Below are positions 1 to 64,000 of a DNA stretch of 64,000 nucleotides, piece by piece; positions within the stretch are counted from its first letter, which is position 1; each line of letters begins with the position of its first letter. The DNA is taken from contig CAMYMN010000007.1 of assembly GCA_947259395.1 (NCBI GenBank), forward strand, positions 3,241-67,240. Direction: 5' to 3'. Both the position numbers and the translations under genes were made by a program. Below the pieces are notes generated by a model. That model was not told where the DNA came from. It searched no databases and saw only the letters and a list, made by a program, of their open reading frames with translations. The stretch is from an uncultured Gammaproteobacteria bacterium (lineage in GTDB: Bacteria; Pseudomonadota; Gammaproteobacteria; Arenicellales; JAANXG01).

Positions 1-126
1 GCAGTACAAGATCTGTCCCTCCGCTTGCAGAGTCGTCTTTCGCAACTATGTCACTGTCTTGAAATTGAGACCCATGTTCTAATCCGGTGCATACCGGGAT
101 CGCGAGAGCGTATACTTATAAATTGT

Positions 127-357
127 ATGAGTGAAACGGCTGAAGAACTGTTAAAAAAGGCCCTGACGTTGGGTGAGAAAGATCGTGCCTTATTGGCCGG
201 TGCGCTGATTGAGAGCCTTCACGGTAAGGTAGATCCCGGGGCAGAGAACGCCTGGGAGTCTGAGATTGAGCGGCGCGTCTCAGAACTGGAAGCGGGTGCC
301 GTGGAGACGGTCCCGTGGTCAAAAGTCAGGGAACGACTCTTCCGTGGTTTCCAGTGA
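127..357 (+). CDS. Antitoxin of a ParE/RelE-type module (addiction module protein)
   Basis: Encodes 76 residues that resemble the short acidic addiction-module antitoxins (PF09720-like): an N-terminal helix (MSETAEELLKKALTL), a GEKDRALLAGALIESL segment and a basic C-terminal tail. Family knowledge: such antitoxins bind and neutralise a RelE/ParE toxin and usually repress their own operon. I chose ATG 127 because homologous-looking sequence begins there; the open frame extends upstream to 25 without family character. The stop overlaps the likely start of the toxin gene by about 14 nt, so the two are co-translated. No promoter could be read with confidence. The function is inferred from the pair. 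Confidence 0.8.
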   Translation: MSETAEELLKKALTLGEKDRALLAGALIESLHGKVDPGAENAWESEIERRVSELEAGAVETVPWSKVRERLFRGFQ

Positions 358-640
358 GGTAAGGTGGCATCCTGAAGCGGTGCGGGATGCCCAGTCCGCA
401 CGTGATTGGTATGCGAAACGAAGTCCGTTTGCGGCTCGGGGTTTCCTGCTGGCCCTAGAAGATGCGGTTGAGGCCGTGAAGGATGCGCCGGAACGATCAC
501 CGGTGAGATCATACCGCTGTCGAAACTATGTATTTCCATCGCGCTATCCGTTCACGCTTGTCTATCGCTTGATGCCCGATGTGGAGATCGTTGCAGTCGC
601 GCACCAACGCCGAAAGCCAGGATATTGGCGGCAACGCTAA
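344..640 (+). CDS. RelE/ParE family toxin
   Basis: About 98 residues with the ParE signature order: VRWHPEAVRDAQSARDWY near the N-terminus, then FLLALEDAVEAV, and a C-terminal strand VAHQRRKPGYW typical of RelE/ParE folds. In this family the toxin targets gyrase (ParE) or ribosome-bound mRNA (RelE); sequence alone does not tell which. The start is GTG 344; the longer frame from 266 lies inside the antitoxin in another frame and is unlikely to be used. It overlaps the antitoxin stop. The gene looks intact and of usual length. Confidence 0.8.
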   Translation: MVSSEVRWHPEAVRDAQSARDWYAKRSPFAARGFLLALEDAVEAVKDAPERSPVRSYRCRNYVFPSRYPFTLVYRLMPDVEIVAVAHQRRKPGYWRQR

Positions 641-963
641 CTTCCCCAAATTGCTGCAGGACTAGTTTGAGAGAACCTTCGACTTGATTCGTCACGCGCC
701 TGGATTCGACTTGCCTCGTGCTCAGACTTCGGATGACTCGAATATTTGATACGCGAAAAGCGCCCACCTGACGAGCGCCTATGACGGAGGTAGCGAGATT
801 TGCGAGCATAGCTGCGTTTCCGGGCCCAGGCTTACCGCTACGTCATCAATTGCCGCATAAATTTTTATTTTGATTCAATCTTCACTTTGAGTCGACGTGC
901 TATTCACGCTCGATGCAGATAATGGCGGCTCGATTATTTCACAACCAACTTGGAGTTAGCCCA
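641..963. other. Intergenic region without a recognised gene
   Basis: This stretch separates the toxin-antitoxin pair from the FAS1 gene. I see no coding frame with family character and no palindromic element of the families found elsewhere. An AGTTAG-rich ribosome binding site precedes the FAS1 start at its right edge. Confidence 0.5.
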
Positions 964-1512
964 ATGAAACTAGTAAGAACTACTGCTTTGACTTCCCTTG
1001 TTGCCGCCTTCGCCTTTGGCGTATCGACCTTGGCGGTCGCCGGAAACTATGGCGGGATGCGCGCTAAAGACAAGGCGATGGATATCGTCGACACCGCGGT
1101 CGCGGCGGGCTCGTTCAACACCTTGGTCACCGCCGTGAAGGCTGCGGATTTGGTGGACACGCTCAAGGGCGACGGTCCGTTCACGGTGTTCGCACCGACC
1201 GACGAGGCGTTTGCCAAGATCCCCACCGATAAGCTCCAGGCGCTGCTGCAGGACAAAGCGGCCCTGACTAAGGTGCTCACCTACCACGTGGTGCCGGGCA
1301 AGGTGATGGCCAAAGACGTGATGAAAATTGATTCGGCGAAGACCGTGCAGGGTCAGAGCATCAAGATCAACACCTTGGACGGTGTTCGCATCGACAACGC
1401 GAAGGTCGTGAAGGCCGACATCGAGACGAGTAACGGTGTCATCCACGTGATCGATACGGTCATCCTTCCCAAGGAAAAAACTTCTTCTTACTGGCCTGAG
1501 TACGTGAACTAA
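964..1512 (+). CDS. Secreted fasciclin (FAS1) domain protein
   Basis: Encodes 182 residues. Residues 1 to about 27 form a signal peptide ending in STLAVAG. One FAS1 domain follows, with the H1 motif [13 protein letters not shown] and the H2-like [10 protein letters not shown], then [14 protein letters not shown] near the end, which is the usual closing motif. FAS1 proteins act outside the cytoplasm in adhesion or matrix contact; the ligand is unknown. The start at ATG 964 is preferred over 913 because the signal peptide begins there and GGAGTTAG lies just upstream. It is a single-gene unit of typical length for one-domain bacterial FAS1 proteins. Confidence 0.9.
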
Positions 1513-1589
1513 AGCGAGCTTCGGCGACCGGATTTCCCCCGACGAGGTGCCAAGGACGGCAATACCTCACGGCGTGATCTAAAGAAATT

Positions 1590-1641
1590 GGGTCAGAGAC
1601 GAATGAACCCTAATATCAGGAGAAGTTGTTCGCTGACCCGG
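1590..1641. repeat. Family A palindromic element, copy 1
   Basis: Begins GGGTCAGAGACGAAT and ends TTCGCTGACCCGG, so its ends are inverted repeats around a CTAATAT-type loop. Copies 2 (2032) and 3 (39162) share this layout and orientation. Confidence 0.75.
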
Positions 1642-1734
1642 TTCGGTCGCATGGAACTTCGTCGCTGTCACGGAGTCACATTCAACGGCGTTCGCCATCT
1701 TCTACTCGACATCATTCGCTGGAGAGCCTTCACC

Positions 1735-1932
1735 ATGAACAAGCTGACAACTACAATCGCCGGTGTCGCACTGACGGTTGCGATGCTCGCCACCGCCGTG
1801 CCCGCCCAGGCGACCGCGTCGTCGGAAATCCTCAACGCGTGCCTGGCGGAGGCAGAAAAAGCATCGGATCCAAAGGCCGCGAGAAATCACTGCATTTGGC
1901 GCCTCTGGGAATATATGGCGTCATACGGCTAA
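1735..1932 (+). CDS. Small secreted protein, unknown function
   Basis: A 65-residue protein. The first ~25 residues are a clear Sec signal peptide (MNKLTTTIAGVALTVAMLAT, then AVPAQA). The mature part is about 40 residues with two cysteines (LNAC and NHC) that could form one disulfide, and ends WRLWEYMASYG. GGAGAG lies 8-14 nt before ATG 1735, supporting this start over the longer frame from 1588, which would read through the family A element. I do not recognise the family. Periplasmic or secreted location is inferred from the signal peptide. Confidence 0.6.
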   Translation: MNKLTTTIAGVALTVAMLATAVPAQATASSEILNACLAEAEKASDPKAARNHCIWRLWEYMASYG

Positions 1933-2031
1933 GCGCGTCACGCTCGGGCGCACCGGATCAGAAGTGCGCTCGAGCGCGCATTCCATCGAGCGGGTCCATG
2001 ACTGGCTCAATTAAAGCTTGAAGGAAGACAT

Positions 2032-2084
2032 GGGGTCAGAGAACAATTAACTCTAATATTAGAGGAAATTGCACTCTAACCCGG
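2032..2084. repeat. Family A palindromic element, copy 2
   Basis: Starts GGGGTCAGAGAACAATTAA, contains CTCTAATATTAGAG as an inner palindrome and ends CACTCTAACCCGG followed by six T residues. The trailing T run could also make it work as a terminator; that is inference. Confidence 0.75.
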
Positions 2085-2502
2085 TTTTTTATCGTTTCGT
2101 CTAGAAACATAACGCGAAAGCGATCATACGAGCAGCGCCAAAAGTGAAGATCGTTGCCGTCTTCGTACCGTTTGACGGTCCGCACTTTTCGACCGAAGTC
2201 TGACAGTAATGTCTTTACAGTCGTTATTTTTGACCTCGTTCGGGGTCGGACCAATTCTCGTTCGGGTCTCGTTCGGGGTCGGACCAAGGCAATCATCTGT
2301 TTTGGTTCGTTTTATCGTCGTAAGAAGACCCGTTTTCGCACTTGTAGGCCGCATTTTGGGGATGAAAGGGGGATGTAAGTCGAACGCATCATAGACGACC
2401 AAATAAGAGAGGTACGTCGTGCGCGTTAGAGTCTGCATATTACCTACGAAATGGCCGCTATTAAGTCTGAAATAGCCGCTAATTTCAAAGGTAAGTCTAA
2501 CC

Positions 2503-2532
2503 AATTCAACCCGTTGCAATGGTCCGACCCGT
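2503..2532 (+). repeat. 30-bp direct repeat, left copy
   Basis: AATTCAACCCGTTGCAATGG followed by TCCGACCCGT matches 7044-7073 at 28 of 30 positions by eye. The two copies bracket the large AsmA/DUF748-like gene in the same orientation. Confidence 0.65.
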
Positions 2533-2745
2533 ATGCCCGCCCGTGACCGCGAACACACCACGTGCTCCGAGCCGCGATCACCGAACCCCTCCCGTAAAAA
2601 AGTGTCAGACCCACTCTCGGTTTTGTTTCTTTGGTTTTCGTTTTTGATACGATGGAGCGCGGAACGCACTAGGCGCGGCGGAAGCCGCGACACCAATTCC
2701 TTGAGTTGATTTCTTGTAACCAGTCAGCATTAACGATCCAGTGCC

Positions 2746-5700
2746 ATGAGTAATCCCGAACCTTACGCCAATCAAGAACCCAACGCTGTTCCGGCCACCG
2801 GACGGCGCCGCCGCGGGTGGCTGAAGTACGTGGTCCTCGGTTTGCTGCTCGCCGTGGCGCTGGTAGTCATCCTCGCCCCGTCGATCGCCTCGACGTCCTG
2901 GGGCCGCGGCCTGATCGTGGGGACGATCAATGACGCGATCCGCGGTTCGGTGATCATCGACGCGTTGCATCTGAGCTGGCTAGGCGGCCAAGGCCTCCGC
3001 GGGGTGGCGGTTCGGGACCCGAACGGCAAACCAGTGAGCCGGCTGGAGGAACTGTCCACGGAGTTGACGCTGCTCCAGGCGGTGCGAGGAGAACTAAGCC
3101 TCGGGCGCACTACGATACAAGGATTGACCGCCGACCTCGTCGTCGACGCATCGGGGCAGAACAATCTCAGCCAGGCCCTTGCGCCCACCCGCCCCGCGGC
3201 CGCCGAGGCCGGTCCCATCGTGATCCCGCTCACCGGCAATATGGAGCTCACCGACGCGCGCATCACCGTGACCGCGCCGGACACCGAGCCGGTGGTGTTC
3301 GAGGGCCTTTCGGGCACGCTGCAGGTGGCACCGGTGGGGCGGGCGCTCGATGTCGCTCTTAAAGGCCGCAGCCGCCAAGGCGACCAAGCGGGTGAGTTCG
3401 CGCTCAGCGGAAAGGTGGAGGGCCTGATCGCTGCGGACGGGTCGTTGACGCCGCACACCGCCCAGGGCGGTTTCGAAGGGAGCGTGAAGGACCTGCCGGT
3501 CGACGGCATCGACGGCATGCTCGGACTCCAGGGTGTGCTCAGCGCCGCCTTGGGCAAGCGCGCCAATCTTGAGGTCCAGGCAACCGGCACCGCAGAGACG
3601 CAACAACTCACCGCCACCGCCAAGGCGCCCCACCTGCAGGCCGCGCTCAAGGCACGCGTGCAACAGCAGCGGTTGGCGCTCACCGAGCCCGCGACGCTGC
3701 GCCTCGACGTGCAACCGGCGCTGATCCGAAAGCTCGCCCAACCCGCCACGGGTGAACCCGCGCTGCGCCTCGTGGAGGCGTTTCCACTGCAGCTTACCGC
3801 CGAACGATTGGATCTGTCGCTGACCGCTTTCAATCTCGGTGATGTGGCGTTGCGGGTCGGCGTGAACGCGCCACAGCCGATGAAATTCGCCGGGGCCCCG
3901 GAGCTGGGTGAAGTGATGCTGCGCAAACTGACCGCCTTGGTCGACAGTGAAGCCCTGGCGCAACGGGTCGATATCGCGCTCGAGGGTGAGGCGGTGACCC
4001 AGAACAAACCTGGCCAATTAAATGTCCAAGGGTCGCTGACCGAACTGTTCGATCGTGCCGGTCAATTGCAGCTCGACAAGATGCGCGCCGACGTGGAGGC
4101 GAACCTGACGAGCGTACCCACGGCGCTCATCGATCAACTCGCCGGGCAGCAGGGCGCACTGGTCGATGCGCTGGGACCGAAGATGGACCTTAAGGCACAG
4201 CTCGCATCGAGCGGGCCGGAACGGATCGACGGCACGCTGAACCTCAATGCCGGACCGCTGCGCGCTCCGGACGTGGCGTTCTCGCTTGCCGACGCCATCA
4301 CGCTCACCAAACCGGCACGCATCGATTACGCGCTCTCGCCCCAGGTCGCACGCCGGCTGCTGGGTAAAGACTCGGGTTTGGCGCTGCAACAGCCGGCCGC
4401 GCTCGCGCTCAACATCCAGGCGTTCTCGGCGCCGCGCCCCAAGGCGGGTGAGCCGGTATTTCAGCCCGCCAATACCAAGCTGGAAGGTTCGCTCACCAGC
4501 GAACGCCTGGCGTTGTCCGGTATTCCGGATCTGGGCGCGATCCATGTCAATGACGCGCGGTTCGACCTCAAGGCCGACAGCCTGTCCGCGATCCGGCTCG
4601 GCGGCACGGCACAAGTGAGCGAACCGAAGCAAGGCATGCTCGCCGAGCTCAAGGCCTCGCCGCTTAAGGTAAATATCGACGCGACCACTGGTCTGGACAA
4701 GGACGGCGCGTTCGCGCCCATCGATGCGCGGCTGCAGCTTGTCGGCGACGGCGTGAACAGCGACGTGAACGCGCGCATCGACAAGGACTTCAGCCGCGTC
4801 AATCTCACCGCGCCCGCATCGATACGCTTGCTGGTCACGCCGGGTCTGTTGAAACGGCTCGCACTCACGGCGCCCAACCAACCCACGCTGGCGAAACCGG
4901 CGCCGGTCAAGATCGATCTCACCCAACTCGACCTGCCCCTGGCCCCGTTCGCCTGGACCGGTGTCCAGGCCAAGGCCGCGGCGCGCATCGACGAGTTGAT
5001 CCTCGCCGGAGACAAGTCGGTCGCGGGCACGGCCCTGCGTAACGCCGACCTTGCCCTTGATTATCAAGGCAGCCGGGCTGCGGCGGCGGTCAAGCTCACT
5101 GCGGCCACGGTGCTTCCCGGACAGCAACAACCCGGCGCCTTGCGCGTCGATGCCGCGCTGAGCGATCTGTTGCGCAACGGTGAACCGGACCTCACGCGTG
5201 CCGGGGTCAACGCCAAGGCCAAGATCGACGGCCTACCCACGGCATTGATCGGGGCATTGAGTGGACAGTCCGGACTGGTTCCGCTGCTCGGCGAGTCCGT
5301 GAATCTCGACGCCACCGCCGACATCACGAGTGGCGCAAAACGCGCGGGCACGCTCGACGTCAAGACCCAGTCCCGAACTCTGACGGCCGATGTCGGTTTC
5401 AAGCTCGGCGACGAACTCGTCTCGAGCCGCCCGGCGCGCGTGCGTTGGACGTTGACGCCCACCGGATACGCCGCGTTGACGGCACCGGCACCTGCCGCCA
5501 AGGATGCCAAGCCTTCTGGTTACGCGCTGGCTGAGGAAGCCACGTTCGACGCCGTCATCAATCAACTGCGCTGGCCGCTGCCCGCCGACGACAAGGCGGC
5601 GTTCAATGCATCGCGTGCTGCGCTGGATGCGACAGTGACCGCTCCGCGCCTCGCGCTGCGCGACCGCGCCAGCGGCCGGACGGTCGCCATCGAAGGGCTC

Positions 5701-6936
5701 AACGCGGCGCTGCGCGGAGCCGACCTGTCCAAGCCGATCGGCCTCGAGCTCAGCGCCAAGATCCGCGATGCGCAAGGCGCGAAAGCGCAAACCGGCGATG
5801 CCGCGGGCCAGGTGTCGTTGACCGGGCAGGCCGCGGATGTGGTCACCAAGGACGGGCAATTCAATATCGACGGCGCGTCGCTGCGCCTTACCGGCGAGCT
5901 GCAAAAACTGCCGGTGGCGCTCGTGGATCAAATGCTCGCGATGGACGGGCTCACGCTCGCCACCCTGGGCAACTCGGCGAACGTCACGGTGGATACCAAT
6001 CTTGAGCGCATGGCCGGTCCGCTCAACCTCAAGGTGCGCGCGGACAACGCCAGCGCCGACATCCAGGCGCAGTTGCGCAAGGAAGGACTGGTGCTGAACG
6101 CGCCGCTCATTGCCGAGGTCAAGGTCACGCAACCGTTCGGCAAACTGGTGCTCGGCAAGATCCACCCGATCTTTGAGACCACACAAAGCTCCGAGCGCGC
6201 GATCCGTTTTGAGATGCCGCGCGAGGGGGTGCTGATCCCGGTCCGCGATTACGACATCAGCAAGGTCGTCGTACCGCGCATGACGCTGGATATCGGCACG
6301 CTGGCGCTGAAAAGCGGTTGGCTGCTGAAGGGCACCATCGGCCTCGCGCAACAATTCGGCAGGCTCGAGGGCGCCGGGCGCGATCAGTGGACGGCCCAGT
6401 TCACCCCGGCGATCCTGCAGCTGCGCGCCGGCAAGGTGACCTACGAACGCCGGTTGGATCTATTGCTCGATGAACGCCTGCATCTGGCGACCTGGGGGAT
6501 TGCGGATCTTGCCAACGACCGCGCCGAGCTCACCCTCGCCTTCATGCCGGAGACCCTGGAGAAGGTGTTCGGACTCGCCGTGGCGCCGGGCGACGCGTTC
6601 CGCATCCCGATCCGCGGCGCGCTCAGCGGACCGAAGATGGACTTCGGCAAGGCCGGGCTGGAGCTCGGGCGCCTGCGCGCCCAGAGGCGGCTGGTCAAAA
6701 AGGACCAACTCCTCGGCGCCCTGGTCGGCAGCGTCACCGCCACCGCCATCGGCGGCGGCCCGATCCCCCCGGCATCGGTCACCCCCCTGCCCTGGGGCCC
6801 GCTCCCCGTCCCCGAAGGCCAGGCCGAAGCGCAGCCAAAGGAAGAAACGCGGCAGCCCGCAGAGCCCGCCCCGCGCAAGAGCGTTGAAGAACAAGCGGTC
6901 GAGGGCCTCATCGATCTATTCCGCAAGAAGAAATAA
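2746..6936 (+). CDS. Large AsmA/TamB-like (DUF748-type) inner-membrane-anchored protein
   Basis: Encodes 1396 residues. A cytoplasmic basic patch (GRRRRGWLKY, about residues 19-28) is followed by one membrane segment (VVLGLLLAVALVVILAPS). The rest is a long periplasmic chain of repeated beta-rich units (LTADLVVDA, MELTDARITV, ...) and it ends in a low-complexity tail with KPAEPAPR-type residues. Such single-anchor, beta-rich proteins of the AsmA/TamB group span the periplasm and are implicated in lipid transfer or outer-membrane assembly; this role here is inference. It is monocistronic, flanked by the 30-bp direct repeats. GC content is high and uniform and the frame is intact. DUF748 is the closest label I can offer. 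Confidence 0.75.
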   Translation: MSNPEPYANQEPNAVPATGRRRRGWLKYVVLGLLLAVALVVILAPSIASTSWGRGLIVGTINDAIRGSVIIDALHLSWLGGQGLRGVAVRDPNGKPVSRLEELSTELTLLQAVRGELSLGRTTIQGLTADLVVDASGQNNLSQALAPTRPAAAEAGPIVIPLTGNMELTDARITVTAPDTEPVVFEGLSGTLQVAPVGRALDVALKGRSRQGDQAGEFALSGKVEGLIAADGSLTPHTAQGGFEGSVKDLPVDGIDGMLGLQGVLSAALGKRANLEVQATGTAETQQLTATAKAPHLQAALKARVQQQRLALTEPATLRLDVQPALIRKLAQPATGEPALRLVEAFPLQLTAERLDLSLTAFNLGDVALRVGVNAPQPMKFAGAPELGEVMLRKLTALVDSEALAQRVDIALEGEAVTQNKPGQLNVQGSLTELFDRAGQLQLDKMRADVEANLTSVPTALIDQLAGQQGALVDALGPKMDLKAQLASSGPERIDGTLNLNAGPLRAPDVAFSLADAITLTKPARIDYALSPQVARRLLGKDSGLALQQPAALALNIQAFSAPRPKAGEPVFQPANTKLEGSLTSERLALSGIPDLGAIHVNDARFDLKADSLSAIRLGGTAQVSEPKQGMLAELKASPLKVNIDATTGLDKDGAFAPIDARLQLVGDGVNSDVNARIDKDFSRVNLTAPASIRLLVTPGLLKRLALTAPNQPTLAKPAPVKIDLTQLDLPLAPFAWTGVQAKAAARIDELILAGDKSVAGTALRNADLALDYQGSRAAAAVKLTAATVLPGQQQPGALRVDAALSDLLRNGEPDLTRAGVNAKAKIDGLPTALIGALSGQSGLVPLLGESVNLDATADITSGAKRAGTLDVKTQSRTLTADVGFKLGDELVSSRPARVRWTLTPTGYAALTAPAPAAKDAKPSGYALAEEATFDAVINQLRWPLPADDKAAFNASRAALDATVTAPRLALRDRASGRTVAIEGLNAALRGADLSKPIGLELSAKIRDAQGAKAQTGDAAGQVSLTGQAADVVTKDGQFNIDGASLRLTGELQKLPVALVDQMLAMDGLTLATLGNSANVTVDTNLERMAGPLNLKVRADNASADIQAQLRKEGLVLNAPLIAEVKVTQPFGKLVLGKIHPIFETTQSSERAIRFEMPREGVLIPVRDYDISKVVVPRMTLDIGTLALKSGWLLKGTIGLAQQFGRLEGAGRDQWTAQFTPAILQLRAGKVTYERRLDLLLDERLHLATWGIADLANDRAELTLAFMPETLEKVFGLAVAPGDAFRIPIRGALSGPKMDFGKAGLELGRLRAQRRLVKKDQLLGALVGSVTATAIGGGPIPPASVTPLPWGPLPVPEGQAEAQPKEETRQPAEPAPRKSVEEQAVEGLIDLFRKKK

Positions 6937-7043
6937 GCCTCCACGTCAGGCGCGTGTCACCCTGAGCGTAGGGCTGTCATCTTGAGCTTGAAATGATTGT
7001 TCTAAGTGGCGAGCAGTCGAGTTTTTCTAATCCAAAACTTGCA

Positions 7044-7073
7044 AATTCAATCCGTTGCGATGGTCCGACCCGT
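7044..7073 (+). repeat. 30-bp direct repeat, right copy
   Basis: Matches 2503-2532 with two differences (AATTCAATCCGTTGCGATGG then TCCGACCCGT). Weaker similarity continues downstream of both copies (GCACACC / ACACACC blocks). Confidence 0.65.
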
Positions 7074-7114
7074 TGTTGAGCCGCCGCAGGCCGCACACCC
7101 CGTGAAGCCGACTG

Positions 7115-7408
7115 CTATGCAGCCGATACCTTAACCTTCTTAACATCCTTCAAGTTAACGCTCTTCCGCGCATGCCATAGGTCATACTGATCCTGCATCG
7201 CAAGCCAGCTCTCCGGAGAACGGCCTAAGGCCTTCGATAGACGTAATGCCATCTCCGGTGATACGTTGCTTTCACCGTTCAATAAGCGATTCAGGGTCGA
7301 TGGTGATACGTCCAGGCTCTCCGCCACCTTCCGTACGCTGATATCGTACGGCGTGATATAGAGCTCACGAATAAATTCGCCCGGATGCGGCGGGTTATGC
7401 ATACCCAT
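7115..7408 (-). CDS. higA: HigA-type antitoxin (XRE family)
   Basis: A 97-residue protein starting MGMHNPPHPGEFIRELYI, the classical HigA N-terminus. A helix-turn-helix follows (VRKVAESLDVSPSTLNRLLN) and then EMALRLSKALGRSPESWLAMQ, the conserved HigA C-terminal block. HigA binds and neutralises HigB and represses the operon. The gene lies directly behind higB; the start (7408) coincides with the higB stop, giving a 1-nt overlap and translational coupling. Length is normal and no lesions are seen. The DNA target is probably the inverted repeat in the promoter at 7703-7719. Confidence 0.9.
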   Translation of the reverse strand: MGMHNPPHPGEFIRELYITPYDISVRKVAESLDVSPSTLNRLLNGESNVSPEMALRLSKALGRSPESWLAMQDQYDLWHARKSVNLKDVKKVKVSAA

Positions 7409-7659
7409 TAATGATAATCCTCGTAATTCACTACGTAAGCGTTGCCATCCCGGAACTCAAACGTGATTCGCCAATTTCTGCTCACCGAAATGGACCACAG
7501 AGCCTTCCGTTTCCCTTTGAGCGAATGAAGTCTAAATCCGGGGATATCCATATCCTCAATCCGCGCTGCGGTATCCAATGCAGCCAGTTGTAATCGAAGC
7601 CGTTTCTTATGGGCGGGTTGAATCCCAGCCGTGCTCCCTGACTCGTAGAATCGTTGCAA
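7408..7659 (-). CDS. higB: HigB-type toxin; start codon uncertain
   Basis: The 83-residue frame shows HigB hallmarks: LRLQLAALDTAARIEDM, GFRLHSLKGKRKALWSISVS, RNWRITFEFRDGNAYVVNYE and the terminal YHD-like DYH. HigB cleaves ribosome-bound mRNA. The annotated start is a TTG at 7659, yet family members begin with about ten residues of the type MIKSFKHKGLQ. These residues (IKSFKHKGL) are present in frame upstream to 7683, but the codon before them is ACG (7686-7684) rather than ATG. Either initiation is at TTG, or a rare start is used on a nearly leaderless message. It is first in the operon with higA. Confidence 0.8.
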   Translation of the reverse strand: MQRFYESGSTAGIQPAHKKRLRLQLAALDTAARIEDMDIPGFRLHSLKGKRKALWSISVSRNWRITFEFRDGNAYVVNYEDYH

Positions 7660-7692
7660 TCCCTTGTGCTTAAACGACTTGATCGTCCATAA

Positions 7693-7721
7693 ATTATAGC
7701 GCGTTGCGCATCACGCAACAA
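7693..7721 (-). promoter_or_regulatory. higBA promoter with overlapping operator
   Basis: On the minus strand a -35 TTGTTG (7721-7716), a 17-bp spacer and a perfect -10 TATAAT (7698-7693) lie directly upstream of higB. Within the spacer GTTGCG and CGCAAC (7703-7708, 7714-7719) form a perfect 6-bp inverted repeat separated by 5 bp. That position would let HigA block RNA polymerase. The predicted transcript would start about 7-8 nt after the -10, very near the ACG codon at 7686. Confidence 0.75.
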
Positions 7722-7810
7722 GTGCGCTAACGCGAACAGAATTACGGGCCAAAGAAGAAATTACCCGACATTTATTCGCCATCCCTAACTCCGTTCCCCG
7801 AACCCCGCTC

Positions 7811-7922
7811 TTGTGGGGGCGGCTGCCACTGCAGGAGCGGCTATCTACTATGGGATCGGCTTCCTCCCCTGCTGTGCGGGGACAAGAGCCGCGAACAAAT
7901 CCTGCGGGAGCCGCCTGAAGTG
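7811..7922. repeat. GGGAGCGGCTTC-type intergenic repeat cluster
   Basis: Contains degenerate copies of a GGAGCGGCT motif (TGGGGGCGGCT, GCAGGAGCGGCT, GGGATCGGCTTCC) and the complementary GCGGGAGCCGCC, with CCCCTGCTGTGCGGGG as an internal hairpin. The hairpin CCCCTGCTGTGCGGGG recurs at about 51017. This resembles the common proteobacterial GTGGGAGCGGCTT extragenic palindromes. Confidence 0.55.
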
Positions 7923-7929
7923 GTCTAAT

Positions 7930-8604
7930 TTAATCCGGACACCAAGCCCCGGCAGTTATTATCTCCGACGGAATCACCCCGCCCAAAAACTCCCGCTCCA
8001 CATTCTCAAACCCCGCCTCCTCAACAAACTCCCCCATCAACACCGGCCGACAAGAACCCATCACATTCAGCACAAACGAAGCCGGTAACTTTTCATACAA
8101 CCGCTCATACCAACTCACCCTTTCATCGTCTTTCTTGCTCATATTCAACAACACCAACCGCCCGCCCGGCTTCAGCACCCGGCAAAACTCGGCCAGGATC
8201 CCAGGCATGTCGGCAAACGGAATCAGATCGAGCATGTAGGCGTTGTACAACACATCAAACGTATCGTTATCAAAATCCAGCCTCCGCGCGTCGCCCTCGC
8301 GCAGATCGAAATTGTCATACCCCACCGCGGCCAGCGTGTGCCGTGCGATCGCCAACATCCCGGGCGCCGCATCGACGCCAAGGGCGACATTGTCCCGGTC
8401 AATCCGCTTGACGATCTCCAACAACGCGCGCCCCGGCCCCACCGCCACCTCCAGGACCTTGTCCGCGGGCCGGATCTTCGCCCTATCAATCGCGCGTCGG
8501 TGATTGCGGAACTCAAACGGCGCCACGAGCTTGCCGTACAGCCAACTTCGCCGGTCATAGGCGCGGCGGATTTGTTTTGGTTCAAAGGGGCGCGCATCTA
8601 TCAT
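7930..8604 (-). CDS. Class I SAM-dependent methyltransferase (UbiE/Methyltransf_11-like)
   Basis: A 224-residue protein with motif I VLEVAVGPGRAL (about residues 50-61), an acidic strand end GVDAAPGMLAIARHTL for SAM ribose binding, REGDARRLDFDNDTFD and the post-III LKPGGRLVLLNMSK. This arrangement is that of small-molecule methyltransferases near UbiE/COQ5. The substrate is not readable; UbiE itself is longer and lies with ubiquinone genes, which are absent here. The final CxxD-type tail (GAWCPD) is unremarkable. It is a single gene on the minus strand, next to the repeat cluster at 7811. Confidence 0.85.
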   Translation of the reverse strand: MIDARPFEPKQIRRAYDRRSWLYGKLVAPFEFRNHRRAIDRAKIRPADKVLEVAVGPGRALLEIVKRIDRDNVALGVDAAPGMLAIARHTLAAVGYDNFDLREGDARRLDFDNDTFDVLYNAYMLDLIPFADMPGILAEFCRVLKPGGRLVLLNMSKKDDERVSWYERLYEKLPASFVLNVMGSCRPVLMGEFVEEAGFENVEREFLGGVIPSEIITAGAWCPD

Positions 8605-8840
8605 GGTTCTCTGCTTAATCTTGTGGCCAATGGTTCAAATGCCGGGCTTCGTAATAGAAACGTCTTGGCGTGAATCGCTGAGTCCATCATAGTCAGCGCA
8701 AAAATACTACGCCGCCATCGTTCTCTGTTCATCGGATCAAAACCGTCAAGAATCACCGAAAGGAAAATGAAAACATGGTCCCAATCGGTCCTAGTAGCTA
8801 AAAGAATCCATGGGCCACTGCAGTCCGACCCCTTTTTTCC

Positions 8841-8887
8841 CAGATCCCGGCCGCTTGGTATAAATTAAGTATACTGTCTCCGGAATT
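8841..8887 (+). repeat. Family C element, right half only
   Basis: CAGATCCCGGCCGCTTGG, then AAATTAAGTATACTGTCTCC, then GGAATT. It lies just upstream of the lipoprotein gene at 8904. The left half is missing. Confidence 0.8.
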
Positions 8888-8903
8888 ACTGGAAGACACT
8901 GCT

Positions 8904-9452
8904 ATGAAACCCTGCAAGTGGGTCATCCTGATTGCGATTTCCATCGCACCGTTCGGTTGCAACTCGCAACCCGACCCGTCCGCAAACGCTCCGGACGTTC
9001 AGATGATCTTTTGGGAACGCCAGTCATGGGAAACAGGCGGAGGCAGAAGTCGCCTGACCCTCTGGACCGATGGCAGGTCGGAGGCGATAGTGGTGCCCAA
9101 TGCATTTTTTAGACACCGGGCGCAGAAGTTGCGCCTGCGGTACGGTTGGGTGATGAAGCAAAGCCAGGACGGTCTGTATTTTGTGCGCGCGAACGTGTTC
9201 CCGGAGACGATTGCGAAATCTAAATTCAATCAGGCATTGGCAGCAGGGATCCATCTGCTCCAAACCTTCAAACCCAGTTACGTGGACGGTAGCGGCACCC
9301 TTGTCGGTGTTCAAATGAATGGGGAACTCGAAGAAACGGTCATTCCTATGTTTCTCGACCAACACCAAGGATCGGCCAATCATCAACGTTTTATCGCGGT
9401 GTCAAAAGTGTTGTCTGACTTTGACCGGCACGCATACGATATTGATGACTGA
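8904..9452 (+). CDS. Putative lipoprotein, unknown function
   Basis: A 182-residue protein with a lipoprotein signal: MKPCKWVILIAISIAPFGC, the lipobox cysteine being residue 19. The mature part starts NSQPDPSANAPD, a flexible linker, and continues as a mixed alpha/beta domain with WTDGRSEAIVVP and FKPSYVDGSGTLVGVQ. I do not recognise the family. Asp is not at position +2, so outer-membrane sorting is plausible. It follows the partial family C element closely and has no operon partner. Confidence 0.65.
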   Translation: MKPCKWVILIAISIAPFGCNSQPDPSANAPDVQMIFWERQSWETGGGRSRLTLWTDGRSEAIVVPNAFFRHRAQKLRLRYGWVMKQSQDGLYFVRANVFPETIAKSKFNQALAAGIHLLQTFKPSYVDGSGTLVGVQMNGELEETVIPMFLDQHQGSANHQRFIAVSKVLSDFDRHAYDIDD

Positions 9453-9663
9453 ACGGTCTGGAACAATGAGATCAGAGCCGAGTTTTCCGCTAGAGTCGTA
9501 TCTCTTCTGAAAGGACGTTAAATTGACAATCGGGTCCAACCCCATTTTTCAGCATAACGTGGAAAATCGAAAAATTCGCGTGACAGGTTACGTAATTTGA
9601 TATGTACTCGGTTTGCGCTTACTCAGACGCCGCCCGTTACAGATAACAACATCAACACAGGAG

Positions 9664-10920
9664 ATGCGCGTGTCAAGCGTAAAACTCACCACAGCGTTTG
9701 GCTTACTCGGCGGCGTGTTCGGGATTTTGCTCGGTTGCACAGAACCCGGTCCGGACATCCCCCGCCTGAGCTGGTATGTGTTTGATGAGCCGTCGGGGGC
9801 GTTTGTGCAGGCGGCACAGCGTTGTGGTGAGGTGTCGCAAGGCCGCTACCGGATCGAGTTGGTGCCGTTGCCTGCCGACGCCGACCAGCAGCGTGAGCAG
9901 CTGGTACGCCGCCTGGCGGCGCGCGACGCGGACATCGATATCATCGGCATGGATGTGATCTGGACCGCGGAGTTCGCCGAGGCCGGTTGGGTGTTGCCGT
10001 GGCCCGAGGAGACAGCCGACCAGGTGCGCCGGGGCCGGCTGACGAGCGCGGTCGACAGCGCCACTTACCGGCAGCGGTTGTGGGCGGCGCCGTTTACCAC
10101 CAACACCCAGCTGCTGTGGTATCGGCGCGATCGCGTGGATGTACCGCCCCGGACCTGGGATGAGATGATCGCGCGGGCGGAGGTGCTCGGCGGGAGCGGT
10201 GCCATCCAGGCCCAGGGCGAGCGCTATGAGGGTCTGACGGTGTTTTTCGTCTCCCTGCTCGCCTCGGCGGGCGGCTCGGTGCTGGGACCGGGCGGGCAGA
10301 CGGTCTCGCTCGAAGAGGCCCCCACGCGCCGCGCGCTCGAGGTCATGCAGCGTCTTGCGACATCGCCGGCCGCCGATCCTTCCCTGGCTAACGCGCGCGA
10401 AGATCAAGCGCGTCTCGCGTTTGAAACCGGCGATTCCAGCTTCATGATCAACTACACCTATGTCTGGCCCAGCGCCAACGCCAACGCGCCCCATGTGGCC
10501 GAGCACATGGCCTGGGCACGGTGGCCGGCGGTGATCGAGGGACGGCCGAGCCGGGTCACCATCGGCGGCATCAATCTGGGCATTGGTGCGCACAGCCGCC
10601 ATCCCGAGCTGGCGTTTGCCGCCGCGACGTGCCTGGTCGCCGCCGCCAATCAACGCCTGGCGGCCACCTTGGGCGGCCTGCCGCCGACGACCACGGCGCT
10701 GTACGACGATCCGCAGGTGCGCGAGACGTTTCCTTTTTCCGCACAGCTGCGGGCAACCTTGCGCGATGCGGTGCAGCGACCCCAAACTCCGCTGTATGCC
10801 GACGTCTCCCTGGCCATCAGCCATACCCTGCATCCGATGCGCAACATCGACCCCGAGGCGGACGTGACGCGATTGCGCGCGGCGGTAAAGCGGGCGTTGC
10901 ACTCGGAGGGCCTGCTGTGA
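9664..10920 (+). CDS. ABC transporter sugar-binding lipoprotein (LpqY/MalE-like)
   Basis: About 418 residues with a lipoprotein signal (GVFGILLGC, Cys near residue 25). The motif DIDIIGMDVIWTAEFAEAGW is characteristic of solute-binding family 1 proteins close to LpqY and trehalose/maltose binders. The protein captures sugar in the periplasm for the two permeases downstream. The substrate (trehalose, maltose or another oligosaccharide) is inference. ATG 9664 sits too close to the AGGAG sequence; GTG 9670 has better spacing and may be the true start. The stop overlaps the permease start (GTGA). First gene of a four-gene operon. Confidence 0.85.
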   Translation: MRVSSVKLTTAFGLLGGVFGILLGCTEPGPDIPRLSWYVFDEPSGAFVQAAQRCGEVSQGRYRIELVPLPADADQQREQLVRRLAARDADIDIIGMDVIWTAEFAEAGWVLPWPEETADQVRRGRLTSAVDSATYRQRLWAAPFTTNTQLLWYRRDRVDVPPRTWDEMIARAEVLGGSGAIQAQGERYEGLTVFFVSLLASAGGSVLGPGGQTVSLEEAPTRRALEVMQRLATSPAADPSLANAREDQARLAFETGDSSFMINYTYVWPSANANAPHVAEHMAWARWPAVIEGRPSRVTIGGINLGIGAHSRHPELAFAAATCLVAAANQRLAATLGGLPPTTTALYDDPQVRETFPFSAQLRATLRDAVQRPQTPLYADVSLAISHTLHPMRNIDPEADVTRLRAAVKRALHSEGLL

Positions 10921-11792
10921 GTCGCCGCGGCAGCGCCGAGCGGCGGCTCGGTTTACTTCTGTGCGCGCCGGCGATCATCGCCATGTTGCTGGTGACTGCC
11001 TACCCGATGCTCTACGCCCTGTGGTTGTCCCTGTTCCGTTACGACCTGCGCTTTCCGGATGAGCGCCTGTTCATCGGGATCGACAACTATCTCAGCGTGC
11101 TCAGCTCCGCGGTCTGGTGGCAGGCGATGTTCAACACCCTGGTCATCACCGTGGGTTCGGTATCCCTGGAGCTGGTGCTGGGCTTCGTGTTCGCCCTGGT
11201 GATGCACCGCACCCTCATCGGCCGGCGCTGGGTGCGCACGTCGTTGCTGTTGCCTTACGGCATCATCACTGTGGTGGCGGCGATGAGCTGGCGTTTCGCC
11301 TTCGATCCGACCACCGGTTTTGTCAATGTCCTGCTGGGTCTGGACGGGGCGTGGTTGACCGAGCGCTGGTCGGCCTTTTTTGTCATCATCCAGACGGAGA
11401 TCTGGAAGACCACGCCGTTCATGGCCTTGTTGCTGTTGGCCGGACTCACCCTGGTCCCGGAGGATCTGTTGCACGCGGCGCGCGTGGATGGGGCCAACGC
11501 GCGGCAGCGCTTTTTCCGTGTGACGCTGCCGCTGATGCGGCCGGTGATCGGGGTGGCCTTGCTGTTTCGCACCCTGGATGCCTTTCGCATCTTCGACACC
11601 GTGTTTGTCCAGACCCGCGGCGCCCAAGGCACCGACACGGTCTCCCTTGTCGGTTACAACGCCCTCATTACGCGCCTGAACCTCGGCCTGGGTTCAGCGG
11701 TGTCGGTGCTGATCTTTCTGTGTGTGCTGGCCATTGCCCTGCTCTACATTAGAGGCTTTGGCATCGACCTGACGCGACGCCGGAAGCGATGA
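10917..11792 (+). CDS. ABC sugar transporter permease (MalF/SugA type)
   Basis: A 291-residue inner-membrane protein. The start is GTG 10917, overlapping the upstream stop in GTGA; the longer frame from 10521 reads inside the binding-protein gene. Membrane segments begin [20 protein letters not shown], and the EAA loop that contacts the ATPase reads [19 protein letters not shown] followed by VTLPLM. This is the first of two permeases of the CUT1 family, forming the channel with the product of 11789. The next gene overlaps in ATGA. Confidence 0.9.
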
Positions 11793-12634
11793 TGGCGGGC
11801 GGCGCTGACCACGGCAGGATGGAGCGATGGTGCTGGGGCGCAGGCAGCGTGGTGGTGATCGTTTACGCCTTGATCCCGGTGGCCTGGATCCTGTCTTTGT
11901 CGCTGAAGCGCAGTGCCGATCTGGGCGACAACCGCTTGTTTCCGCAAGTCGTCAGCCTGGAGCACTATGCGGCGGTGTTTCGGGATCCTCAGTTTTCGGC
12001 CGCGTTGTGGAACTCCCTCGGCATTGCGGGCATCTCTACGCTGGTTGCCGTGCTGCTGGGTATGTTCGCGGCCTATGCCGTTGTGCGTCTGGAATTTCCC
12101 GGACGGCGTGTGATCCTGGCCGCCGCACTTTCCATCGCCATGTTTCCCCCGGTCTCCATTATCGGGCCGCTATTCAATATCTGGCGCACCGTAGGTCTGT
12201 ACGACACCTGGGCGGGGCTGATCCTCCCGTATATCACCTTTACCCTGCCTCTCGCCATCTGGATACTGTCGGCCTTCTTTCGAGAGATCCCGTGGGACCT
12301 GGACAAGGCGGCCCGGGTCGACGGCGCCACACCCCTTAAGGCCTTCGTCTTCGTCATCGCACCGCTGGCCGCGCCGGCGGTGTTCACTGCCGCCATCCTG
12401 GTGTTTATGTTCGCCTGGAATGATTTCTTGTTCGCCATCTCGTTGACCTCCACCAACGACGCCCGTACGGTGCCGGCGGCCATCGCCTTTTTCACCGGCA
12501 GTTCCCGTTTTCAGCAACCCACCGGTTCCATCGCCGCCGCCTCGGTGGTGGTGACTTTGCCCATTATCATCGTGGTGCTCATCTTCCAACGTCGTATCGT
12601 CGCCGGACTCACCGCGGGTGCGGTGAAGGGATGA
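11789..12634 (+). CDS. ABC sugar transporter permease (MalG/SugB type)
   Basis: A 281-residue membrane protein with about six hydrophobic segments (first: [20 protein letters not shown]). The EAA motif reads [18 protein letters not shown] with [11 protein letters not shown], placed in the last third as usual. In MalG-type permeases this loop docks on the ATPase. The start ATG 11789 overlaps the previous stop, and the stop overlaps the ATPase start, so all four genes are translationally coupled. Length is typical. It forms a heterodimer with the upstream permease. Confidence 0.9.
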
Positions 12635-13797
12635 GCGAGATCGAACTCAGGAAGGTGAGCAAGCGCTTTACCGGCGCCACCGCGGTGAAGCGGGCGAATT
12701 TCACCATTCGCGACGGCGAATTTTTTATCCTGGTCGGGCCCTCCGGATGCGGCAAGTCCACCCTGTTGAATATGATCGTGGGACTGGAGGATGTCAGCGA
12801 GGGAGAGATCCGCATCGACGGGCAGCGGGTCAACGAGCTGGATCCGAAGGACCGCAACATGGCCATGGTTTTCCAGAGCTACGCCCTCTATCCGCATATG
12901 AGCGTGCGTGAAAACATGGCCTTCCCCCTCAAGCTGGCCAAGCTGTCCAATCCGGAGATCGACCGGCGTGTGGCGCGAGCCGCCCAGATCCTCGAGTTGG
13001 ATGAGTATCTCGATCGCAGGCCACGTGCGCTGTCCGGCGGACAGCGGCAGCGGGTGGCGATGGGCCGGGCCATCGTACGCGAACCCAGAGCCTTCCTCCT
13101 GGACGAGCCGTTATCGAATCTTGACGCCAAGCTGCGGGTACAAATGCGCACCGAGATCGCCCGGCTTCACAACCGGCTGGGAACCACCACCGTGTACGTC
13201 ACTCACGACCAAACCGAGGCCATGACCTTGGGCGACCGCATCGCGGTGCTGCGCAAAGGGGAGGTGCTGCAGATCGGCACGCCGCGCGAGCTCTACGAGC
13301 GGCCCCGCAACCTGTTCGTCGCCGGCTTTATCGGTTCGCCCGCGATGAACTTTCTCCCGGCGCGCCGGGCTGAGGGACGGCTCGAGTTACCGCCCGGGGC
13401 CCTCGAGATTCCGGCGTACAACGCCAAACGGTGGGGGACCGGGCAAGGTCCGCTGATCGCGGGCTTTCGCCCCGAGCATCTGCGGGTCATCGGTGAGCGG
13501 GACGTGTCGGTATTGTGGTTTGCGGCCCGGGCCGAAGTGGTGGAGTGGCTGGGCGCCGATCTGTTCGTCTATTTCGATGTGGCGCTCAAGGGATTCGGGG
13601 AGATGGACCTGCCCGAAGACCTGGATATCCAGCGCGGCGACACCGCGCGTCATACGCTGGTGGCGCGCATCGATCCGGCCCATGCGGTGCAGGAGGGAGA
13701 CAGCCTGCGCGTAGGTCTCGACTGGCGGGACGTGCACGTGTTCGACGCCGCCAGCGGCCAGAATCTCACTTTGTCCAATGCAGTCAATGAGCATTGA
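12631..13797 (+). CDS. ABC sugar transporter ATPase (MalK/UgpC/SugC type)
   Basis: A 388-residue ATPase. Walker A is GPSGCGKST (about 35-43), the Q-loop lies in [13 protein letters not shown], the signature is [15 protein letters not shown], Walker B is [12 protein letters not shown] and the H-loop [15 protein letters not shown]. The C-terminal ~130 residues form the TOBE/MalK regulatory domain found in CUT1 importers, with GFRPEHLRV. Such ATPases may serve several sugar systems. No glycosidase or regulator gene lies beside the operon, so induction is unknown. It is the last gene of the operon. Confidence 0.92.
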
Positions 13798-13994
13798 CCA
13801 CAACGCCGGCGTGGAACTGTGCTCGTGCACGCAACGGTGTGTCCTTGGAATTTGGGTGTGATGTTTCTTCTATGACAGAATCAGCCTCGCCGGTGTCCCC
13901 CGAATTGCAAACGGTTGTGTTAGTGTTCCACCGCTTTTGTTGCATCTTGTGGACGAGAAGCTAACAATCGAATTTATATTAAACCAAATTCGGA

Positions 13995-14615
13995 ATGTCG
14001 CCTATGAGTTTCCCCCCGCCGTTCTACCGCTGGCGTCCGCACCCTTGGCACGGGCTGGAAGTGGGTCCACAGCCACCGGAAGTGGTACACGCGTACATCG
14101 AGATCACGCCGATAGACTCGGTCAAATATGAACTGGACAAGGTGACCGGCTACTTGAGGGTGGATCGGCCGCAACGGACATCGTCGCTACCGCCTACGCT
14201 GTACGGCATCGTTCCCCGCACGTACTGCGGAAACCGCGTGGGGTCGCTCATGGTCGGGGCGGAAAAGGGCGATCAGGATCCCCTCGATATCTGCGTGGTC
14301 AGCGAACGGCCCATCAACCATTCTGAGGTGATACTGAATGCGCGGGTAGTCGGTGGGTTGCCGATGAATGATCACGGCGAGGCGGACGACAAGATCATCG
14401 CGGTATTGGACAACGACCAAGTTTGGCATGATGCGGAAGACATCGGTGACCTACCTGAGGTGTTGGTGGAACGCCTCCGTCACTACTTCACCACCTATAA
14501 GCTCAAACCCGGAGAACAATCCAGTGTCTCCATCGATGACGTCTACGGCCGCGAAGTTGCGCACAAGGTGATACTAGCGTCCATGGCGGACTACGAAGAG
14601 GAGTTCGGAAGCTGA
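13995..14615 (+). CDS. ppa: Family I inorganic pyrophosphatase
   Basis: A 206-residue soluble enzyme that hydrolyses pyrophosphate to two phosphates with Mg2+. The family I metal-binding signature is visible as [13 protein letters not shown] (the three Asp of D-x-D-P-x-D). [14 protein letters not shown] provides the conserved Glu/Lys/Arg/Asp region and [11 protein letters not shown] the third Asp-rich block. Family I bacterial enzymes are about 175 residues; the extra ~30 residues lie at the N-terminus ([17 protein letters not shown]). ATG 14004 is an alternative start. A family C element begins 7 nt after the stop. Confidence 0.92.
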
Positions 14616-14622
14616 CCGACTC

Positions 14623-14722
14623 GGGGGACCGTATACTTAATTCGATCGGTGCTTGGGTCCGGGTTGCCGTTCGCACGGAGCCCGGCTAATTCGCACAAGT
14701 TATGTATTGTGTCCGCGGACTT
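14623..14722 (+). repeat. Family C element, full copy
   Basis: Left end GGGGGACCGTATACTTAATT, core GCTTGGGTCCGGGTTGCCGT, right end TTATGTATTGTGTCCGCGG. It begins 7 nt after the ppa stop codon. Confidence 0.85.
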
Positions 14723-14930
14723 CGTTCCGGTTAACGGATTTCGCATAAGAATCAACGTCGGCGGTTAGCCGCGTTTTTTACGTCGGCCGGATCGCTTTGG
14801 TAGTGGCCGCTTGTGAGCCAAAGTATATGCATCGAGTAGGCGACGAATCACATTCTGATATTAGGTGTGACGTTTTTTGATTATTGTTTGAAAAAGTCCA
14901 TACTTTCCTTGGTTAAGGAAATAGTAATGA

Positions 14931-14955
14931 GGGGACAGATTCATTTTTTAAAGAC
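14931..14955 (+). repeat. Family B element, left end
   Basis: GGGGACAGATTCATTTTTTA then AAGA, the family B left arm. The right arm is degenerate. It ends about 20 nt before the FeoB-like start. Confidence 0.65.
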
Positions 14956-14975
14956 TCGTGGGAAAAGATAAAAGA

Positions 14976-17030
14976 ATGTTGAACCCCCCCAACGAAACCC
15001 CTATCCCACTCCGTACCCCTCTGTTTCGCGGCGATCGGCGCTTGCGTATCGCGCTGGTCGGGATGCCCAACAGCGGCAAGAGCACGCTGTTCAAGGCGGT
15101 ATCGAGCACATCGATCAATACCGGGCAGCTGGCCGGCACCGAACGTGCTTATGGAGAGTGCGCGGTTCAGATCGGCTTTGACGAGGCGCGCCTGGTCGAT
15201 CTGCCGAGCATCCATTCCCTGAACAACCTGCAGCATGATGATCTGGTTACCTTGCAGTATCTGCTGTGGGGTGACGAGTTGCCGCTGATTTCGGTGCACG
15301 AGCCGGGTGAACCACCTGCCCCCTTCACCCCGCCCGACGTCATTATCCAAGTGGTCGATGCCACGGCGCTGGAGCGCCACCTGGAACTCAATCTGGAACT
15401 TAGCCAGTTGGGGCGACCCATCGTAATCGCATTGAATATGATGGATGAGGCCTCGAAAAAGGGGCAGTACATCAACACGGATGCCCTGAGTGGATTACTT
15501 GGCGTACCGGTGGTACCCACCGTAGCACTGATGGGACACGGCATCTCGGACTTATTTGCGGCAGCGGTGCACGCCGTGCGCGAAGGGGAATATCCACGTC
15601 CGCAACGCGCCAGTAAGCATATCTGCGACCGCCTCCGACCCCTGAGTAAGGCCTTGAATCGCCCCGAGCTGCAAAGGGCGTTCCGCGTTCCGCACTCATT
15701 CCTGCTCATGCAGCTGGCGGCGGGCGACCAGTACTTTTTAGATGAAATGCAACAGCACTTCCCTACCATGCTGCCGGAGTTGTTGCGCCTGCGAACCGAG
15801 GCAGCGCAAACGCTACCCCGGCCACTCGAGGAGGAGCTGCATGCAGACCGGCATCACCGCGCAGCCAGTTTGTTTGAGGCGGTGACCCGTGCGGGTGCCC
15901 CGCACGAAGGAAGGGGTTGGCGCTATTGGCTGGACGAACTGTTTCTGCATCCCCATTGGGGTTTAGTCGGCAGCCTGGCGGTGTTTGCCGCCGTGTTATT
16001 CGTTGTGATTGAGGTCAGCACCTGGCTCGACGGGATGACAGCGGCACGGCTGGTCGATTGGGTGTCTGGCTGGCAACCACAATCGACCGCGGGTGTCGTC
16101 GGACGCGCGGTCGTGGATGGTCTGATCGGTCTGATCGGAATTGTCGTCCCGTACATGATTCCGCTGGTGTTGTTGCTGGTAACGCTGGAGGAGGCGGGGG
16201 TCATGCAACGAATCGCCTTCGTCGTCGACCGCGGTTTTCATCAGATCGGTTTACATGGCGGGGTTGCCGTGCCTTTCCTGCTCGGGCTCGGTTGTAATGT
16301 ACCGGCAATATCCGGTGCCGCCGCCGCTGCCCGCGGACGCGATCGCGTCGTCGCTTCGCTGCTGATCACCTTCGTCCCCTGTTCGGCGCGTTCCGCCATT
16401 ATCTTAGCCTTGGGCGGCAAGTATCTGGGGGGAATGGGGGTTTTCGCGATCTTCATGCTGACGATCGCCGTGATTGCGGTGTTGGGACGCGTGCTTACGC
16501 TCCGCTATCCCGAAGCCGGCCCCGGACAGGTACTGGATATCCCGCCCTATGCCCTGCCAACCTGGCGCTCTTTGCTTTATAACACCTGGGCGCGCACGCG
16601 CGACATCTTAACCATCGTCACGCCTTTATTGGTAGGTGGCAGCGTTGTGTTGGCGTTGCTCAGTCATGCCGGTGCGGACAACATCATCAACACGGTGTTC
16701 ACACCGGTTACCTCCTGGTGGCTGGGCTTACCGATGGTGCTGGGCGTGCCAATTCTGTTCGGTATTCTGCGCAAGGAATTGTCGTTGTTGATGATCTATC
16801 AGGCACTGGGGACGTTCGAAGTTGGCGCTTATTTGGATTGGGTGCAAATCGTGACCTTCCTGCTGTTCCTGACATTCTACATCCCGTGCATATCGACGTT
16901 TGCGGTGATGCTGCAAACCATAGGTCGCAAGGAAGCACTGTTCTCGATCTCTCTGTCTGTGGGTGTGGCGCTGCTGGTGAGCGGGATTGTGCGGTTATTG
17001 TTGGAAGGTGTGCGACACTTTGCCATTTGA
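14976..17030 (+). CDS. feoB: FeoB-like ferrous iron transporter with altered GTPase motif
   Basis: About 684 residues. The N-terminal GTPase domain has G1 GMPNSGKST (29-37) and G4 NMMD (154-157). At G3 the expected DLPG reads DLPS (75-78), changing the conserved glycine to serine, and a GEPPAPF-type insertion follows around residue 111. The membrane half keeps the FeoB gate motifs GLGCNVPAISG, FVPCSARSAI and GILRKELSLLM. FeoB imports Fe2+ through the inner membrane. No feoA or feoC lies nearby, and E. coli FeoB is longer (773). The start at ATG 14976 has GGAAAAG upstream; GTG 14958 is possible. Transport by this protein is inferred. Confidence 0.85.
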   Translation: MLNPPNETPIPLRTPLFRGDRRLRIALVGMPNSGKSTLFKAVSSTSINTGQLAGTERAYGECAVQIGFDEARLVDLPSIHSLNNLQHDDLVTLQYLLWGDELPLISVHEPGEPPAPFTPPDVIIQVVDATALERHLELNLELSQLGRPIVIALNMMDEASKKGQYINTDALSGLLGVPVVPTVALMGHGISDLFAAAVHAVREGEYPRPQRASKHICDRLRPLSKALNRPELQRAFRVPHSFLLMQLAAGDQYFLDEMQQHFPTMLPELLRLRTEAAQTLPRPLEEELHADRHHRAASLFEAVTRAGAPHEGRGWRYWLDELFLHPHWGLVGSLAVFAAVLFVVIEVSTWLDGMTAARLVDWVSGWQPQSTAGVVGRAVVDGLIGLIGIVVPYMIPLVLLLVTLEEAGVMQRIAFVVDRGFHQIGLHGGVAVPFLLGLGCNVPAISGAAAAARGRDRVVASLLITFVPCSARSAIILALGGKYLGGMGVFAIFMLTIAVIAVLGRVLTLRYPEAGPGQVLDIPPYALPTWRSLLYNTWARTRDILTIVTPLLVGGSVVLALLSHAGADNIINTVFTPVTSWWLGLPMVLGVPILFGILRKELSLLMIYQALGTFEVGAYLDWVQIVTFLLFLTFYIPCISTFAVMLQTIGRKEALFSISLSVGVALLVSGIVRLLLEGVRHFAI

Positions 17031-17047
17031 AATAAGTGAAAAATAAC

Positions 17048-17079
17048 GGGACAGATCTATTTTCCTAAGAATAAATGAG
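17048..17079 (+). repeat. Family B element, partial
   Basis: GGGACAGATCTATTTTCCTA then AGAATAAAT. It abuts a family C copy and lies 17 nt after the feoB-like stop. Confidence 0.6.
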
Positions 17080-17184
17080 GAATTCTGGGGGCACGATGCT
17101 CATTTTGATTTACGCCTGGGTCCGCGTTGCCGGTTGCCCGGATCGCGGCGGATTCGAAAAATTGTATTTTGTGTTCCGGTGATT
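17080..17184 (+). repeat. Family C element, diverged full copy
   Basis: AATTCTGGGGGCACGATGCT at the left, TACGCCTGGGTCCGCGTTGC in the core and TTGTATTTTGTGTTCCGG at the right. Confidence 0.75.
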
Positions 17185-17258
17185 CTCGTACATGATTGGC
17201 CTAAGCGGTCCGCCGCCCCTTGTGGGAACCAAGCGCCGTAACTACCATTCATAACGAT

Positions 17259-18209
17259 ATGTCGAGAAAGCAGCGCCGATCTGGCAAACGTAAATCTGGA
17301 GACAAAGTCCCCGAGGCAAGGCATCGCGCCGAGGTGCGCGAGGCGAAGGGCCGGGCCGCGGCCACCCCAGCGGGCGGTCCACATCCGCTCGACAACGGGC
17401 TGCTCGTGCTTGCCCTGGCCGGCATCGCGCTGACGGCCTACCTGACGTTCATCGCGTGGTTCGGCGAGTATCCGGCCTACTGCGGGGAGGAATCCGATTG
17501 CGGCCTGGTGCAACAAAGCCGCTGGTCCACATTGCTGGGTATTCCGATTGCGCTCTGGGGTCTATTGACGTACGCGCTGCTAGCGCGGCTGCTGTGGCGC
17601 CTGCGCACCCGTCCGAGTTCCTGGCGGATGGCGTTGATGATCGCCACCGTCGGAGCCGCTGTGAGCTGGTATCTCACCAGCGTCTCGGTATTCGTCATTG
17701 AAGCGGTGTGCGTCTACTGCCTCGTCTCTTTCGCAATCATCAACGCGCTGCTGGTGTTGTTGCTAGTGCGCAGGCCCGCGCATATGCCGGAGCACGCGTG
17801 GGCGAAATCGCTGCCGGGTCCGCTTGGCTCCGCCGTCGTAGTCGTGTTTGCGTTGTTCCTGCACTTCAGTGGGCTGTTCGACCCTGCCGCCGGGCCCGAG
17901 AAACCGTACCTGAAGGCGCTTGCCTTGCACCTGCGCGATTCCGGCGCACGCTTCTATGGCGCGTACTGGTGCCCGGCCTGCCAGCAGCAGAAGGCCTTGT
18001 TCGAGGCCTCGGTTGACCGGTTGCCCTACGTCGAGTGCACACCGGACGGGCGCAGAGGCGCATACAACTTCGCTTGTATCGCGAACGATATCCAGGACTA
18101 TCCGACCTGGATCATTGACGGTCGCCGCCGCACCGGCGTGCTCTCTGTCGGCGAGCTTGCCGCCATGTCGGGTTTCGCACAGTCCGACGATGAATCCCGC
18201 AAAAAATGA
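17259..18209 (+). CDS. Vitamin K epoxide reductase (VKOR) fused to a thioredoxin-like domain
   Basis: About 316 residues. A basic cytoplasmic N-terminus (about 45 residues) precedes four or five membrane segments of a VKOR domain. It keeps the loop cysteine pair (C75, C81) and the active-site CVYC (151-154). A C-terminal thioredoxin-like domain contains YWCPAC (C238, C241). Bacterial VKOR fusions reoxidise their thioredoxin-like partner with quinone and so drive disulfide formation, replacing DsbB; that is known for the family. ATG 17259 is preferred over 17220. No dsbA is nearby. A family B hairpin follows the stop. Confidence 0.9.
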   Translation: MSRKQRRSGKRKSGDKVPEARHRAEVREAKGRAAATPAGGPHPLDNGLLVLALAGIALTAYLTFIAWFGEYPAYCGEESDCGLVQQSRWSTLLGIPIALWGLLTYALLARLLWRLRTRPSSWRMALMIATVGAAVSWYLTSVSVFVIEAVCVYCLVSFAIINALLVLLLVRRPAHMPEHAWAKSLPGPLGSAVVVVFALFLHFSGLFDPAAGPEKPYLKALALHLRDSGARFYGAYWCPACQQQKALFEASVDRLPYVECTPDGRRGAYNFACIANDIQDYPTWIIDGRRRTGVLSVGELAAMSGFAQSDDESRKK

Positions 18210-18222
18210 ATGCGGGATGAGG

Positions 18223-18279
18223 GGGGGCAGATTTATTTTTTCTAAAGAGGATGAATGACAATAATAAATCTGTGCCCAC
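18223..18279 (+). repeat. Family B element, full palindrome between convergent genes
   Basis: GGGCAGATTTATTTTTTCTA at the left, AATAATAAATCTGTGCCC at the right. The arms pair and the element fills the gap between two convergent stop codons, so it could serve as a bidirectional terminator. Confidence 0.8.
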
Positions 18280-19907
18280 TATGAATCCAACTCTGCGGCA
18301 CGGTCCCGCAACACAAACTTCTGTATTTTTCCGGTCGAGGTTTTGGGTAGCGGCCCAAATACGACGGTTTTGGGAATCTTATACGCGGCCATATGATCAC
18401 GGCACCATTGAGTGATATCTTCTTCGGTTACGGCTTGCGCATCCGGGCGCAACGTGACAAACGCGCAAGGCGTTTCTCCCCATTTTTCATCCGCTTTCGC
18501 TACAACCGCGGCTTCCATCACTTCCGGGTGTTTATATAAAGCCTCTTCCACCTCCAGGCTCGAAATATTTTCGCCGCCGGAGAGGATGATGTCTTTTGAG
18601 CGGTCTTTGACCTCTACGTATCCGTTCTTGTGGACGACACCGAGATCACCGGTATGAAGCCATCCACCCGCGAAAGCCTTGGTGCTTGCGGCCGGATTCT
18701 TTAGATATCCCTTCATCACCGTATTACCGCGCACCATCAACTCGCCCATGCATGAGCCGTCGGCCGCGACCGGGCGCATCGTCTCGGAATCCGCCACCAT
18801 CAGGTCTTCGAGCGTCGGGTAGTGTACCCCTTGCCGGGCCATCATCGACGCGCGCCGGTCGGCATCGAGTTCATCCCAAAACGGTTGCCAAGCACAAACC
18901 GTGGCCGGCCCGTAGGTTTCGGTAAGTCCGTAGAGATGCAACACTCTAAATCCCATCTGTTCCATCGCCGCGATCACCGCGCTTGGCGGTGCAGCGCCTC
19001 CAGTCGCGACGTCAACGGTATGGTCAAACGTGACTTTGACCTCGGCCGGGGCGTGGGTAAGCATGTTCAACACAATGGGGGCCCCGCACATATGGGTCAC
19101 CCGATGCCGTGGAATAATCGGAAAAATCAGGGCCGGATCGGGTTGGCGTATACACACGTGGGTACCGCCGACTGCGGTGACGCCCCAGGTGTAAGTCCAA
19201 CCATTGCAGTGAAACATCGGTAACGTCCATAGATACACCGTCTCGCTGCTTAGTCCGAATACCAGTGCGTTACCGAGGGCGTTCAAATAAGCGCCGCGGT
19301 GATGATAAACCACGCCTTTGGGGTTACCGGTGGTGCCGGAGGTGTAGTTCAGGGCGATGGCTTGCCACTCGTCATCGGGTGGCTGCCATGCAAATTCACC
19401 GTCGCCGCGGCGCAAGAAATCTTCATAACTCACAGTACCGATGAGCTCGCCGCCGCGCGCTAACGCATCGTCGATATCGACAACCAGGACGTTCTTTTCC
19501 AGCATGCGTAACGCTTCATTGATGACTGGAGAAAACTCGCGATCGGTAAGCAGCACTTTAGCCTCGCCGTGATCGAGAATAAAAGCGATCGTGGCGGCGT
19601 CCAACCGGTAGTTCAGCGCATTCAGTACCGCCCCCGTCATCGGCACTCCGTAGTGCGCCTCCAGCATTGACGAGCCGTTGGGCGCCATGACCGCCACGGT
19701 ATCGCCCAGTCCGACCCCGGCCCCCACAAGGGCACTCGCGAGCTGGCGACAACGCCGGTAGAACTGTGCGTACGAGAAGCGTTGATCGCCATGGATCACG
19801 GCAGTCTTTTCCGGATAAACCGTCGCCGATCGCGACAAAAAGGACAGCGGCGTAAGCGGTGCATAGTTCGCCGCGTTTTTGTCGAGATTGGATTCAAATA
19901 TACTCAT
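18279..19907 (-). CDS. Acyl-CoA ligase (AMP-forming), DmdB/medium-chain type
   Basis: A 542-residue member of the ANL superfamily that activates a carboxylic acid to acyl-AMP and then acyl-CoA. The P-loop is YTSGTTGNPKGV, the A5 motif LYGLTETYGP, A7 WLHTGDLG, A8 DRSKDIILSGGENISSLEVE and A10 PKTSTGKIQK with the catalytic Lys. This exact style (FHCNGWTYTW, GVHYPTLED) matches the subgroup of methylmercaptopropionate-CoA ligase and medium-chain acyl-CoA synthetases. The true substrate cannot be read and no dmdC or dmdD partner is next to it. Convergent with the VKOR gene. Confidence 0.9.
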   Translation of the reverse strand: MSIFESNLDKNAANYAPLTPLSFLSRSATVYPEKTAVIHGDQRFSYAQFYRRCRQLASALVGAGVGLGDTVAVMAPNGSSMLEAHYGVPMTGAVLNALNYRLDAATIAFILDHGEAKVLLTDREFSPVINEALRMLEKNVLVVDIDDALARGGELIGTVSYEDFLRRGDGEFAWQPPDDEWQAIALNYTSGTTGNPKGVVYHHRGAYLNALGNALVFGLSSETVYLWTLPMFHCNGWTYTWGVTAVGGTHVCIRQPDPALIFPIIPRHRVTHMCGAPIVLNMLTHAPAEVKVTFDHTVDVATGGAAPPSAVIAAMEQMGFRVLHLYGLTETYGPATVCAWQPFWDELDADRRASMMARQGVHYPTLEDLMVADSETMRPVAADGSCMGELMVRGNTVMKGYLKNPAASTKAFAGGWLHTGDLGVVHKNGYVEVKDRSKDIILSGGENISSLEVEEALYKHPEVMEAAVVAKADEKWGETPCAFVTLRPDAQAVTEEDITQWCRDHMAAYKIPKTVVFGPLPKTSTGKIQKFVLRDRAAELDS

Positions 19908-20074
19908 AGGCCTGGTTGCGGAACCCGCTGTACTCCTAATTTTGGATGTATTAATGCGTTACTACGTCGACCTGCCAGGTTTCGGGGGATGCTTGTGCTG
20001 TGCTAATGATGCGGCCGAACATCTTAGCGATGTTTCAGTCATCGCCGGGAAAAGTCAACGATTACAGGCCGATC

Positions 20075-21778
20075 CTATTTGTGGGAGGGACCGGGTTGAG
20101 AAGTCAGACTGTCCAAACGGACGACAGCATCAGCCTGTACTGACCTGTCTGGATCACTGCGGGCAATTTTGGCCAAGATAACGTCGTCAGTGAGCCGTGC
20201 CACCGCGGCGCGGCGAACTCGGGCGTCCTCGTCCCACTGTGCGCGGTTTGCCAACAGAAGCTGGTCGGTCAGCTTGTGAACTGCTACACGGCGCACGCCC
20301 CAGTCTTCGTCGTTTTTTACACGATTGGCAAGTAGCGTCTGATCGTCGAGCAGCTTGAGGGCAGCCTTTCGGACCTGCCACTCCTTATCCCATTTAGCCC
20401 GGTTTACCAGTGTCGCACGATCGTCGATGCGTGCAACCGCCACCGCACGCACCTGCCAGCTATCATCATTTTTAGCGTGCTCGCATAACTCTTCTGTGTT
20501 CTGGATGCGCTCGACAGCAGCACACCGAACACGCCAGTCCTCATCGATACGGGCAATTGCACACAGCAGTTCTTGATTATCGAGCTTACAGACGGCGGCC
20601 TTGCGCACTTGGGGATCAGCGTCACCGGTTGCGATAGAGGCCATATGAGTCGTATCTTTGAGCTTGCGTACGGCGATGGCGCGTGCGTCCGGGTACCGGC
20701 CATTCTCGGCGATGGCGGTAAGCATCAAACGATTACGCACTCGGTGGGCGGCAGAGCACCGTACCTGCGGGTCCACATCGGTCTTCGCGACCTCGGTCAG
20801 CACGCTGCGGTCGTGGACGCGGCGGACCGCCGCCAGCCGGGTGTCGTCATGCGCGCTTTCGGTCGCGAGCCGAATCAGTGTCGCCTGTTGCTCAATCCGG
20901 CCGGTTGCCGTCAGACGCAATTCGGACTCGGAGTCGCGTGCCGCCACTTCGAACAATGCCTGCTCGTCCCCAAGCCGTGCGACCGCCGCACGCCGAATCT
21001 CGGTGTCCGTTTCGATGGCTGCGAGCTTCGCCAGTGACGCCTGATCGTGCAGCTTCGCCGCTGCGCTCCGCCGCACATCTATTGAGCCATTGTGGCGCAC
21101 GACATCGAACAGGAAATCATCATCACGCAGTCTCTTTACCGCGGTCCGGCAGACGATCTCGTCGGCTGCCGCGCCAGCGACATCGACCAAGATCCGTTGG
21201 TCGGAGATCTTTTTGACGGCCGCCTTGGCCACGCTCCGGTCACCCGTGCCGACGGCAACATCCTTGAGCAAGTCCTCATCCTTGATGGCGGCAACGGCCT
21301 GCTGCGCCACGGCTCGAAGGCTTGCGCTCCGGGCAACATCGGCGAGCAGGTTCGTCGCCCCAAGGCGGCGGACCGCTGTTTTTCCCAAGCCAACATCACC
21401 AGTGGTCAAGGCGACTCGGGCAAGAATGCTGGGGCTTGCAATGCGCTTGACCGCCCTCTGGCGCACACCCACGTCGCTGTCGGAATCGGCGATGCGCACC
21501 AGGATTTCGTCGTCAGTCAATCGGTCGATCGCGGCCTTCCTCACCGCTGCGAGAGCGGCCGTGCTCGCGACGCGGGCGAGGGATTCTTGGTCTACGATGT
21601 CTGCAAGCGCGCTAAGCGCACTCTTTGCGTCGCGCTCCGCGGCCACGACATTCGCGGGCTTGGATTCGGAGGCGTTGGCCGCAGACACGGGGACAGAATA
21701 CTCCGGCTCGGCAGCCACTCGCGTTTGTGCGGCATTCGCGACGCGTCGCCCTGTCCGCAACCAGTCTCGTATTCCCAT
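20075..21778 (-). CDS. HEAT-like repeat protein with 26-residue units
   Basis: A 567-residue protein. After about 60 residues it is built of around eighteen full and one partial tandem units of 26 residues, with the pattern V-R-x-x-A-V-x-R-L-x-D-x-x-x-L-x-x-V-A. Units near the C-terminus are the most regular (VRRAAVARLTDDVILAKIA). This two-helix unit resembles HEAT/PBS-lyase repeats, which normally run nearer 30 residues, and would form a solenoid for protein binding. There is no signal peptide or membrane segment, so a cytoplasmic scaffold is likely. The partner is unknown. Monocistronic. Confidence 0.8.
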   Translation of the reverse strand: MGIRDWLRTGRRVANAAQTRVAAEPEYSVPVSAANASESKPANVVAAERDAKSALSALADIVDQESLARVASTAALAAVRKAAIDRLTDDEILVRIADSDSDVGVRQRAVKRIASPSILARVALTTGDVGLGKTAVRRLGATNLLADVARSASLRAVAQQAVAAIKDEDLLKDVAVGTGDRSVAKAAVKKISDQRILVDVAGAAADEIVCRTAVKRLRDDDFLFDVVRHNGSIDVRRSAAAKLHDQASLAKLAAIETDTEIRRAAVARLGDEQALFEVAARDSESELRLTATGRIEQQATLIRLATESAHDDTRLAAVRRVHDRSVLTEVAKTDVDPQVRCSAAHRVRNRLMLTAIAENGRYPDARAIAVRKLKDTTHMASIATGDADPQVRKAAVCKLDNQELLCAIARIDEDWRVRCAAVERIQNTEELCEHAKNDDSWQVRAVAVARIDDRATLVNRAKWDKEWQVRKAALKLLDDQTLLANRVKNDEDWGVRRVAVHKLTDQLLLANRAQWDEDARVRRAAVARLTDDVILAKIARSDPDRSVQADAVVRLDSLTSQPGPSHK

Positions 21779-21853
21779 GCGTCTGCCTTAAATAAAAATC
21801 GGCGATGGTGCCATTTTAAGCAAATGACAGCCGACTAAGATACAGAGATGCTC

Positions 21854-21958
21854 AATTCAGGGGACACGACACTCGATTTGATTTGCACTTGGGTCCGCGT
21901 TCCCGGTTGCACAGCTCCCGGTCGAGGTGCACGAATCAGGTATTGTGTCCCCGGAGTT
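21854..21958 (+). repeat. Family C element, full copy
   Basis: AATTCAGGGGACACGACACT left end, GCACTTGGGTCCGCGTTCCC core, AGGTATTGTGTCCCCGGAGT right end. Its last base overlaps the stop codon of the minus-strand gene ending at 21957. Confidence 0.85.
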
Positions 21959-22388
21959 ATTTTTCTACGACCTCGTCAATAATTTCGTGGACCTCTTTTT
22001 CCAGTGTCTCGGAGGGGGTAACGATGACTTCCCGCTCGGCGACGTTGGTAGTGTACCGTTGCGCTGACGCACTGCGTTGATAGGCCTCGCGCAAGTGGTC
22101 CGTGATACGTTCCAGACGAATAGGATTGACCCCGTGTTCTTCAACTAGGGTCTTGAAGTTGCTGGTGCGGCCATCGTGGATCCAGGCGAGGCCGAACTTC
22201 TTCGGGGGTTTGCCGATGAACACGTAGGCAGCGTGTTCGGACGGAACGATTTCCAAGCGCTCTGATGTTTCTGCGATGAGTCCCTTGAGCTGATCGGCCA
22301 CCTCCTGTAGACGCGCGTTTGCGTAGCTGTCGGCGGAAAGTGGTGGATGGTCCTCGTGACCACCGAATAGATTACCCAAGATGCCCAT
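21957..22388 (-). CDS. Conserved hypothetical protein, glycine-rich N-terminus
   Basis: A 143-residue soluble protein beginning MGILGNLFGGHEDHPPLSAD. It has no signal peptide or membrane segment. The middle contains AYVFIGKPPKKFGLAWIHDG and the C-terminus is acidic and helical (ETLEKEVHEIIDEVVEK). The start at 22388 is chosen because GGAGGTGAGGTA lies directly upstream; the longer frame to 22457 lacks support. I do not recognise the function. The stop codon lies in the end of a family C element. Confidence 0.65.
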   Translation of the reverse strand: MGILGNLFGGHEDHPPLSADSYANARLQEVADQLKGLIAETSERLEIVPSEHAAYVFIGKPPKKFGLAWIHDGRTSNFKTLVEEHGVNPIRLERITDHLREAYQRSASAQRYTTNVAEREVIVTPSETLEKEVHEIIDEVVEK

Positions 22389-22513
22389 TACCTCACCTCC
22401 GGGATTTTTTAAAGTGGAATATATACTGAACCACTTGTTGCCGCACCTTGTCAACATTCAACGCGCTACGGGGGAGTACTGTCGAGCCCGAGAAAAACAT
22501 ACCAGTGACTTAG

Positions 22514-22620
22514 GAATTCAAGGGACAATACACGCAATTTGATTTGCACTTGGGTCCGGGATTGCGTTTACCCAGATCCCGACCGAATCGCACAAATTAG
22601 GTATTGTGTCGCCCCAATTC
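22514..22620 (+). repeat. Family C element, full copy
   Basis: GAATTCAAGGGACAATACAC left, TTGCACTTGGGTCCGGGATT core, TTAGGTATTGTGTCGCCCC right. It sits 23 nt beyond the stop of the gene ending at 22644. Confidence 0.85.
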
Positions 22621-22643
22621 CGGCATCCCGCATTGACGTTAGG

Positions 22644-23351
22644 CTACGATCGCTTGAGCCATGCGAAGGCTTGCTCAATATAGGCTTTTCCATTCTCCTT
22701 TTGCCACTCTCCATGCGCCATGATCACCTGCTCGGGGTCCCAGGAAATCAACTTGTTCAGGGCCTCCCGTGCGGGCTTACGATTGAACCACGTCCAGCGC
22801 AGTTCTACCGGCGCGTACCCATATCCCACTGTGAGTTTGCAGGCCCGGGCAAGCATCCGCTTTGGTCGGCTCCAAAATGTACGCAGGAACTCGTCGCCAA
22901 AATTTTCTGATAGATCTGCAATGATCGCTGTGCTTGACACTCGATGGAAGAAAACAACCTCGTCCATCGCCGCGGAACCGCGAAACCAGACTTGATCAAT
23001 TTCGCTTTGCCACGCATGCGGGGGTTGATCGGTTAGAGCGTCCTGGAACTTGAGCTCGTCGCGCTTTCGGATAGTTGACGCGGGACCCCACAACACGGCG
23101 TCGGGATAGGCACTTTTCCAGTCCTGCAGATAAAGATGATGGAGCTTGTTCGGGCTGACAAGATGCCGCACTCGCCCACAAGCATTGATTGCATCCCGTA
23201 GACTGTGAGCGAGCGCTATGGGCGACCAAACCCACAAATCACCATTAGCTAGCCGCACCACGACACTCCGCGTCGGATAGGGAAATCCATAGAAATTAAC
23301 GATCTCGCCTTCTGCCAACCAGATCAATTCGCCAACGGGCTCTAGCACCAT
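22644..23351 (-). CDS. DUF4336 protein (metallo-beta-lactamase-like fold)
   Basis: A 235-residue soluble protein matching the DUF4336 pattern: LEPVGELIWLAEGEIVNFYG, the strand TRSVVVRLANGDLWVWSPI, HLVSPNKLHHLYLQDW and WGPASTIRKR, and the closing VIMAHGEWQ. The family is related in fold to metallo-beta-lactamases but keeps only some of the metal-binding histidines (here HLVSPNKLHHLYL and MAHGE). No biochemical role is established that I can name. Single gene on the minus strand, bracketed by family C elements on both sides. Confidence 0.8.
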   Translation of the reverse strand: MVLEPVGELIWLAEGEIVNFYGFPYPTRSVVVRLANGDLWVWSPIALAHSLRDAINACGRVRHLVSPNKLHHLYLQDWKSAYPDAVLWGPASTIRKRDELKFQDALTDQPPHAWQSEIDQVWFRGSAAMDEVVFFHRVSSTAIIADLSENFGDEFLRTFWSRPKRMLARACKLTVGYGYAPVELRWTWFNRKPAREALNKLISWDPEQVIMAHGEWQKENGKAYIEQAFAWLKRS

Positions 23352-23383
23352 GACTGTCGCTTTGTAATTAAAAAGGCCGATTC

Positions 23384-23490
23384 GAATTCGGAGGGACAGT
23401 TTATGTAATTCGATTTATGCCTGGGTTTGGGGTGGTGTTGATTCGTATCCCGGCCGCTTGGTTCAAATGTAATATACTGTTCCCGGAATT
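23384..23490 (+). repeat. Family C element, full copy
   Basis: GAATTCGGAGGGACAGTTTA left, ATGCCTGGGTTTGGGGTGGT core, AATATACTGTTCCCGGAATT right. It lies between divergent genes, upstream of the lipoprotein at 23548. Confidence 0.85.
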
Positions 23491-23547
23491 TGACTTTACA
23501 CCTTCAGGGCGACTGCGAGAACGATTGTATAAGACATGGTGATATCT

Positions 23548-24174
23548 ATGAAACAAAATGCATTGTTCGCGAACATTGTGGGTTTGCTCGCGCTGGCACT
23601 AACCGCATGCAGCAGCGACACCAAGCTGCTTAAAGCCTGGTCGGACGATACTTACACTCGCGGTCCTTTTCGGAACGTGTTGATCATTGGCGTATCCAAC
23701 GAACCGAGCAAGCGGAAAATGTTGGAAGACGCATTTGCGAAAGCGTTTAAACAAAAAAAGGTTAGTGCACTTTCCAGCTTAGTAATAATGCCTGCAGACG
23801 TAAAGATCACCAAGCAGACCGTTGAATCAGCGATAAGTGGCCGGAACATTGACGTGGTGTTGGTGACCCACTTGGTACGTGCGGAAGAAAAAACGTTCTA
23901 TAGTGGTCCACATCCTAGTACGTACAGATCCGAGCGCGCGTTCCGTCAGAATCTTTGGCAGCACTACGACAGCGTGTATGACTACACGCAAGATCCTAGC
24001 TTGTATAAAAAAAAGCGTTCTGTAGTCTTGGAAAGTAACATCTACGATGTGAAGACAGCAAAGCCCATATGGTCCATTCAGTCAGAAACCTTGGATCCAA
24101 AATCCGCGAATGAAGTCATACAATCGTTAGGTCTATTGATTATTGAGAGCCTTAGAAAGGAGAAGCTCATCTAG
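23548..24174 (+). CDS. Lipoprotein, DUF4136-like
   Basis: About 208 residues with a lipoprotein signal peptide (GLLALALTACSSD; cysteine near residue 20). The mature protein begins with TKLLKAWSDD and FRNVLIIGVSNEP, the opening strand seen in small DUF4136-like or TolB-fold lipoproteins, and later has SVVLESNIYDVKTAKPIWS and the final helix VIQSLGLLIIESLRKEKL. Location is the periplasmic face of a membrane. Function is unknown. ATG 23548 is used since the signal peptide starts there. Base composition is lower in GC than the neighbouring genes. Confidence 0.65.
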   Translation: MKQNALFANIVGLLALALTACSSDTKLLKAWSDDTYTRGPFRNVLIIGVSNEPSKRKMLEDAFAKAFKQKKVSALSSLVIMPADVKITKQTVESAISGRNIDVVLVTHLVRAEEKTFYSGPHPSTYRSERAFRQNLWQHYDSVYDYTQDPSLYKKKRSVVLESNIYDVKTAKPIWSIQSETLDPKSANEVIQSLGLLIIESLRKEKLI

Positions 24175-24205
24175 CCTTATTTTTGGAGAAAAAATACTTA
24201 AATCG

Positions 24206-24314
24206 GAACTCAGGGTACAAGTTCACTTAATTCGATGCGCGCGTGAAAACAAATGTGCTGTACCCAGAATTACCTCTGAAGATTCCCACAAATAAGTAAG
24301 CTGTCCCCGGAATT
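24206..24314 (+). repeat. Family C element, composite (short form plus extra right end)
   Basis: A short internally deleted copy (CAGGGTACAAGTTCACTTAA ... AATGTGCTGTACCCAGAATT, 24211-24271) is followed by a second right end ACAAATAAGTAAGCTGTCCC at 24288. This looks like two copies joined or nested. Confidence 0.75.
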
Positions 24315-24571
24315 TGTAATCATCGCTAGCTTTTCGGACATGGAAACCGTATAGTCCACGCCTCCCTGAACGGGACCTTGCGTTTCTAACCCTCCTGAAC
24401 GGTTTGATTACCCTCCCTGGTTGGCAACGTATGGCGGCCCTCGAGCTTAACAGCGAACGCCGCCAACGAGTGAACCAGACGATGTATTTAGCTTCGGCGT
24501 AACTCCATCTGCGTTGGTTTTTGTATCTATTTAACGGTCTGTCTGTTCTCAGGCGGACGGTGTATATATTA
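24315..24571. other. Leader region of the DEAD-box helicase gene
   Basis: No gene is visible. It contains a directly repeated CCTCCCTGAACGGG / CCTCCTGAACGG / CCTCCCTGG series (24361-24420). DEAD-box helicase genes are often autoregulated through long leaders; that is inference here. Confidence 0.4.
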
Positions 24572-25915
24572 ATGTCATTTGAAAAATTAAGACTCGATTC
24601 CAGATTACTCAAGGCCGTCGAAGACAGCGGCTTTCACCAACCTACTGATATTCAACGCCGGGCCATCCCGTTGGCCCTGGCCGGCAAAGATCTGATGGCT
24701 TCGGCGCAAACGGGTACGGGCAAGACCGCCGCGTTTGTGCTGCCAACGCTGCAGCGGCTGTTGAAGCCGGCGACGAAACGAGGTGTGGGTCCCCGCGCCT
24801 TGGTAATAACGCCGACCCGGGAGCTCGCGCTACAGATCAGCGACGCGGTCGCACAATTCGGACGATTTTGCAGACTCACAACCGGCAACCTGGTGGGCGG
24901 CATGCCCTACCCGCCGCAATATCGCATGCTCGGAAAACCACTGGATCTGTTGGTGGCGACCCCGGGACGGTTGCTTGATCACATGAACCAGGGACGGGTG
25001 AATTTCTCGCGCCTGGAAGTCCTGATTCTGGACGAGGCAGACCGCATGTTGGATATGGGCTTTATCCAGCCCGTTAAAACCATCGCAGCGGCGGTCCCCG
25101 CTGCGCGTCAAACGTTGTTGTTTTCGGCCACCCTAGAAGGTCAGGTATTGAAAATCGCCAAGGCTTTGCTAAAAAATCCCGAACGCGTTCAACTCGCGGC
25201 AAACAGCGACCGGCACGCCAGCATTGCCCAGCGCATTTACCAGGCGGACGATGCCAGCCACAAGCGCAAATTGCTTGCCCATCACCTGGTGCAAGACGAA
25301 CTGACCCAGGCGCTGGTGTTCACCGCAACCAAACGCGGGGCACGGCGCATGGCCAAGGTGTTGGACAGTCAAGGTCACGCGACGGCCGCGCTACATGGCG
25401 ACATGAGCCAGTCGGCGCGCAAACGTACCGTCGAGCGCATGCGCCGCGGTAAGATCCGGGTGCTGGTTGCCACCGATGTGGCCGCCCGCGGCCTGGACAT
25501 TCGCAGCATAAGCCACGTCATCAACTTCGATATGCCTACGGTCGCTGAAGATTATATCCACCGAATTGGACGCACCGGCCGCGCGCAGGCGTTGGGTACC
25601 GCCATCTCGCTGGTAGCGCCCGACGATCGATCAAAACTTAATCAGATCGAACGCCTCACCGGGCGCAGACTGGAGCGCGGTGTCGTTGTGGGTCTGGAGC
25701 CTAACGCCCGCCCACCGCGAAACGAACCGGGGTCAAAACGCATTCCGACACCGGGAAGCAAACCGGGTTCACGTTCCGGTAGGCATAATGACAGAAAGGC
25801 TACGTCAGGCCTCAAGAGTCGAAACGGTATGTCGCATAAAAAGAGAAGCCCACGCAAACGCCCAGCGACAGGCACGCGAGACGCCAGCATAAATACGCGA
25901 CCGGTACTCGGTTGA
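24572..25915 (+). CDS. rhlE: DEAD-box ATP-dependent RNA helicase (RhlE group)
   Basis: A 447-residue helicase with all family motifs in order: Q motif GFHQPTDIQRRAI, motif I AQTGTGKT, Ia PTRELALQ, Ib TPGRLLDH, II DEAD (VLILDEADRMLD), III SAT (LFSATLE), IV ALVFTATK, V ATDVAARGLDI and VI HRIGRTGRA. The last ~70 residues are a basic tail (RNEPGSKRIP, KKRSPRKRP) typical of RhlE for RNA binding. Such enzymes act in rRNA maturation and RNA turnover. The start is ATG 24572. A family C element begins 3 nt after the stop. Confidence 0.92.
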   Translation: MSFEKLRLDSRLLKAVEDSGFHQPTDIQRRAIPLALAGKDLMASAQTGTGKTAAFVLPTLQRLLKPATKRGVGPRALVITPTRELALQISDAVAQFGRFCRLTTGNLVGGMPYPPQYRMLGKPLDLLVATPGRLLDHMNQGRVNFSRLEVLILDEADRMLDMGFIQPVKTIAAAVPAARQTLLFSATLEGQVLKIAKALLKNPERVQLAANSDRHASIAQRIYQADDASHKRKLLAHHLVQDELTQALVFTATKRGARRMAKVLDSQGHATAALHGDMSQSARKRTVERMRRGKIRVLVATDVAARGLDIRSISHVINFDMPTVAEDYIHRIGRTGRAQALGTAISLVAPDDRSKLNQIERLTGRRLERGVVVGLEPNARPPRNEPGSKRIPTPGSKPGSRSGRHNDRKATSGLKSRNGMSHKKRSPRKRPATGTRDASINTRPVLG

Positions 25916-25918
25916 CGA

Positions 25919-26047
25919 AATTCGGGGGACGATTTACGTAATTCCTTAAAGTCGGAGCACAGTCTAATTAATTTGATGTGTGTTTGGGTCCGGGGTTACG
26001 TTGGTGCAAGTCTCTGCCCTTTATGCACAAATAAGTATACTGTCCCC
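25919..26047 (+). repeat. Family C element with two left ends
   Basis: One left end GGGGGACGATTTACGTAATT at about 25923 is followed by a second (GGAGCACAGTCTAATTAATT, 25954), then the core TGTTTGGGTCCGGGGTTACG and the right end ATAAGTATACTGTCCCC. A nested insertion or partial duplication. Confidence 0.8.
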
Positions 26048-26077
26048 ATAGTTCCCATAGTTAGCCCATAGTTAGAA

Positions 26078-26554
26078 TTATCGGCCCTTGTTGTGATCGT
26101 CGATGTTGATCGGTAATGCCGTGGTGCACTTGATCCGCTCCATGGCGAAACTGGAAGATACGTTGGACAATTCAATCCGGCTGATCAGTTTTTTATAGAA
26201 TTGGTCGTAGGCGTCGATGCTGCTGACCGCGACCTTCAGCAGGTAGTCGACTTCACCGCTCATGCGATAGATCTCCAGTACTTCAGGCAGCTCGCTGACG
26301 GCGGGGGCGAATCGGTCGATCCACTTCTTGCTGTGTTTATCGATCTTGATATTCACAAACACAGTCACATCGGCGTTGACCTTGTTGGCATCCAGAATCG
26401 CGACCCGGCCCTGAATGACGCCGGCTTCCTCGAGCCGTCGTATGCGCTTCCAACACGGCGCCGTGGAAAGGTGGACGCGTTGTGCGATTTGTTTGACGGT
26501 CAGGCTCGCGTCCTGCTGTAACAGGCGCAGAATTTCTTTATCGACGGCATCCAT
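26078..26554 (-). CDS. Lrp/AsnC family transcriptional regulator
   Basis: A 158-residue regulator. The N-terminal helix-turn-helix reads MDAVDKEILRLLQQDASLTV then KQIAQRVHLSTAPCWKRIRRLE, followed by GVIQGRVAILD, the hinge and the RAM/AsnC effector domain (VLEIYRMSGEVDYLLKVAV). Such regulators bind amino acids and form octamers. The start at 26554 is used; the frame extends to 26620 without homology. It is divergent from the DsrC-like gene, sharing a 157-bp AT-rich intergenic region with a Lrp-box-like palindrome, so it probably regulates itself and that neighbour. Confidence 0.9.
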   Translation of the reverse strand: MDAVDKEILRLLQQDASLTVKQIAQRVHLSTAPCWKRIRRLEEAGVIQGRVAILDANKVNADVTVFVNIKIDKHSKKWIDRFAPAVSELPEVLEIYRMSGEVDYLLKVAVSSIDAYDQFYKKLISRIELSNVSSSFAMERIKCTTALPINIDDHNKGR

Positions 26555-26626
26555 AGAATCTGGTATCGCGTTTGGTGGTATGAGCGATATATATTTATCC
26601 CATATCAGGGTTGTTTTCAATAAAAA

Positions 26627-26640
26627 AGAATTATTATTCT
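26627..26640. promoter_or_regulatory. Lrp-box-like palindrome
   Basis: AGAATTATTATTCT has perfect AGAAT/ATTCT half-sites 4 bp apart and resembles the Lrp consensus with one extra central base. It sits between the Lrp-type regulator and the DsrC-like gene. The site is seen; binding is inferred. Confidence 0.5.
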
Positions 26641-26711
26641 ATATATACTGGTTTTAAAGAAAATATTTGTTATCCTGCTCGGTAGAATCAATGACGTAAT
26701 TGGAGACGACA

Positions 26712-27047
26712 ATGAACCTGGCAGTTTCTGACACAATCGATGCAAATCAGTTTGATGAGTACGGCTTACTCAAAGACGCGCAAGCTTGGTCCGAGCCGCT
26801 TGCCAAAGCGATCGCAAGTGACCTCGGCGTGGGTACATTGACCGACGCCCACTGGCTAATCATCTATACCCTGCGCGACCACTACACGCGATATGGCACC
26901 CCCCCGGTGATGCACCGCGTGTGCCAGGAAGCGGGGATCGAACGTCGACAGGTGAACGAGCTGTTTGGTTACTGCCTCAACGCCTGGCGTGTGGCGGGGC
27001 TGCCCAACCCCGGTGAAGAAGCGACGTCGTATTTAAGTAATATGTAA
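26712..27047 (+). CDS. DsrC/TusE family protein lacking both C-terminal cysteines
   Basis: A 111-residue protein with DsrC/TusE features: DEYGLLKDAQAWSEPLAKAI, LTDAHWLIIYTLRDHY and the C-terminal arm AWRVAGLPNPGE, which matches the family arm AxKxAGLPKP. In DsrC two cysteines on this arm carry sulfur, and TusE keeps the last one. Here the first position is Trp92 and the last is Glu103, so neither is present; Cys71 and Cys88 lie outside the arm. It therefore cannot work as a standard sulfur carrier and may be a regulatory variant (RspA-like). ATG 26712 has GGAG 6 nt upstream. Confidence 0.8.
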   Translation: MNLAVSDTIDANQFDEYGLLKDAQAWSEPLAKAIASDLGVGTLTDAHWLIIYTLRDHYTRYGTPPVMHRVCQEAGIERRQVNELFGYCLNAWRVAGLPNPGEEATSYLSNM

Positions 27048-27107
27048 GCGAGATTTGTCGGCAGCTTACGTATTGTCTTCCGGGAGCAGTTTACTCAACT
27101 GGGGATA

Positions 27108-27216
27108 AATTCAGGGAACAGCCTAAGCCATTCAATCTGCGCCTGCGCCTGGGATTAGTTCTGCGCAGATACCGGCCGCTTGATAGAAATAAATTATGTT
27201 AACTGTCCCCGGAATT
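27108..27216 (+). repeat. Family C element, full copy overlapping a coding end
   Basis: AATTCAGGGAACAGCCTAAG left, CTGCGCCTGCGCCTGGGATT core, TGTTAACTGTCCCCGGAATT right. The right 23 nt form the last codons and stop of the UPF0104 gene on the minus strand. Confidence 0.85.
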
Positions 27217-28156
27217 TCCCGATATTTTGCCACCTCACGAGCACGTTAAAAAGCGCTATCCAAAATCCTAGCGCCACTATCTGTAGGATGTGATGGCACA
27301 GTGCGATGGCGATAGCGTTATTGGTTTCGACACCCCATAAACTCAGCCCAAACACCACTGCCGCTTCGTAAATACCGACATTGGCCAGTGTCAGCGGGAC
27401 GGCGATACCAATATTGAGTATCAGCAGAATCAGCATGCCCTGGCCAAATCCAAGATCAACCTGCAAAGGGGCCGCCAGAAACTTCAAGGACAGGACCTCA
27501 AAGGTCCACACCAAAAAACTCAACCCGATGCCCACCGATAGCCTCGGCAGGTTTAGGATGGTCGTAAAGCTCGTCACCAGTTCCCGCAGCCAACGATGAA
27601 GTCGAGCCGATTTTTTCTGGACAAAGTATAAAACTAACGCTGCCAGAACAACGATAACGATCCCGGCCATTAGTTTATGTGCAGCATCAAGAAGCGGCAT
27701 ATCGGTGACTTTTATGACCAGCCAGTCCACCAGCAGAAAAACAAGCAAGAACAAAGTCAAAGAAGCCAAAAACCTTTCGGTAATCAAAGCCGACACAACA
27801 TGCGCAGTGCTAAATTTCCGGTTTTCCGAGGCCTTGTTGACGGCGAATATCTTATAGACATCCCCTGCGCGGGCGGGAATCACGTGGTTAAGAAATTGAC
27901 CAACCGAGTAGATCCGGCAGATCCTCAGCAGCGAAACATGGGCTTTGGGCAAGAGCGAGAAAAAACGAAGTGCTAACCAGAGATATTGCGCAACAGCCAC
28001 AGTCAATGCGAGCGCCAGACTCATCCATCCAATTTGGCGCAAAGACCGGTAAACATATTCCCAAGAAACCGAGTTGCTACTGATCATCATCCATACGAGG
28101 ATCGCGATGACGACAACCGATGCGAGCAGTCTTTTTTTAAGAAAAAGATGATGCAC
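27194..28156 (-). CDS. UPF0104/lysylphosphatidylglycerol synthase-type membrane protein
   Basis: A 320-residue protein with about seven to eight membrane segments, starting VVVIAILVWMMISSNSVSW. It has the family core QFLNHVIPARAGDVYKIF (the R-A-G-D motif) and LTLANVGIYEAAVVFGLSL near the end. UPF0104 proteins are homologous to the flippase part of MprF but lack the synthase domain, and many lie near lipid-linked glycan genes. The start is a GTG at 28156. The last residues FRGQLT and the stop are read from the end of a family C element, so the native C-terminus may have been replaced. Confidence 0.85.
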   Translation of the reverse strand: MHHLFLKKRLLASVVVIAILVWMMISSNSVSWEYVYRSLRQIGWMSLALALTVAVAQYLWLALRFFSLLPKAHVSLLRICRIYSVGQFLNHVIPARAGDVYKIFAVNKASENRKFSTAHVVSALITERFLASLTLFLLVFLLVDWLVIKVTDMPLLDAAHKLMAGIVIVVLAALVLYFVQKKSARLHRWLRELVTSFTTILNLPRLSVGIGLSFLVWTFEVLSLKFLAAPLQVDLGFGQGMLILLILNIGIAVPLTLANVGIYEAAVVFGLSLWGVETNNAIAIALCHHILQIVALGFWIALFNVLVRWQNIGKFRGQLT

Positions 28157-28182
28157 TATGCTAGTAACCTTACGGTGAATTC

Positions 28183-28231
28183 GGAATTCCGGAGACAGTA
28201 TACGTAATTCGATGTGCGCCTGGGTCCGGGG
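28183..28231 (+). repeat. Family C element, left half only
   Basis: GGAATTCCGGAGACAGTATA, then CGTAATTCGATGTGCGCCTG and GGTCCGGGG. It breaks off immediately before a HigA remnant. Confidence 0.85.
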
Positions 28232-28241
28232 CTAGGAATTC

Positions 28242-28442
28242 ATGACCCCCATCACGATCAGCATCAATCGCCTGGCGCGGGACATCGCGGTGCCGCCGAA
28301 CCGCATCAGCGAGCTCGCGAACGGCAAGCGTAGTGTTACCGCGGATACGGCGCTGCGCGTAGGGTGCTATTGCGGTACCCTGTCGCCTACCTGGCAGGAC
28401 CTGTAGACGGAATACGATCTAGAATCACCGAACGCACCGTAA
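28242..28442 (+). pseudogene. HigA-type antitoxin remnant
   Basis: Translation from 28242 gives the HigA core (ISINRLARDIAVPPNRISEL, ANGKRSVTADTALRV, LSPTWQDL) and then a TAG at 28404-28406. Beyond the stop the same frame continues TEYDLE, the normal HigA ending, until TAA at 28440. In family members a glutamine codon sits where TAG is, so CAG to TAG is the likely lesion. The first ~15 residues of HigA are missing at the join with the broken family C element. No HigB remnant is seen nearby. It is not closely related to the intact HigA at 7115. Confidence 0.8.
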
Positions 28443-28506
28443 GCTACGAAACGGGGAGTAATCGGGGTCTGTCCCCTATTAAAATTATGGCATTACTCGC
28501 TTTTAC

Positions 28507-28785
28507 CTACTGTCCGTAGATTTTGGACAAGCCGCTGGCGGCTTCGGCGTCCTCAATCACCGGGCAGACCTCCAACTCCAACAGGTTCGCCCACTCCGCT
28601 GCGAGTTGTGCGAGCGCTTCACCATCGGTTCCCTCAACGAGGTGCCACCCGCGCGCTGAACCTGGTAAGTGCCAGCGGCCTAAGGTTGTGAGGCCTGCTG
28701 GCACGGGGGCGCCTCCGCTGAGAAAACTTTCGGCCGCAGGTTGGTGACAGCCTGTAGGGATCTTCCACGTAATCATGAACTTCAT
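28507..28785 (-). CDS. DUF3303 family protein
   Basis: A 92-residue protein with the DUF3303 pattern from end to end: MKFMITWKIPTGCHQPAAES, GAPVPAGLTTLGRWHLPGSA, GWHLVEGTDGEALAQLAAEW and the closing CPVIEDAEAASGL. These small proteins fold as a dimeric alpha/beta barrel-like domain; no reaction is established. The start at 28785 is supported by GGAGGAATAACTG immediately upstream. It stands alone on the minus strand between the HigA remnant and a family C element. Confidence 0.85.
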   Translation of the reverse strand: MKFMITWKIPTGCHQPAAESFLSGGAPVPAGLTTLGRWHLPGSARGWHLVEGTDGEALAQLAAEWANLLELEVCPVIEDAEAASGLSKIYGQ

Positions 28786-28836
28786 CAGTTATTCCTCCGG
28801 TCCTATACTGCGATGTCGTTGCGAACAGGAACTATA

Positions 28837-28944
28837 AATTCACGGAGCAAGATACTCAATTCGATATGCGCTTGGGTTCGAGGTCGCGTTGGTATGGTTC
28901 CCGGTCGATCTTCAATAATTTTTAATATTCTGTCTCCGGGATTC
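28837..28944 (+). repeat. Family C element, full copy
   Basis: AATTCACGGAGCAAGATACT left, ATGCGCTTGGGTTCGAGGTC core, TTAATATTCTGTCTCCGGG right. It lies about 35 nt upstream of the DUF3303 ribosome binding site. Confidence 0.85.
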
Positions 28945-29238
28945 TCGTCCAATTTTGGCCGCACGCAGCGCGTTATTAACTTGGGTATTGAAGCAGCGCA
29001 AGATGTTTCGTATCGGCACGAAACATGAACCGTCGAAACTCGAGGGGATACAGTAGCGTTGGAGGTTTGTTGTTCACGGTCATGCGCGGCGCAGAAGATC
29101 GGACCAATGTATGACGCCAACTTTTACCGCCGGTTTTTAGGAATGGTAGTAACAACGACCTTCCCTTTATCCGCCCCCACCTATACCTTTTTTGGATCAA
29201 AGAAAAACGGATAGCAAAACCTGAGCACAACGTCGGCG
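28945..29238. other. Intergenic region, no supported gene
   Basis: A 35-codon frame at 29107-29214 (+) begins MYDANFYRRFLGMVV and ends FFGSKKNG, but lacks a ribosome binding site and any known family. It may be a gene fragment. Nothing else is recognisable. Confidence 0.35.
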
Positions 29239-30372
29239 TTAGGCTTCGCCTGCGATCGCCACCCTGGGAACACGTTCGGTAATGCCGGTGACTATTTCAT
29301 AGCTGATCGTGCCAAGCTTCCCGGCCAGTTCTTCTGCGGTGATTTCTTCATCACCCTGGCGGCCGACAATCACCACTTCGTCACCCAACGCCACGCGCCC
29401 GCGCAACGCAGTGACATCGATAACACTCTGGTCCATGGTCACACGGCCAACCTGGGGGCATCGCACCCCGCGCACCAGCAGTTCAAAATTGTTCGAAAGC
29501 CGCCGGCTCAGTCCGTCCCCATACCCAGCCGGCACCGTCGCGATCAGCGATGGTCTCGCAGTGTGAAAGGTGTGCCCGTAGCTGAGTCCGGTGCCTGCGG
29601 GAACTTCCTTGAGAAAGGTGATCCGTGTCTTCCATTCCAGTACCGGTTGGAGCTCTCCAACTCTTGGATGGATGATCTCCGGTGAAGGCCGCAGGCCGTA
29701 CAGAGCGATTCCTGGGCGCACCGCATCGCAATGGGAATCCGGGAGGTCAAAAATAGCGGCGCTGTTTGCCATGTGCCGGACTTCGATGCCGAATTGCCTG
29801 GTAGCCGCAACACATTGACGGAATTTTTCGGTCTGCTGCCGAGACTGGGTCTTATCGGCTTCGTCTGCACGGGGGAAATGCGTCATCAGCCCGCGAACCC
29901 GGATCCCGGGAAGGGCTGCGCAGCGCTCGAGAAATGCCGGTGCGTCTTCGGGGCGGATACCGATGCGCCCCATGCCGGTATCGACTATGAGATGCACCGT
30001 CACCGTGCGCCCGAGCCGTTGCGCATCACGTGCCAGGGCTGTTGCGCATTCCATGGTACACACCGCCGGTTCGCAGCCGAGTCGCACAATCGCCTCGCTG
30101 TGTTCGGGAAGCGTCGCAGAAAACAGCAACAAGGTTGCATCCACGCCGGCTTCCACCAAGACCTGCGCCTCGCTCACGTGCGCAACGCAAAGCGTGTCGC
30201 AGCCGAGCGTAACGAGATGCCGTGCGACGAGCCGCATGCCATGCCCGTAGGCGTTCGCCTTGACTGCCGGCCACAACGGCCGTTGGCCGGCGAGCTCCTG
30301 TAGCAGGTGCAGGTTGTGTGTCAGCCGGTCGAGGTGAATGTGGGCTCTGGTGAGCGGTGCCGTATCCGTCAT
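29239..30372 (-). CDS. alr: Alanine racemase
   Basis: A 377-residue PLP enzyme that interconverts L- and D-alanine for peptidoglycan. The PLP lysine lies in VKANAYGHGM near residue 39, the second catalytic base Tyr in VPAGYGDGLSR, and the family blocks MGRIGIRPEDA, MTHFPRADEAD, VRPGIALYGL and GRVTMDQSVIDV are present. Length is normal (about 360-380). The ATG (30372) overlaps the stop of an upstream racemase remnant in ATGA, so the remnant once headed this operon. Whether this is the only alr copy cannot be judged from the window. Confidence 0.93.
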   Translation of the reverse strand: MTDTAPLTRAHIHLDRLTHNLHLLQELAGQRPLWPAVKANAYGHGMRLVARHLVTLGCDTLCVAHVSEAQVLVEAGVDATLLLFSATLPEHSEAIVRLGCEPAVCTMECATALARDAQRLGRTVTVHLIVDTGMGRIGIRPEDAPAFLERCAALPGIRVRGLMTHFPRADEADKTQSRQQTEKFRQCVAATRQFGIEVRHMANSAAIFDLPDSHCDAVRPGIALYGLRPSPEIIHPRVGELQPVLEWKTRITFLKEVPAGTGLSYGHTFHTARPSLIATVPAGYGDGLSRRLSNNFELLVRGVRCPQVGRVTMDQSVIDVTALRGRVALGDEVVIVGRQGDEEITAEELAGKLGTISYEIVTGITERVPRVAIAGEA

Positions 30373-30605
30373 GGGCCATCGTCGCAACATTCAGCCCCGC
30401 GGATGATTGCTTGACCGACACGCGCATGATTAATGCGTGCGGGAACACCGCCCGCAGTGAAGAGCTCGAGCCCGCTCGAATTGAATCCCACGACCGCGCT
30501 TAGTTTCAGCGTGAAAGTATTCTCAATCTTGTGTGTGAGTTCTGCCAATACACTCATACTGTCTTCGTCGGGCACGACGCCGCGGACGCAGGCAAGGTTG
30601 GTTTC
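30369..30605 (-). pseudogene. C-terminal remnant of an ornithine/alanine-type PLP racemase
   Basis: About 79 residues match the end of the PLP-dependent ornithine/alanine racemase family: TNLACVRGVVPDEDSM, then VLAELTHKIENTFTLKL, VVGFNSSGLEL and PARINHARVGQAIIRGAE (family: GTNLAC, GxNS, RINxLRxGEAIL). The N-terminal three quarters with the PLP lysine are absent. Homology stops where the family C element at 30603 begins, and only repeat sequence (MRILSPE) leads into it. The TGA overlaps the alr ATG, which suggests a former racemase operon. A fragment of this kind cannot be active. Confidence 0.75.
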
Positions 30606-30706
30606 GGGGGACAGTATACGCAATTCGTTTTGCGCTTGGGTCCGGCGTGGCGTTGGCGCAGATCCCGGCCGCGTCGTTCAAATTAAGTATACTGCCCCCG
30701 GAATTC
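30603..30706 (+). repeat. Family C element, near-consensus full copy
   Basis: TCGGGGGACAGTATACGCAA left, TGCGCTTGGGTCCGGCGTGG core, GATCCCGGCCGCGTCG and AATTAAGTATACTGCCCCCG right. It ends 8 nt before the stop codon of the gene at 30715 and truncates the racemase remnant. Confidence 0.9.
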
Positions 30707-30714
30707 CGGGACGC

Positions 30715-31005
30715 TTATTCCTTTGGCTCGTACACGTCGAAGATTTGCACGGACGGCGGTTCTGTCAGGATGTCGCTCACCATCTCGCGGATATGGAGTT
30801 TCGTGGCTTGACTCACGGCCTCGGCATCGTCTTTGCTCTGCCACACGCTAAAACTGCCATAGCGGCCGGTGGCTTCGTCGCGAAAGAAGCTTACATACTC
30901 AAATCCCGGCATAGTCTTCATGATGGCACCGGCTTTGTCAGCCAATTCTTCCGCCGTGGACCGGTTCCCGGGTTTCAGTGCGAGTGTAACCAAACGTGCG
31001 TACAT
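30715..31005 (-). CDS. Small ABM/dimeric alpha-beta barrel protein
   Basis: A 96-residue protein with the antibiotic-biosynthesis-monooxygenase (ABM) fold pattern: strand MYARLVTLALKPG, helix STAEELADKAGAIMKTMPGF, strand EYVSFFRDEATGRYGSFSVW and helix DDAEAVSQATKLHI. Such domains are small haem-degrading or quinone-oxidising enzymes, or orphan dimers; no catalytic residue identifies which. The start has GGAGGAATAAATATG upstream. A sister gene of similar size and layout lies at 39860. Confidence 0.75.
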   Translation of the reverse strand: MYARLVTLALKPGNRSTAEELADKAGAIMKTMPGFEYVSFFRDEATGRYGSFSVWQSKDDAEAVSQATKLHIREMVSDILTEPPSVQIFDVYEPKE

Positions 31006-31428
31006 ATTTATTCCTCCTTCTGGGTCAGAACCTTTGATTTACTCAGATCTTATTTCGCGGTCCGTCGTGCCTAAACGATGATGCACCAACTGAGGCACAG
31101 ACCACGATATTTAACTGCGCGCGTGCTTCTCTAGAGTGTAAGTAAAACTATCTCTGTGCAGCGAATCATCGCGTTCACCAAATGCGGTTTGGGTTATCAT
31201 CCACCTTCGCCGCGCGCCAATCAACCCCCGTGCAAGCCAGTCATGGACGCGCGCAATAATTAAAACCAAAAGGCGGAAAGCGCTGCAATCGTGAGGGTGA
31301 GTTTATTTTACCTAGCTCGACGAAACTTCCGTTTCCGAAACATTGTCTGCGTCCTGTAATGCCCTAGAAATACCGCGACGACGAAGAATGTCGATACTTG
31401 CTTCGGTACTACATAGAGCGGCGCAATT
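31006..31428. other. Intergenic region, no supported gene
   Basis: About 420 bases without a coding frame of any recognisable family. The composition is mixed and no element of families A to C is seen until the partial copy at 31429. It may be decayed coding DNA. Confidence 0.45.
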
Positions 31429-31493
31429 ACGGGGTTGCGTTGGTACGGATCCCGGCCGCTTCGTGCTGATTAAGTGTACTGTCCCCGGAATTT
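31429..31493 (+). repeat. Family C element, right half
   Basis: ATTACGGGGTTGCGTTGGTA, GATCCCGGCCGCTTCGTG and ATTAAGTGTACTGTCCCCGG. The left quarter is gone. It ends 8 nt before the stop of the rubrerythrin remnant. Confidence 0.85.
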
Positions 31494-31501
31494 ACCGGAC
31501 T

Positions 31502-31885
31502 TTATCGCATGCCGTCTTCCGGTTGCGGCGGTCCAGGGTAACCGGCTACCTCGTGGTACTCGGTATGTGGATGACCGCATATCGGACATTGCCGTGTGGG
31601 CAGTTCGACCAGCGTCGAGCCACAAATCTGGCAAATGTGGTACCTGGACGCCGTGTCTTCGATACGCGCCGCGAGAAGGCCAAACCATTTGGTTGCTGCA
31701 TTTCGGATCTTGATCATCAGATCCCGATGCTGTTTCTCTGCTTTCCATGCATAGGTGATGTTGGAAATCGCATTTTGATGGGCCTCGGGTCGGACCTGCG
31801 CCAAGATGGCGGGGTATTCCTTGTCTATTTCTTGCGCCTCCACCTGAGTGGCGTGTCTGATATTTTCCTTAGTATGCCCGACCTT
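31502..31885 (-). pseudogene. C-terminal half of a rubrerythrin
   Basis: The readable frame contains VGHTKENIRHATQVEAQEID, KEYPAILAQVRPEAH and YAWKAEKQHRDLMIKI, the second helix pair of a long rubrerythrin with its E-x-x-x-Y-P and E-K-x-H ligands. A rubredoxin-like knuckle follows (YHICQICGSTLVELPTRQCP then ICGH; two CxxC). The first ferritin-like helix pair is missing: an in-frame TAG lies at about 31909 and only a GTG (31843) could start translation. Rubrerythrins reduce peroxide through a di-iron site, which needs both halves, so this is probably a decaying fragment. A rubredoxin-only product cannot be excluded. Confidence 0.75.
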
Positions 31886-31912
31886 CGGCCATACGAAATG
31901 GCATTTCTATAA

Positions 31913-32203
31913 CCTATTAGTTTTTATCGTCTTTTCTGTATTCCTTTTGCTCAAAGGCGCAACTGATGCAGCAGATCCACGGGCTTCGTCCTCAATCCCC
32001 AACATTTAGCGTACCAGGCGTTACGCCGCAATGAGCCAGGATTGGGTGTACGCAAATTATCACGTACACCAAGATACAAAACTTTGAATCATTGTCTATA
32101 GTTATAGATAGGGGGTCGTCGGTATCGGTCTCGAACAGGTAGCTCGAACTGCCGTCGTTCGAGAGCGAAGCCAAGATCTGTAAATCCATGGCTTACGGAA
32201 ATT
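31913..32203. other. Intergenic region before the retropepsin gene
   Basis: No gene or known repeat is visible. A perfectly inverted ATTGTCTATAGTTATAGATA block (32091-32110, CTATAGTTATAG core) is a possible operator. Confidence 0.35.
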
Positions 32204-33142
32204 TTGACCATGCGGGTCTATGCTAGCGTCAGATTATTCAAGCAGTGCGGGAAGCAACTGCGCTCGTTGACGGGCTTGTTGGTACTGCTTCTGGGTGTCG
32301 CGCCTGCGTTCTACGCACAGGCGATGAACCTTGACCGAAATTGGCAGGACGACACCGAGTTCTGGGATTCCCATTCTTTACGTGTCGACGATGTGCGCGC
32401 GATCAGCGCGCGCTCGGAGCGGGTGAAATCTGTGCACGAAGCACAGAGAACCGCTGGAAAAGAAGCACAGAGACCCACTGGAAAATCCAAGGTCAAGAAT
32501 CTCAACCTGCTGGTGGTGCACCGGACGGAAAAGCTGACACGCGCCAGTGGCAAACCTCGCCGGATGATTGTGGCCAAGGCGATGCTGAACATCGATGGAG
32601 AACGCCGTGTGCTGGAACAGGGACAGTCTAGTCCGGAAGGTATCACGCTGGTCAGCGCGGGATCCGATCACGCGGTTGTGGAGATCAATGGCCGGCGTGA
32701 GACGTTGACCCTCGATGCGGCTGCCGTATTTCCTGGAACCGCCAATTCCGAGCCAATTGAAGAACAGCACGATGACGAAATGGTATCGCTTTGGGAAGGC
32801 CCTGACGGTTTCTTTTATGCGGATGGGGCCATCGATGAATATCCGGTTAATTTTCTGTTGGATACCGGAGCCACTACCATTGTCATCAGCAGTGGCCTGG
32901 CGCGCCGGATCGGCCTTAACTTTGAGGGAAAACAAGAAGAAATCGCAAAGACGGTCGGCGGCTCGGTACCCCTGGTTCGTGTTACTTTAGAACGCGTCAC
33001 CGTCGGCGATATTACCCTGCACGACGTGGCGGCGGGGATCTTCGAAGGTCCGGCAACGGACGCGGCCCTGTTGGGGATGTCTTTTCTCGGCCAGGTCGAC
33101 CTGGTGCGATCGGGAAAACAAATGGAGCTCAGAAAACGATAA
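32204..33142 (+). CDS. Retropepsin-like aspartic protease (TIGR02281-type), secreted
   Basis: A 312-residue protein with an N-terminal membrane or signal segment (LTGLLVLLLGVAPAFYAQA). A linker of about 140 residues follows and includes a 24-bp tandem duplication (EAQRTAGK / EAQRPTGK, DNA 32438-32485). The C-terminal clan AA domain contains FLLDTGATTIVISSGLA with the catalytic D-T-G-A, then VPLVRVTLERVTVG and the second conserved block LLGMSFLG. These bacterial retropepsin-like domains work as dimers in the periplasm; substrates are mostly unknown. ATG 32210 is an alternative start. Monocistronic. Confidence 0.85.
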   Translation: MTMRVYASVRLFKQCGKQLRSLTGLLVLLLGVAPAFYAQAMNLDRNWQDDTEFWDSHSLRVDDVRAISARSERVKSVHEAQRTAGKEAQRPTGKSKVKNLNLLVVHRTEKLTRASGKPRRMIVAKAMLNIDGERRVLEQGQSSPEGITLVSAGSDHAVVEINGRRETLTLDAAAVFPGTANSEPIEEQHDDEMVSLWEGPDGFFYADGAIDEYPVNFLLDTGATTIVISSGLARRIGLNFEGKQEEIAKTVGGSVPLVRVTLERVTVGDITLHDVAAGIFEGPATDAALLGMSFLGQVDLVRSGKQMELRKR

Positions 33143-33267
33143 CAACGAGTACCGCCGTCAATCGCGAACGACAATGTTCGCATGACTTGACGGTGGCGGT
33201 GACGCCGAGCTGACAATTTCGAACGGCCCATCTGCACCTGTTCTGGTTATGCCGGTATTAGATTTAA

Positions 33268-33305
33268 GTGGACAGATCTATTTTGCTGAAATTAAATCTG
33301 CCCCC
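33268..33305 (+). repeat. Family B element between convergent genes
   Basis: GTGGACAGATCTATTTTGCT at the left and AAATTAAATCTGCCCCC at the right. It lies between the retropepsin gene and the convergent rtcA stop, again placed as a possible bidirectional terminator. Confidence 0.75.
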
Positions 33306-33324
33306 GCCAATAAATATGCTGGCG

Positions 33325-34341
33325 TCATCGAATCTCCACCCGCCACCGGTCTGGTGCAAGTTCTTGCAGGTAGATACCGATGTCCATGAAGCGTCGTATT
33401 ACGTCCGTGTTGGTCAGCGCATGCGGGCTGGGTTTCAAGGTCACGAAAGAACCCACGCCGGCGAGCGCCATCGGTACCAGCAGCTGATCGGCGAGATGCT
33501 CGCCCACCGCGACATCGGCCGTTAAGTAACGCTGCACCCGGTGCGCGAGTCGCTCGGCGACGGTCTCTGCACGCACCCCGCGTTCACCGAACCCGGTGAA
33601 CACTTCGGTGATGTGTTCGCATGCGACCTCTACGCTGACCACGTTGCCGGGACCAGTTGCTTCGGATTCAATATGGAAACGAAGATCGTTACTGACCAGA
33701 CGTAACCGCTGCTTCAATATTGCGAGCTCGCGCCGAGCGATGTGCTCCGGCAGGTTGGCGACCGTGGCCCAGGCCCGTAGCGTTTGCACCGCACCGCGTT
33801 CGGGCAGATGCAGCGGCGCCAGCTGTGCGGCCGGCTCGATCCTGACGTCGAGTAATCCGCCGCCCGCGGGAAAATAACCCGGCCGGTCGAGTCGCACGGA
33901 CAGCTTCGGGCCCATGCACTTGATCAGCGGCACAAACACGCGTTGCAGGAATTCGAAGGTCGGTGCCTGCGGATTGTGGGTGCCGCCGACCAGGGTCAAA
34001 TGGGATGCGTCCGTCGCAGTGCACAGTACCGGCAGCACGGTGTGCAGCACCAGAGTGGTACTCCCTGCGGTGCCGATATCAAAGCGATACACGCCGGGTC
34101 GTATCTTGCCCGGCACAAAGCTCAGCACGCGCGACCCGATGGCATCGCCATCGACTGTTGCGCCAGTGACCGCAGCGGCAGCCTGCACTGCAGCCAAGTG
34201 CTGTGGCCGCAGCCCCGGTTGTCTGCGTGCCGCTCGGATATTGATAATGCGAAACGGCCGGTGCAGGCACATCGACAAGCCAAGCGAGGTCCTGAGGATC
34301 TGCCCGCCACCCTCTCCGTGTGATCCGTCAATGGTCAACAT
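33325..34341 (-). CDS. rtcA: RNA 3'-terminal phosphate cyclase
   Basis: A 338-residue enzyme that converts RNA 3'-phosphate ends to 2',3'-cyclic phosphates using ATP through an enzyme-AMP intermediate. The N-terminus shows IDGSHGEGGGQILRTSLGLS, the family signature, followed by RPGLRPQHLAAV and GTAGSTTLVLHTVLP. The nucleophilic histidine lies in AVGEHLADQLLVPMAL near residue 290. The C-terminus (HALTNTDVIRRF) is intact. In E. coli rtcA is paired with rtcB under RtcR; neither rtcB nor rtcR is present here, so the gene stands alone. Confidence 0.95.
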   Translation of the reverse strand: MLTIDGSHGEGGGQILRTSLGLSMCLHRPFRIINIRAARRQPGLRPQHLAAVQAAAAVTGATVDGDAIGSRVLSFVPGKIRPGVYRFDIGTAGSTTLVLHTVLPVLCTATDASHLTLVGGTHNPQAPTFEFLQRVFVPLIKCMGPKLSVRLDRPGYFPAGGGLLDVRIEPAAQLAPLHLPERGAVQTLRAWATVANLPEHIARRELAILKQRLRLVSNDLRFHIESEATGPGNVVSVEVACEHITEVFTGFGERGVRAETVAERLAHRVQRYLTADVAVGEHLADQLLVPMALAGVGSFVTLKPSPHALTNTDVIRRFMDIGIYLQELAPDRWRVEIR

Positions 34342-34429
34342 GGCTATTGTGGTCGGGATAAATTCACCGAAGATAATATGTCCGAGCTATCTTTCTGAAA
34401 ATCAATCTGCCTTCATCAGCTAACGGCGG

Positions 34430-34464
34430 CTGCGCATAAATTAGGTATTCTGTCTCCTGAATTC
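34430..34464 (+). repeat. Family C element, right tip
   Basis: GCATAAATTAGGTATTCTGT then CTCCTGAATTC. A degenerate family B-like stretch (GTCCGAGCTATCTTTCTGAA) precedes it at about 34380. Only the right arm of C remains. Confidence 0.65.
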
Positions 34465-34505
34465 CAGTAACATGTGTCCATCGCTAACCGCAAGGAGGTT
34501 GTGAC

Positions 34506-35252
34506 ATGAGCCTGAGTAAGAGGCAGTTAGAGCAGTGCGAATCCAGTCAATGGGACTTTACCGATCTCAAGGCGCTGTTCCTCAACTGTACGCTAAAACG
34601 TTCCCCTGAGCTGTCGCACACCGAGGGGCTGATCAACATATCCAAGGCCATCATGGAGAAAAATGGTATTGCCGTTGAGGTGCTGCGGCCCGTTGATTAC
34701 GACGTTGCATACGGCGTATACCCGGACATGACCGAGAAAGGATGGTCAACAGATCAATGGCCTGATCTGTATCGCAGGGTCAAGGCAACGCAGATCCTGG
34801 TTATTACCTCACCGATCTGGTTGGGTGAAAAGTCCTCTGTGTGCACCAAGACCATTGAACGCCTGTACTCGAGTTCTGGTGACCTCAACGAGCAAGGACA
34901 GTATGCGTACTATGGGCGCGTCGGAGGATGCTTGATCACGGGTAACGAAGACGGCGCGAAACACTGCGCAATGAATATCCTCTATTCGCTCCAGCATCTC
35001 GGTTACGTCGTTCCGCCGCAGGCCGATGCCGGATGGCTTGGCGAGGCGGGCCCCGGTCCGTCGTATCTCGATCCGGGGTCCGGCGGACCCGAGAATGATT
35101 TCACCAATCGCAACACCACGTTCATGACGTGGAATCTGATGCATATGGCGCGAATGATTACCGACGCGGGCGGTATTCCTGCGCACGGCAACCAAAGATC
35201 TGAATGGGACGCCGGATGCCGGTTCGATTATCCGAATCCGGATTACCGCTGA
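34506..35252 (+). CDS. Flavodoxin-like NAD(P)H-dependent oxidoreductase
   Basis: A 248-residue protein with the flavodoxin-fold NADPH-FMN reductase pattern: strand LKALFLNCTLKRSPELSHTE for FMN phosphate binding, then VEVLRPVDYDV, ILVITSPIWLGEKSS (the conserved P-I-W flavin loop) and GRVGGCLITGNEDGAKHC. The C-terminus has NTTFMTWNLMHMARMI. Such proteins reduce quinones or flavins. The start at 34506 follows AAGGAGGTTGTGAC, a strong ribosome binding site. A family B element follows the stop at 35269. Substrate unknown. Confidence 0.85.
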   Translation: MSLSKRQLEQCESSQWDFTDLKALFLNCTLKRSPELSHTEGLINISKAIMEKNGIAVEVLRPVDYDVAYGVYPDMTEKGWSTDQWPDLYRRVKATQILVITSPIWLGEKSSVCTKTIERLYSSSGDLNEQGQYAYYGRVGGCLITGNEDGAKHCAMNILYSLQHLGYVVPPQADAGWLGEAGPGPSYLDPGSGGPENDFTNRNTTFMTWNLMHMARMITDAGGIPAHGNQRSEWDAGCRFDYPNPDYR

Positions 35253-35268
35253 AAGCCCGCAACATAAC

Positions 35269-35314
35269 GGACCGATTTGTTTTCATATCTTTACGTACAT
35301 AAATCTGGTCCCAT
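35269..35314 (+). repeat. Family B element
   Basis: GGACCGATTTGTTTTCATAT on the left and ACATAAATCTGGTCCC on the right, arms complementary. It begins 16 nt after the stop of the flavodoxin-like gene. Confidence 0.7.
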
Positions 35315-35380
35315 TACGCCCCAGATTATCAGTGATGTGGATATTCTCGACCGAGGTCCCGCGCTGATCGATGGCACTGT

Positions 35381-36424
35381 ATGCGTAAACGCTCCGCACC
35401 AAAGACGAAGCTGTTTTGGATCGCCTATATTGCGATTTTGATCATCGCAGGTACGCTAATCGTGGAAGGCGGATTGCGATGGTTCGTCCACGTGCGACAC
35501 GGTGTTACCGGTAAGACCTACGGGTTGTGGCGTTATGACCATGTGCTCGGTGCGCAGCACCAAGAGAACGCCTACAACACCCGGGCGCAGACCAACGACC
35601 ATGGGTTTCGCAATGTCGAAGACGTGATTAATCCCAAACCGGCGGGCGCGGTGCGGGTCATTACCTACGGCGGATCCACGACGTTCTGTTACAACCTTGC
35701 GGACACGGAGACCTGGCCGGCGAAACTGGAGCAGTTGCTGCGCAGCACACGTCACCCTGCAGACCAGGTGCTAAACGCGGGTGCGATCACGTGGTCTATC
35801 GGGCATGCCTTCGCGCGTGCGCGAAAAGATATTCCGATACTCAGACCCGATCTGGTGATCATCCACTCGGGAATGAACGAGATCCGCAACGCCGCACATC
35901 TTGCCGCACAGGGTGTCGATCTTAGCGCCCTGGTGAGGCGCGGCGAGTACGGGGCGTTCGCCACCAATCTGGACCAGAATCGCTGGTTGAAACGCAACGT
36001 CTTGCTGGTGCGTGTGTTCGACTATAGGGTATTGCCGCAACTGTATCGATGGCATCTCATCCCACGGCAAGCGATCGGCGGCGTGTTACTGGAGCACTAC
36101 GACCGGCCCGGTGATCCCGCGATCGAGCAGAACTACCTCGAGGTGCTGCGGCGGTTCGTCGCGCTGGTGCGCGCTTACGACGGTGTGCCGGTATTCTTCA
36201 TACAAAGCCATGACGGCCGCCATGCCAGCAACGAGGTCCGCGCCGCTTACTCCAAGGCGGGAGCGGACCTTGTGAGGGAGCTGGGGGCAACGGTCATCGA
36301 CGGCTGGCAGCTCCGCGATGAATATCCCGGGCCGGCGACGGACCTTTTCTATCAATCCGGGTATCACTTTTCCGCGCGCGGCGCCGAGCGCGCCGCCGCA
36401 CTTCTGCACCGAGCATTGTTTTGA
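35381..36424 (+). CDS. SGNH/GDSL-type hydrolase, membrane-anchored
   Basis: A 347-residue protein with one N-terminal membrane anchor (LFWIAYIAILIIAGTLIVEG) and an outside SGNH domain. Block I is RVITYGGSTTF with the nucleophile Ser, block II has the Gly in LNAGAITWS, block III is IIHSGMNEIR with the oxyanion Asn, and the catalytic Asp/His block is DLFYQSGYHFSARG. These enzymes remove acyl or acetyl groups from glycans or lipids. The substrate is unknown. A family C element begins at the very next base after the stop. Confidence 0.85.
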   Translation: MRKRSAPKTKLFWIAYIAILIIAGTLIVEGGLRWFVHVRHGVTGKTYGLWRYDHVLGAQHQENAYNTRAQTNDHGFRNVEDVINPKPAGAVRVITYGGSTTFCYNLADTETWPAKLEQLLRSTRHPADQVLNAGAITWSIGHAFARARKDIPILRPDLVIIHSGMNEIRNAAHLAAQGVDLSALVRRGEYGAFATNLDQNRWLKRNVLLVRVFDYRVLPQLYRWHLIPRQAIGGVLLEHYDRPGDPAIEQNYLEVLRRFVALVRAYDGVPVFFIQSHDGRHASNEVRAAYSKAGADLVRELGATVIDGWQLRDEYPGPATDLFYQSGYHFSARGAERAAALLHRALF

Positions 36425-36527
36425 TTCGCGGGACAATATACCCAATTCGATCTGCGCTTGGATCCCGATTGCCAATTGCCCAGATTGGGGCCGATTCACT
36501 CCGATTATGTATTCAGTCCCCGTCGTT
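36425..36527 (+). repeat. Family C element, full copy
   Basis: TTCGCGGGACAATATACCCA left, CTGCGCTTGGATCCCGATTG core, ATTATGTATTCAGTCCCCG right. It starts immediately after the SGNH hydrolase stop codon. Confidence 0.8.
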
Positions 36528-36746
36528 CCCCCCAAGCTCCTCGAACTCCTGGATTTTATCGCCCACTCGGCCGCCCAGACGCGTTAAACTCCTTAGAATG
36601 CGAGTCCCTGGTTTAACCTGACCTGCTGCCACGGTGTGTCCAGACCCCACCGCCTGACAAAGTGCTGGGAATGCCAGATGACCAACATCGTTTTCGCGCA
36701 CAAGCTGTGCTAATGAATTAATAGGCAACCGACTACAAGGTCAGCA

Positions 36747-37325
36747 ATGTTTGCTGGAACACGCATTCCTAACCTGCGGCGGCAGAAATCTCTGCTGACG
36801 CTGCCGCAACAGGCCTTCTACAAGACGTTGATCCGCGCTGTAGGTCCGGAAACGCTGATTATTCTGCCACGCGTCAATCTGGGTCATCTGGTTCAACGCC
36901 CCAACGACAACCCAAACTATCGCGCACACTGGCAGTACATTTGCAGTCAATGGATCGACTTTGTGCTGTGTAGACCATCCGGCTTCACCCCGGTGCTGGC
37001 GATAAAACTTGAAACGCGAGCCGAGAGGCGGCATCGATTGGACCGGGCGCGAACGCACCCAAACGAACGCGATACGACAGAAGAAATCCTGGCGGGTGCC
37101 AAAATTCCGTTGCTCAGGCTGATGGCCGTGAACGACTATGACTTCACGCCAGTGATGAATGAAATCAGACGTCTTCTATTTAGCGTGTTGGCGACCGAGA
37201 AACAGAACAACCTGACGCGGCAGCAAGACACCGGGGAAATCTATATCGAAGACCTCGACGGCGAGATTAAGACTTCACGGCGTAAACACGCGCCGGCAAA
37301 CCCATTTACGCGGTCCGGCCGCTGA
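36747..37325 (+). CDS. DUF2726-type protein (restriction-endonuclease-like fold)
   Basis: A 192-residue protein matching the DUF2726 outline: LTLPQQAFYKTLIRAVGPET, ILPRVNLGHLV, WIDFVLCRPSGFTPVLAIKL and AGAKIPLLRL. In related DUF2726 proteins the central block reads D-F-V-L-x(n)-I-E-L-D-D, resembling a PD-(D/E)XK nuclease core. Here D-F-V-L is kept but the second acidic pair reads IKLET, so catalysis is doubtful. The basic C-terminus (RRKHAPANPFTRSGR) could bind nucleic acid. The start has AAGG upstream. The gene is single with no partners that hint at a role. Confidence 0.7.
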   Translation: MFAGTRIPNLRRQKSLLTLPQQAFYKTLIRAVGPETLIILPRVNLGHLVQRPNDNPNYRAHWQYICSQWIDFVLCRPSGFTPVLAIKLETRAERRHRLDRARTHPNERDTTEEILAGAKIPLLRLMAVNDYDFTPVMNEIRRLLFSVLATEKQNNLTRQQDTGEIYIEDLDGEIKTSRRKHAPANPFTRSGR

Positions 37326-37460
37326 TTCAGATGTAGCTGCGCCGATCGACATGTCGCTCCGATTCCTTGTTGCGGAATCTCCAGCGTTACCCAGATAACA
37401 CCTGAAATAGAGTTTGTAAGAATATTCTCGGCGCTCGTGGGGCGGCCAATAATGTGCGGG

Positions 37461-38957
37461 CTAGGGCCGCACAGTAATTTTACAAACATCCAGCATTTCA
37501 CTGACTCCCTTGACGTTGGCCTGCTCCGAGGCAACCTCACATTCTCCTAACACGTTTTCAACGCCGGGATAGTTGTGAGCATCCTCGCTGATGTATATTT
37601 CTCCGGCCCCAGCCAGTCCCTGGACTCGCGCAGCAATATTTACGGTTTGTCCAAAATAGTCGAGCCGGTCATTTAGGGCCACCACGATTGAAGGTCCCCT
37701 ATGGATGCCGATCTTTAAAATAAGATCATCAGAAACTGTGTGGTTGAATGCTTCAATTTCTTGCAATACCTCTATGGCTGCATCGACCGCATCCACTGGA
37801 TTCATAAAGGTCGCCATGATTGCATCCCCTATGGTCTTGACAATAGCCCCAGAATGCTTACCGATGACCTTGCCCAAGGTCTCGAAATGCTGGCGAACCA
37901 GGTAATATGCCTGCAGATCTCCGATACGGTCATAAAGGGCCGTAGAGCCTTTCAAATCGGTAAATAGAAACGTTATATCTTTCACGTCGATGCCTTCACT
38001 GGCTGGCGCAGTTTCGAATCTGAACAAGTCACGGAATGTCTGGGTCGTGAGTAGTCTTTTTCCTGAAAAAAACGACCCAAACTGGACAAAATCACTCTCG
38101 AAACCTGCCGGATAATGCATCACCCATAAAGCGCTTTTCTTATCCATTCGGTTAGTGAATTCGATTTCCATTTTCCCGCTAGGGAGTTCTCCAGCTACCT
38201 GGAAATGGAATGGCGCTACAGGAAAATCAAACTTCGTCGGTGTTGTCGGCTCATCATTGAAACGGAATTGACCATCTTCAAGCTGCACTGAGACTGGGGT
38301 GATCGGGCTCTCGTCGGCCTCACCTAGCAATAATGTCAAAGATGCTCCATTGCCGAGATCTTTGACCTGCAGTGTTCCGGGATCGAGTGTAGCTTCGAGG
38401 TTTTTCTTTTCTTGGGGCATAACATAAGTCATCATCTTCGTTAGTAATCCAGCAACCTCCTCGATACTATGCCCTCCAGGAAATATAATTCCCTTGGCAA
38501 AGTGATATTTTAAGTAATAATCTTCGATTGAAAGGGAGTCGGGATCCCAGAAGGAAATGCGTCGAATCTTTGGCGAAATCGTGAAGCTGACATGAATATA
38601 GTCATCTAAAGACACATCGTTCTCGGCACCACAAAAATCGCAAATGAAGTGGGAATGCAGCTTAGTCAATTCTCGAAGGCTTTTGACCACATGGGCACAA
38701 AAGGCGCAAAGTACATTCCACTCCATTTCAAAGAGACCACGTTTTGTGCCGTAAAGAAATAGATCAACTGCCTCGTTTTCGGCTATTGACGTTTCCTGGG
38801 CAAACTGCACCGGGTTGACTCTGAACAAGGCATAATCATCGGCCGTCTGGATCATGGCTTCTAGCTTGGCGATAACTCCTGGCTGCCATTGTCTTGCCGA
38901 TTCAAGCTCCGTTAACTTCTTGCCTAAGAGTCGTACGTTGATTTCAACTGCCGACAT
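37461..38957 (-). CDS. Class III nucleotide cyclase with zinc-ribbon-containing N-terminal region
   Basis: A 498-residue protein. Residues 1 to about 310 resemble the DUF5939 region found in front of some cyclases and include two CxxC pairs (C84/C87, C106/C109), a probable zinc knuckle. The C-terminal cyclase domain has the metal Asp334 (FLFTDLKGST) and Asp378, adenine-type Lys374 (IVKTIGD), Asn440 and Arg444 (TVNIAARV). The other substrate-specifying position, usually Asp, is Gln437 (YFGQTVN). It probably makes cAMP, but that is inference. There is no membrane segment. Single gene on the minus strand. Confidence 0.85.
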   Translation of the reverse strand: MSAVEINVRLLGKKLTELESARQWQPGVIAKLEAMIQTADDYALFRVNPVQFAQETSIAENEAVDLFLYGTKRGLFEMEWNVLCAFCAHVVKSLRELTKLHSHFICDFCGAENDVSLDDYIHVSFTISPKIRRISFWDPDSLSIEDYYLKYHFAKGIIFPGGHSIEEVAGLLTKMMTYVMPQEKKNLEATLDPGTLQVKDLGNGASLTLLLGEADESPITPVSVQLEDGQFRFNDEPTTPTKFDFPVAPFHFQVAGELPSGKMEIEFTNRMDKKSALWVMHYPAGFESDFVQFGSFFSGKRLLTTQTFRDLFRFETAPASEGIDVKDITFLFTDLKGSTALYDRIGDLQAYYLVRQHFETLGKVIGKHSGAIVKTIGDAIMATFMNPVDAVDAAIEVLQEIEAFNHTVSDDLILKIGIHRGPSIVVALNDRLDYFGQTVNIAARVQGLAGAGEIYISEDAHNYPGVENVLGECEVASEQANVKGVSEMLDVCKITVRP

Positions 38958-39161
38958 AGCTCAACTCCTTTCTAAGAGCACGCGCTTTTCCACGATTATT
39001 ACGTCAAGTGCCGAATGAAACCCAGGGCTGACATAGCCGAATGAGGTTACCACAGGTATCGTCAAACACGTCGGATAAGAAGGCGACCATATGCCTCGAG
39101 GTGAAAAGGCGCGCCCAGGGAGCTTCGGGCTAAGCGCTGGAGGCGCAGGGCGAGGAAAACT

Positions 39162-39215
39162 GGGTCAGAGAATAATTTCTTCTAAAATTATCGTGTGTGC
39201 TCTTCTCTGACCCGG
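39162..39215 (+). repeat. Family A palindromic element, copy 3
   Basis: GGGTCAGAGAATAATTTCTT at the left and CTCTTCTCTGACCCGG at the right. Same orientation as the copies at 1590 and 2032. It lies just beyond the stop of the SnoaL-like gene. Confidence 0.8.
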
Positions 39216-39246
39216 TTTTATCCTGACCCCGTTGATCACTGATCGG

Positions 39247-39669
39247 TTACGCCGATTCAGGAAGTGCGCCGAGCTGCTCCATCATGCTCAACCCGTCCGT
39301 GACGCCCCAGTGCTCTACGGCTTTGCCGTTGGTGAAGCGCACGATGTCGATGGTGGAGACGCTGACCGTCTTGCCTGTAGCAGCGATCCCCATGAACTCG
39401 TCTTTGTGAGTGCCCTTCATAGTAATCCGAGCCACCACCTTATCACCTTCGGCGAACACGTCCTCGACGTCCATGCGGAAGCCGTCGAAGGCATTATGCA
39501 TCATGGAAAAGAACTGCTTCACGCCTTCCCGATCGGTTAAGAGGCCAGGGAAGACCTCATGGTCAACAAAGTCCGAAGAGAAAAGTTCGTCGATTAGATC
39601 TAGTTTGCCCTTGGTAGCGACCTTATCGTAAAAGCGACGCATAATGGCCTTATTCTGCTCCACGGACAT
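39247..39669 (-). CDS. SnoaL-like/ester cyclase domain protein
   Basis: A 140-residue protein of the NTF2/SnoaL fold: MSVEQNKAIMRRFYDKVATK, LIDELFSSDFVDHEVFPGLL, DREGVKQFFSMMHNAF and VARITMKGTHKDEFMGI followed by EHWGVTDGLSMMEQLG. The pattern is that of the predicted ester cyclase group, a widespread set of small enzymes of mostly unknown substrate. The start at 39669 (MSVEQ) is preferred over 39687, as family members start with a similar segment. It stands alone on the minus strand. Confidence 0.85.
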   Translation of the reverse strand: MSVEQNKAIMRRFYDKVATKGKLDLIDELFSSDFVDHEVFPGLLTDREGVKQFFSMMHNAFDGFRMDVEDVFAEGDKVVARITMKGTHKDEFMGIAATGKTVSVSTIDIVRFTNGKAVEHWGVTDGLSMMEQLGALPESA

Positions 39670-39753
39670 GGCGTACTTCTCCCGCAAAAAGTGTGACGCT
39701 GATGTTTTTCCGGCGGGTCAAGTGTAGGGATGGTCGAGCGGGAAGACAAACGG

Positions 39754-39852
39754 GATTCGAAGGACCGAACACCTGTTTCGAATTACGCTTGGGTTTCCGT
39801 TTACCCAGATTCCGGCTGACCCATAGAAATTAAGTGTTCTGTCCCCGGACTT
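39754..39852 (+). repeat. Family C element, full copy
   Basis: ATTCGAAGGACCGAACACCT left, ACGCTTGGGTTTCCGTTTAC core, ATTAAGTGTTCTGTCCCCGG right. It ends 7 nt from the stop of the gene ending at 39860. Confidence 0.8.
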
Positions 39853-39859
39853 AGCGGAA

Positions 39860-40183
39860 TTATGCGGGAGGTGCGCCCATGCTTGTCATTAATGCACCGC
39901 GCTTGGTGGCTACCACTTCACCGGCCTTTATCTGCGGAGGGTTGGGGAGCAACGCCGCGACATTGTCCTGGACCCAACCTGATGCTCGTTGATTCGACTC
40001 CTCGGCTTTGAGCTTGTCCTTGAATATACTCACCGAAACGAATTCCCCGTCTCCCGTATCAATTACATAGTAGGCCACGAGCCCCGGGATCTTGCTGATC
40101 AAAGGCACGAAGTTTTTCCTTACCAATCGCGCTGCTTCGCTCGCATCTGTCACGCCTTCGTAGCACCGTATCATTGCATACAT
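39860..40183 (-). CDS. Small dimeric alpha-beta barrel protein, ABM-like
   Basis: A 107-residue protein: strand MYAMIRCYEGV, helix ASEAARLVRKNFVPLISKIP, strand LVAYYVIDTGDGEFVSVSIF, then helix KAEESNQRASGWVQDNVAAL and a C-terminal extension (PQIKAGEVVATKRG). The layout is that of stress-responsive or ABM-like barrels, as for the gene at 30715. The start at 40183 is preceded by GGAGGTAACCG. No catalytic residues point to a reaction. A family C element flanks its 3' end. Confidence 0.75.
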   Translation of the reverse strand: MYAMIRCYEGVTDASEAARLVRKNFVPLISKIPGLVAYYVIDTGDGEFVSVSIFKDKLKAEESNQRASGWVQDNVAALLPNPPQIKAGEVVATKRGALMTSMGAPPA

Positions 40184-40492
40184 CGGTTACCTCCGCCTCG
40201 CGATTTTTCGGACAATGAAACCCTTCAATTTTCTGCATACGGCTCTGCACTCTACGCCAAAGAGGGGCCAAAAAGAAGGCCCTTTACGACTGGAAAACAA
40301 CGCGGCCGCCAAGGCGCAACGACAAATACAGATCTAGATGACACCGCACACAAACGGGTAGTGACGACTTGGTGATCTCGAACCGCGATCCGTAATCCTT
40401 ACCGGTGGCTCTATAAAGGATCGTGGCCATGGAGCTGAGGTGAAAGCGGATCGGCTCGCGCTCAGATGCTGAGCGCAGGCTCGGCGGTTTGT
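40184..40492. other. Intergenic region, no supported gene
   Basis: I see no gene, no family A to C element and no clear hairpin. The frames in it lack family character. Confidence 0.5.
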
Positions 40493-41233
40493 TTATAGCG
40501 AATTCCGGCGCTGTTCCCGATAGATGGCGTTCACCCAACGGAAAAAAGGCTGCTCCCGATACTCGTCCTGCAATGCCCGGAACGGCTTTGGAAACACGGT
40601 GGCGAATTTGTCGATGGGTTTGCATAGGTGTTCGAGCAAAGCGCACGCCGTCAGATCCGCGCGCGTGAAGCTGTTACCCACGAGAAACTCCCGCTCTTGG
40701 ACCTCACTGTTCAGGCGCGTAATTGCATCGGACAAACGGCGCTGGGAATCTTTCGCCGTGTCGTCGTTGATGTTCATTCCCTTGACCATTGCGTCACGGA
40801 CTTTGGGGAAGATCAATGCGAACAGAGGACCTCCGTACCACGGCCCCTCATGCAGTAGGAATGTCAACGTGGTGCGCCTGATTGGCAACGCGTGATAATA
40901 GAACAAGGCCCGGAGAGTGACACCGATCTCGTCGTCCAGATATGCCTCCCATTCCCTCGCCTGCTTGGCAAGATTGGGGTCACCGGGCGTCAATGGATCG
41001 GAGGTGTACTTGGCGTCCAGATGATCGATGATGGCGGCAGATTCTTGTATGGCCGTGCCGTCGTCTTCGACCAGGACCGGGACACACGTTTTACCGACTG
41101 CGAACTTCTTGCGAACCCGCACATGCAACCCAGGCAGCACATTCTTGGTGGCGTATTGCACGCCCTTGTAATCCAGCGCCCAACGCGCCTTCTCGCAAAA
41201 ATGTGAAAACGAGAACTGGTATAACGTTGTCAT
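40493..41233 (-). CDS. Glutathione S-transferase family protein
   Basis: A 246-residue protein. The N-terminal thioredoxin-like domain reads MTTLYQFSFSHFCEKARWAL, with Ser/Cys at the glutathione-contact position, and continues to CVPVLVEDDGTAIQESAAII (the cis-Pro and glutathione-binding E-S pair). The C-terminal helical domain contains the GST motif FLVGNSFTRADLTACALLEH. It may conjugate or reduce small molecules with glutathione; the substrate is unknown. The upstream region carries a CRP-like site (41468) that could serve this gene or the divergent EAL gene. Confidence 0.85.
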   Translation of the reverse strand: MTTLYQFSFSHFCEKARWALDYKGVQYATKNVLPGLHVRVRKKFAVGKTCVPVLVEDDGTAIQESAAIIDHLDAKYTSDPLTPGDPNLAKQAREWEAYLDDEIGVTLRALFYYHALPIRRTTLTFLLHEGPWYGGPLFALIFPKVRDAMVKGMNINDDTAKDSQRRLSDAITRLNSEVQEREFLVGNSFTRADLTACALLEHLCKPIDKFATVFPKPFRALQDEYREQPFFRWVNAIYREQRRNSL

Positions 41234-41717
41234 CGGACTTCACTTATGAGCCTAGGAATCAATATTTTTCGCTTACGAAATATTATAGAAAAATCGGTTT
41301 GCGGTCCGAAATCCGGGGGCTAAGATCCTGAAACTCGAATCGATCGCTTTGCGACGATCCTCCCCACTGTTGGGTGCGGCCACTAGGAGCCGTTCTCTCA
41401 GGGTGTAGGCTAGTCGTGATGAGTCGCAGGCTCACTGCGCAGGTATCCGCACTCCAAGTCATGAAATGGTGATCTATATCACACATAAGCCATTGACTTC
41501 CCGAATATTTACATCTAAACCTTACTAAAGGTGGGGATTATTACGGGCCTGATACAAGTACAGTATCGACGGCCTGGAAGTGCTAAATCACATGCGGTGT
41601 CTATCCGTGTTTCGTTCCTGACGCGGTTTAAGGAACCCGATATTCGGGTCGTTAATCACCTCCATCTATCCGGACATAGTCGGGTAGACGCGATTAGATC
41701 CACGAGATGTAAATTGC
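41234..41717. other. Divergent regulatory region between GST and EAL genes
   Basis: About 480 bases with no gene. It holds a CRP-like palindrome at 41468-41483 and, 9 bp after it, a TTGACT that resembles a -35 box for the EAL gene; no convincing -10 follows at the usual distance. Confidence 0.5.
41468..41483. promoter_or_regulatory. CRP/FNR-like operator palindrome
   Basis: GGTGATCTATATCACA closely matches the E. coli CRP consensus TGTGATCTAGATCACA (14 of 16 positions by eye), with near-perfect dyad symmetry GTGAT/ATCAC. It is seen in the sequence; use by a CRP homologue is inferred. Confidence 0.55.
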
Positions 41718-43853
41718 ATGAGAAGTCGTGTTGCCAAGCCATCATTTGAGCTACAGTTCAAACGACTGCGCTATGTTTCCCTTCTGAGCGTGCTTTTGGT
41801 AGCGATTGGTGCGGTAATACTGGGCGTCTTCCAGTACCAATCTGCGCTCGACGAACACATCACTAGGGTAGAACAAAAAAATATTCTAGTGGCCCAGTCG
41901 GTTCGCGCGGTTCTATGGCACCACCATAAGATGTTGATGTCTGTCGATGATCCGACCGCGATCGTGCAACAGGACCCACTTGGCCAACATGCCGACGCAC
42001 ACACTCTCTACCATCGTGAATTTCAACTTCGACTGCCCGCGGATCCAGACAAACTGCTACGTCCGCTACTCACTCAATCCAGGATCAACAAGCTGAAAAT
42101 CTATAATGTCGACGGTGTGACGCTGTATTCCACCCGTCCCGAGGAGATTGGCCGATCGCATTCATGGAGTCGTGGACTGCAGCAAGCCCTAACCGGGAAG
42201 CCTTATTCCGTCGTGGTCTCTGACAAGGAAATGCATGAGTCGCTACCGATACATACCGAATATGTAGAGACCTACGTTCCGATCTTTGCGTTTCCCGAGA
42301 GTAAAGTAATCGGCGTATTCGAGATTTATAGTGACGTTGGCGACGAATTAGCTGCTATAAGGATGAAAGAACAAAAAGAAGCAGGCGCACTGGCACTATT
42401 GTTTTTGCTTCTTGTTGCCGTGCTTGCGATTTTTAATCGCTTCCTGCATAAGCGCGATCTGGCTCGGGCGCAACAACTCATTCATCTTGCCACCCACGAC
42501 CCACTCACTGATCTTCCCAACGGCGTCCTGCTTCGCGATCGCTTGGCAGTCGCCATTTCACGAGCGAAACCTCTTGGTCGGACAGTCGCTATTTTGCTCA
42601 TTGATCTCGACCGTTTTCAGCTAATCAATAATAACCTTGGTCATGATACCGGTGATCAGGTGATCAAGGTCATCGCTAATCGTTTGTCTGCGCTAGCAGG
42701 TCAGAACAACATATTAGGCCGGTTCGCGGGTGAATTTGTCATGATTTTTCCCGAACTTGAAGCAACCGACACCGCTAGCACGATGATTAATAGAATGACG
42801 CAGGAGATCAAGAGGCCGGTTTCGGTTGACGACCAAAAGTTAATCCTTGGTTGCACCGTAGGTGTGAGCCTGTATCCCCGCGACGCCTTGGACGTGGAGT
42901 CCCTGCTCAAACGTGCGGACATCGCGAGAAATCAAGCCAAGGTGCTGGGTGGTAATAGCTGCCAATTCTATAGCCGAGAGATGGATGCGGGGCTTTCTAA
43001 GAAAATGCACATGAGTAGTGCCCTCCAGGGAGCCTTGGAACGAGAGGAATTCCTGTTGCACTACCAGCCGCAGTTTGATCTACGTAACGGCCACCTAATA
43101 GCGGCGGAGGCGTTGTTACGGTGGCAACGCGACGACCAGAGTTTGGTCCCACCGAATGAATTTATTCCGCTGGCCGAAGACATTGGACTCATTGGACCCA
43201 TCGGAGAATGGGTACTAACCACCGCCTGCAAGCAGGTCAGTGCCTGGCACATGGCGGGGTTTCCGAAGATACGCGTAGCGGTCAACGTATCGGCGCGCCA
43301 GTTGGAATTGCAAGACCTCGCCAAATTGACAGAAACAGTGCTCGCCGAGAGTGGGCTGGAGTCCCACCACCTGGACCTCGAGCTCACGGAAAGTCTGATT
43401 ATGCGGAATCCGGACAAAGCCATTGCGACCTTTAACAGGATCAAAGAAATAGGGGTTGGCCTGTCCATCGATGATTTTGGCACTGCGTACTCCAGTATGA
43501 ATTATTTGAAGCGCTTTCCCCTCGACCGTTTAAAGATTGATCGATCATTCGTGCGTGATTTGATGACCAATCCTGAAGATAAGGTGATTACGTTGACGAT
43601 TATCGCGATGGCGCATCATTTGCGGCTCAAGGTCATTGCCGAGGGTGTTGAGACAAAAGACCATCTTCGTTTGCTGCACAAGCACGGTTGTGATGAGGTG
43701 CAAGGATTCTATTGTGGCCGGCCCATTCCGGCTGAAGAGTTCGCTCATTTGTTACGCGAAGGGCGTCGGTTGCGTGGGTACGAAAAAGTGGAGCGAGCAT
43801 CTGACGCGTCCAGCAATCACCAGCCGATGCGCCTTGTTAAGTATCAAGGATAA
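41718..43853 (+). CDS. EAL phosphodiesterase with degenerate GGDEF domain and periplasmic sensor
   Basis: A 711-residue membrane protein. TM1 (about 19-40), a periplasmic sensor to about 220 and TM2 (about 222-242) precede a GGDEF domain. The signature reads RFAGEF (335-340): compared with R-x-G-G-D-E-F one residue is missing and Gly is replaced, so cyclase activity is unlikely. The EAL domain is complete: AAEALLRW (464-466), NVSARQ, LELTESLIM, DDFGTAYSSMNYL, KIDRSFV, AEGVET and QGFYCGRP. It should hydrolyse c-di-GMP, perhaps with the dead GGDEF as a GTP sensor. A family C element lies 9 nt after the stop. Confidence 0.9.
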   Translation: MRSRVAKPSFELQFKRLRYVSLLSVLLVAIGAVILGVFQYQSALDEHITRVEQKNILVAQSVRAVLWHHHKMLMSVDDPTAIVQQDPLGQHADAHTLYHREFQLRLPADPDKLLRPLLTQSRINKLKIYNVDGVTLYSTRPEEIGRSHSWSRGLQQALTGKPYSVVVSDKEMHESLPIHTEYVETYVPIFAFPESKVIGVFEIYSDVGDELAAIRMKEQKEAGALALLFLLLVAVLAIFNRFLHKRDLARAQQLIHLATHDPLTDLPNGVLLRDRLAVAISRAKPLGRTVAILLIDLDRFQLINNNLGHDTGDQVIKVIANRLSALAGQNNILGRFAGEFVMIFPELEATDTASTMINRMTQEIKRPVSVDDQKLILGCTVGVSLYPRDALDVESLLKRADIARNQAKVLGGNSCQFYSREMDAGLSKKMHMSSALQGALEREEFLLHYQPQFDLRNGHLIAAEALLRWQRDDQSLVPPNEFIPLAEDIGLIGPIGEWVLTTACKQVSAWHMAGFPKIRVAVNVSARQLELQDLAKLTETVLAESGLESHHLDLELTESLIMRNPDKAIATFNRIKEIGVGLSIDDFGTAYSSMNYLKRFPLDRLKIDRSFVRDLMTNPEDKVITLTIIAMAHHLRLKVIAEGVETKDHLRLLHKHGCDEVQGFYCGRPIPAEEFAHLLREGRRLRGYEKVERASDASSNHQPMRLVKYQG

Positions 43854-43862
43854 CAGCGCTCA

Positions 43863-43955
43863 ACTTAGGGAGCGGTACCTTCATTCGATGTGCGCCCGGG
43901 TTCGGATCGCAATTCACACAGATTCCGGCCGCTTCACTCAATTTGGGTCCGTCCG
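43863..43955 (+). repeat. Family C element, diverged copy
   Basis: ACTTAGGGAGCGGTACCTTC left, TGCGCCCGGGTTCGGATCGC core, ATTCCGGCCGCTTCACTCAA and TTTGGGTCCGTCC right. It starts 9 nt after the EAL gene stop. Confidence 0.7.
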
Positions 43956-43981
43956 CTATAGACGATAAACGCCGGTGTGGC

Positions 43982-44737
43982 TCAGTGCCGCCGTTGTCGC
44001 CGTGCGAACCCAAGGCCAACCAGCCCAACCACCATCAGTGCCATCGTCGACGGCGCATCCACCGCTGGCGTCGACAGCTGCAAGGTGAACGGCGGGTCGG
44101 CGGTCACGTCGGCCACCTGGCCAGACAACGTCAGCGACGCCGAGGTGACGATTAATCCCGCAGCGGGAGTCGCGGGGTCGACGAATTCGAAGTTCAGATC
44201 ATTTTCATCGAGCAGAAAATCTTTGATGCGCAGCTCGATGAAATCAAACTCGCCGTTCTGATTGACGTCCACCCCCAGGTCTTCCTTGATACTTTTAGAA
44301 GTGGTCTGGATCGTCGTGACGACCGTCGCGAATGGATCGTTCGGATCGAAGTTAGTAAAATCGATGTTTCCGGACACGGTCGCTTTGAGTGCTTCGGCCG
44401 GTGTCAGTGTGAAGCTGGGCGCAAGCTTCCCTGTGTAATCGTTGCCGACGCCGGGGGCGTTGTCGGTGAACCTGATCTCGACGAATAGCATGAAGTCGAT
44501 GGCGACTTCGGCTTCGGTGAGGATCAGGAAATCGAACGTTGTGGTGACATCGGACCCACCGACCGCTGATAGCTCGACCGTGGAGTCCACAAGACCGTAG
44601 TCGTGCGTAGAACTACCCGGTTCGAACGCGAGCGGCAACAGGCCTTGACCCGTGAGTTCCATCTGCGCGATGGGAATGGCATTTGCGGGGAATGGTGCCA
44701 ACAGCACCGTTGCGGCCAACAGCAATTTCCGGATCAT
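43982..44737 (-). CDS. Secreted protein with PEP-CTERM-like sorting signal
   Basis: A 251-residue protein with a signal peptide (MIRKLLLAATVLLAPFPANA), a beta-rich extracellular region and a C-terminal tail of APSTMALMVVGLVGLGFARR then QRRH. The tail has the tripartite layout of PEP-CTERM signals (short motif, hydrophobic helix, basic end), with APS in place of the usual PEP. PEP-CTERM proteins are sorted by exosortase and are often part of the extracellular matrix. No exosortase gene is in the window. The DVNQNGEFDFIEL segment could bind calcium. Function otherwise unknown. Confidence 0.75.
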   Translation of the reverse strand: MIRKLLLAATVLLAPFPANAIPIAQMELTGQGLLPLAFEPGSSTHDYGLVDSTVELSAVGGSDVTTTFDFLILTEAEVAIDFMLFVEIRFTDNAPGVGNDYTGKLAPSFTLTPAEALKATVSGNIDFTNFDPNDPFATVVTTIQTTSKSIKEDLGVDVNQNGEFDFIELRIKDFLLDENDLNFEFVDPATPAAGLIVTSASLTLSGQVADVTADPPFTLQLSTPAVDAPSTMALMVVGLVGLGFARRQRRH

Positions 44738-45134
44738 GTGACTACCTCCCCGAGCGTCTGTGCGATTAATCGGACGCGACCGTACTGCCGCGAAGCACTA
44801 TTTACACTTGGCTGCGAAACGACCGTAATGTCGATGACATACGCAAACCCGTAAACTCGACCCGAGTAGAGTTAAGTATAAAGCAGTTATAATCATAAAC
44901 AAGCGTACTAATCCAATAGGGAAGGGACCATGATGTATTAGCAGGAATCCAAATGGGGACTGACCACGATTAATCGGCATGTCTCCGTGCTCAGTTGCGA
45001 TCGGCCGTTTAGCAAAGCGTCTAAAAGCCAATCCGTGTGTTAGTTAATATCGGCCACGACCAATTTAGATGGTGAACTGGATGGCTTTCTACATTTTATC
45101 GAAGTAGCATCACGGCCAATCCATACTTCTCACA
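44738..45134. other. Intergenic region between divergent genes
   Basis: No gene or known repeat is seen. It should hold the promoters of the PEP-CTERM-like gene (minus strand) and the lipoprotein at 45135, but I could not assign hexamers with confidence. Confidence 0.45.
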
Positions 45135-45740
45135 ATGGCCACGATCAGGATGAAACGAAGACCGACGACCTGGCGATCAACCTTATTTATTGCCGTGTTT
45201 TGCGGCTTAGCCTCAGCGTGTGTTGCGACGCAACAGCAGAGCGGCACGGGTAGCATGGATCAGGATAATGAACGGCCGGATTTTTTCTCCTACGCAGAGG
45301 GTAGCAACGATACACTGTCGATCAAGGTCGCCCTTTCGAGAGTGGACGGAGAGGTACGGGGCTCGGGACGACTGGTAAAGGACGGTCGGCGCACCTTTCT
45401 GAGTGTGCGCCGCGCAACGCTGTGCACGGATCCTGCCGTCAAACAGAACGCGATCCTGCAGACAGACGCAGAACAGCCGGTGGGTGTCTGGACCCCTGCG
45501 TGTGTTGAGTTGAACGTTCGCGTGTGGCGGTTTCCGTTTTCCACCAAGACACTTACGCTCAGCGAATGTGAACCAAACAACACCGAGGTTTGTGATCTGG
45601 GTGGCGTCGACACGGACCCGCGTGGCGCATGTGTGGACTTCGATCGGGACACCGTTAAATGGGAAGATGAGTTTGTGGTTCCCGGAGAAACCGTGATCTT
45701 CGTGCCGAAGTTCCAGAAAGATTGCCGCAAAGGCGAATAA
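45135..45740 (+). CDS. Putative lipoprotein, unknown function
   Basis: A 201-residue protein. After a basic start (MATIRMKRRPTTWRS) comes a hydrophobic stretch ending in the lipobox LASAC. The mature part begins with a polar linker (QQQSGTGSMDQDNERPDFF) followed by a beta-rich domain with several cysteines (LCTDPA, PACVEL, SECEPNNTEVCDLG, GACVDFD, DCRKGE), which may form disulfides. This suggests a periplasmic or surface location. I do not recognise a family. Monocistronic. Confidence 0.65.
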   Translation: MATIRMKRRPTTWRSTLFIAVFCGLASACVATQQQSGTGSMDQDNERPDFFSYAEGSNDTLSIKVALSRVDGEVRGSGRLVKDGRRTFLSVRRATLCTDPAVKQNAILQTDAEQPVGVWTPACVELNVRVWRFPFSTKTLTLSECEPNNTEVCDLGGVDTDPRGACVDFDRDTVKWEDEFVVPGETVIFVPKFQKDCRKGE

Positions 45741-45858
45741 GCATAGCGGTAGAAGAGGCGCCCCAACAGCCGGTTCCCTCTCACCCCAACGCGTAAAAGT
45801 GGTCTGTCCCCTACGAGCACGCTAAAACGTGCCCAAAACATGGACTATTCTTACTCGC

Positions 45859-46713
45859 ATGGATCCCACATACCGCCTCATAGTCTCTTGCCCCGACCGG
45901 GTGGGTATCGTCGCCGCAGTGAGTGGTTTTATCGCGGACCACGGCGGGTGGATCATTGAGGCCAGCCAGCACGCGGATCCGGTCAGCAAATGGTTTTTTA
46001 TGCGTTACGAGATCTTGGCCGAGTCGCTGTCCTTTGATTTGGACACGTTCCGTGCCAAGTTCACACCGATCGCGCACGAGATGGACATGCGTTGGCGGGT
46101 AGCCGACGCCACGGTCCGTCGACCCTTGGTGTTGATGGCGGGTCGACAGCCACATTGTGTGGCGGATCTGCTGCATCGATGGCACAGCGGCGAGATGCAC
46201 ATCGATGTCCGTGGTGTGATATCAAATCATGAAGATCTCTCCGAATATGTGGGCTGGTACGGGTTGCCTTACTACCACATACCGACTCCCACCGACGACA
46301 AGGCTGCTGCGTTCCGGGCCATCGAAGAAGTTTTAGAAAAATTGCAACCGGAGGTTATCGTCCTCGCGAGATTTATGCAGATCCTCCCAACTTCTATCTG
46401 TCAGCAATACGCGTCCAGCATCATCAATATTCACCACAGCTTCCTGCCGTCGTTTGTCGGAGCGCGGCCTTATCATCAGGCCTCCGAGCGGGGTGTCAAG
46501 CTGATCGGGGCTACCTGTCACTACGTGACCGAGGAACTGGACGCGGGCCCCATTATTGAACAAGACGTGCTGCGCGTTCGGCATGACGACACAATCGAGG
46601 ACTTGGTTCGACTCGGGCGCGACGTGGAACGCACGGTTCTGGCACGCGGCCTACGTTACCACCTCGAGGATCGCGTATTGATTCACGGACATAAGACGAT
46701 TGTTTTCGATTAG
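45859..46713 (+). CDS. purU: Formyltetrahydrofolate deformylase
   Basis: A 284-residue enzyme that hydrolyses 10-formyl-tetrahydrofolate to formate and tetrahydrofolate, balancing one-carbon units for purine synthesis. The N-terminal ACT domain reads YRLIVSCPDRVGIVAAVSGF. The C-terminal formyltransferase-like domain keeps the catalytic Asn/His in SIINIHHSFLPSFVGARPYH and the Asp in TEELDAGPIIEQD. ATG 45859 is preferred over 45829, because the ACT domain starts directly there. Family length is about 280. It is monocistronic and no purine-type regulatory site was recognised. Confidence 0.93.
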   Translation: MDPTYRLIVSCPDRVGIVAAVSGFIADHGGWIIEASQHADPVSKWFFMRYEILAESLSFDLDTFRAKFTPIAHEMDMRWRVADATVRRPLVLMAGRQPHCVADLLHRWHSGEMHIDVRGVISNHEDLSEYVGWYGLPYYHIPTPTDDKAAAFRAIEEVLEKLQPEVIVLARFMQILPTSICQQYASSIINIHHSFLPSFVGARPYHQASERGVKLIGATCHYVTEELDAGPIIEQDVLRVRHDDTIEDLVRLGRDVERTVLARGLRYHLEDRVLIHGHKTIVFD

Positions 46714-46848
46714 TACACGGTGGATCGGCGAAGTTTTCAATAGATAAATAGCACTGCACGACTATTACTATTGATCGAGTTCCGCACAGCTGGTCGCTCA
46801 TCACAATGTCAAACGACCCCCGATGCGGAGAATGTTAACGGAGTCGTA

Positions 46849-47508
46849 TCAGGATAAGGTCTTTAATTGTTCTTTGAGTTCCGCCACTTCCGTTTCCAAC
46901 TTACTGACCCTTTCTGTCAACTCAGATACACTGGCACGATCTGAACTACCCGCGGCCTTCGCGGCTTGTGCTTGGATAGCGTGGGCCTCAACGTCAACGG
47001 GACCGGAGAACAGGTGCATGTACTCTGAGTCCTTGCGCCCCGGCGTGCGGGGTAGCTTCACCACCAGCGGATCGCCCTCCCGCTCGATCAGGCCGGCGAG
47101 CGCCTCCACGACAGCGGCGTTATCGGCGAATACGTGCAGGCGCCCACTGCGCGCCCTCAGCTCCCCAGGCGTCTGCGGACCGCGCAGCAACAGCAGGCAG
47201 ACTATCGCGAACTCAGGTGGGTAGAATTGGTAATCGCTGAATGTCGTGTTGCATAAGCGCTGTTTGTATTTCTCCACCCCACTTTTGAAATTTTCCTCTA
47301 TGTGCACGAGATGTTTGGCTCCCAATTCGCGGGCGGTATGCTGCACCACGCCCTGTTCCAGCGACATCACCGGGTTGCGTCCGGACTTCTGGTTACAGGC
47401 ATTGGTCAGAGCGTTGGGCGTCAGTGGATACTGATCCGGCGTGACGATGGATTTCTCCATCAGGCAGCCGATGATGCGGGCTTCGTTGACGGTTAAATTC
47501 GGCGGCAC
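46849..47508 (-). CDS. yceH: YceH family (UPF0502/DUF480) protein
   Basis: A 219-residue protein matching the YceH family: LTVNEARIIGCLMEKSIVTP, DQYPLTPNALTNACNQKSGR, NPVMSLEQGVV and RGPQTPGELRARSGRLHVF followed by VVKLPRTPGRKDSEYMHLFS. The C-terminal ~40 residues are a coiled coil (VSELTERVSKLETEVAELKE). The fold is a pair of winged helices, but the function is not established. Length is typical. Single gene on the minus strand. Confidence 0.92.
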   Translation of the reverse strand: MPPNLTVNEARIIGCLMEKSIVTPDQYPLTPNALTNACNQKSGRNPVMSLEQGVVQHTARELGAKHLVHIEENFKSGVEKYKQRLCNTTFSDYQFYPPEFAIVCLLLLRGPQTPGELRARSGRLHVFADNAAVVEALAGLIEREGDPLVVKLPRTPGRKDSEYMHLFSGPVDVEAHAIQAQAAKAAGSSDRASVSELTERVSKLETEVAELKEQLKTLS

Positions 47509-47593
47509 CGGTGGGTCCTTCTTAGTGCTGGATGTCTGTATATAGTTTCACAACTCGTGCCTCCTAGGCTACGCGGTATGGCCCACTTGATTA

Positions 47594-48406
47594 TTAGATC
47601 TTATCGAAATCGCCGTGCCGGCCAAGGCCGTCCTTGAATCGCGCGGCCCCGGCAACCCCGTCTTTCACCAATGCCTCGCGGCCGTTGTACCACTCTTGGA
47701 TGAGTGCGTCGCGGATTGCAAGGCCCTGACTTTTAATGGCGGAGCGCCGATCGCTGCGTACGCAAGTGGGCGGAAAGCGGGCGATGTCTTGGGCCAGCTG
47801 TTCCGCTTTGCTACGCGCTTCACCGTTGGGAACGACATATTCGCACAAGCCGATCCGTAAGCATTCTTCTGCAGGAACTTTGCGGCCGGTGAGAATGATT
47901 TCGAGGGCCCGGCCTTGGCCGACAATGCGCGGCAGCCGAACCGTACCGCCATCAATCAACGGCACACCCCAACGGCGGCAATACACCCCCAGATAGGCGT
48001 CCTCCTGCATCACCCGGAAATCACACCACAGCGCCAGCTCCATACCGCCCGCCACGGCGGGCCCGGCAATGGCGCCGATCACGGGCTTATCGAGTTCGAG
48101 CCGCGATGGCCCCAACGGACCGCGCGGAATCTCGCCGCCGTTGCCCCGCGGCCCCGCCGGCGGAATGTCGAGTTCGCCAAGTGGATGCTCCTCGTTGAGC
48201 GTGCTGACATACTTGAGATCCCATCCCGCGCAGAACGCCCCGCCCGCACCATAGAACACCGCGACCCGCGCCTCACGATCGGCATCGAATTCTAGAAAGG
48301 CCTGGGTTAATGCGTCGGCGCTAGTTGGGTCCATGGCGTTGCGCGCCTTCGGGCGATTGTGGATCACAGTCCACACGGCTCCGTTTTTCTCAACTTTGAC
48401 GGTCAT
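47594..48406 (-). CDS. Enoyl-CoA hydratase/isomerase family protein
   Basis: A 270-residue crotonase-fold protein. The CoA-binding and oxyanion elements are RPKARNAMD, GAGGAFCAGWDLKYVS and AGPAVAGGMELALWCDFRV, the last carrying the first active-site Glu position (GGMEL). At the second catalytic position, usually Glu in G-x-x-E-x-x-x-G, the sequence reads GVPLIDGG, so hydratase activity is uncertain. Family members in this form are often annotated only as enoyl-CoA hydratase-like. The ligand is unknown. It is a single minus-strand gene with no fatty-acid operon around it. Confidence 0.85.
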   Translation of the reverse strand: MTVKVEKNGAVWTVIHNRPKARNAMDPTSADALTQAFLEFDADREARVAVFYGAGGAFCAGWDLKYVSTLNEEHPLGELDIPPAGPRGNGGEIPRGPLGPSRLELDKPVIGAIAGPAVAGGMELALWCDFRVMQEDAYLGVYCRRWGVPLIDGGTVRLPRIVGQGRALEIILTGRKVPAEECLRIGLCEYVVPNGEARSKAEQLAQDIARFPPTCVRSDRRSAIKSQGLAIRDALIQEWYNGREALVKDGVAGAARFKDGLGRHGDFDKI

Positions 48407-48487
48407 GATCGTTTCCCCCGTTTCAGGTTAGGTGGTGCGGGTTGACGGCGAGCATTGTGATCCGCGATTGCCCTTAAGTTCAAGCGA

Positions 48488-48525
48488 GAATTCAGGGGAC
48501 ACGATACTCAATTTGATGTGTGCTC
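48488..48525 (+). repeat. Family C element, left half
   Basis: AATTCAGGGGACACGATACT then CAATTTGATGTGTGCTCGAG. The rest of C is absent and a family B element follows. Confidence 0.8.
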
Positions 48526-48532
48526 GAGATAA

Positions 48533-48597
48533 GGAGACAAGAGAAAGAACTATTTTTCTAAAGATTAAAGAGCGGCCAAAAATAAATCTGTCCCCAT
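48533..48597 (+). repeat. Family B element, extended copy
   Basis: GGAGACAAGAGAAAGAACTA then TTTTTCTAAAGATTAAAG and AAAAATAAATCTGTCCCC. It interrupts or replaces the right half of the neighbouring family C copy. Confidence 0.75.
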
Positions 48598-48659
48598 TTG
48601 TGCCATTTGTGCTGCTATATTGGGTTCCGACCGAACAATGTCCCGGCTAAACTCATGTC

Positions 48660-50423
48660 ATGTCGGAGCGCGCTCAACGAAAATTAGTAGCCATAGTCGC
48701 GGCGGACATAGCGGGCTACTCGCGCCTCATCGGTATGGACGAGGAAGGTACGCTTCGCGATCTTCGTGCGCATCGAGCCGAATTAATTGACCCGCTGTTT
48801 TCCGAGCATGGCGGTCGGATTGCTAACACCGCCGGTGATAGCTTGTTGTTAGAGTTTGCGAGCGTCGTAGATGCTGTTCGGTGTGTGCTCGCAATGCAGT
48901 GCGGGATGGCTGAGCGCAATACCGAGATCGATCAGGACAAGCAGATCCTATTCCGCGTCGGAATCAATGTCGGTGACGTAGTTGCCGAGGGTAACGATCT
49001 GCTCGGAGACGGCGTGAACATTGCTGCGCGTGTTGAATCGCTTGCCAAACCCGGGGGCATGGCCATTTCTGATGACGCTTATCGCCAAGTTCGAGATCGC
49101 CTCGACATCTCCTGGAGTGACGGCGGTGAATACGAGGTTAAGAACATTGCCCGCCCAGTGAAGGTGTGGCGCTGGGCGCCAGATGAGCCGCACAAAGATG
49201 CCGTCGCGGAAGCCGACGAGCAACCTTTATCACTCCCCGACAAACCCTCGATCGCAGTGCTGCCGTTCGACAACATGAGTGGTGACCCAGAGCAGGAGTA
49301 CTTCGCGGACGGAATCACTGAAGACATTATCACCAGCATGTCCAAGGTCTCCAGCTTGTTCGTGATTGCGAGAAACTCCACCTTTACCTTCAAGGGTAAG
49401 CCGGTCAAGGTGCAAGATGTCGGTCGGGACTTGGGCGTGCGCTACGTACTAGAAGGCAGCGTTCGCAAGGCTGGCAGCCGAGTGCGGGTGACAGCCCAGT
49501 TAGTGGACGCACTAAATGGCCAGCATCTTTGGGCGGAACGCTATGACCGAGACTTGGATGATATTTTCTCTCTACAGGACGAACTAAGTCTTAAAATCGT
49601 TACCTCGGCGGCTGTGCGACTGAGCGAGCAGGACAGTCACCGCCTGATGCAGCGCAATACCGACAACGTCGATGCCTATGATCACCTGCTGCGCGGCCGG
49701 GATCATTTGCTAAGGCACACGCCCGAAGCAAACGCGCTGGCACTCGACCATTTCGAACGGGCCGCGGCACTCGATCCAGGTTATGCCGCGCCCTATGTGC
49801 ATCTGGCCGAAACCCATTTGCAGCAGATGCAGCTCGGGTGGAGCCCCGACCCAACCGACCAGTTGGCCCATGCACTAGAGTGCGTAAAGCGAGCCATCGC
49901 CGTCGACGACGAATACGCACCCGCCCACGGCGTCCTGGGGCAGATCTATCTGTGGCGGAAGGATTATGAACGCGCCGTTATTGAGGGAGAATGCCGCGTC
50001 GCGCTCAATCCAGGCGATGCCGAAGGTATCGCGACGTTGGCTATGACGCTCGTGTTTGCAGGCGAACCCGAACGGGCTCTCGATGCCATGGCTCGGGCCA
50101 TGCGCCTCGATCCGCAATACCCGTTTTGGCACCTGCATGTGGTCGGGCTCTGTCACTTCGCCCTCGAGCGCTACGATGACGCCATTGCTGCATTTCAGCG
50201 CTGCATCGTCAGGAACCCGGACTCCATGCCGCCGCACATGGTGCTCGCGGCCGCCGCCGCTCTGGTCGGCGATATGCAAACCGCAACGTCGGAATTGGCA
50301 GAGAGTAAACGGCTGAATCCCGATCTCAGTCTCACTTTCGTCAGCGAGCAAATACCCTACCGACGCGCCGAGGACATCGATCGTCTGGTCGCAGGCCTGA
50401 AAAAGGCCGGTCTGAAGGAGTAA
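48660..50423 (+). CDS. Class III nucleotide cyclase - TolB-like - TPR protein (copy 1)
   Basis: A 587-residue protein. Cyclase domain about 8-175: metal ligands Asp16 (AADIAGYS) and Asp60, Asp117 in LLGDGVN, Asn120 and Arg124. The Lys that reads adenine is Asn56 (GGRIANTAGD). A TolB/FlgO-like domain follows (about 197-320: KPSIAVLPFDNMSGDPEQEY, GVRYVLEGSVRKAGSRVRV, LWAERYDRDLDDIF). The C-terminus is TPR repeats (ALDHFERAAALDPGYAAPYV). No membrane segment is seen. The nucleotide made is uncertain because of Asn56. A family C element begins 2 nt after the stop. Paralogues at 56220 and 61246. Confidence 0.88.
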   Translation: MSERAQRKLVAIVAADIAGYSRLIGMDEEGTLRDLRAHRAELIDPLFSEHGGRIANTAGDSLLLEFASVVDAVRCVLAMQCGMAERNTEIDQDKQILFRVGINVGDVVAEGNDLLGDGVNIAARVESLAKPGGMAISDDAYRQVRDRLDISWSDGGEYEVKNIARPVKVWRWAPDEPHKDAVAEADEQPLSLPDKPSIAVLPFDNMSGDPEQEYFADGITEDIITSMSKVSSLFVIARNSTFTFKGKPVKVQDVGRDLGVRYVLEGSVRKAGSRVRVTAQLVDALNGQHLWAERYDRDLDDIFSLQDELSLKIVTSAAVRLSEQDSHRLMQRNTDNVDAYDHLLRGRDHLLRHTPEANALALDHFERAAALDPGYAAPYVHLAETHLQQMQLGWSPDPTDQLAHALECVKRAIAVDDEYAPAHGVLGQIYLWRKDYERAVIEGECRVALNPGDAEGIATLAMTLVFAGEPERALDAMARAMRLDPQYPFWHLHVVGLCHFALERYDDAIAAFQRCIVRNPDSMPPHMVLAAAAALVGDMQTATSELAESKRLNPDLSLTFVSEQIPYRRAEDIDRLVAGLKKAGLKE

Positions 50424-50425
50424 AG

Positions 50426-50526
50426 TCGGGGACAGCGTACTCAATTCGATTTACGCTTGGGGCCGGGATTCTGTTTGCTCAGACCTCGGCGAATGCGCAC
50501 AAATTTAGTGTAGTGTCCTCGGATTT
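50426..50526 (+). repeat. Family C element, full copy
   Basis: TCGGGGACAGCGTACTCAAT left, TACGCTTGGGGCCGGGATTC core, AAATTTAGTGTAGTGTCCTC right. It begins 2 nt after the cyclase stop codon. Confidence 0.85.
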
Positions 50527-50583
50527 CGGAGGGAATTATTTTTTCAGCAAGCCGGTTTAGGCTCACAAAATGAGGAGGTATAC

Positions 50584-50859
50584 ATGTACTACATGCTGTT
50601 TTATGACTATGTCGACAATTATTTAGAACGCCGGGATGCGTATAGAGACGCGCACCTGGCTGGGGCAAACCAAGCTTTGCAAAGTGGTGAGTTAAAGATG
50701 GCCGGGGCATTCTCCGATCGTCCTTATCGTGCGGCGCTGATATTTGACGTGGATGACGTCTCGGTGATCGAACGTTTTGTTGCAGATGATCCCTACGTAC
50801 AAAACGGCCTGGTAACCGAATGGACCATTCGTCCCTGGAATGTGGTGATCGGGGGATAG
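50584..50859 (+). CDS. YciI-like protein
   Basis: A 91-residue protein of the YCII family: MYYMLFYDYVDNYLERRDAY, RDAHLAGANQALQSGELKMA, GAFSDRPYRAALIFDVDD and FVADDPYVQNGLVTEWTIRP. Conserved His and Asp positions (RDAHL and VADDPYV) match the family's proposed active site. No reaction is established for most members. The start at 50584 follows GAGGAGGTATAC, a strong ribosome binding site. Single gene following a family C element. Confidence 0.85.
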   Translation: MYYMLFYDYVDNYLERRDAYRDAHLAGANQALQSGELKMAGAFSDRPYRAALIFDVDDVSVIERFVADDPYVQNGLVTEWTIRPWNVVIGG

Positions 50860-51300
50860 TCGTACCCTCGTGAAATCGGGGGCAGAACTACGTTCGGAGC
50901 GACAGACAGATGTTCGGCACAACTGACAGCGCGCCGGTTTCCTCGCCGCGTATGGAACGACAGTTCAATGGTCGATAGATCGATGTCACATCAAGAGATA
51001 TTGGAGTGAAAATCTCCCCTGCTGTGCGGGGACGAGTGTCACGATTGTCGTGGCAACATGCCGCTCCCATGGATGTCATCCCGACAAGCGTAGTGCGGAG
51101 GGATCTCAACCTGTTAAGTTGCCACCAGCATCCAAGACGGTGAGATTCCTCACTGCATTCGGAATGACATATAGATGCTCGGAATGACCCACGGTGGGTC
51201 GGATGCATCGCTGCGCTCGGGACGACTTCAAATTTTCGGAGTCAGGAAGCGACGGTGTTGAACTCCTCCTGCGCTCACAGCCGTTGATGGTGGGACCACC
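50860..51300. other. Repeat-filled intergenic region
   Basis: No gene. It includes a CCCCTGCTGTGCGGGG hairpin at about 51017 and a family D palindrome at 51075-51170. The hairpin also occurs at 7866. Confidence 0.6.
51075..51170. repeat. Family D interspersed palindrome, copy 1
   Basis: GTCATCCCGACAAGCGTAGT on one arm and ATTCCTCACTGCATTCGGAA then TGAC on the other, with a CCACCAGCATCCAAGACGG loop. It resembles the widespread GTCATTCCGAGCGCAGCGAG intergenic repeat of bacteria. Confidence 0.7.
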
Positions 51301-51655
51301 TTATAGGTGTTTGGTCTTTGTTGCCCAAGCCTCAGTCGCCTTCTCTATGTTTCCCGCCTGGTCCTGCCACCATTCATCACGAAATGCCTTGTTGACTTTC
51401 ATGTAGAGCCTGCCGTCGACAATGGTCCAGGCCTCGGGGTCGGCTTTGACGATCACCCCACGGGTCATGGCGCCGGCACAAAGACCCCCGAATTACGGTG
51501 CATACCGCTCGGGCTCGGCGGCGAACAGATCGCGATGTTTAACGTTAGAAAATTGCCATCCGGTATCCTGCCGCTCAAACTCATAGTCCTTGCTGCCTTT
51601 CACGGGAGAATCGGTACCAAAGTACACTGCTATCGTTCCCCATCCCTCGCCACCG
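51301..51655 (-). pseudogene. YHS domain protein, truncated duplicate with nonsense codon
   Basis: The minus-strand frame matches the intact YHS gene at 55369 almost throughout (KGSKDYEFERQDTGWQFSNV, KHRDLFAAEPERYAP, FGGLCAGAMTRGVIVKADPE). In RYAPQFGG the glutamine codon CAA is TAA (51493-51495), and the N-terminal signal peptide is missing. Downstream of the stop the frame stays open to TAA at 51301. The two copies look very similar, so the duplication is recent. Its upstream edge overlaps the last codons of the UPF0104 gene (51630). A family D element lies beyond the 3' end of both copies. No expression is expected. Confidence 0.85.
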
Positions 51656-52595
51656 CCGGACGCTCGATCACGTACACCACACCACCGAGTAGCGACACAA
51701 ATAAATCAGTGATAGACAGAGCGAAACCCAAGGCGAAGGCGTCGGTTGTGGACATCCCTGCCAAGGCGAACAAAGCAACGAAAATTCCTTCCCTCAAGCC
51801 AAAGCCTCCTATGGAGATCGGCAACATTATGAGTATCATCGATACAGGGATCAGCACAAAATAGTAAATTGCGGGAATCTGGATATCCAATGCTAGTGCC
51901 ATCGTATAAACGCCTAGTACGCGCACGAGTTGCAACACTATCGACAAAGCGAAAGACAGCCATACAGTTGATCGAAATTGCTTATACTCGAGAAAACTGT
52001 GATATACGTTAAGCACCTTTTGCGAAAGGATCGACCCTAGCAGGCGTGGTAGATGCTTCTCGAGAAACATGACTAATTCGTCGCGCTGAAGTGAGTAGAG
52101 CAGTGCCCCCGTTATCAGTAGAACCGCCGCCAGGTAGACACCGATCTTTAATCCTTCTAATACCGCCCCGTAAAAAAGCAGACCGAAGCTTCCCATTAAT
52201 AGCAATGCCCACAAGGCCAAGACTTTATCGATCAGAACCGATGAAGCGGCGATCGCACCACTTGCGATCTTCCGGTAAAGGTAATAACCTCGAACGACGT
52301 CAACGCCGATACTGGATGGCAAGAACAATCCCCAAAACTTGCCTATGAGGGTGATGACCAGCAGAGACCAGAGTGGAAGCACAACATTCTTGACTACCAA
52401 CAATATGTGCCATTTGTAGGTAAATACGACGCGCTCAAGCAGTAACACCATCACATGGACGGCCAACCAGATATAATCAATCCCATACAATAAAGTCTGT
52501 ACCCCACGCCAGTCGATCTGCGACAAGACAAACCCAAATAGGCACAAGCTCAGACCCAAGCGAACGATTTGCATGACGCTGGCGCGGGATCTCAT
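51630..52595 (-). CDS. UPF0104/lysylphosphatidylglycerol synthase-type membrane protein
   Basis: A 321-residue protein with about eight membrane segments (LGLSLCLFGFVLSQIDW, VITLIGKFWGLFLPSSI). The UPF0104 core SSIGVDVVRGYYLYRK and the closing PISIGGFGLREGIFVALFAL are present. The family is homologous to the membrane part of MprF. MRSRAS at 52595 is the likely start; a longer frame reaches 52637. The last ~8 codons (ARDGER) lie in the YHS remnant, so the C-terminus may have been altered. A GT39-like gene follows divergently, which fits a role in lipid-linked glycan export. That link is inference. Confidence 0.82.
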   Translation of the reverse strand: MRSRASVMQIVRLGLSLCLFGFVLSQIDWRGVQTLLYGIDYIWLAVHVMVLLLERVVFTYKWHILLVVKNVVLPLWSLLVITLIGKFWGLFLPSSIGVDVVRGYYLYRKIASGAIAASSVLIDKVLALWALLLMGSFGLLFYGAVLEGLKIGVYLAAVLLITGALLYSLQRDELVMFLEKHLPRLLGSILSQKVLNVYHSFLEYKQFRSTVWLSFALSIVLQLVRVLGVYTMALALDIQIPAIYYFVLIPVSMILIMLPISIGGFGLREGIFVALFALAGMSTTDAFALGFALSITDLFVSLLGGVVYVIERPAVARDGER

Positions 52596-53165
52596 AGCCT
52601 TCTCATCCGTTACGTATCGTTTCGTCGCACATGTCACAGTCCAATCGTCTAGGCCTCGACTATTCGCGTGACCTACTGTGATTCAATTTCAAGCACTGGG
52701 TCAACACCGTACCACACCGTGCCGGTGCGCAGTTCTCGGGCTCGATTAGTATAAGAACAATGAAGCATTTTTCTAAGGACTGCGGCTGCAAGAAGTCTTT
52801 GGCCAAGTAGTTGGAAATCTGGTGAGATTCCCGCCTCATGACCAGCGCTACGTAGCCGAGGATGCGCGGTGAAGCTTAGAGCTTGACCTAGCGGTTATGG
52901 GTTATCGGCGGGCGGTGCCGCCCCAACCAACCGGCCCCGGGGTAACAACATCCACGGCTCAGCGATGGTCCAGCCCGCCGCGACGTCAACCCTTCGCTCT
53001 TGAGTATAATCCCTCTAGCGCTCATCCATGTGCAGTCACACGGTCTTGTTCCGTTACGGATGGGCTTCCAAGGACCGTGGAGGTGGGGGGAGCCCCGTAC
53101 GTTATAATCGCGTGCCGTCGCCGGCGGACACGCACACCAAAGCGCAGCGAAACTCAGTGAAGCAG
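52596..53165. other. Intergenic region between UPF0104 and GT39 genes
   Basis: No gene. It contains two TATAAT-like boxes (53005, 53103) without clear -35 partners and a family B-like tip TTTTTCTAAGGACTGC at about 52769. Confidence 0.45.
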
Positions 53166-55019
53166 ATGAACGTAACTTCAAGTCGTTACCTGCCCAACAT
53201 TCTTTTCGGGTGTTCAGTGGTGCTGTATATGCTGCTGATTCTACCTACAATCTCGGAGCACGGCGTTTCGTTTGATGAACGGGTCGATTTGTCTATTGCC
53301 GAGACTTATGCAACGGAGCATTTCGGCTGGCTGCGAGGTGTCGATCTGGATTCGATAAACGTACGCCTTCCAATGTACGTCTCCGGTATTGTATTCAAGC
53401 TGAGCGATGGAAACCCGTTGTTTTGGTCGCGCGCAATTAGCAGTTTGCTCGGCGTGGTGACATTGATTGCGGTTTACTTGTTCTGTGCCAAGCAATTCAA
53501 TCGTGCCGTCGGTGTCGGAGCCTGTTTTATACTGGCAACTAGCCCCTACTATCTTGCATTCAGCAAGGTTGCTATGACCGAGAGTGATATTTACATAACA
53601 TGCACAACCGCGTGGCTACTGCTATTTGTTGTCGCGCTGAGGGAAACAGCGTCGGTGAAGTGGGTCGCTGCCACAGGGATTTGCCTGGGATTGGCGCTCG
53701 CATCTAAAGCCTCCGCTTCCGCGCTGGTATTGGCGACTATCGTCACACTTTTGCTGCCTAACACCAAGGGACAAAGGGACGAGATGTCCGACGCTGTGAC
53801 TACTTCGAGGCTTTTCCACTATGTGATATTGATAACCGCGACGTTGGTGGTGATTGCTGCAGGATGGTTATATATGGGCCGTGGGACCATAGAAGAAATA
53901 CCGTTGGCATACGGTCAGCTGAGCAATAGAAGAGTGTTAGCTCATTACTTGGCCGCGTTGCTGCCATGGCTCACTGTGTTGTGGATTGCGTATCGTGACC
54001 GCAATCAGTCCATGAACAAATGGATGCAAGTTGCTGTCGTGCCGGGTATTGCAGTTACGACTTTCCTTCTAATACCTCCGGTGCACACAACTAATCCTGC
54101 CATTTTTGCTGCGCTTGTACAGCAGGTTATTGACAGCAATTCGTCTTTTAGTTGGACATTCGCTGGGGAAGCATTTGTTTTTCACGCTCTTGTAGTCTTC
54201 TTTAAACCCAGCATCATTGTCGGTGCACTTGTCTGGATAACCTTTATCAGTGCGTCGTGGCAGTCGCGGTATCGTCCAGAACTGAGAATTCCATTGCTAT
54301 TTTTTGTAAGCTATTTCTCGTTTTTGGTTCTGAAAATGACGTGGGCGCAAACATATTACATGATGACGATGTTTCCAATCATCGCATTACTAATGGCTGA
54401 TCAATTATATGTGTTATGGAACCGCTATCGCGTCACTGCACTAGTTACCGTTACCGGCGCCGCCGTAAGCGTTGTCGTCGATATTGTACTTACACATCCT
54501 GACTATCACCTGAATGGTTACCAATGGCTGGGCGCCCGCTATTTAGCTGGAAGGTCCACGATTGGTTACCGAGGTATCGTTCATACGCCCTCTGACGGGT
54601 TAAAACAAATGCTGTGCTGGAGTGTTGAAAACATTCCGGTAAGTGAGCGGGTGGTTTATTACATTGAAGATGAGCACATTCTGCGACCATTCATGAAAGA
54701 GTATCCGATACTAATGAAAAATGGCTTTAATCCATCCACCACCATCGACGAGGCAAATTATGTCCTCGTTCATATCAATAGTACCCTCGATGAGGGTCGT
54801 AAGAACGACAACCCAAGCGGAAGCGTGTTCAAGTATAACTACGATATTGACAAACTGCACCAGGACTTTAGGAAAGTTTTTTCCCTAAAGCGGGCTTTCG
54901 GTATCGAGGTTGCGGCTATCTGGTATCGGCAACGTCCTTATAATGTGGATCTTCAGGCCAACATCGATGGTTATCTCTCCGTGGAGACTGGCCTTACGCT
55001 GCATGCCACAGTTGAGTAA
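53166..55019 (+). CDS. GT39/ArnT-like polytopic glycosyltransferase
   Basis: A 617-residue membrane protein with about ten to twelve hydrophobic segments. The N-terminal loop has the catalytic acidic residues seen in GT-C enzymes: SEHGVSFDERVDLSIAETYA. Further on are YLAFSKVAMTESDIY and CLGLALASKASASALVLATI, both typical of dolichyl-phosphate-mannose or ArnT-like transferases, and a C-terminal soluble region of about 130 residues. Such enzymes transfer a sugar from a polyprenyl-phosphate donor on the periplasmic side. The acceptor is unknown. ATG 53166 is the best start. Divergent from the UPF0104 gene. Confidence 0.82.
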   Translation: MNVTSSRYLPNILFGCSVVLYMLLILPTISEHGVSFDERVDLSIAETYATEHFGWLRGVDLDSINVRLPMYVSGIVFKLSDGNPLFWSRAISSLLGVVTLIAVYLFCAKQFNRAVGVGACFILATSPYYLAFSKVAMTESDIYITCTTAWLLLFVVALRETASVKWVAATGICLGLALASKASASALVLATIVTLLLPNTKGQRDEMSDAVTTSRLFHYVILITATLVVIAAGWLYMGRGTIEEIPLAYGQLSNRRVLAHYLAALLPWLTVLWIAYRDRNQSMNKWMQVAVVPGIAVTTFLLIPPVHTTNPAIFAALVQQVIDSNSSFSWTFAGEAFVFHALVVFFKPSIIVGALVWITFISASWQSRYRPELRIPLLFFVSYFSFLVLKMTWAQTYYMMTMFPIIALLMADQLYVLWNRYRVTALVTVTGAAVSVVVDIVLTHPDYHLNGYQWLGARYLAGRSTIGYRGIVHTPSDGLKQMLCWSVENIPVSERVVYYIEDEHILRPFMKEYPILMKNGFNPSTTIDEANYVLVHINSTLDEGRKNDNPSGSVFKYNYDIDKLHQDFRKVFSLKRAFGIEVAAIWYRQRPYNVDLQANIDGYLSVETGLTLHATVE

Positions 55020-55130
55020 GGTCTATCTCAATGTCAGTCGTGTGACATCAGGGAATAGAACGATTCTTCATAATGTTGCGTCGTTGGATATAGCGAAAAT
55101 CCCTTGGCCGTAGTCGCAGTGGCAGACATA

Positions 55131-55295
55131 AGATTCTTCACACGCTGCGCTCGTTCAGAATGACAAGCGTGGTTGTTTTCTTGAGTAGCAACGCGGGCCT
55201 GTCCTAAGCGTAGCTGAAGGAACATGGATCTTACCGTGTCCAAAACTTCCGCTGTTATCCAACACGGTAAGATTGCCAACTGGTTCGAGATGACG
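55131..55295. repeat. Family D interspersed palindrome, copy 2
   Basis: AGATTCTTCACACGCTGCGC then TCGTTCAGAATGAC on one side and CGGTAAGATTGCCAACTGG with TCGAGATGACG on the other. It lies in the 349-base gap between the GT39 gene and the YHS gene; the rest of the gap shows no gene. Confidence 0.65.
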
Positions 55296-55368
55296 TCAAA
55301 TTTACATCGTCAGCAGGCGACCGGTTCCGTCTCTTTCCGCGCCGACAGCCACGGAAGTCGGAGGTAGG

Positions 55369-55854
55369 TTACCTACGTTTGGTCTTTGCTGCCCAAGCCT
55401 CATTCGCCTTCTCTATGTTTGCCGCAGGGTCCTGACGCCATTCATCACGAAATGATTTGTTGACTTTCATGTACAGCCTGCCGTCGACGATGGTCCAGGC
55501 TTCGGGGTCGGCTTTGACGACCACCCCGCGCGTCATGGCGCCGGCACAAAGACCCCCGAATTGCGGGGCATACCGCTCGGGCTCGGCGGCAAACAGATCG
55601 CGATGTTTAACGTTCGAAAAATGCCATCGGGTATCCTGCCACTCAAACGCATAGTCCTTGCTACCTTTCACGGCTCGATCCTCGGTGAAATAAGCCACGC
55701 TGTCGTAGCCCTCGATGGCAACGTTGTCCGCGCCCTTATTGATTAAGGATTCACCGCTGTCGGCGCCTGCCGGCGAAACCCATAGAAACGTCGTCCATGC
55801 TGCCAACACAACCCATCGGGACACCGTTGTTAACGACTCGTAATACGTCATCAT
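55369..55854 (-). CDS. YHS domain protein with signal peptide
   Basis: A 161-residue secreted protein. A signal peptide ends in WVSPAGADS. The YHS domain then reads NVAIEGYDSVAYFTEDRAVK, SKDYAFEWQDTRWHFSNVKH and RDLFAAEPERYAPQFGGLCA, followed by DGRLYMKVNKSFRDEWRQDP. The Y-H-S motif region is FSNVKHRDLF with a conserved Cys at GLCAGA. YHS domains often bind metals, and this secreted type is frequent in marine and environmental Proteobacteria. The start follows GGAGGGAAAG; ATG 55854 is chosen. The pseudogene copy is at 51301. Confidence 0.85.
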   Translation of the reverse strand: MMTYYESLTTVSRWVVLAAWTTFLWVSPAGADSGESLINKGADNVAIEGYDSVAYFTEDRAVKGSKDYAFEWQDTRWHFSNVKHRDLFAAEPERYAPQFGGLCAGAMTRGVVVKADPEAWTIVDGRLYMKVNKSFRDEWRQDPAANIEKANEAWAAKTKRR

Positions 55855-56219
55855 CTTTCCCTCCAATTAGACCTGCCAGACAGATGGTCTCACGACTCAC
55901 CGTTTTAACTAAAGACCACAGCAATATGTAGACCTCTATCACGCGAATTGATTCCCCATCCATCGGTCAATTTGGCCCGTGCCGCACAGCAGCTATAGAA
56001 CAGTAGTGCTTTCGCCACCCTCGCCTCGAGATGGCATTTGGCTGGTCCCCGGAATTGATCCCACAGGATGAGTCACCGTGTTACCGGCGCGAGAAAACGG
56101 CTAAACTCACTGGGCGAAGCCGTACTTCACCTAGCAACTGAAATATTGCGTACCAGCGCCTATTCCACCAGGCAAGAACACACAACGACGATCCTCTAGC
56201 TTCTGCGAATAACGCTGCA
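55855..56219. other. Intergenic region upstream of the 56220 cyclase gene
   Basis: No gene. A family C right tip TGGTCCCCGGAATT sits at about 56043-56056. Promoters of the YHS and cyclase genes should lie here but cannot be assigned. Confidence 0.45.
56041..56056 (+). repeat. Family C element, right tip only
   Basis: GCTGGTCCCCGGAATT matches the last 14 bases of family C. No other part is seen. Confidence 0.5.
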
Positions 56220-58109
56220 ATGGATGAGAACAAGGTTGAGCGAAGACTTGCCGCGATCCTCCATGCCGACGTAGTTGGTTACAGTCGGCTGATGGGGCAA
56301 GACGAAGTGGGAACGCACCGCGTCCTAAGCGAGTCGCTTCATGCTATTACCGCCTTGATCGAGAGCCACGGAGGCAAGGTGATGAACCTGGCCGGCGATG
56401 CGGTGTTGGCGGATTTTCCCAGTGTGGTAGAGGCTTTGGCGTGCGCGGTGGATATCCAGCGTGACCTCAAATCTCGAAACGAGAATCGGCCGGATGACCG
56501 CAAGTTCGAGATGCGCATCGGACTAAATTTGGGTGATGTCATCGTCGACCACGACGACATCTATGGCGACGGCGTCAATGTAGCGGCGCGGCTGCAGGGT
56601 GTCGCGGAACCGGGCGGTATCTGCATTGCTCGCGCCGTATACGAGCAGGTCAAAGGCAAGATGGAGCTTGACTACGAATCCCTTGGGGACCAAGACGTCA
56701 AGAACATCGTCGAGCCGGTGGCTGCCTACCGGGTTCTTCTGGATCCCGAGTCCACCGGTGCGACGATCGGACAGAAAAAAACCCAACATAGGCGCTGGCG
56801 ATTGGCTCCAGCAGCCATCGCCGGTGTCACGATCGTCGCTTTGCCCGCGATATTTTTCTGGAATTACTACCTGCCTTCGTCGCCCGCTGGGGTCGAACCT
56901 GATTCACAAAGTCTTGAGGCGCCGAAAACGCCAGCAAAACCCTCTATCGCGGTGTTGCCGTTCAAAAACTTAAGCGCCGACTCCGGGGATGAGTATTTTA
57001 CCGATGGAATTACCGACGACATTATTACCGACCTGTCGAAATTTCGCGATTTGTTTGTCATCGCCAGCAACACCGTGTTTACCTACAAGGGCAAATCGGT
57101 CAATGTTCAGGAGGTAAGCCGGGAGCTGGGCGTACGCTATGTATTGGAGGGCAGCATACAAAAGGCCGGAGAGAAAATACGCGTTAACGTTCAGCTCATC
57201 GATGGCGCTAGCGGCCACCATCTTTGGGCCGAGCGCCTGGTTCGGGGCTCCGATGATTTGTTTGCGCTCCAGGACGAGATTGTAAGAACGATCGTCGCGA
57301 CCATGGCGACAAAGGTCGATGCCGTGGAGCGCGAGCGTATCATGCGCAAGGGTACCAAGAGCCTGCAGGCCTACGACTATGTATTGCGTGGCCGGGAGTA
57401 TCGTTCGCGCAATACCCGTGCCGCAAACGCCGAAGCGCAAAAATTATTCAGGAAAGCGATCGAACTCGATCCGCGCTATGGTGCCGCCTATGTCGACCTC
57501 GCCTGGTGCTATTTTAATACCGTAACGTTCGGCTGGTCGCAGGCTCCCAGCCAGGCGTTGGAACAGGTCCACGAGCTGGCCCAAAAGGCCTTGAGCCTCG
57601 AGGCATCCGACTACGGTGCGTACCGTTTGCTCGGGGTGGTGTATATCAAATGGATGCAATACGATCTCGCTATAAAAAATCTGACGCGGGCGCTGGAGCT
57701 GAATCCGAATGATGCCGACAGTCATGATGCTATGGGTGCGGCGCGGCTTTATTCCGGCCAGTCGCAGGCGGCGACCGAGTCGTTGGAGACTGCGATTCGC
57801 TTCGATCCCAGCCCGCGCCCGGATGTGTTCATACATCTGGGGCTCGCGTATTACCTGGCAGGACGCTACGACGATGCCATTGCAACGTTGCAACAAAGTC
57901 TGGAACGCACGCCAAATCTCACGGCCCACCACGTAATACTGGCCGCCGCCCACGCGCAAGCCGGCCACACCGCAGATGCCGAACGTGCTGCCAACAAAGT
58001 TCGTCGGCTCGATCCCTTTTTCGAGGTCGACTCGTTTGGTACTGCGTTCCGCAATGCCGCAGATCGCGACACGATCGCCGCAGGGTTGCGTAAAGCGGGA
58101 CTCAAGTAG
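56220..58109 (+). CDS. Class III nucleotide cyclase - TM - TolB-like - TPR protein (copy 2)
   Basis: A 629-residue protein. Cyclase domain about 8-175: Asp17 (HADVVGYS) and Asp60 for metals, Asp117 (YGDGVN), Asn120 and Arg124. The adenine-reading Lys is Asn56 (GGKVMNLAGD), as in copy 1. Unlike the other two it has a membrane segment after the cyclase domain (APAAIAGVTIVALPAIFFWN, about 200-219), which would put the TolB-like and TPR parts in the periplasm. The TolB-like part reads KPSIAVLPFKNLSADSGDEY and VRYVLEGSIQKAGEKIRVNV. TPR repeats follow. It is convergent with a CNMP-binding-domain gene 29 nt downstream. Confidence 0.88.
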   Translation: MDENKVERRLAAILHADVVGYSRLMGQDEVGTHRVLSESLHAITALIESHGGKVMNLAGDAVLADFPSVVEALACAVDIQRDLKSRNENRPDDRKFEMRIGLNLGDVIVDHDDIYGDGVNVAARLQGVAEPGGICIARAVYEQVKGKMELDYESLGDQDVKNIVEPVAAYRVLLDPESTGATIGQKKTQHRRWRLAPAAIAGVTIVALPAIFFWNYYLPSSPAGVEPDSQSLEAPKTPAKPSIAVLPFKNLSADSGDEYFTDGITDDIITDLSKFRDLFVIASNTVFTYKGKSVNVQEVSRELGVRYVLEGSIQKAGEKIRVNVQLIDGASGHHLWAERLVRGSDDLFALQDEIVRTIVATMATKVDAVERERIMRKGTKSLQAYDYVLRGREYRSRNTRAANAEAQKLFRKAIELDPRYGAAYVDLAWCYFNTVTFGWSQAPSQALEQVHELAQKALSLEASDYGAYRLLGVVYIKWMQYDLAIKNLTRALELNPNDADSHDAMGAARLYSGQSQAATESLETAIRFDPSPRPDVFIHLGLAYYLAGRYDDAIATLQQSLERTPNLTAHHVILAAAHAQAGHTADAERAANKVRRLDPFFEVDSFGTAFRNAADRDTIAAGLRKAGLK

Positions 58110-58138
58110 AAATCCTCGCTATGAAGCGAGGTGGTTAA

Positions 58139-58552
58139 TCATAGGAAATCGTCTGTATCCGCAACGGCATCCCGCGTTGCTTTTTGTTCGTCCCCCACCG
58201 CTGTGGCCAGCCGCACCACCCGATCGTTAGCCAGGCGTAGTCGTTCACTTAGCCGCTCGATCAACCGGTGCGCCGCCGTCGGTTGTTCACTGATGAGCTG
58301 CACAAACTCCCAGCGTTCGAGCTGCTCGGCGGTAACCGGGCCGTTTGCGCGCGCTGATGCATTAGGCGGACGGCGTTCGATGATACTCATTTCGCCCAGG
58401 AACTCGACGGGCCTTACGCTTCCCAAAACTATCCGCTCGCCGGTGCGCTCGGTAAATATTTCGACTTCACCGGTGAGTATACGGTACACGAAATCGCTGG
58501 CTTCTCCTTCGCTTACGATCATTTCTCCATCTTGGAATTCGCACCACTGCAT
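58139..58552 (-). CDS. Cyclic-nucleotide-binding domain protein, single domain
   Basis: A 137-residue protein made of one CRP-type beta-roll: EFQDGEMIVSEGEASDFVYR, ILTGEVEIFTE, LGSVRPVEFLGEMSIIE and RPPNASARANGPVTAEQLE, then the C-terminal helices (AAHRLIERLSERLRLANDRV). The phosphate-binding cassette reads GEMSIIERRPPNASARA. Canonical binders have Arg-Ser/Thr where this has Asn-Ala, so cyclic nucleotide binding is doubtful. No DNA-binding domain is present. The gene lies 29 nt from the stop of the 56220 cyclase in convergent orientation, which makes a link attractive but unproven. Confidence 0.8.
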   Translation of the reverse strand: MQWCEFQDGEMIVSEGEASDFVYRILTGEVEIFTERTGERIVLGSVRPVEFLGEMSIIERRPPNASARANGPVTAEQLERWEFVQLISEQPTAAHRLIERLSERLRLANDRVVRLATAVGDEQKATRDAVADTDDFL

Positions 58553-58694
58553 GGTTCATTCGCCTCTTGAATCAGATGGTGACGCACGACAAGGGTATGT
58601 GCTACTTGCGCCCGGTAAACGCGATGTCGGCATGATATACGGCGACAGAAATATTTTCATGAGAATATATGTCCCCATCGTTACCCGCGTGGTG

Positions 58695-59378
58695 TCACTC
58701 ACGCCAGTGGGGCGGATACGTGGCATCAAAACCTGGCAATGCCTCGATACGGCTGCACCATTGCGCCAAGCGGGGATAGCGTTCGGCGAACGGCAACAAC
58801 CGCAGATCAAGGCCAGTCGCAGCAGGTTTGCCGGCGGCACGAAGCAGCGCGGCGATGATTGGGTACAAGCTTATATCGGCGGCGCTGGTCGCATCACCGA
58901 CCAGCCAGGTATTTACTCGTGACTCCAGATTCTGAAGTTCCGTGCGCACGCGCTCAGCGCGCGCATTAAGCGACTCTTTCCTTCCTGCCACCGAGTCAAC
59001 GAACAGTGCGCGCGTGATCCAACCAGTTTCCGGAACCAGATAATTCTCGATTTCATCGATTTTTTGATTAATGCGCGCTTCGTCGACATGGTTACGACCA
59101 AACAGGGGTGGCTCCGGGAAACAGCGATCGATATAGCGAACGATAGCCATCGATTCACCCATGGTCAGCTCACCATCGCGCAACGCCGGGACCTTGCCAC
59201 GCGGATTGACCGACAGGAATTCCGCGTTCGTGAGTTCGCCCTTTGACACTTCGAGCAAACGCGATACGAATGGCGCACCCTTGAGCGCCAGCGCCAACAG
59301 GACCCGCCATGCGTATGGACTGCCGCTGATCCAGAAGAGTTCAAGAGGCGGCGCTTCAGACCTATCGTCGGACATCAT
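58695..59378 (-). CDS. Glutathione S-transferase family protein
   Basis: A 227-residue GST. The thioredoxin-like part reads LFWISGSPYAWRVLLALALK (Ser at the glutathione contact), then EFLSVNPRGKVPALRDGELT with MGESMAIVRYID (the cis-Pro and E-S motif). The helical domain has NTWLVGDATSAADISLYPII. It is unrelated in detail to the GST at 40493. The start at 59378 is followed by MMSDDRSEAPPLE; ATG 59375 is equally possible. The substrate is unknown. Monocistronic on the minus strand. Confidence 0.87.
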   Translation of the reverse strand: MMSDDRSEAPPLELFWISGSPYAWRVLLALALKGAPFVSRLLEVSKGELTNAEFLSVNPRGKVPALRDGELTMGESMAIVRYIDRCFPEPPLFGRNHVDEARINQKIDEIENYLVPETGWITRALFVDSVAGRKESLNARAERVRTELQNLESRVNTWLVGDATSAADISLYPIIAALLRAAGKPAATGLDLRLLPFAERYPRLAQWCSRIEALPGFDATYPPHWRE

Positions 59379-59404
59379 TACTTGTTGGCCTCACTGAAAT
59401 ATAG

Positions 59405-59457
59405 CGGGACGGTTCTATTGGTAAGACTTATTCTGAAAAAAATAAGTCGGTCCCCAT
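59405..59457 (+). repeat. Family B element
   Basis: GCGGGACGGTTCTATTGGTA at the left, TTCTGAAAAAAATAAGTCGG then TCCCC at the right. Confidence 0.7.
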
Positions 59458-59492
59458 TGCTGTCCCATTAACAAGTAGTGCCAGCAATTTAT

Positions 59493-59652
59493 GTCATTCC
59501 GAACGCAGTGAGGAATCCGACCTGTCGTTGGTCGTCCCGAGCGTAAGCGAGGGATCTTTCGTGTTGAATGACGGTAGCTACCCTTAACACGGTAAGATCC
59601 CTCGTTGCTGCGCATCTCGGGATGACAGAAGCAAAGTACGCCTCGGGATGAC
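59493..59652. repeat. Family D interspersed palindrome, copy 3 (multi-unit)
   Basis: GTCATTCCGAACGCAGTGAG (59493), a second unit GTCGTCCCGAGCGTAAGCGA (59531) and the inverted arm ATCCCTCGTTGCTGCGCATC then TCGGGATGAC (59597). A third tip CGGGATGACG follows. Confidence 0.75.
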
Positions 59653-59843
59653 GCCTGTGGGAGTGGCTTTCCTGGGCCAAACTGATGATTCTTACTAGCG
59701 GATATCACCACGAGCTTGGTTTCATGTCTCTATATGTTGTGGTATCGGCCAAGACGTTTATAGATGAAGGATTATTGACGCTGACCTTTCCACTTAGTCG
59801 GACAGCAGTGAGTCGGTCCCCAATTTTCATTTTGTTGTTGTGT

Positions 59844-61055
59844 TTATCGTTTCGGGTCGGGGCGTCGATACAGTCCCGAACAGGCGGCAATCAAGGTGTA
59901 TTGCTTGAACCGCCGATTGGTTTCTTCTTCGAACTCCGATACCGTCGTTTTGTCTTTCGGTTCAAAAAAACAAGTGGGGTCTTCGCCCATGTAGTCCCCG
60001 TTGTGATACAAGGCCATGGCGCGACAACCGCCGCAGGTGTATTGATAGCGGCAGCGCCCGCATTTGCCCTTCAGTTTGCTGCGATCGGTTATGGTGGCGA
60101 ACAGCTCACTGTCGTTCACCAGTTGATCCAGGGGCGCGTCCCGCACGTTGCCTGCGGACAGCGAATCCACCAGCACCGGGCACACCGAAACGTCCCCCTC
60201 GGCGTTGACCGTCAGCCAATGCCCGCACCAGCAGCCAATCGATGGATTGCGAGGGACGGTGTTGCTGCGTGCGCCGCCGGAGATGCTTGCGTGGACTTCC
60301 GGCGCCAGGAAATAGGGGGTGTAACTGACGTAACCGTTGACGTGTGCTCTCAAAACGGGATGGAAATGATCTTGAAGATCCTCGCGAGTGAAACGGGCCG
60401 CCTCCCAACATCCGTGCCCGGAACCGCGGGGTACGAACGGTGCTCGATTGTAGGAAATATCATTGTCGACCAAGTACTGCACGGTTTTGTCAAACGTGTC
60501 GGTGTTGAACTTTCCCAGGGTAACGATGACGTGCCGGCTCAGTCCCAGTTCCTTGCATGATTCCAGCACCTCGAGCGTGCGGTCGACTTCGGCATCGCGG
60601 GTTTCTCGATTGCTGTCATCAAGTGCGTTGATCCCGACGGCGATCGTGCCCCGCCCGTCGGTCGCATCCCGGATTCTCTCCAGTACCTTTCGATTAAGCT
60701 TCTTGCAATTGCTGCAGACGTTGGAACGCATCCCTAGGTCGGTCGCCATGCGCAGAAGTTCAAATGCATCACGCCGCACGAGGAACTCGCCACCACTCCA
60801 CACCACTGCCACCGTATTGAGCTTTTTGGCCGGGACGAGTACACGATGGTAGATTTCATCGGCGGTCAGTTCCTTGGGCTTACTTTCCCGAACCCGCTGT
60901 TTGTCGTTGCTACCGGTCATGCACATCGCACAGCTCAGGTTGCAGCGTCGCGTAGCCTCGAAGTACAGCATAGAAAACGAGTACGGCGTCGCAGGCCCGG
61001 ATTGTGCCGCTTCTGCGTTTTTGCGTGTCAGGTTACCACTGATCTTGTCTACCAC
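59844..61055 (-). CDS. Orphan radical SAM/SPASM protein
   Basis: A 403-residue enzyme. The radical SAM cluster is FEATRRCNLSCAMCMTGSND (CxxxCxxC), followed by VVWSGGEFLVRRD. The C-terminal SPASM domain has CGRCRYQYTCGGCRAMALYH and later DPTCFF for auxiliary 4Fe-4S clusters. The style (CGGCRA, GDYMGEDPTC) is near the haem-biosynthesis NirJ/AhbC-D group and peptide-modifying SPASM enzymes; no haem-d1 gene or RiPP precursor is recognised nearby. The substrate is therefore unknown. Single gene on the minus strand. GC is typical of the window. Confidence 0.85.
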   Translation of the reverse strand: MVDKISGNLTRKNAEAAQSGPATPYSFSMLYFEATRRCNLSCAMCMTGSNDKQRVRESKPKELTADEIYHRVLVPAKKLNTVAVVWSGGEFLVRRDAFELLRMATDLGMRSNVCSNCKKLNRKVLERIRDATDGRGTIAVGINALDDSNRETRDAEVDRTLEVLESCKELGLSRHVIVTLGKFNTDTFDKTVQYLVDNDISYNRAPFVPRGSGHGCWEAARFTREDLQDHFHPVLRAHVNGYVSYTPYFLAPEVHASISGGARSNTVPRNPSIGCWCGHWLTVNAEGDVSVCPVLVDSLSAGNVRDAPLDQLVNDSELFATITDRSKLKGKCGRCRYQYTCGGCRAMALYHNGDYMGEDPTCFFEPKDKTTVSEFEEETNRRFKQYTLIAACSGLYRRPDPKR

Positions 61056-61245
61056 TCGGTCTCCTTGCCGTGCAAATCGACAGGATGAAGAGCTTAATTG
61101 TAGCGAAATACTGTTTCCAAAATAAGGGTAAGCCCATTGTCTATACCAATCACCGCTGAACCCGACGCCGACTTAACAGCGGACTGTCTACGGTGCAATG
61201 AAAATAAATTAAGTGACGGGCAAAACCAACCCACCGCAATGACGC

Positions 61246-63006
61246 TTAGTCCGGCAGGCCCGCCATACTGAGGCCGCCGACGAATTTCTCCAAAATTTCC
61301 GGAGATGAATAGGGCAGGGTTCGTCTGAGTACGGACCCGCAAATATCCGGTTGCAGTTCTCTAAGTTGCTCCAGCACCGCCTGCGCCTTGGTTATTTGGT
61401 CACGTCGGGCCAGCGCGGCGCACTGCAGCCGGTAAGCGGAGATGAAGCCGGGCCGTAGCCGCGTACACTCGAGTGCACAACGCTCGGCCTCCGCATAGCG
61501 GTCAGCCAAATAGTGCGCGAGGCCAATCGACGCGATGAATATGACATTGTGCGGGTCTTTAGGACTCAGTCGCAGCGCTAGATTGGCATCGGCAATCGCT
61601 TGTTCGGAAAGCCCAGCATGTGCCTTCGCGAACGCGCGCCATCCGTAAGCGGCAGCAAAGTTCGGACTCAGGTCTATGGCTTTGGTGTATTTCGATATGG
61701 CTTCATCGATGTTGCGGTTCATCGCGTGCATATAGCCAAGGGCAATATGCGCCCACGCGTCTTGGTCATCGAGATCATAGGCCTTTTGCGCTAGCTTCCC
61801 CGCCCTCTCGCGTACCGACGCAAAGTCCGTCCAACCCATATGGCTCGCAAACAGCAACGCGAACGCCAGCATGCTGTGTGCCGGGCCGTATTGCGGATAC
61901 TTTTTCGTTGCTGCCTCGAGCAGCGCAATGGCTTTCGCGTTATCGTCCCTGGTCATGTGCCAGAAAGCGGAAACCGCTTGCATTACCATGTCCCATGCAT
62001 CCAGATCGTGTTCGGAACGACTTCGAGCACGTAAGCCTTCTGCCGCGAGGATCGCCGGCTCGATTGCGCCCGCGACGTCTTCCGTTATTTCGTCCTGCAC
62101 CGCAAATATGTCTGTCAGATCGCGATCGTATCGCTCCGCCCACAGATGTGCCGAGGTCTGCGCATCGATCAACTGGGCAGTGATTCGCACCTTGTTCGCT
62201 GCCTTGCGCACGCTACCCTCGAGTATGTAACGTACGCCAAGTTCCTCCGAGACTTGACGAACGTCCACGGCTCTACCGCGGTAAACAAACGAAGAATTCC
62301 GGGCAATAACGAACAGCCAGTGTATTCGTGAGAGATTGGTAATAATGTCTTCGGTGATGCCATCGGAGAAATACTCCTGCTCCGCGTCGCCGGACATATT
62401 GTCAAAAGGCAGCACCGCAATGGACGGCTTATCCGGCAGCGCGAACGGCTCTTCGCCAGATGTGGTCGTCGCCGCTTCGCCGGCGTTCGACCATTGCCAC
62501 ACCCGCACCGGACGCGTGATGTTTTTCAATTCCTGATCACCGGTATCAATGAACGAGGCGTCAATGCTTCCGACAATATTATCGTGTGCGGTGCCGGAGA
62601 TGGTGATGCCCCCGGCTTCGCCGATTTCCTGCAGCCGAGCCGCGATATTCACGCCATCACCGAAGATGTCGTTACCCTCAACAATCACATCGCCCAAGTG
62701 GATGCCGATGCGGAAGCGGATGGCGTAATCGCCCGCGACGTCGGCATTGCGTTCCGCCATGCCCTGCTGCATAGCAATGGTGCATGCAACGGCCTCGACG
62801 ACGCTGGGAAATTCCAGCAGCAAACCATCGCCCATCGTCTTGACAATGCGTCCGCCGTGTTCGGCGATCAGCGGGTCGATCAAATCGGTGCGGTGGGCGC
62901 GCAGGGCGTTGAGCGTGCCGCCCTCATCTTCACCCATAAGGCGTGAATACCCAACCACATCGGCGGAGACGATAGCCGCCAATCTGCGCACAGTGCTTTC
63001 GGACAT
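61246..63006 (-). CDS. Class III adenylate cyclase - TolB-like - TPR protein (copy 3)
   Basis: A 586-residue protein with the same layout as the gene at 48660. The cyclase domain carries a full canonical set: Asp16 (SADVVGYS), Lys56 (GGRIVKTMGD), Asp60, Asp117 (FGDGVN), Asn120 and Arg124, so adenylate cyclase activity is likely. The TolB-like part reads KPSIAVLPFDNMSGDAEQEY and GVRYILEGSVRKAANKVRIT, and TPR repeats follow (AISKYTKAIDLSPNFAAAYG). No membrane segment. It is the only one of the three TPR-cyclases that keeps the adenine-type lysine. Confidence 0.9.
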   Translation of the reverse strand: MSESTVRRLAAIVSADVVGYSRLMGEDEGGTLNALRAHRTDLIDPLIAEHGGRIVKTMGDGLLLEFPSVVEAVACTIAMQQGMAERNADVAGDYAIRFRIGIHLGDVIVEGNDIFGDGVNIAARLQEIGEAGGITISGTAHDNIVGSIDASFIDTGDQELKNITRPVRVWQWSNAGEAATTTSGEEPFALPDKPSIAVLPFDNMSGDAEQEYFSDGITEDIITNLSRIHWLFVIARNSSFVYRGRAVDVRQVSEELGVRYILEGSVRKAANKVRITAQLIDAQTSAHLWAERYDRDLTDIFAVQDEITEDVAGAIEPAILAAEGLRARSRSEHDLDAWDMVMQAVSAFWHMTRDDNAKAIALLEAATKKYPQYGPAHSMLAFALLFASHMGWTDFASVRERAGKLAQKAYDLDDQDAWAHIALGYMHAMNRNIDEAISKYTKAIDLSPNFAAAYGWRAFAKAHAGLSEQAIADANLALRLSPKDPHNVIFIASIGLAHYLADRYAEAERCALECTRLRPGFISAYRLQCAALARRDQITKAQAVLEQLRELQPDICGSVLRRTLPYSSPEILEKFVGGLSMAGLPD

Positions 63007-63346
63007 GACCGGATTTTAGCGGAGGCACCAGGATTCAGGAACAGTAAATCGGAAGCGATCCACGCACGGGGTTCGACGCCAATGCGGTCAGATCCGTATT
63101 GACTTTGGTAGCGATGTTTGACCACGGGCTAATGGGTCAGACCCCATTAGTTCGGTTTGACCTATCTGGTGTCATCCATCACCGTTGTGCTAAGTTACGC
63201 GGCGGTTTTGGGGCGCGCATTATAATTATTGTGTGCCATTGAGGCGTTAACGATCTAAAACATCATCGGGATGTCGTATTCCAACCCATCCTAGGAGAAG
63301 CACATTTTATACTCGGTTAGATGGGATCAATGATATGCGAAAAACA
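63007..63346. other. Intergenic region with an A-like palindrome
   Basis: No gene. It holds the palindrome at 63129 and the promoter region of the lipoprotein at 63347. Confidence 0.45.
63129..63150. repeat. GGGTCAGACCCC palindrome related to family A
   Basis: CTAATGGGTCAG followed by ACCCCATTAG is a nearly perfect dyad with GGGTCAG as in family A ends. No loop region is present, so it may be two A tips joined. Confidence 0.55.
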
Positions 63347-63682
63347 ATGAAGACAAAGACATTAATCAGCGCTGCGGCTGTTCTCGTTGCCGCGGGTATC
63401 AGCGGCTGTACCAGCACCTATCTCATTCGGGGTGCGGGCGGTACGACATGCGCGAGTGTCGTGCGCAATTTGAATGAGAATGCCCAGCACCGCCATGTCT
63501 ATAACGCCTGGTTGTCAGGCTATTTGACACGCTACAACTATGAGCACGATAGAAAACTTGGCAGCGGATTTCACGACCAGGCGTTGATCGACACCGCACT
63601 CCAATACTGTAACCAGAATCCGTTGGACAATTTCGACAAAGCGGCGGAATACGTTATCGAACAACTCAAAGCGAAGGGTTAG
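63347..63682 (+). CDS. Small lipoprotein, conserved hypothetical
   Basis: A 111-residue protein with a lipoprotein signal (AAAVLVAAGISGCTS). The mature part has two cysteines (TTCASVV and LQYCNQNPLDNF), likely one disulfide, and the pattern YNAWLSGYLTRYN with D-Q-A-L-I-D-T-A, seen in small periplasmic proteins of the HdeA-like or Rap1a-like sort. The match to a named family is weak. Location is the periplasmic face of a membrane. ATG 63335 is an alternative start with four more residues. Confidence 0.65.
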   Translation: MKTKTLISAAAVLVAAGISGCTSTYLIRGAGGTTCASVVRNLNENAQHRHVYNAWLSGYLTRYNYEHDRKLGSGFHDQALIDTALQYCNQNPLDNFDKAAEYVIEQLKAKG

Positions 63683-64000
63683 CCCGCATTTGTTGTCAAG
63701 CACCCCGGTGTGGCCTGAAGGAAAACACCTTACCACTGTGGAATTAAAATAAACCTGCCCGCTAACAGGGCGCATGTCGGTCAATACGGTATATGGGAAA
63801 TGCATAAAAACTGGTTACAGGACCAGTGGTTAAGATTTACGCCAGTCACGAAATACTCGCTGCAGCCCCATGCGGGAAGACAGAATAGAAAAACATTGAT
63901 GGCAATCAATGCCGCACGGCATTGGATCTGATAAACAAGTCATTCGCCCTGGTGATGTAGGTATCCGGGGCGGCAAGTTCCCTAGGATTCTCTACGTGAG
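63683..64000. other. Terminal region, no supported gene
   Basis: Nothing with coding or repeat character was recognised up to the window end. A short CTGGTTACAGGACCAG hairpin lies at about 63811-63826. Confidence 0.45.

Follow-up and report, generated by a model that had tools for sequence, protein, structure and literature searches.

The window, by which we mean the whole stretch of 64,000 nucleotides analysed here from an uncultured member of the Gammaproteobacteria, contains a small DsrC-family gene that lies back to back with the gene of an Lrp/AsnC-family regulator (Table 1). The open reading frame that encompasses it spans 26700-27047 on the plus strand, and the likely translation start, as the GGAG in front of it suggests, is the ATG at 26712, which yields a product of 111 residues with the frame intact. 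The protein matches the Pfam DsrC family PF04358 at 65.4 bits (cut-off 24.9). It scores 51.5 bits against the NCBIfam model TIGR03342 for the TusE/DsrC/DsvC sulfur relay subfamily, narrowly below the cut-off of 53.5, and 36.7 bits against the TusE equivalog PRK11508, whose cut-off is 191; by profile it is not TusE. The top PDB structure matches of an AlphaFold2 model (mean pLDDT 86) are all DsrC, with Z scores of 9.9-14.6, and D. vulgaris DsrC (2v4j_C) gives Z 14.6 and rmsd 2.0 over 99 residues. Both the Pfam match and the fold place the protein in the DsrC superfamily. The divergent neighbour matches AsnC_trans_reg at 74.6 bits; its best NCBIfam match, Lrp, reaches 104 bits, below the cut-off of 233. 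A sequence-only reading of this DNA had described a DsrC-family gene with particular arm residues and cysteines, divergent from an Lrp/AsnC gene. The regulator gene is real and every sequence detail was right; the palindrome noted between the two genes is weak when taken alone.

Table 1. Features of the divergent gene pair, with positions in the window
Feature	Position	Strand	Basis or remark
Divergent Lrp/AsnC-family regulator gene	26078..26554	-	AsnC_trans_reg and HTH_24/HTH_AsnC-type Pfam matches; ATG at 26554, ORF open to 26620
Shared divergent intergenic region	26555..26711	.	sequence; 157 bp, 32% GC
Second, imperfect inverted repeat GATATATATTTATC	26586..26599	.	recognisable in 4/5 genomes; chance-level alone
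Inverted repeat AGAAT-TATT-ATTCT (AGAATTATTATTCT), possible operator	26627..26640	.	nearly unchanged in five genomes
GGAG, probable ribosome-binding site for ATG 26712	26702..26705	+	sequence; TGGAG or GGGAG kept in 5/5 genomes
DsrC-family gene without arm cysteines, 111 aa	26712..27047, stop included	+	PF04358 65.4 bits; AF2 pLDDT 86; dN/dS ~0.1
Cys71 codon, first helix (67-74) of HTH-like region	26922..26924	+	Cys in 107/111; AF2 helices
Cys88 codon, just after second helix (78-85)	26973..26975	+	Cys in 88/111
Cys-free C-terminal arm LNAWRVAGLPNPGEEATSYLSNM	26976..27044	+	alignment with DsrC and TusE
Trp92 codon, at upstream DsrC arm Cys position	26985-26987	+	alignment with DsrC/TusE
Glu103 codon, at penultimate DsrC Cys position	27018-27020	+	alignment with DsrC/TusE

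The C-terminal arm sets this protein apart. Alignment with the two-Cys DsrC of the same genome (..QACKYAGLPKPTGCV) and with E. coli TusE confirmed that Trp92 and Glu103 stand in place of both arm cysteines. All 111 aligned relatives share the arm pattern W-x-[IV]-[AS]-G-L-[PA]-x-P-G-[ET]-E-[AG]-x-x-[YH], with W92, G96, L97, P100, G101 and E103 invariant; none of them has cysteine at either DsrC arm position, and two have a cysteine at residue 93. In four orthologues, 80-88% identical, the arm is unaltered but for a single S to G change at residue 109 in one of them. Between the window gene and its orthologues dN/dS is ~0.1 over the gene, and among the closest orthologues, where computable, arm dN is 0.00-0.02 against a dS of 0.7-1.5. 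The Cys-free arm is, as these rates indicate, what selection maintains, and the purifying selection on it is strong.

Could the gene simply be a degenerate paralogue, or a sequencing artefact, of an ordinary DsrC or TusE? Apart from the absent cysteines themselves, only the TIGR03342 score slightly below its cut-off speaks for such an origin. The occurrence of the same arm in all 111 members, the low dN/dS with its near-zero arm dN and a separate, well-supported lineage speak against it, and the conservation already refutes this explanation, to which we attach practically no probability. A frameshift hidden near the 3' end, which the sequence-only reading had named as one of two findings that would refute its proposal, and a pseudogene are ruled out by the identical arms of the orthologues and by the dN/dS; homologues in the same context were also checked for arm cysteines, and none carry them.

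Relatives were collected by a scan of 84,980 species genomes, which returned 164 relatives, of which 80 were kept. One of the two scan patterns lay in the arm, so that arm conservation among these 80 loci is biased, and because the scan partly used the arm a profile search of 369 genomes of the class was made, with a profile that likewise includes it. The profile scores fall into two groups separated by a gap from 87.8 to 67.0 bits, with 38 genomes above the gap, and all 30 of the profile-found members that were fetched, found without the arm pattern, have W..[AS]GL[PA]xPG[ET]EA..Y or its G variant. A phylum-wide sample of 398 genomes contained the same arm in the window's own genome and in one other outside the class. 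PF04358 is matched by each of the 45 family members tested, described genera such as Sedimenticola, Thiocystis, Leucothrix and Thiohalophilus contain members, and none of the viral contigs searched encodes one. In a tree built without the arm columns, and without one very long row, the family is set off from DsrC, TusE and a Cys-less paralogue by a branch of length 2.57 with support of 100/99. The family therefore forms one separate lineage even when the arm is left aside. A weaker relative that falls inside it, L015, is 41% identical to the window protein and ends differently, in AWRIAGLPDVPQA; for this reason the arm is less than fully fixed at the margin of the lineage. The Cys-less paralogue (QGGKIAGLPESRRKGGY) belongs to another lineage; at its locus (L149, G000 contig C20, 4161-5234, minus strand) it adjoins a protein matching Cas6/Cmx6 above the curated cut-off.

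Where are the cysteines of this protein? Cys71 and Cys88 are the only two, and both lie outside the arm positions, as had been noted from the sequence. In the AlphaFold2 model position 80 falls within helix 78-85 and C88 begins the next helix. Residue 71 is serine in the four family members without C71. The second cysteine alternates between two sites: C88 is found in 88 members and C80 in 25, 22 of the 23 members without C88 have C80 instead, and 110 of 111 have one or the other. This alternation amounts to ~3 changes on the tree and for that reason is suggestive and not a test. After DsrC, the next PDB matches of the model are TetR-type helix-turn-helix (HTH) domains, aligned over residues 41-99 with Z up to 5.9 (DsrC 14.6), a value in the range of common helical arrangements. 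No Pfam HTH family rose above noise, LexA appearing in three of 45 members at E 0.09 and IclR in one at 0.0075, and a PDB sequence search returned no HTH regulators at E up to 10. Extra basic charge in the HTH segment was looked for and not found: the mean net charge is +1.5 in the family versus +5.2 in DsrC/TusE, and DNA binding is therefore not favoured.

The divergent regulator is informative beyond this one locus. Five genomes, from two genera, have the Lrp pair. Within a set of 13 genomes of the same family, an Lrp orthologue of at least 89% identity is present in exactly the five that have a close orthologue of the DsrC-like gene, and the two are adjacent in all five; the other neighbours differ, and none of the four relatives keeps the DEAD-box gene that flanks Lrp on its far side. 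The pairing, whose conservation the sequence-only reading had proposed to examine, thus holds among close genomes, but Lrp is not the general partner of the family: elsewhere the divergent neighbour is a CysB-type LysR or no regulator is recognised, and Lrp as universal partner, being confined to five genomes, is ruled out. A CysB-type LysR gene is the divergent neighbour at 24 of 72 evaluable other loci. The DsrC-like proteins so paired have identities down to 37% and are spread over at least four families, Sedimenticolaceae, Ectothiorhodospiraceae, Chromatiaceae and Thiotrichaceae; two of the six LysR neighbours tested exceed the NCBIfam CysB equivalog cut-off. At many family loci no recognised regulator adjoins the gene. 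CysB is a regulator of sulfur assimilation, and divergent regulators usually control their neighbour, often only that. That two unrelated families of regulator, one of them of the type that governs sulfur assimilation, occupy this divergent position is the strongest clue to function, and the pairing would fit a protein that is itself a regulator or one that is merely regulated.

The second option would make the product a metabolic or sulfur-handling protein under the control of the divergent Lrp or CysB, with C71 and C80/C88 as a new sulfur-binding or redox site. The usual behaviour of divergent regulators, the part of CysB in sulfur assimilation and the frequency of both body cysteines all agree with it, but C71 lies in a helix of the modelled body and not in a mobile arm, and the members with Ser71 mean that a two-Cys reaction is not universal. 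We consider such a protein unlikely, and rank it after the main rival discussed below.

The intergenic palindrome had been likened to an Lrp box. Of 1000 dinucleotide shuffles of the 157-bp gap, 647 contain inverted repeats as good as its best ones or better, so that as an Lrp box the palindrome is by itself at chance level; AGAATTATTATTCT has nevertheless hardly changed across all five genomes that have the pair. A scan of the genome for it found one other exact match, inside an HdrB-like coding sequence, and no regulon.

The distribution of the family ties it to Dsr sulfur metabolism. In the class sample 35 of the 38 carriers have dsrA, as do 82 of the 331 non-carriers (Fisher p = 2e-16, relatedness ignored), and the three carriers without dsrA are assemblies 72-81% complete. 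Among named carriers dsrA exceeds the cut-off in 42 of 46, and 45 of 46 have some DsrAB-like match. The family is hardly met outside genomes with Dsr sulfur metabolism, and as only 35 of the 117 dsrA genomes of the class sample (~30%) have it, it is an accessory of that pathway. Five genes of the DsrC family are present in the window genome, and one of them encodes a separate, complete DsrC with both arm cysteines. The search for dsr genes in this genome that the sequence-only reading had recommended located that DsrC on contig C47, in a dsr cluster with dsrE/F/H-like and dsrMK-like genes; no dsr genes were seen among the window's listed ORFs or the Pfam-scanned neighbours of the gene. A second dsr-like cluster of the same genome (L148, G000 contig C17, 3015-7905, minus strand) contains dsrA (477 bits), an ORF in the dsrB position, a DsrL-like flavoprotein and a DsrC-like protein in which the upstream arm cysteine is present and the penultimate one absent (ELCKLAGLPKPLPSEHDG). 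Many carriers have a second dsrA (G155, G157, G160, G167, G178, G187, G188, G190 and others), and seven of the 12 two-dsrA genomes of the class sample, as read off and with no formal test, carry the family. Two members (L047, 4519-8300, and L048) lie near nirD/L-like, nirJ-like and nirN-like genes, named by eye from the sequence and probably of heme d1 biosynthesis; a linkage of the family to nir genes was set aside, as only two of 80 loci show it.

This distribution also agrees with a docking modulator, in which a DsrC-like surface and the Cys-free arm would occupy DsrEFH, DsrAB, DsrMK or DsrL and tune or block sulfur flux without binding DNA. The near-confinement of the family to dsrA genomes that have a DsrC of their own speaks for it; the AGLPxP core is common to this arm, DsrC and TusE, the arm is under very strong constraint, and the low charge of the HTH segment would be no obstacle. 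On the other hand, the protein is dispensable to most sampled dsrA genomes, it is without the inter-helix residues present in TusE and the DsrC of its own genome, a 7-8 residue insertion (PMC4164917), and docking leaves the regulator pairing unexplained. We regard the docking modulator as the main rival, possible if on the unlikely side.

What, then, might the protein do? We tentatively favour a regulator or adaptor of Dsr sulfur oxidation that responds through its thiols and is not a sulfur carrier, a reading in which our confidence falls somewhat short of even. In this model a lineage of DsrC fold would have ceased to carry sulfur on its arm and taken on a regulatory or adaptor role in sulfur oxidizers that use the Dsr pathway. 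Its body would contain a TetR-like HTH with C71 in the first helix and C80 or C88 in or just after the second, and the redox or persulfide state of these cysteines would depend on reactive sulfur in the cytoplasm or on the sulfur-relay proteins of the Dsr system. We infer that a change in thiol state would then alter how the protein meets DNA or a putative partner; any such binding, and the targets, are as conditional as the redox response itself. The fixed arm (W..AGLPxPGEEA..Y), modelled as a folded C-terminal helix, would serve as a docking or locking element and not as a carrier. Moreover, the divergent promoter region in common with a regulator gene, Lrp/AsnC here and CysB-type LysR in many relatives, would couple the gene to sulfur or amino-acid status. 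The regulator or adaptor reading gains from the arm fixed without cysteine in 111 of 111, from the independent lineage and the co-occurrence with dsrA, from C71 in 107 of 111 and C88/C80 in 110 of 111, from CysB-LysR at 24 of 72 loci and the Lrp adjacency, and from TetR-type HTH domains being the next-best structural matches. It loses from an HTH that is less basic, from Pfam HTH matches at noise level and a weak TetR-like Z, from the many loci without a regulator and from the tendency of a divergent regulator to control its neighbour only. The sensing role that the sequence-only reading had put forward as a possibility may be entertained, as it agrees with the pairing with regulators, the cysteines of the body and the co-occurrence with dsr; the wider proposal that the DsrC fold here serves a purpose other than relaying sulfur on the arm is supported by the fixed Cys-free arm, the selection on it and the presence of a separate two-Cys DsrC. 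A more specific version of the regulator or adaptor reading, in which the mobile arm of a widespread DsrC-derived lineage became a fixed Cys-free docking helix and its thiol pair moved into an HTH body, so as to make a sulfur-status switch of Dsr sulfur oxidation that acts together with CysB- or Lrp-type regulators, seems to us rather doubtful.

The comparison with known relatives sharpens this picture. DsrC (2v4j_C, 1sau, 1yx3) resembles the window protein in its fold, in the D..G...W and AGLPxP core and in its occurrence in dsrA genomes. DsrC proper has two arm cysteines, the penultimate residue among them, and dsr genes nearby; the family has W and E at those positions in all members, and the window gene lies outside a dsr operon. 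In addition, the family arm is lengthened to PGEEAxxYM, the extra inter-helix residues of the own-genome DsrC are absent from the window protein, and the body cysteines C71 and C88 or C80 are a feature of the family and not of DsrC. TusE, of the tRNA 2-thiouridine sulfur relay, has the same fold and AGLPxP core but needs the penultimate cysteine, where the window protein has E103, and belongs to a different lineage. The DsrC-like proteins of SUP05 viruses (the dsrC_1 group) are also without the 7-8 residue insertion, which is thought necessary for DsrC function, but miss only one arm cysteine, the second C-terminal one (PMC4164917). In A. vinosum four extra DsrC-family genes have a role that 'remains to be established' (PMC3368242), and the transcripts of these extra genes shift on pyrite, with published changes of two to four-fold for Alvin_0028, 0345, 0732 and 1508 (PMC11267869). 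DsrC itself is credited with a putative transcription regulation function (PMC7787665, citing Venceslau et al. 2014).

How Dsr-pathway sulfur oxidizers sense cytoplasmic sulfur is poorly known, and additional DsrC copies usually receive a sulfur relay or TusE annotation. Venceslau and colleagues are said to have named in 2014 a Cys-independent group of DsrC proteins RspA, for 'regulatory sulfur-related protein', and to have suggested a role in gene expression. The window protein, a DsrC-superfamily protein without functional arm cysteines, presumably fits that description, and is probably of the RspA kind if the group is so defined. If so, the present analysis would add to RspA a defined lineage, an arm signature, a pattern of body cysteines, the association with dsr and the pairing with CysB/Lrp. 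The lineage offers a concrete candidate regulator on the strength of its fixed Cys-free arm, cysteine pattern, near-confinement to dsrA genomes and recurrent CysB/Lrp pairing, and the signature W..AGLPxPGEEA..Y should help to avoid the mis-annotation of such proteins as sulfur carriers. The fixed Cys-free arm across the lineage and the frequent back-to-back regulator suggest that the protein may act as a sensor or regulator in sulfur oxidation.

Two further features of the window were noted. An interspersed repeat like CCGGGGACAGTATACTTAATT is present in ten copies with up to 3 mismatches, where none is expected by chance, at 8863, 14622, 24290, 26029, 27192, 28189, 30605, 30681, 31468 and 39828; the copies are mostly intergenic, and the repeat is present also in the relative L036. 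The idea that the gene pair is a mobile cassette between such repeats was rejected, as they do not bracket the pair in relatives. Finally, three genes with similar nucleotide-cyclase-like N-termini (of the ..LAAIVAADIAGYSRLMG.. type) lie within 15 kb of one another, at 48660-50423, 56220-58109 and 61246-63006.

Follow-up and report, generated by a model that had tools for sequence, protein, structure and literature searches.

Remains of an ornithine racemase gene between a palindromic element and an intact alanine racemase gene in an uncultured gammaproteobacterium

Gene loss through recombination between repeated elements is known in bacterial genomes. The locus described here resembles such losses in that a single repeat is left at the joint of two formerly separate loci, but differs from them in that the two-repeat intermediate is not observed. 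The genes concerned are those of ornithine catabolism: ord, ortAB, oraSE and orr form the anaerobic oxidative L-ornithine degradation cluster of clostridia, as set out in PMC8803604 and PMC3091704, the latter of which gives D-alanine as a product of ornithine oxidation. Relatives of the bacterium studied here likewise carry ord, ortA, ortB, oraS, oraE and orr in one run. In contrast to the clostridial cluster, however, this run belongs to uncultured Gammaproteobacteria and ends in the alanine racemase gene alr, and the window (the whole 64,000-nucleotide stretch of DNA that was analysed) retains only a scrap of orr.

The repeats found at the joint, here called family C elements, can be compared with REP elements and their REP-associated tyrosine transposases (RAYTs), which PMC2817692 describes as occurring in >100 copies and in alternating orientation in BIMEs. 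Like REP elements as presented there, C elements are short palindromes lying mostly outside genes, and the window's genome holds a Y1_Tnp gene flanked by inverted sequences resembling C ends; unlike them, C elements are about 103 bp long, diverged, present in low tens of copies and uniform in orientation within each contig. Our reading of the locus, to which we give a probability of roughly 85%, is that a segment next to alr is all that survives at this place of a dead orr, which stood sixth in the cluster ord-ortA-ortB-oraS-oraE-orr-alr; the outer joint would have formed via C elements and the inner deletions during decay, with alr spared by selection.

The orr remnant and its counterparts in relatives

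In what follows G000 is the window's own assembly and G001-G005 are five other genomes of the same genus; four of these relatives have public names, as the uncultured Gammaproteobacteria MAGs FCS_M_Gamma_073, 074, 075 and 077. A racemase-like segment that terminates in RINHARVGQAIIRGAECCDDGP is encoded by an open minus-strand frame whose end lies at 30369. Searched against NCBIfam, the remnant (30369-30602, minus strand) matched the ornithine racemase (Orr) model NF040742 with E 7.7e-16 and 58.1 bits, which agrees with the original prediction of a remnant of an ornithine-type racemase. The same prediction took the segment to be the C-terminal ~79 codons of the protein; this is ruled out by the model positions matched (156-227 of 351) and by alignment with relatives. 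Protein and DNA alignments instead place an interior part of orr in frame with the last 10 codons and the stop:

30404-30602, minus strand: orr interior, about codons 159-225 of the 365-codon gene of relatives (NF040742 positions 156-227 of 351; 79% DNA identity to G002 and G005; protein alignment)
30401-30403, minus strand: mark left by the in-frame loss of 390 bp (130 codons), flanked by TCC on either side in G002 (alignment with G002, G005 and G001; codon count)
30369-30400, minus strand: end of the orr reading frame, its TGA sharing bases with the alr ATG (alignment, codon count)

Codons 1-158 and 226-355 of orr are thus absent, the latter 130 through the in-frame deletion, at which there is a 3-nt TCC repeat that is present on both sides in G001 as well as G002. 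The remnant's TGA (30369-30371) overlaps the ATG of alr (30370-30372), as had been noted earlier. The open reading frame as listed begins at a TTG within the neighbouring C element, and its initial codons are therefore not racemase. The remnant itself reads open over about 76 codons and most likely yields no functional protein. Its 58.1 bits compare with a curated cut-off of 480 for NF040742, and with so many codons absent we class it as a pseudogene scrap of orr and no member of the working Orr genes.

It is barely credible that the segment has nothing to do with orr and is a short gene of unrelated or convergent origin. Such a reading can point to the lack of any match in Pfam (up to E 1) and to the chance matches returned by a phmmer search of the PDB (best E 0.67), but an unrelated family is refuted by the Orr model match, by DNA identity to the orr genes of relatives (79% over about 200 bp in G002 and G005, 71% in G001) and by the position of the segment directly upstream of alr, where relatives carry orr.

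A search of 145 related genomes, the window's own included, with the Orr model gave matches in 22. Six of these are near-complete (G001, G002, G005, G012, G023 and G077), that in G003 is truncated by a contig end and that in G000 is the window fragment; the remaining 14 are weak (at most 29 bits) and consistent with other racemases. A complete racemase directly upstream of alr, as anticipated for relatives, is present in three of the five other same-genus genomes (G001, G002 and G005), and the run ord-ortA-ortB-oraS-oraE-orr-alr also occurs at two loci from other genera and assemblies (L110 and L111; Alr 67% identical), cluster neighbours having been checked at L110-L118 out of 29 loci. Adjacency of orr and alr at these five places is thus the older state. 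In G003 orr runs off the contig end, and in G004 alr is present without a full orr, only ~22 end codons being left; the short ORF of the window was kept as a separate gene in no relative seen.

The gene order before alr in G002 is carbamate kinase, ord, ortA, ortB, a gene in the position of oraS, oraE and orr. Carbamate kinase, ord, ortA, ortB and oraE score above their NCBIfam equivalog curated cut-offs, while the 117-aa product of the oraS-position gene has no NCBIfam match, the gene being named by its place, and Orr of G002 reaches 417.9 bits, below the model cut-off of 480. The complete cluster (ord, ortAB, oraSE, orr) is found in G002, G005, L110 and L111, and is spread over two contigs in G001. 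The two-racemase operon of the original prediction is therefore right as to orr and alr being neighbours in relatives, but understates what was broken, a seven-gene ornithine-oxidation cluster. A search for papers that treat ornithine racemase together with alanine racemase and aminomutase returned none from the collection searched.

The cluster of G001 is itself broken between oraE and orr (C2 17032-23346, L137; C73 1260-3482, L061). The break on the oraE side lies away from the contig end, and no C element was found at this split.

The joint at the family C element

On the side away from alr, the remnant gives way to an element and then to an unrelated locus:

About 30604-30706, minus strand: family C palindromic element at the joint, 103 bp (profile 87.4 bits on the minus strand and 59.3 on the plus strand; hairpin z -3.09)
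30715-31005, minus strand: ABM-domain gene (PF03992, Pfam) on the far side of the element, located elsewhere in G005 (C37) and G002 (C186)

The element profile was built from the window's own C elements, and none of 200 shuffles folded as stably as the element. Homology to orr stops at 30601-30602, within about 2 nt of the element's edge, in line with the earlier claim that it ends there; on the ABM side homology ends within about 0-9 nt. The ABM gene is 83-85% identical in DNA to the genes of G005:C37 and G002:C186, neither of which is near orr. With orr on one side and the ABM locus on the other, one C element thus joins two loci that are separate in relatives. No C element lies just past the ABM stop in G005:C37 or G002:C186, and those two flanks differ from each other.

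The outer joint probably arose when two C elements, one within orr and the other next to the ABM gene, recombined and left a single element, or when a transposase acting on them did so. The inner deletions would be ordinary short-repeat deletions during decay. The relatives compared showed no element within orr or next to the ABM gene, and hence no two-element intermediate, and a causal role of the C element in the break at orr is likely but unproven.

A less probable course of events is that illegitimate joining came first and that the C element is a passenger, inserted later at the joint itself or next to the ABM gene. In G004 the cluster was lost with carbamate kinase joined straight to the last ~22 codons of orr and no element involved, and C elements are common, the window having 17 that span 60 bp or more; both points would suit a passenger. 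However, the homologies on both flanks end at the element's edges, making chance insertion exactly into the joint unlikely. Gene neighbourhoods also speak against it: all 10 assessable pairs with a C element between them are broken in every relative assessed, compared with three of seven pairs without one (p 0.015), although the no-element class consists largely of operon pairs and this p is therefore not independent evidence of causation. That comparison used genes chosen by hand, 26 of them in 2.7-36.4 kb; of their 25 pairs 17 were assessable, with matches taken from at most 40 scored candidates per genome and relatives that are drafts of 120-390 contigs.

Formation of the joint via C elements thus remains our preferred explanation. 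Of the element-linked deletion proposed originally, the part that stands is that the element fills the joint of two loci apart in relatives; the loss of the cluster in G004, with no element at its joint, shows that this can also happen without one.

The joint could also be an assembly artefact, contigs of different loci having been misjoined at a repeated element, in a genome that is a 222-contig draft and at an element that is repetitive. We consider this very unlikely, as the element copies are diverged and the longest exact string that the joint shares with the stretches compared (the window and four stretches of G000) is 17 nt, which speaks against misassembly at a repeat, and the inner deletions, lying on the side of the element that faces alr, attest decay independently.

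The 17 C-element spans of the window (9573-50527) all score best on the minus strand, and the genes among them occur in both orientations. The elements are about 103 bp long and often occur one per gene at 21.8-31.5 kb; same-strand clusters are also seen on G005:C22, G005:C78, G002:C274 and G004:C87. On all eight relatives' contigs that have both elements and window-homologous genes, the elements keep their strand relation to most such genes, the exceptions being a HEAT gene in G005:C7 and G002:C287, with one G001:C73 element tied. The Y1_Tnp gene of G000 (L148 2560-3219; PF01797, 4.9e-10) lies between inverted C-end-like sequences, not full C elements, which score 36 and 26 against a null maximum of 21 in 200 shuffles. 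From these sequence features we read C elements as REP-like elements that often sit at breakpoints.

It is doubtful that C elements are instead recombination sites punctuating gene-sized blocks that are excised and re-inserted without inversion, in an integron-like manner without a known integrase, with orr cut as the alr block moved through it. No integrase was found among the 31 window proteins scanned with Pfam, and in a comparison for half-element exchange the seven pairs at matching flanks were no more alike than background, at 0.57-0.72 against a mean of 0.61-0.64. A candidate tyrosine recombinase at 7930-8604 of the window was rejected, since Pfam identifies it as a methyltransferase. 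An ORF of G004:C47 (L062 18793-19278), beside a HigA-like ORF, reads like a possible tyrosine recombinase fragment. Evidence of causation would add to the value of the wider pattern, in which gene order is broken where palindromic elements lie on one strand.

Other repeat families, at about 51075-51170 and 59440-59828 of the window, have very many copies in the genus and lie near gene-order breaks. A short ORF at 31505-31843 (minus strand), with a weak rubredoxin-like zinc-ribbon match (PF21349, under the cut-off), lies beside a partial C element (31429-31492), and may also be a remnant.

Loss of the cluster and survival of alr

Nothing in G000 matches the 6,855 bp of G002 that correspond to the region upstream of the remnant (L059:4600-11454, carbamate kinase to orr codon ~158). 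No other Orr was found in this assembly up to E 1, and OraE, present in four of the six genomes of the genus, is in neither G000 nor G004, so that the orr scrap is all that is left in G000 of the oxidative ornithine cluster. As G000 is an 86.6% complete draft of 222 contigs, from which a second cluster copy or another alr could be missing, the case for loss of the cluster is strong but not final.

In G004, only the carbamate-kinase end (962 bp) of L059:4600-11454 is matched, and the end of the carbamate kinase gene is fused directly to the last ~22 codons of orr, with no C element at the joint. A tree of five alr sequences pairs the window with G002 (support 0.962), a genome in which the run is complete. 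Given this pairing, and a joint in G004 that differs from that of the window and has no element, the cluster looks to have been lost twice, independently, in one genus.

The alr gene and its downstream side comprise the following:

29239-30372, minus strand: alr, an intact alanine racemase with N- and C-terminal domains (PF01168, 5.9e-69; PF00842, 1.8e-45; TIGR00492, 1.2e-96)
29134-29238, plus strand: remnants of a P-loop-like gene that follows alr in relatives (29134-29189 matches L059 13845-13900)
28960-29138, plus strand: fragment similar to the beginning of the gene that comes next in G005 (L060 782-957; DNA match)
28837-28944, minus strand: family C element bounding the alr block on its far side (element profile)

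Between this element and that at about 30604-30706, alr is the only intact gene. The P-loop-like gene lacks 588 bp before alr resumes at L059 13256, and about 1.67 kb is missing between its remnant and the piece of the next gene. The window's Alr reaches 323.9 bits against the TIGR00492 cut-off of 168, and so belongs to the Alr family, and alr is 81-87% identical to its counterparts in relatives. G000 has two further PF01168 proteins, one YggS-like and one LysA-like, which leaves alr as the only alanine racemase found there. Selection would have spared it because the cell wall has no other supply of D-alanine. The remnant has a dN of 0.120 (0.058-0.193) on the window branch and alr one of 0.043 (0.028-0.060), intervals that barely touch; omega of the remnant is 0.48, poorly bounded (0.14-8.96).

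Could the short ORF owe its survival to a leader or coupling role, directing ribosomes to alr once the operon promoter had been lost? The frame survives the 390-bp deletion and the TGA/ATG overlap with alr is kept, both deletions downstream of the joint leaving coupling intact. A promoter scan also gave a single weak site directed toward alr (30548-30519, 9 of 12 matches), where 0.4 would be expected by chance. Yet one deletion in three preserves frame by chance, the remnant's dN is raised and G004 retained a different, shorter end of orr, and we regard such a role as improbable, preferring that of a dead fossil.

The segment is a genuine gene fossil, resolved in detail and of a kind already known, and not a new kind of gene. 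The locus also suggests why alr was in the ancestral run at all: Alr would convert the D-alanine of the pathway to L-alanine, which would finish the ornithine pathway, and the gene would later remain as the sole source of D-alanine. The value of the locus lies in a dated, base-level record of a whole catabolic run being lost while an indispensable gene survives, apparently twice independently in one genus.
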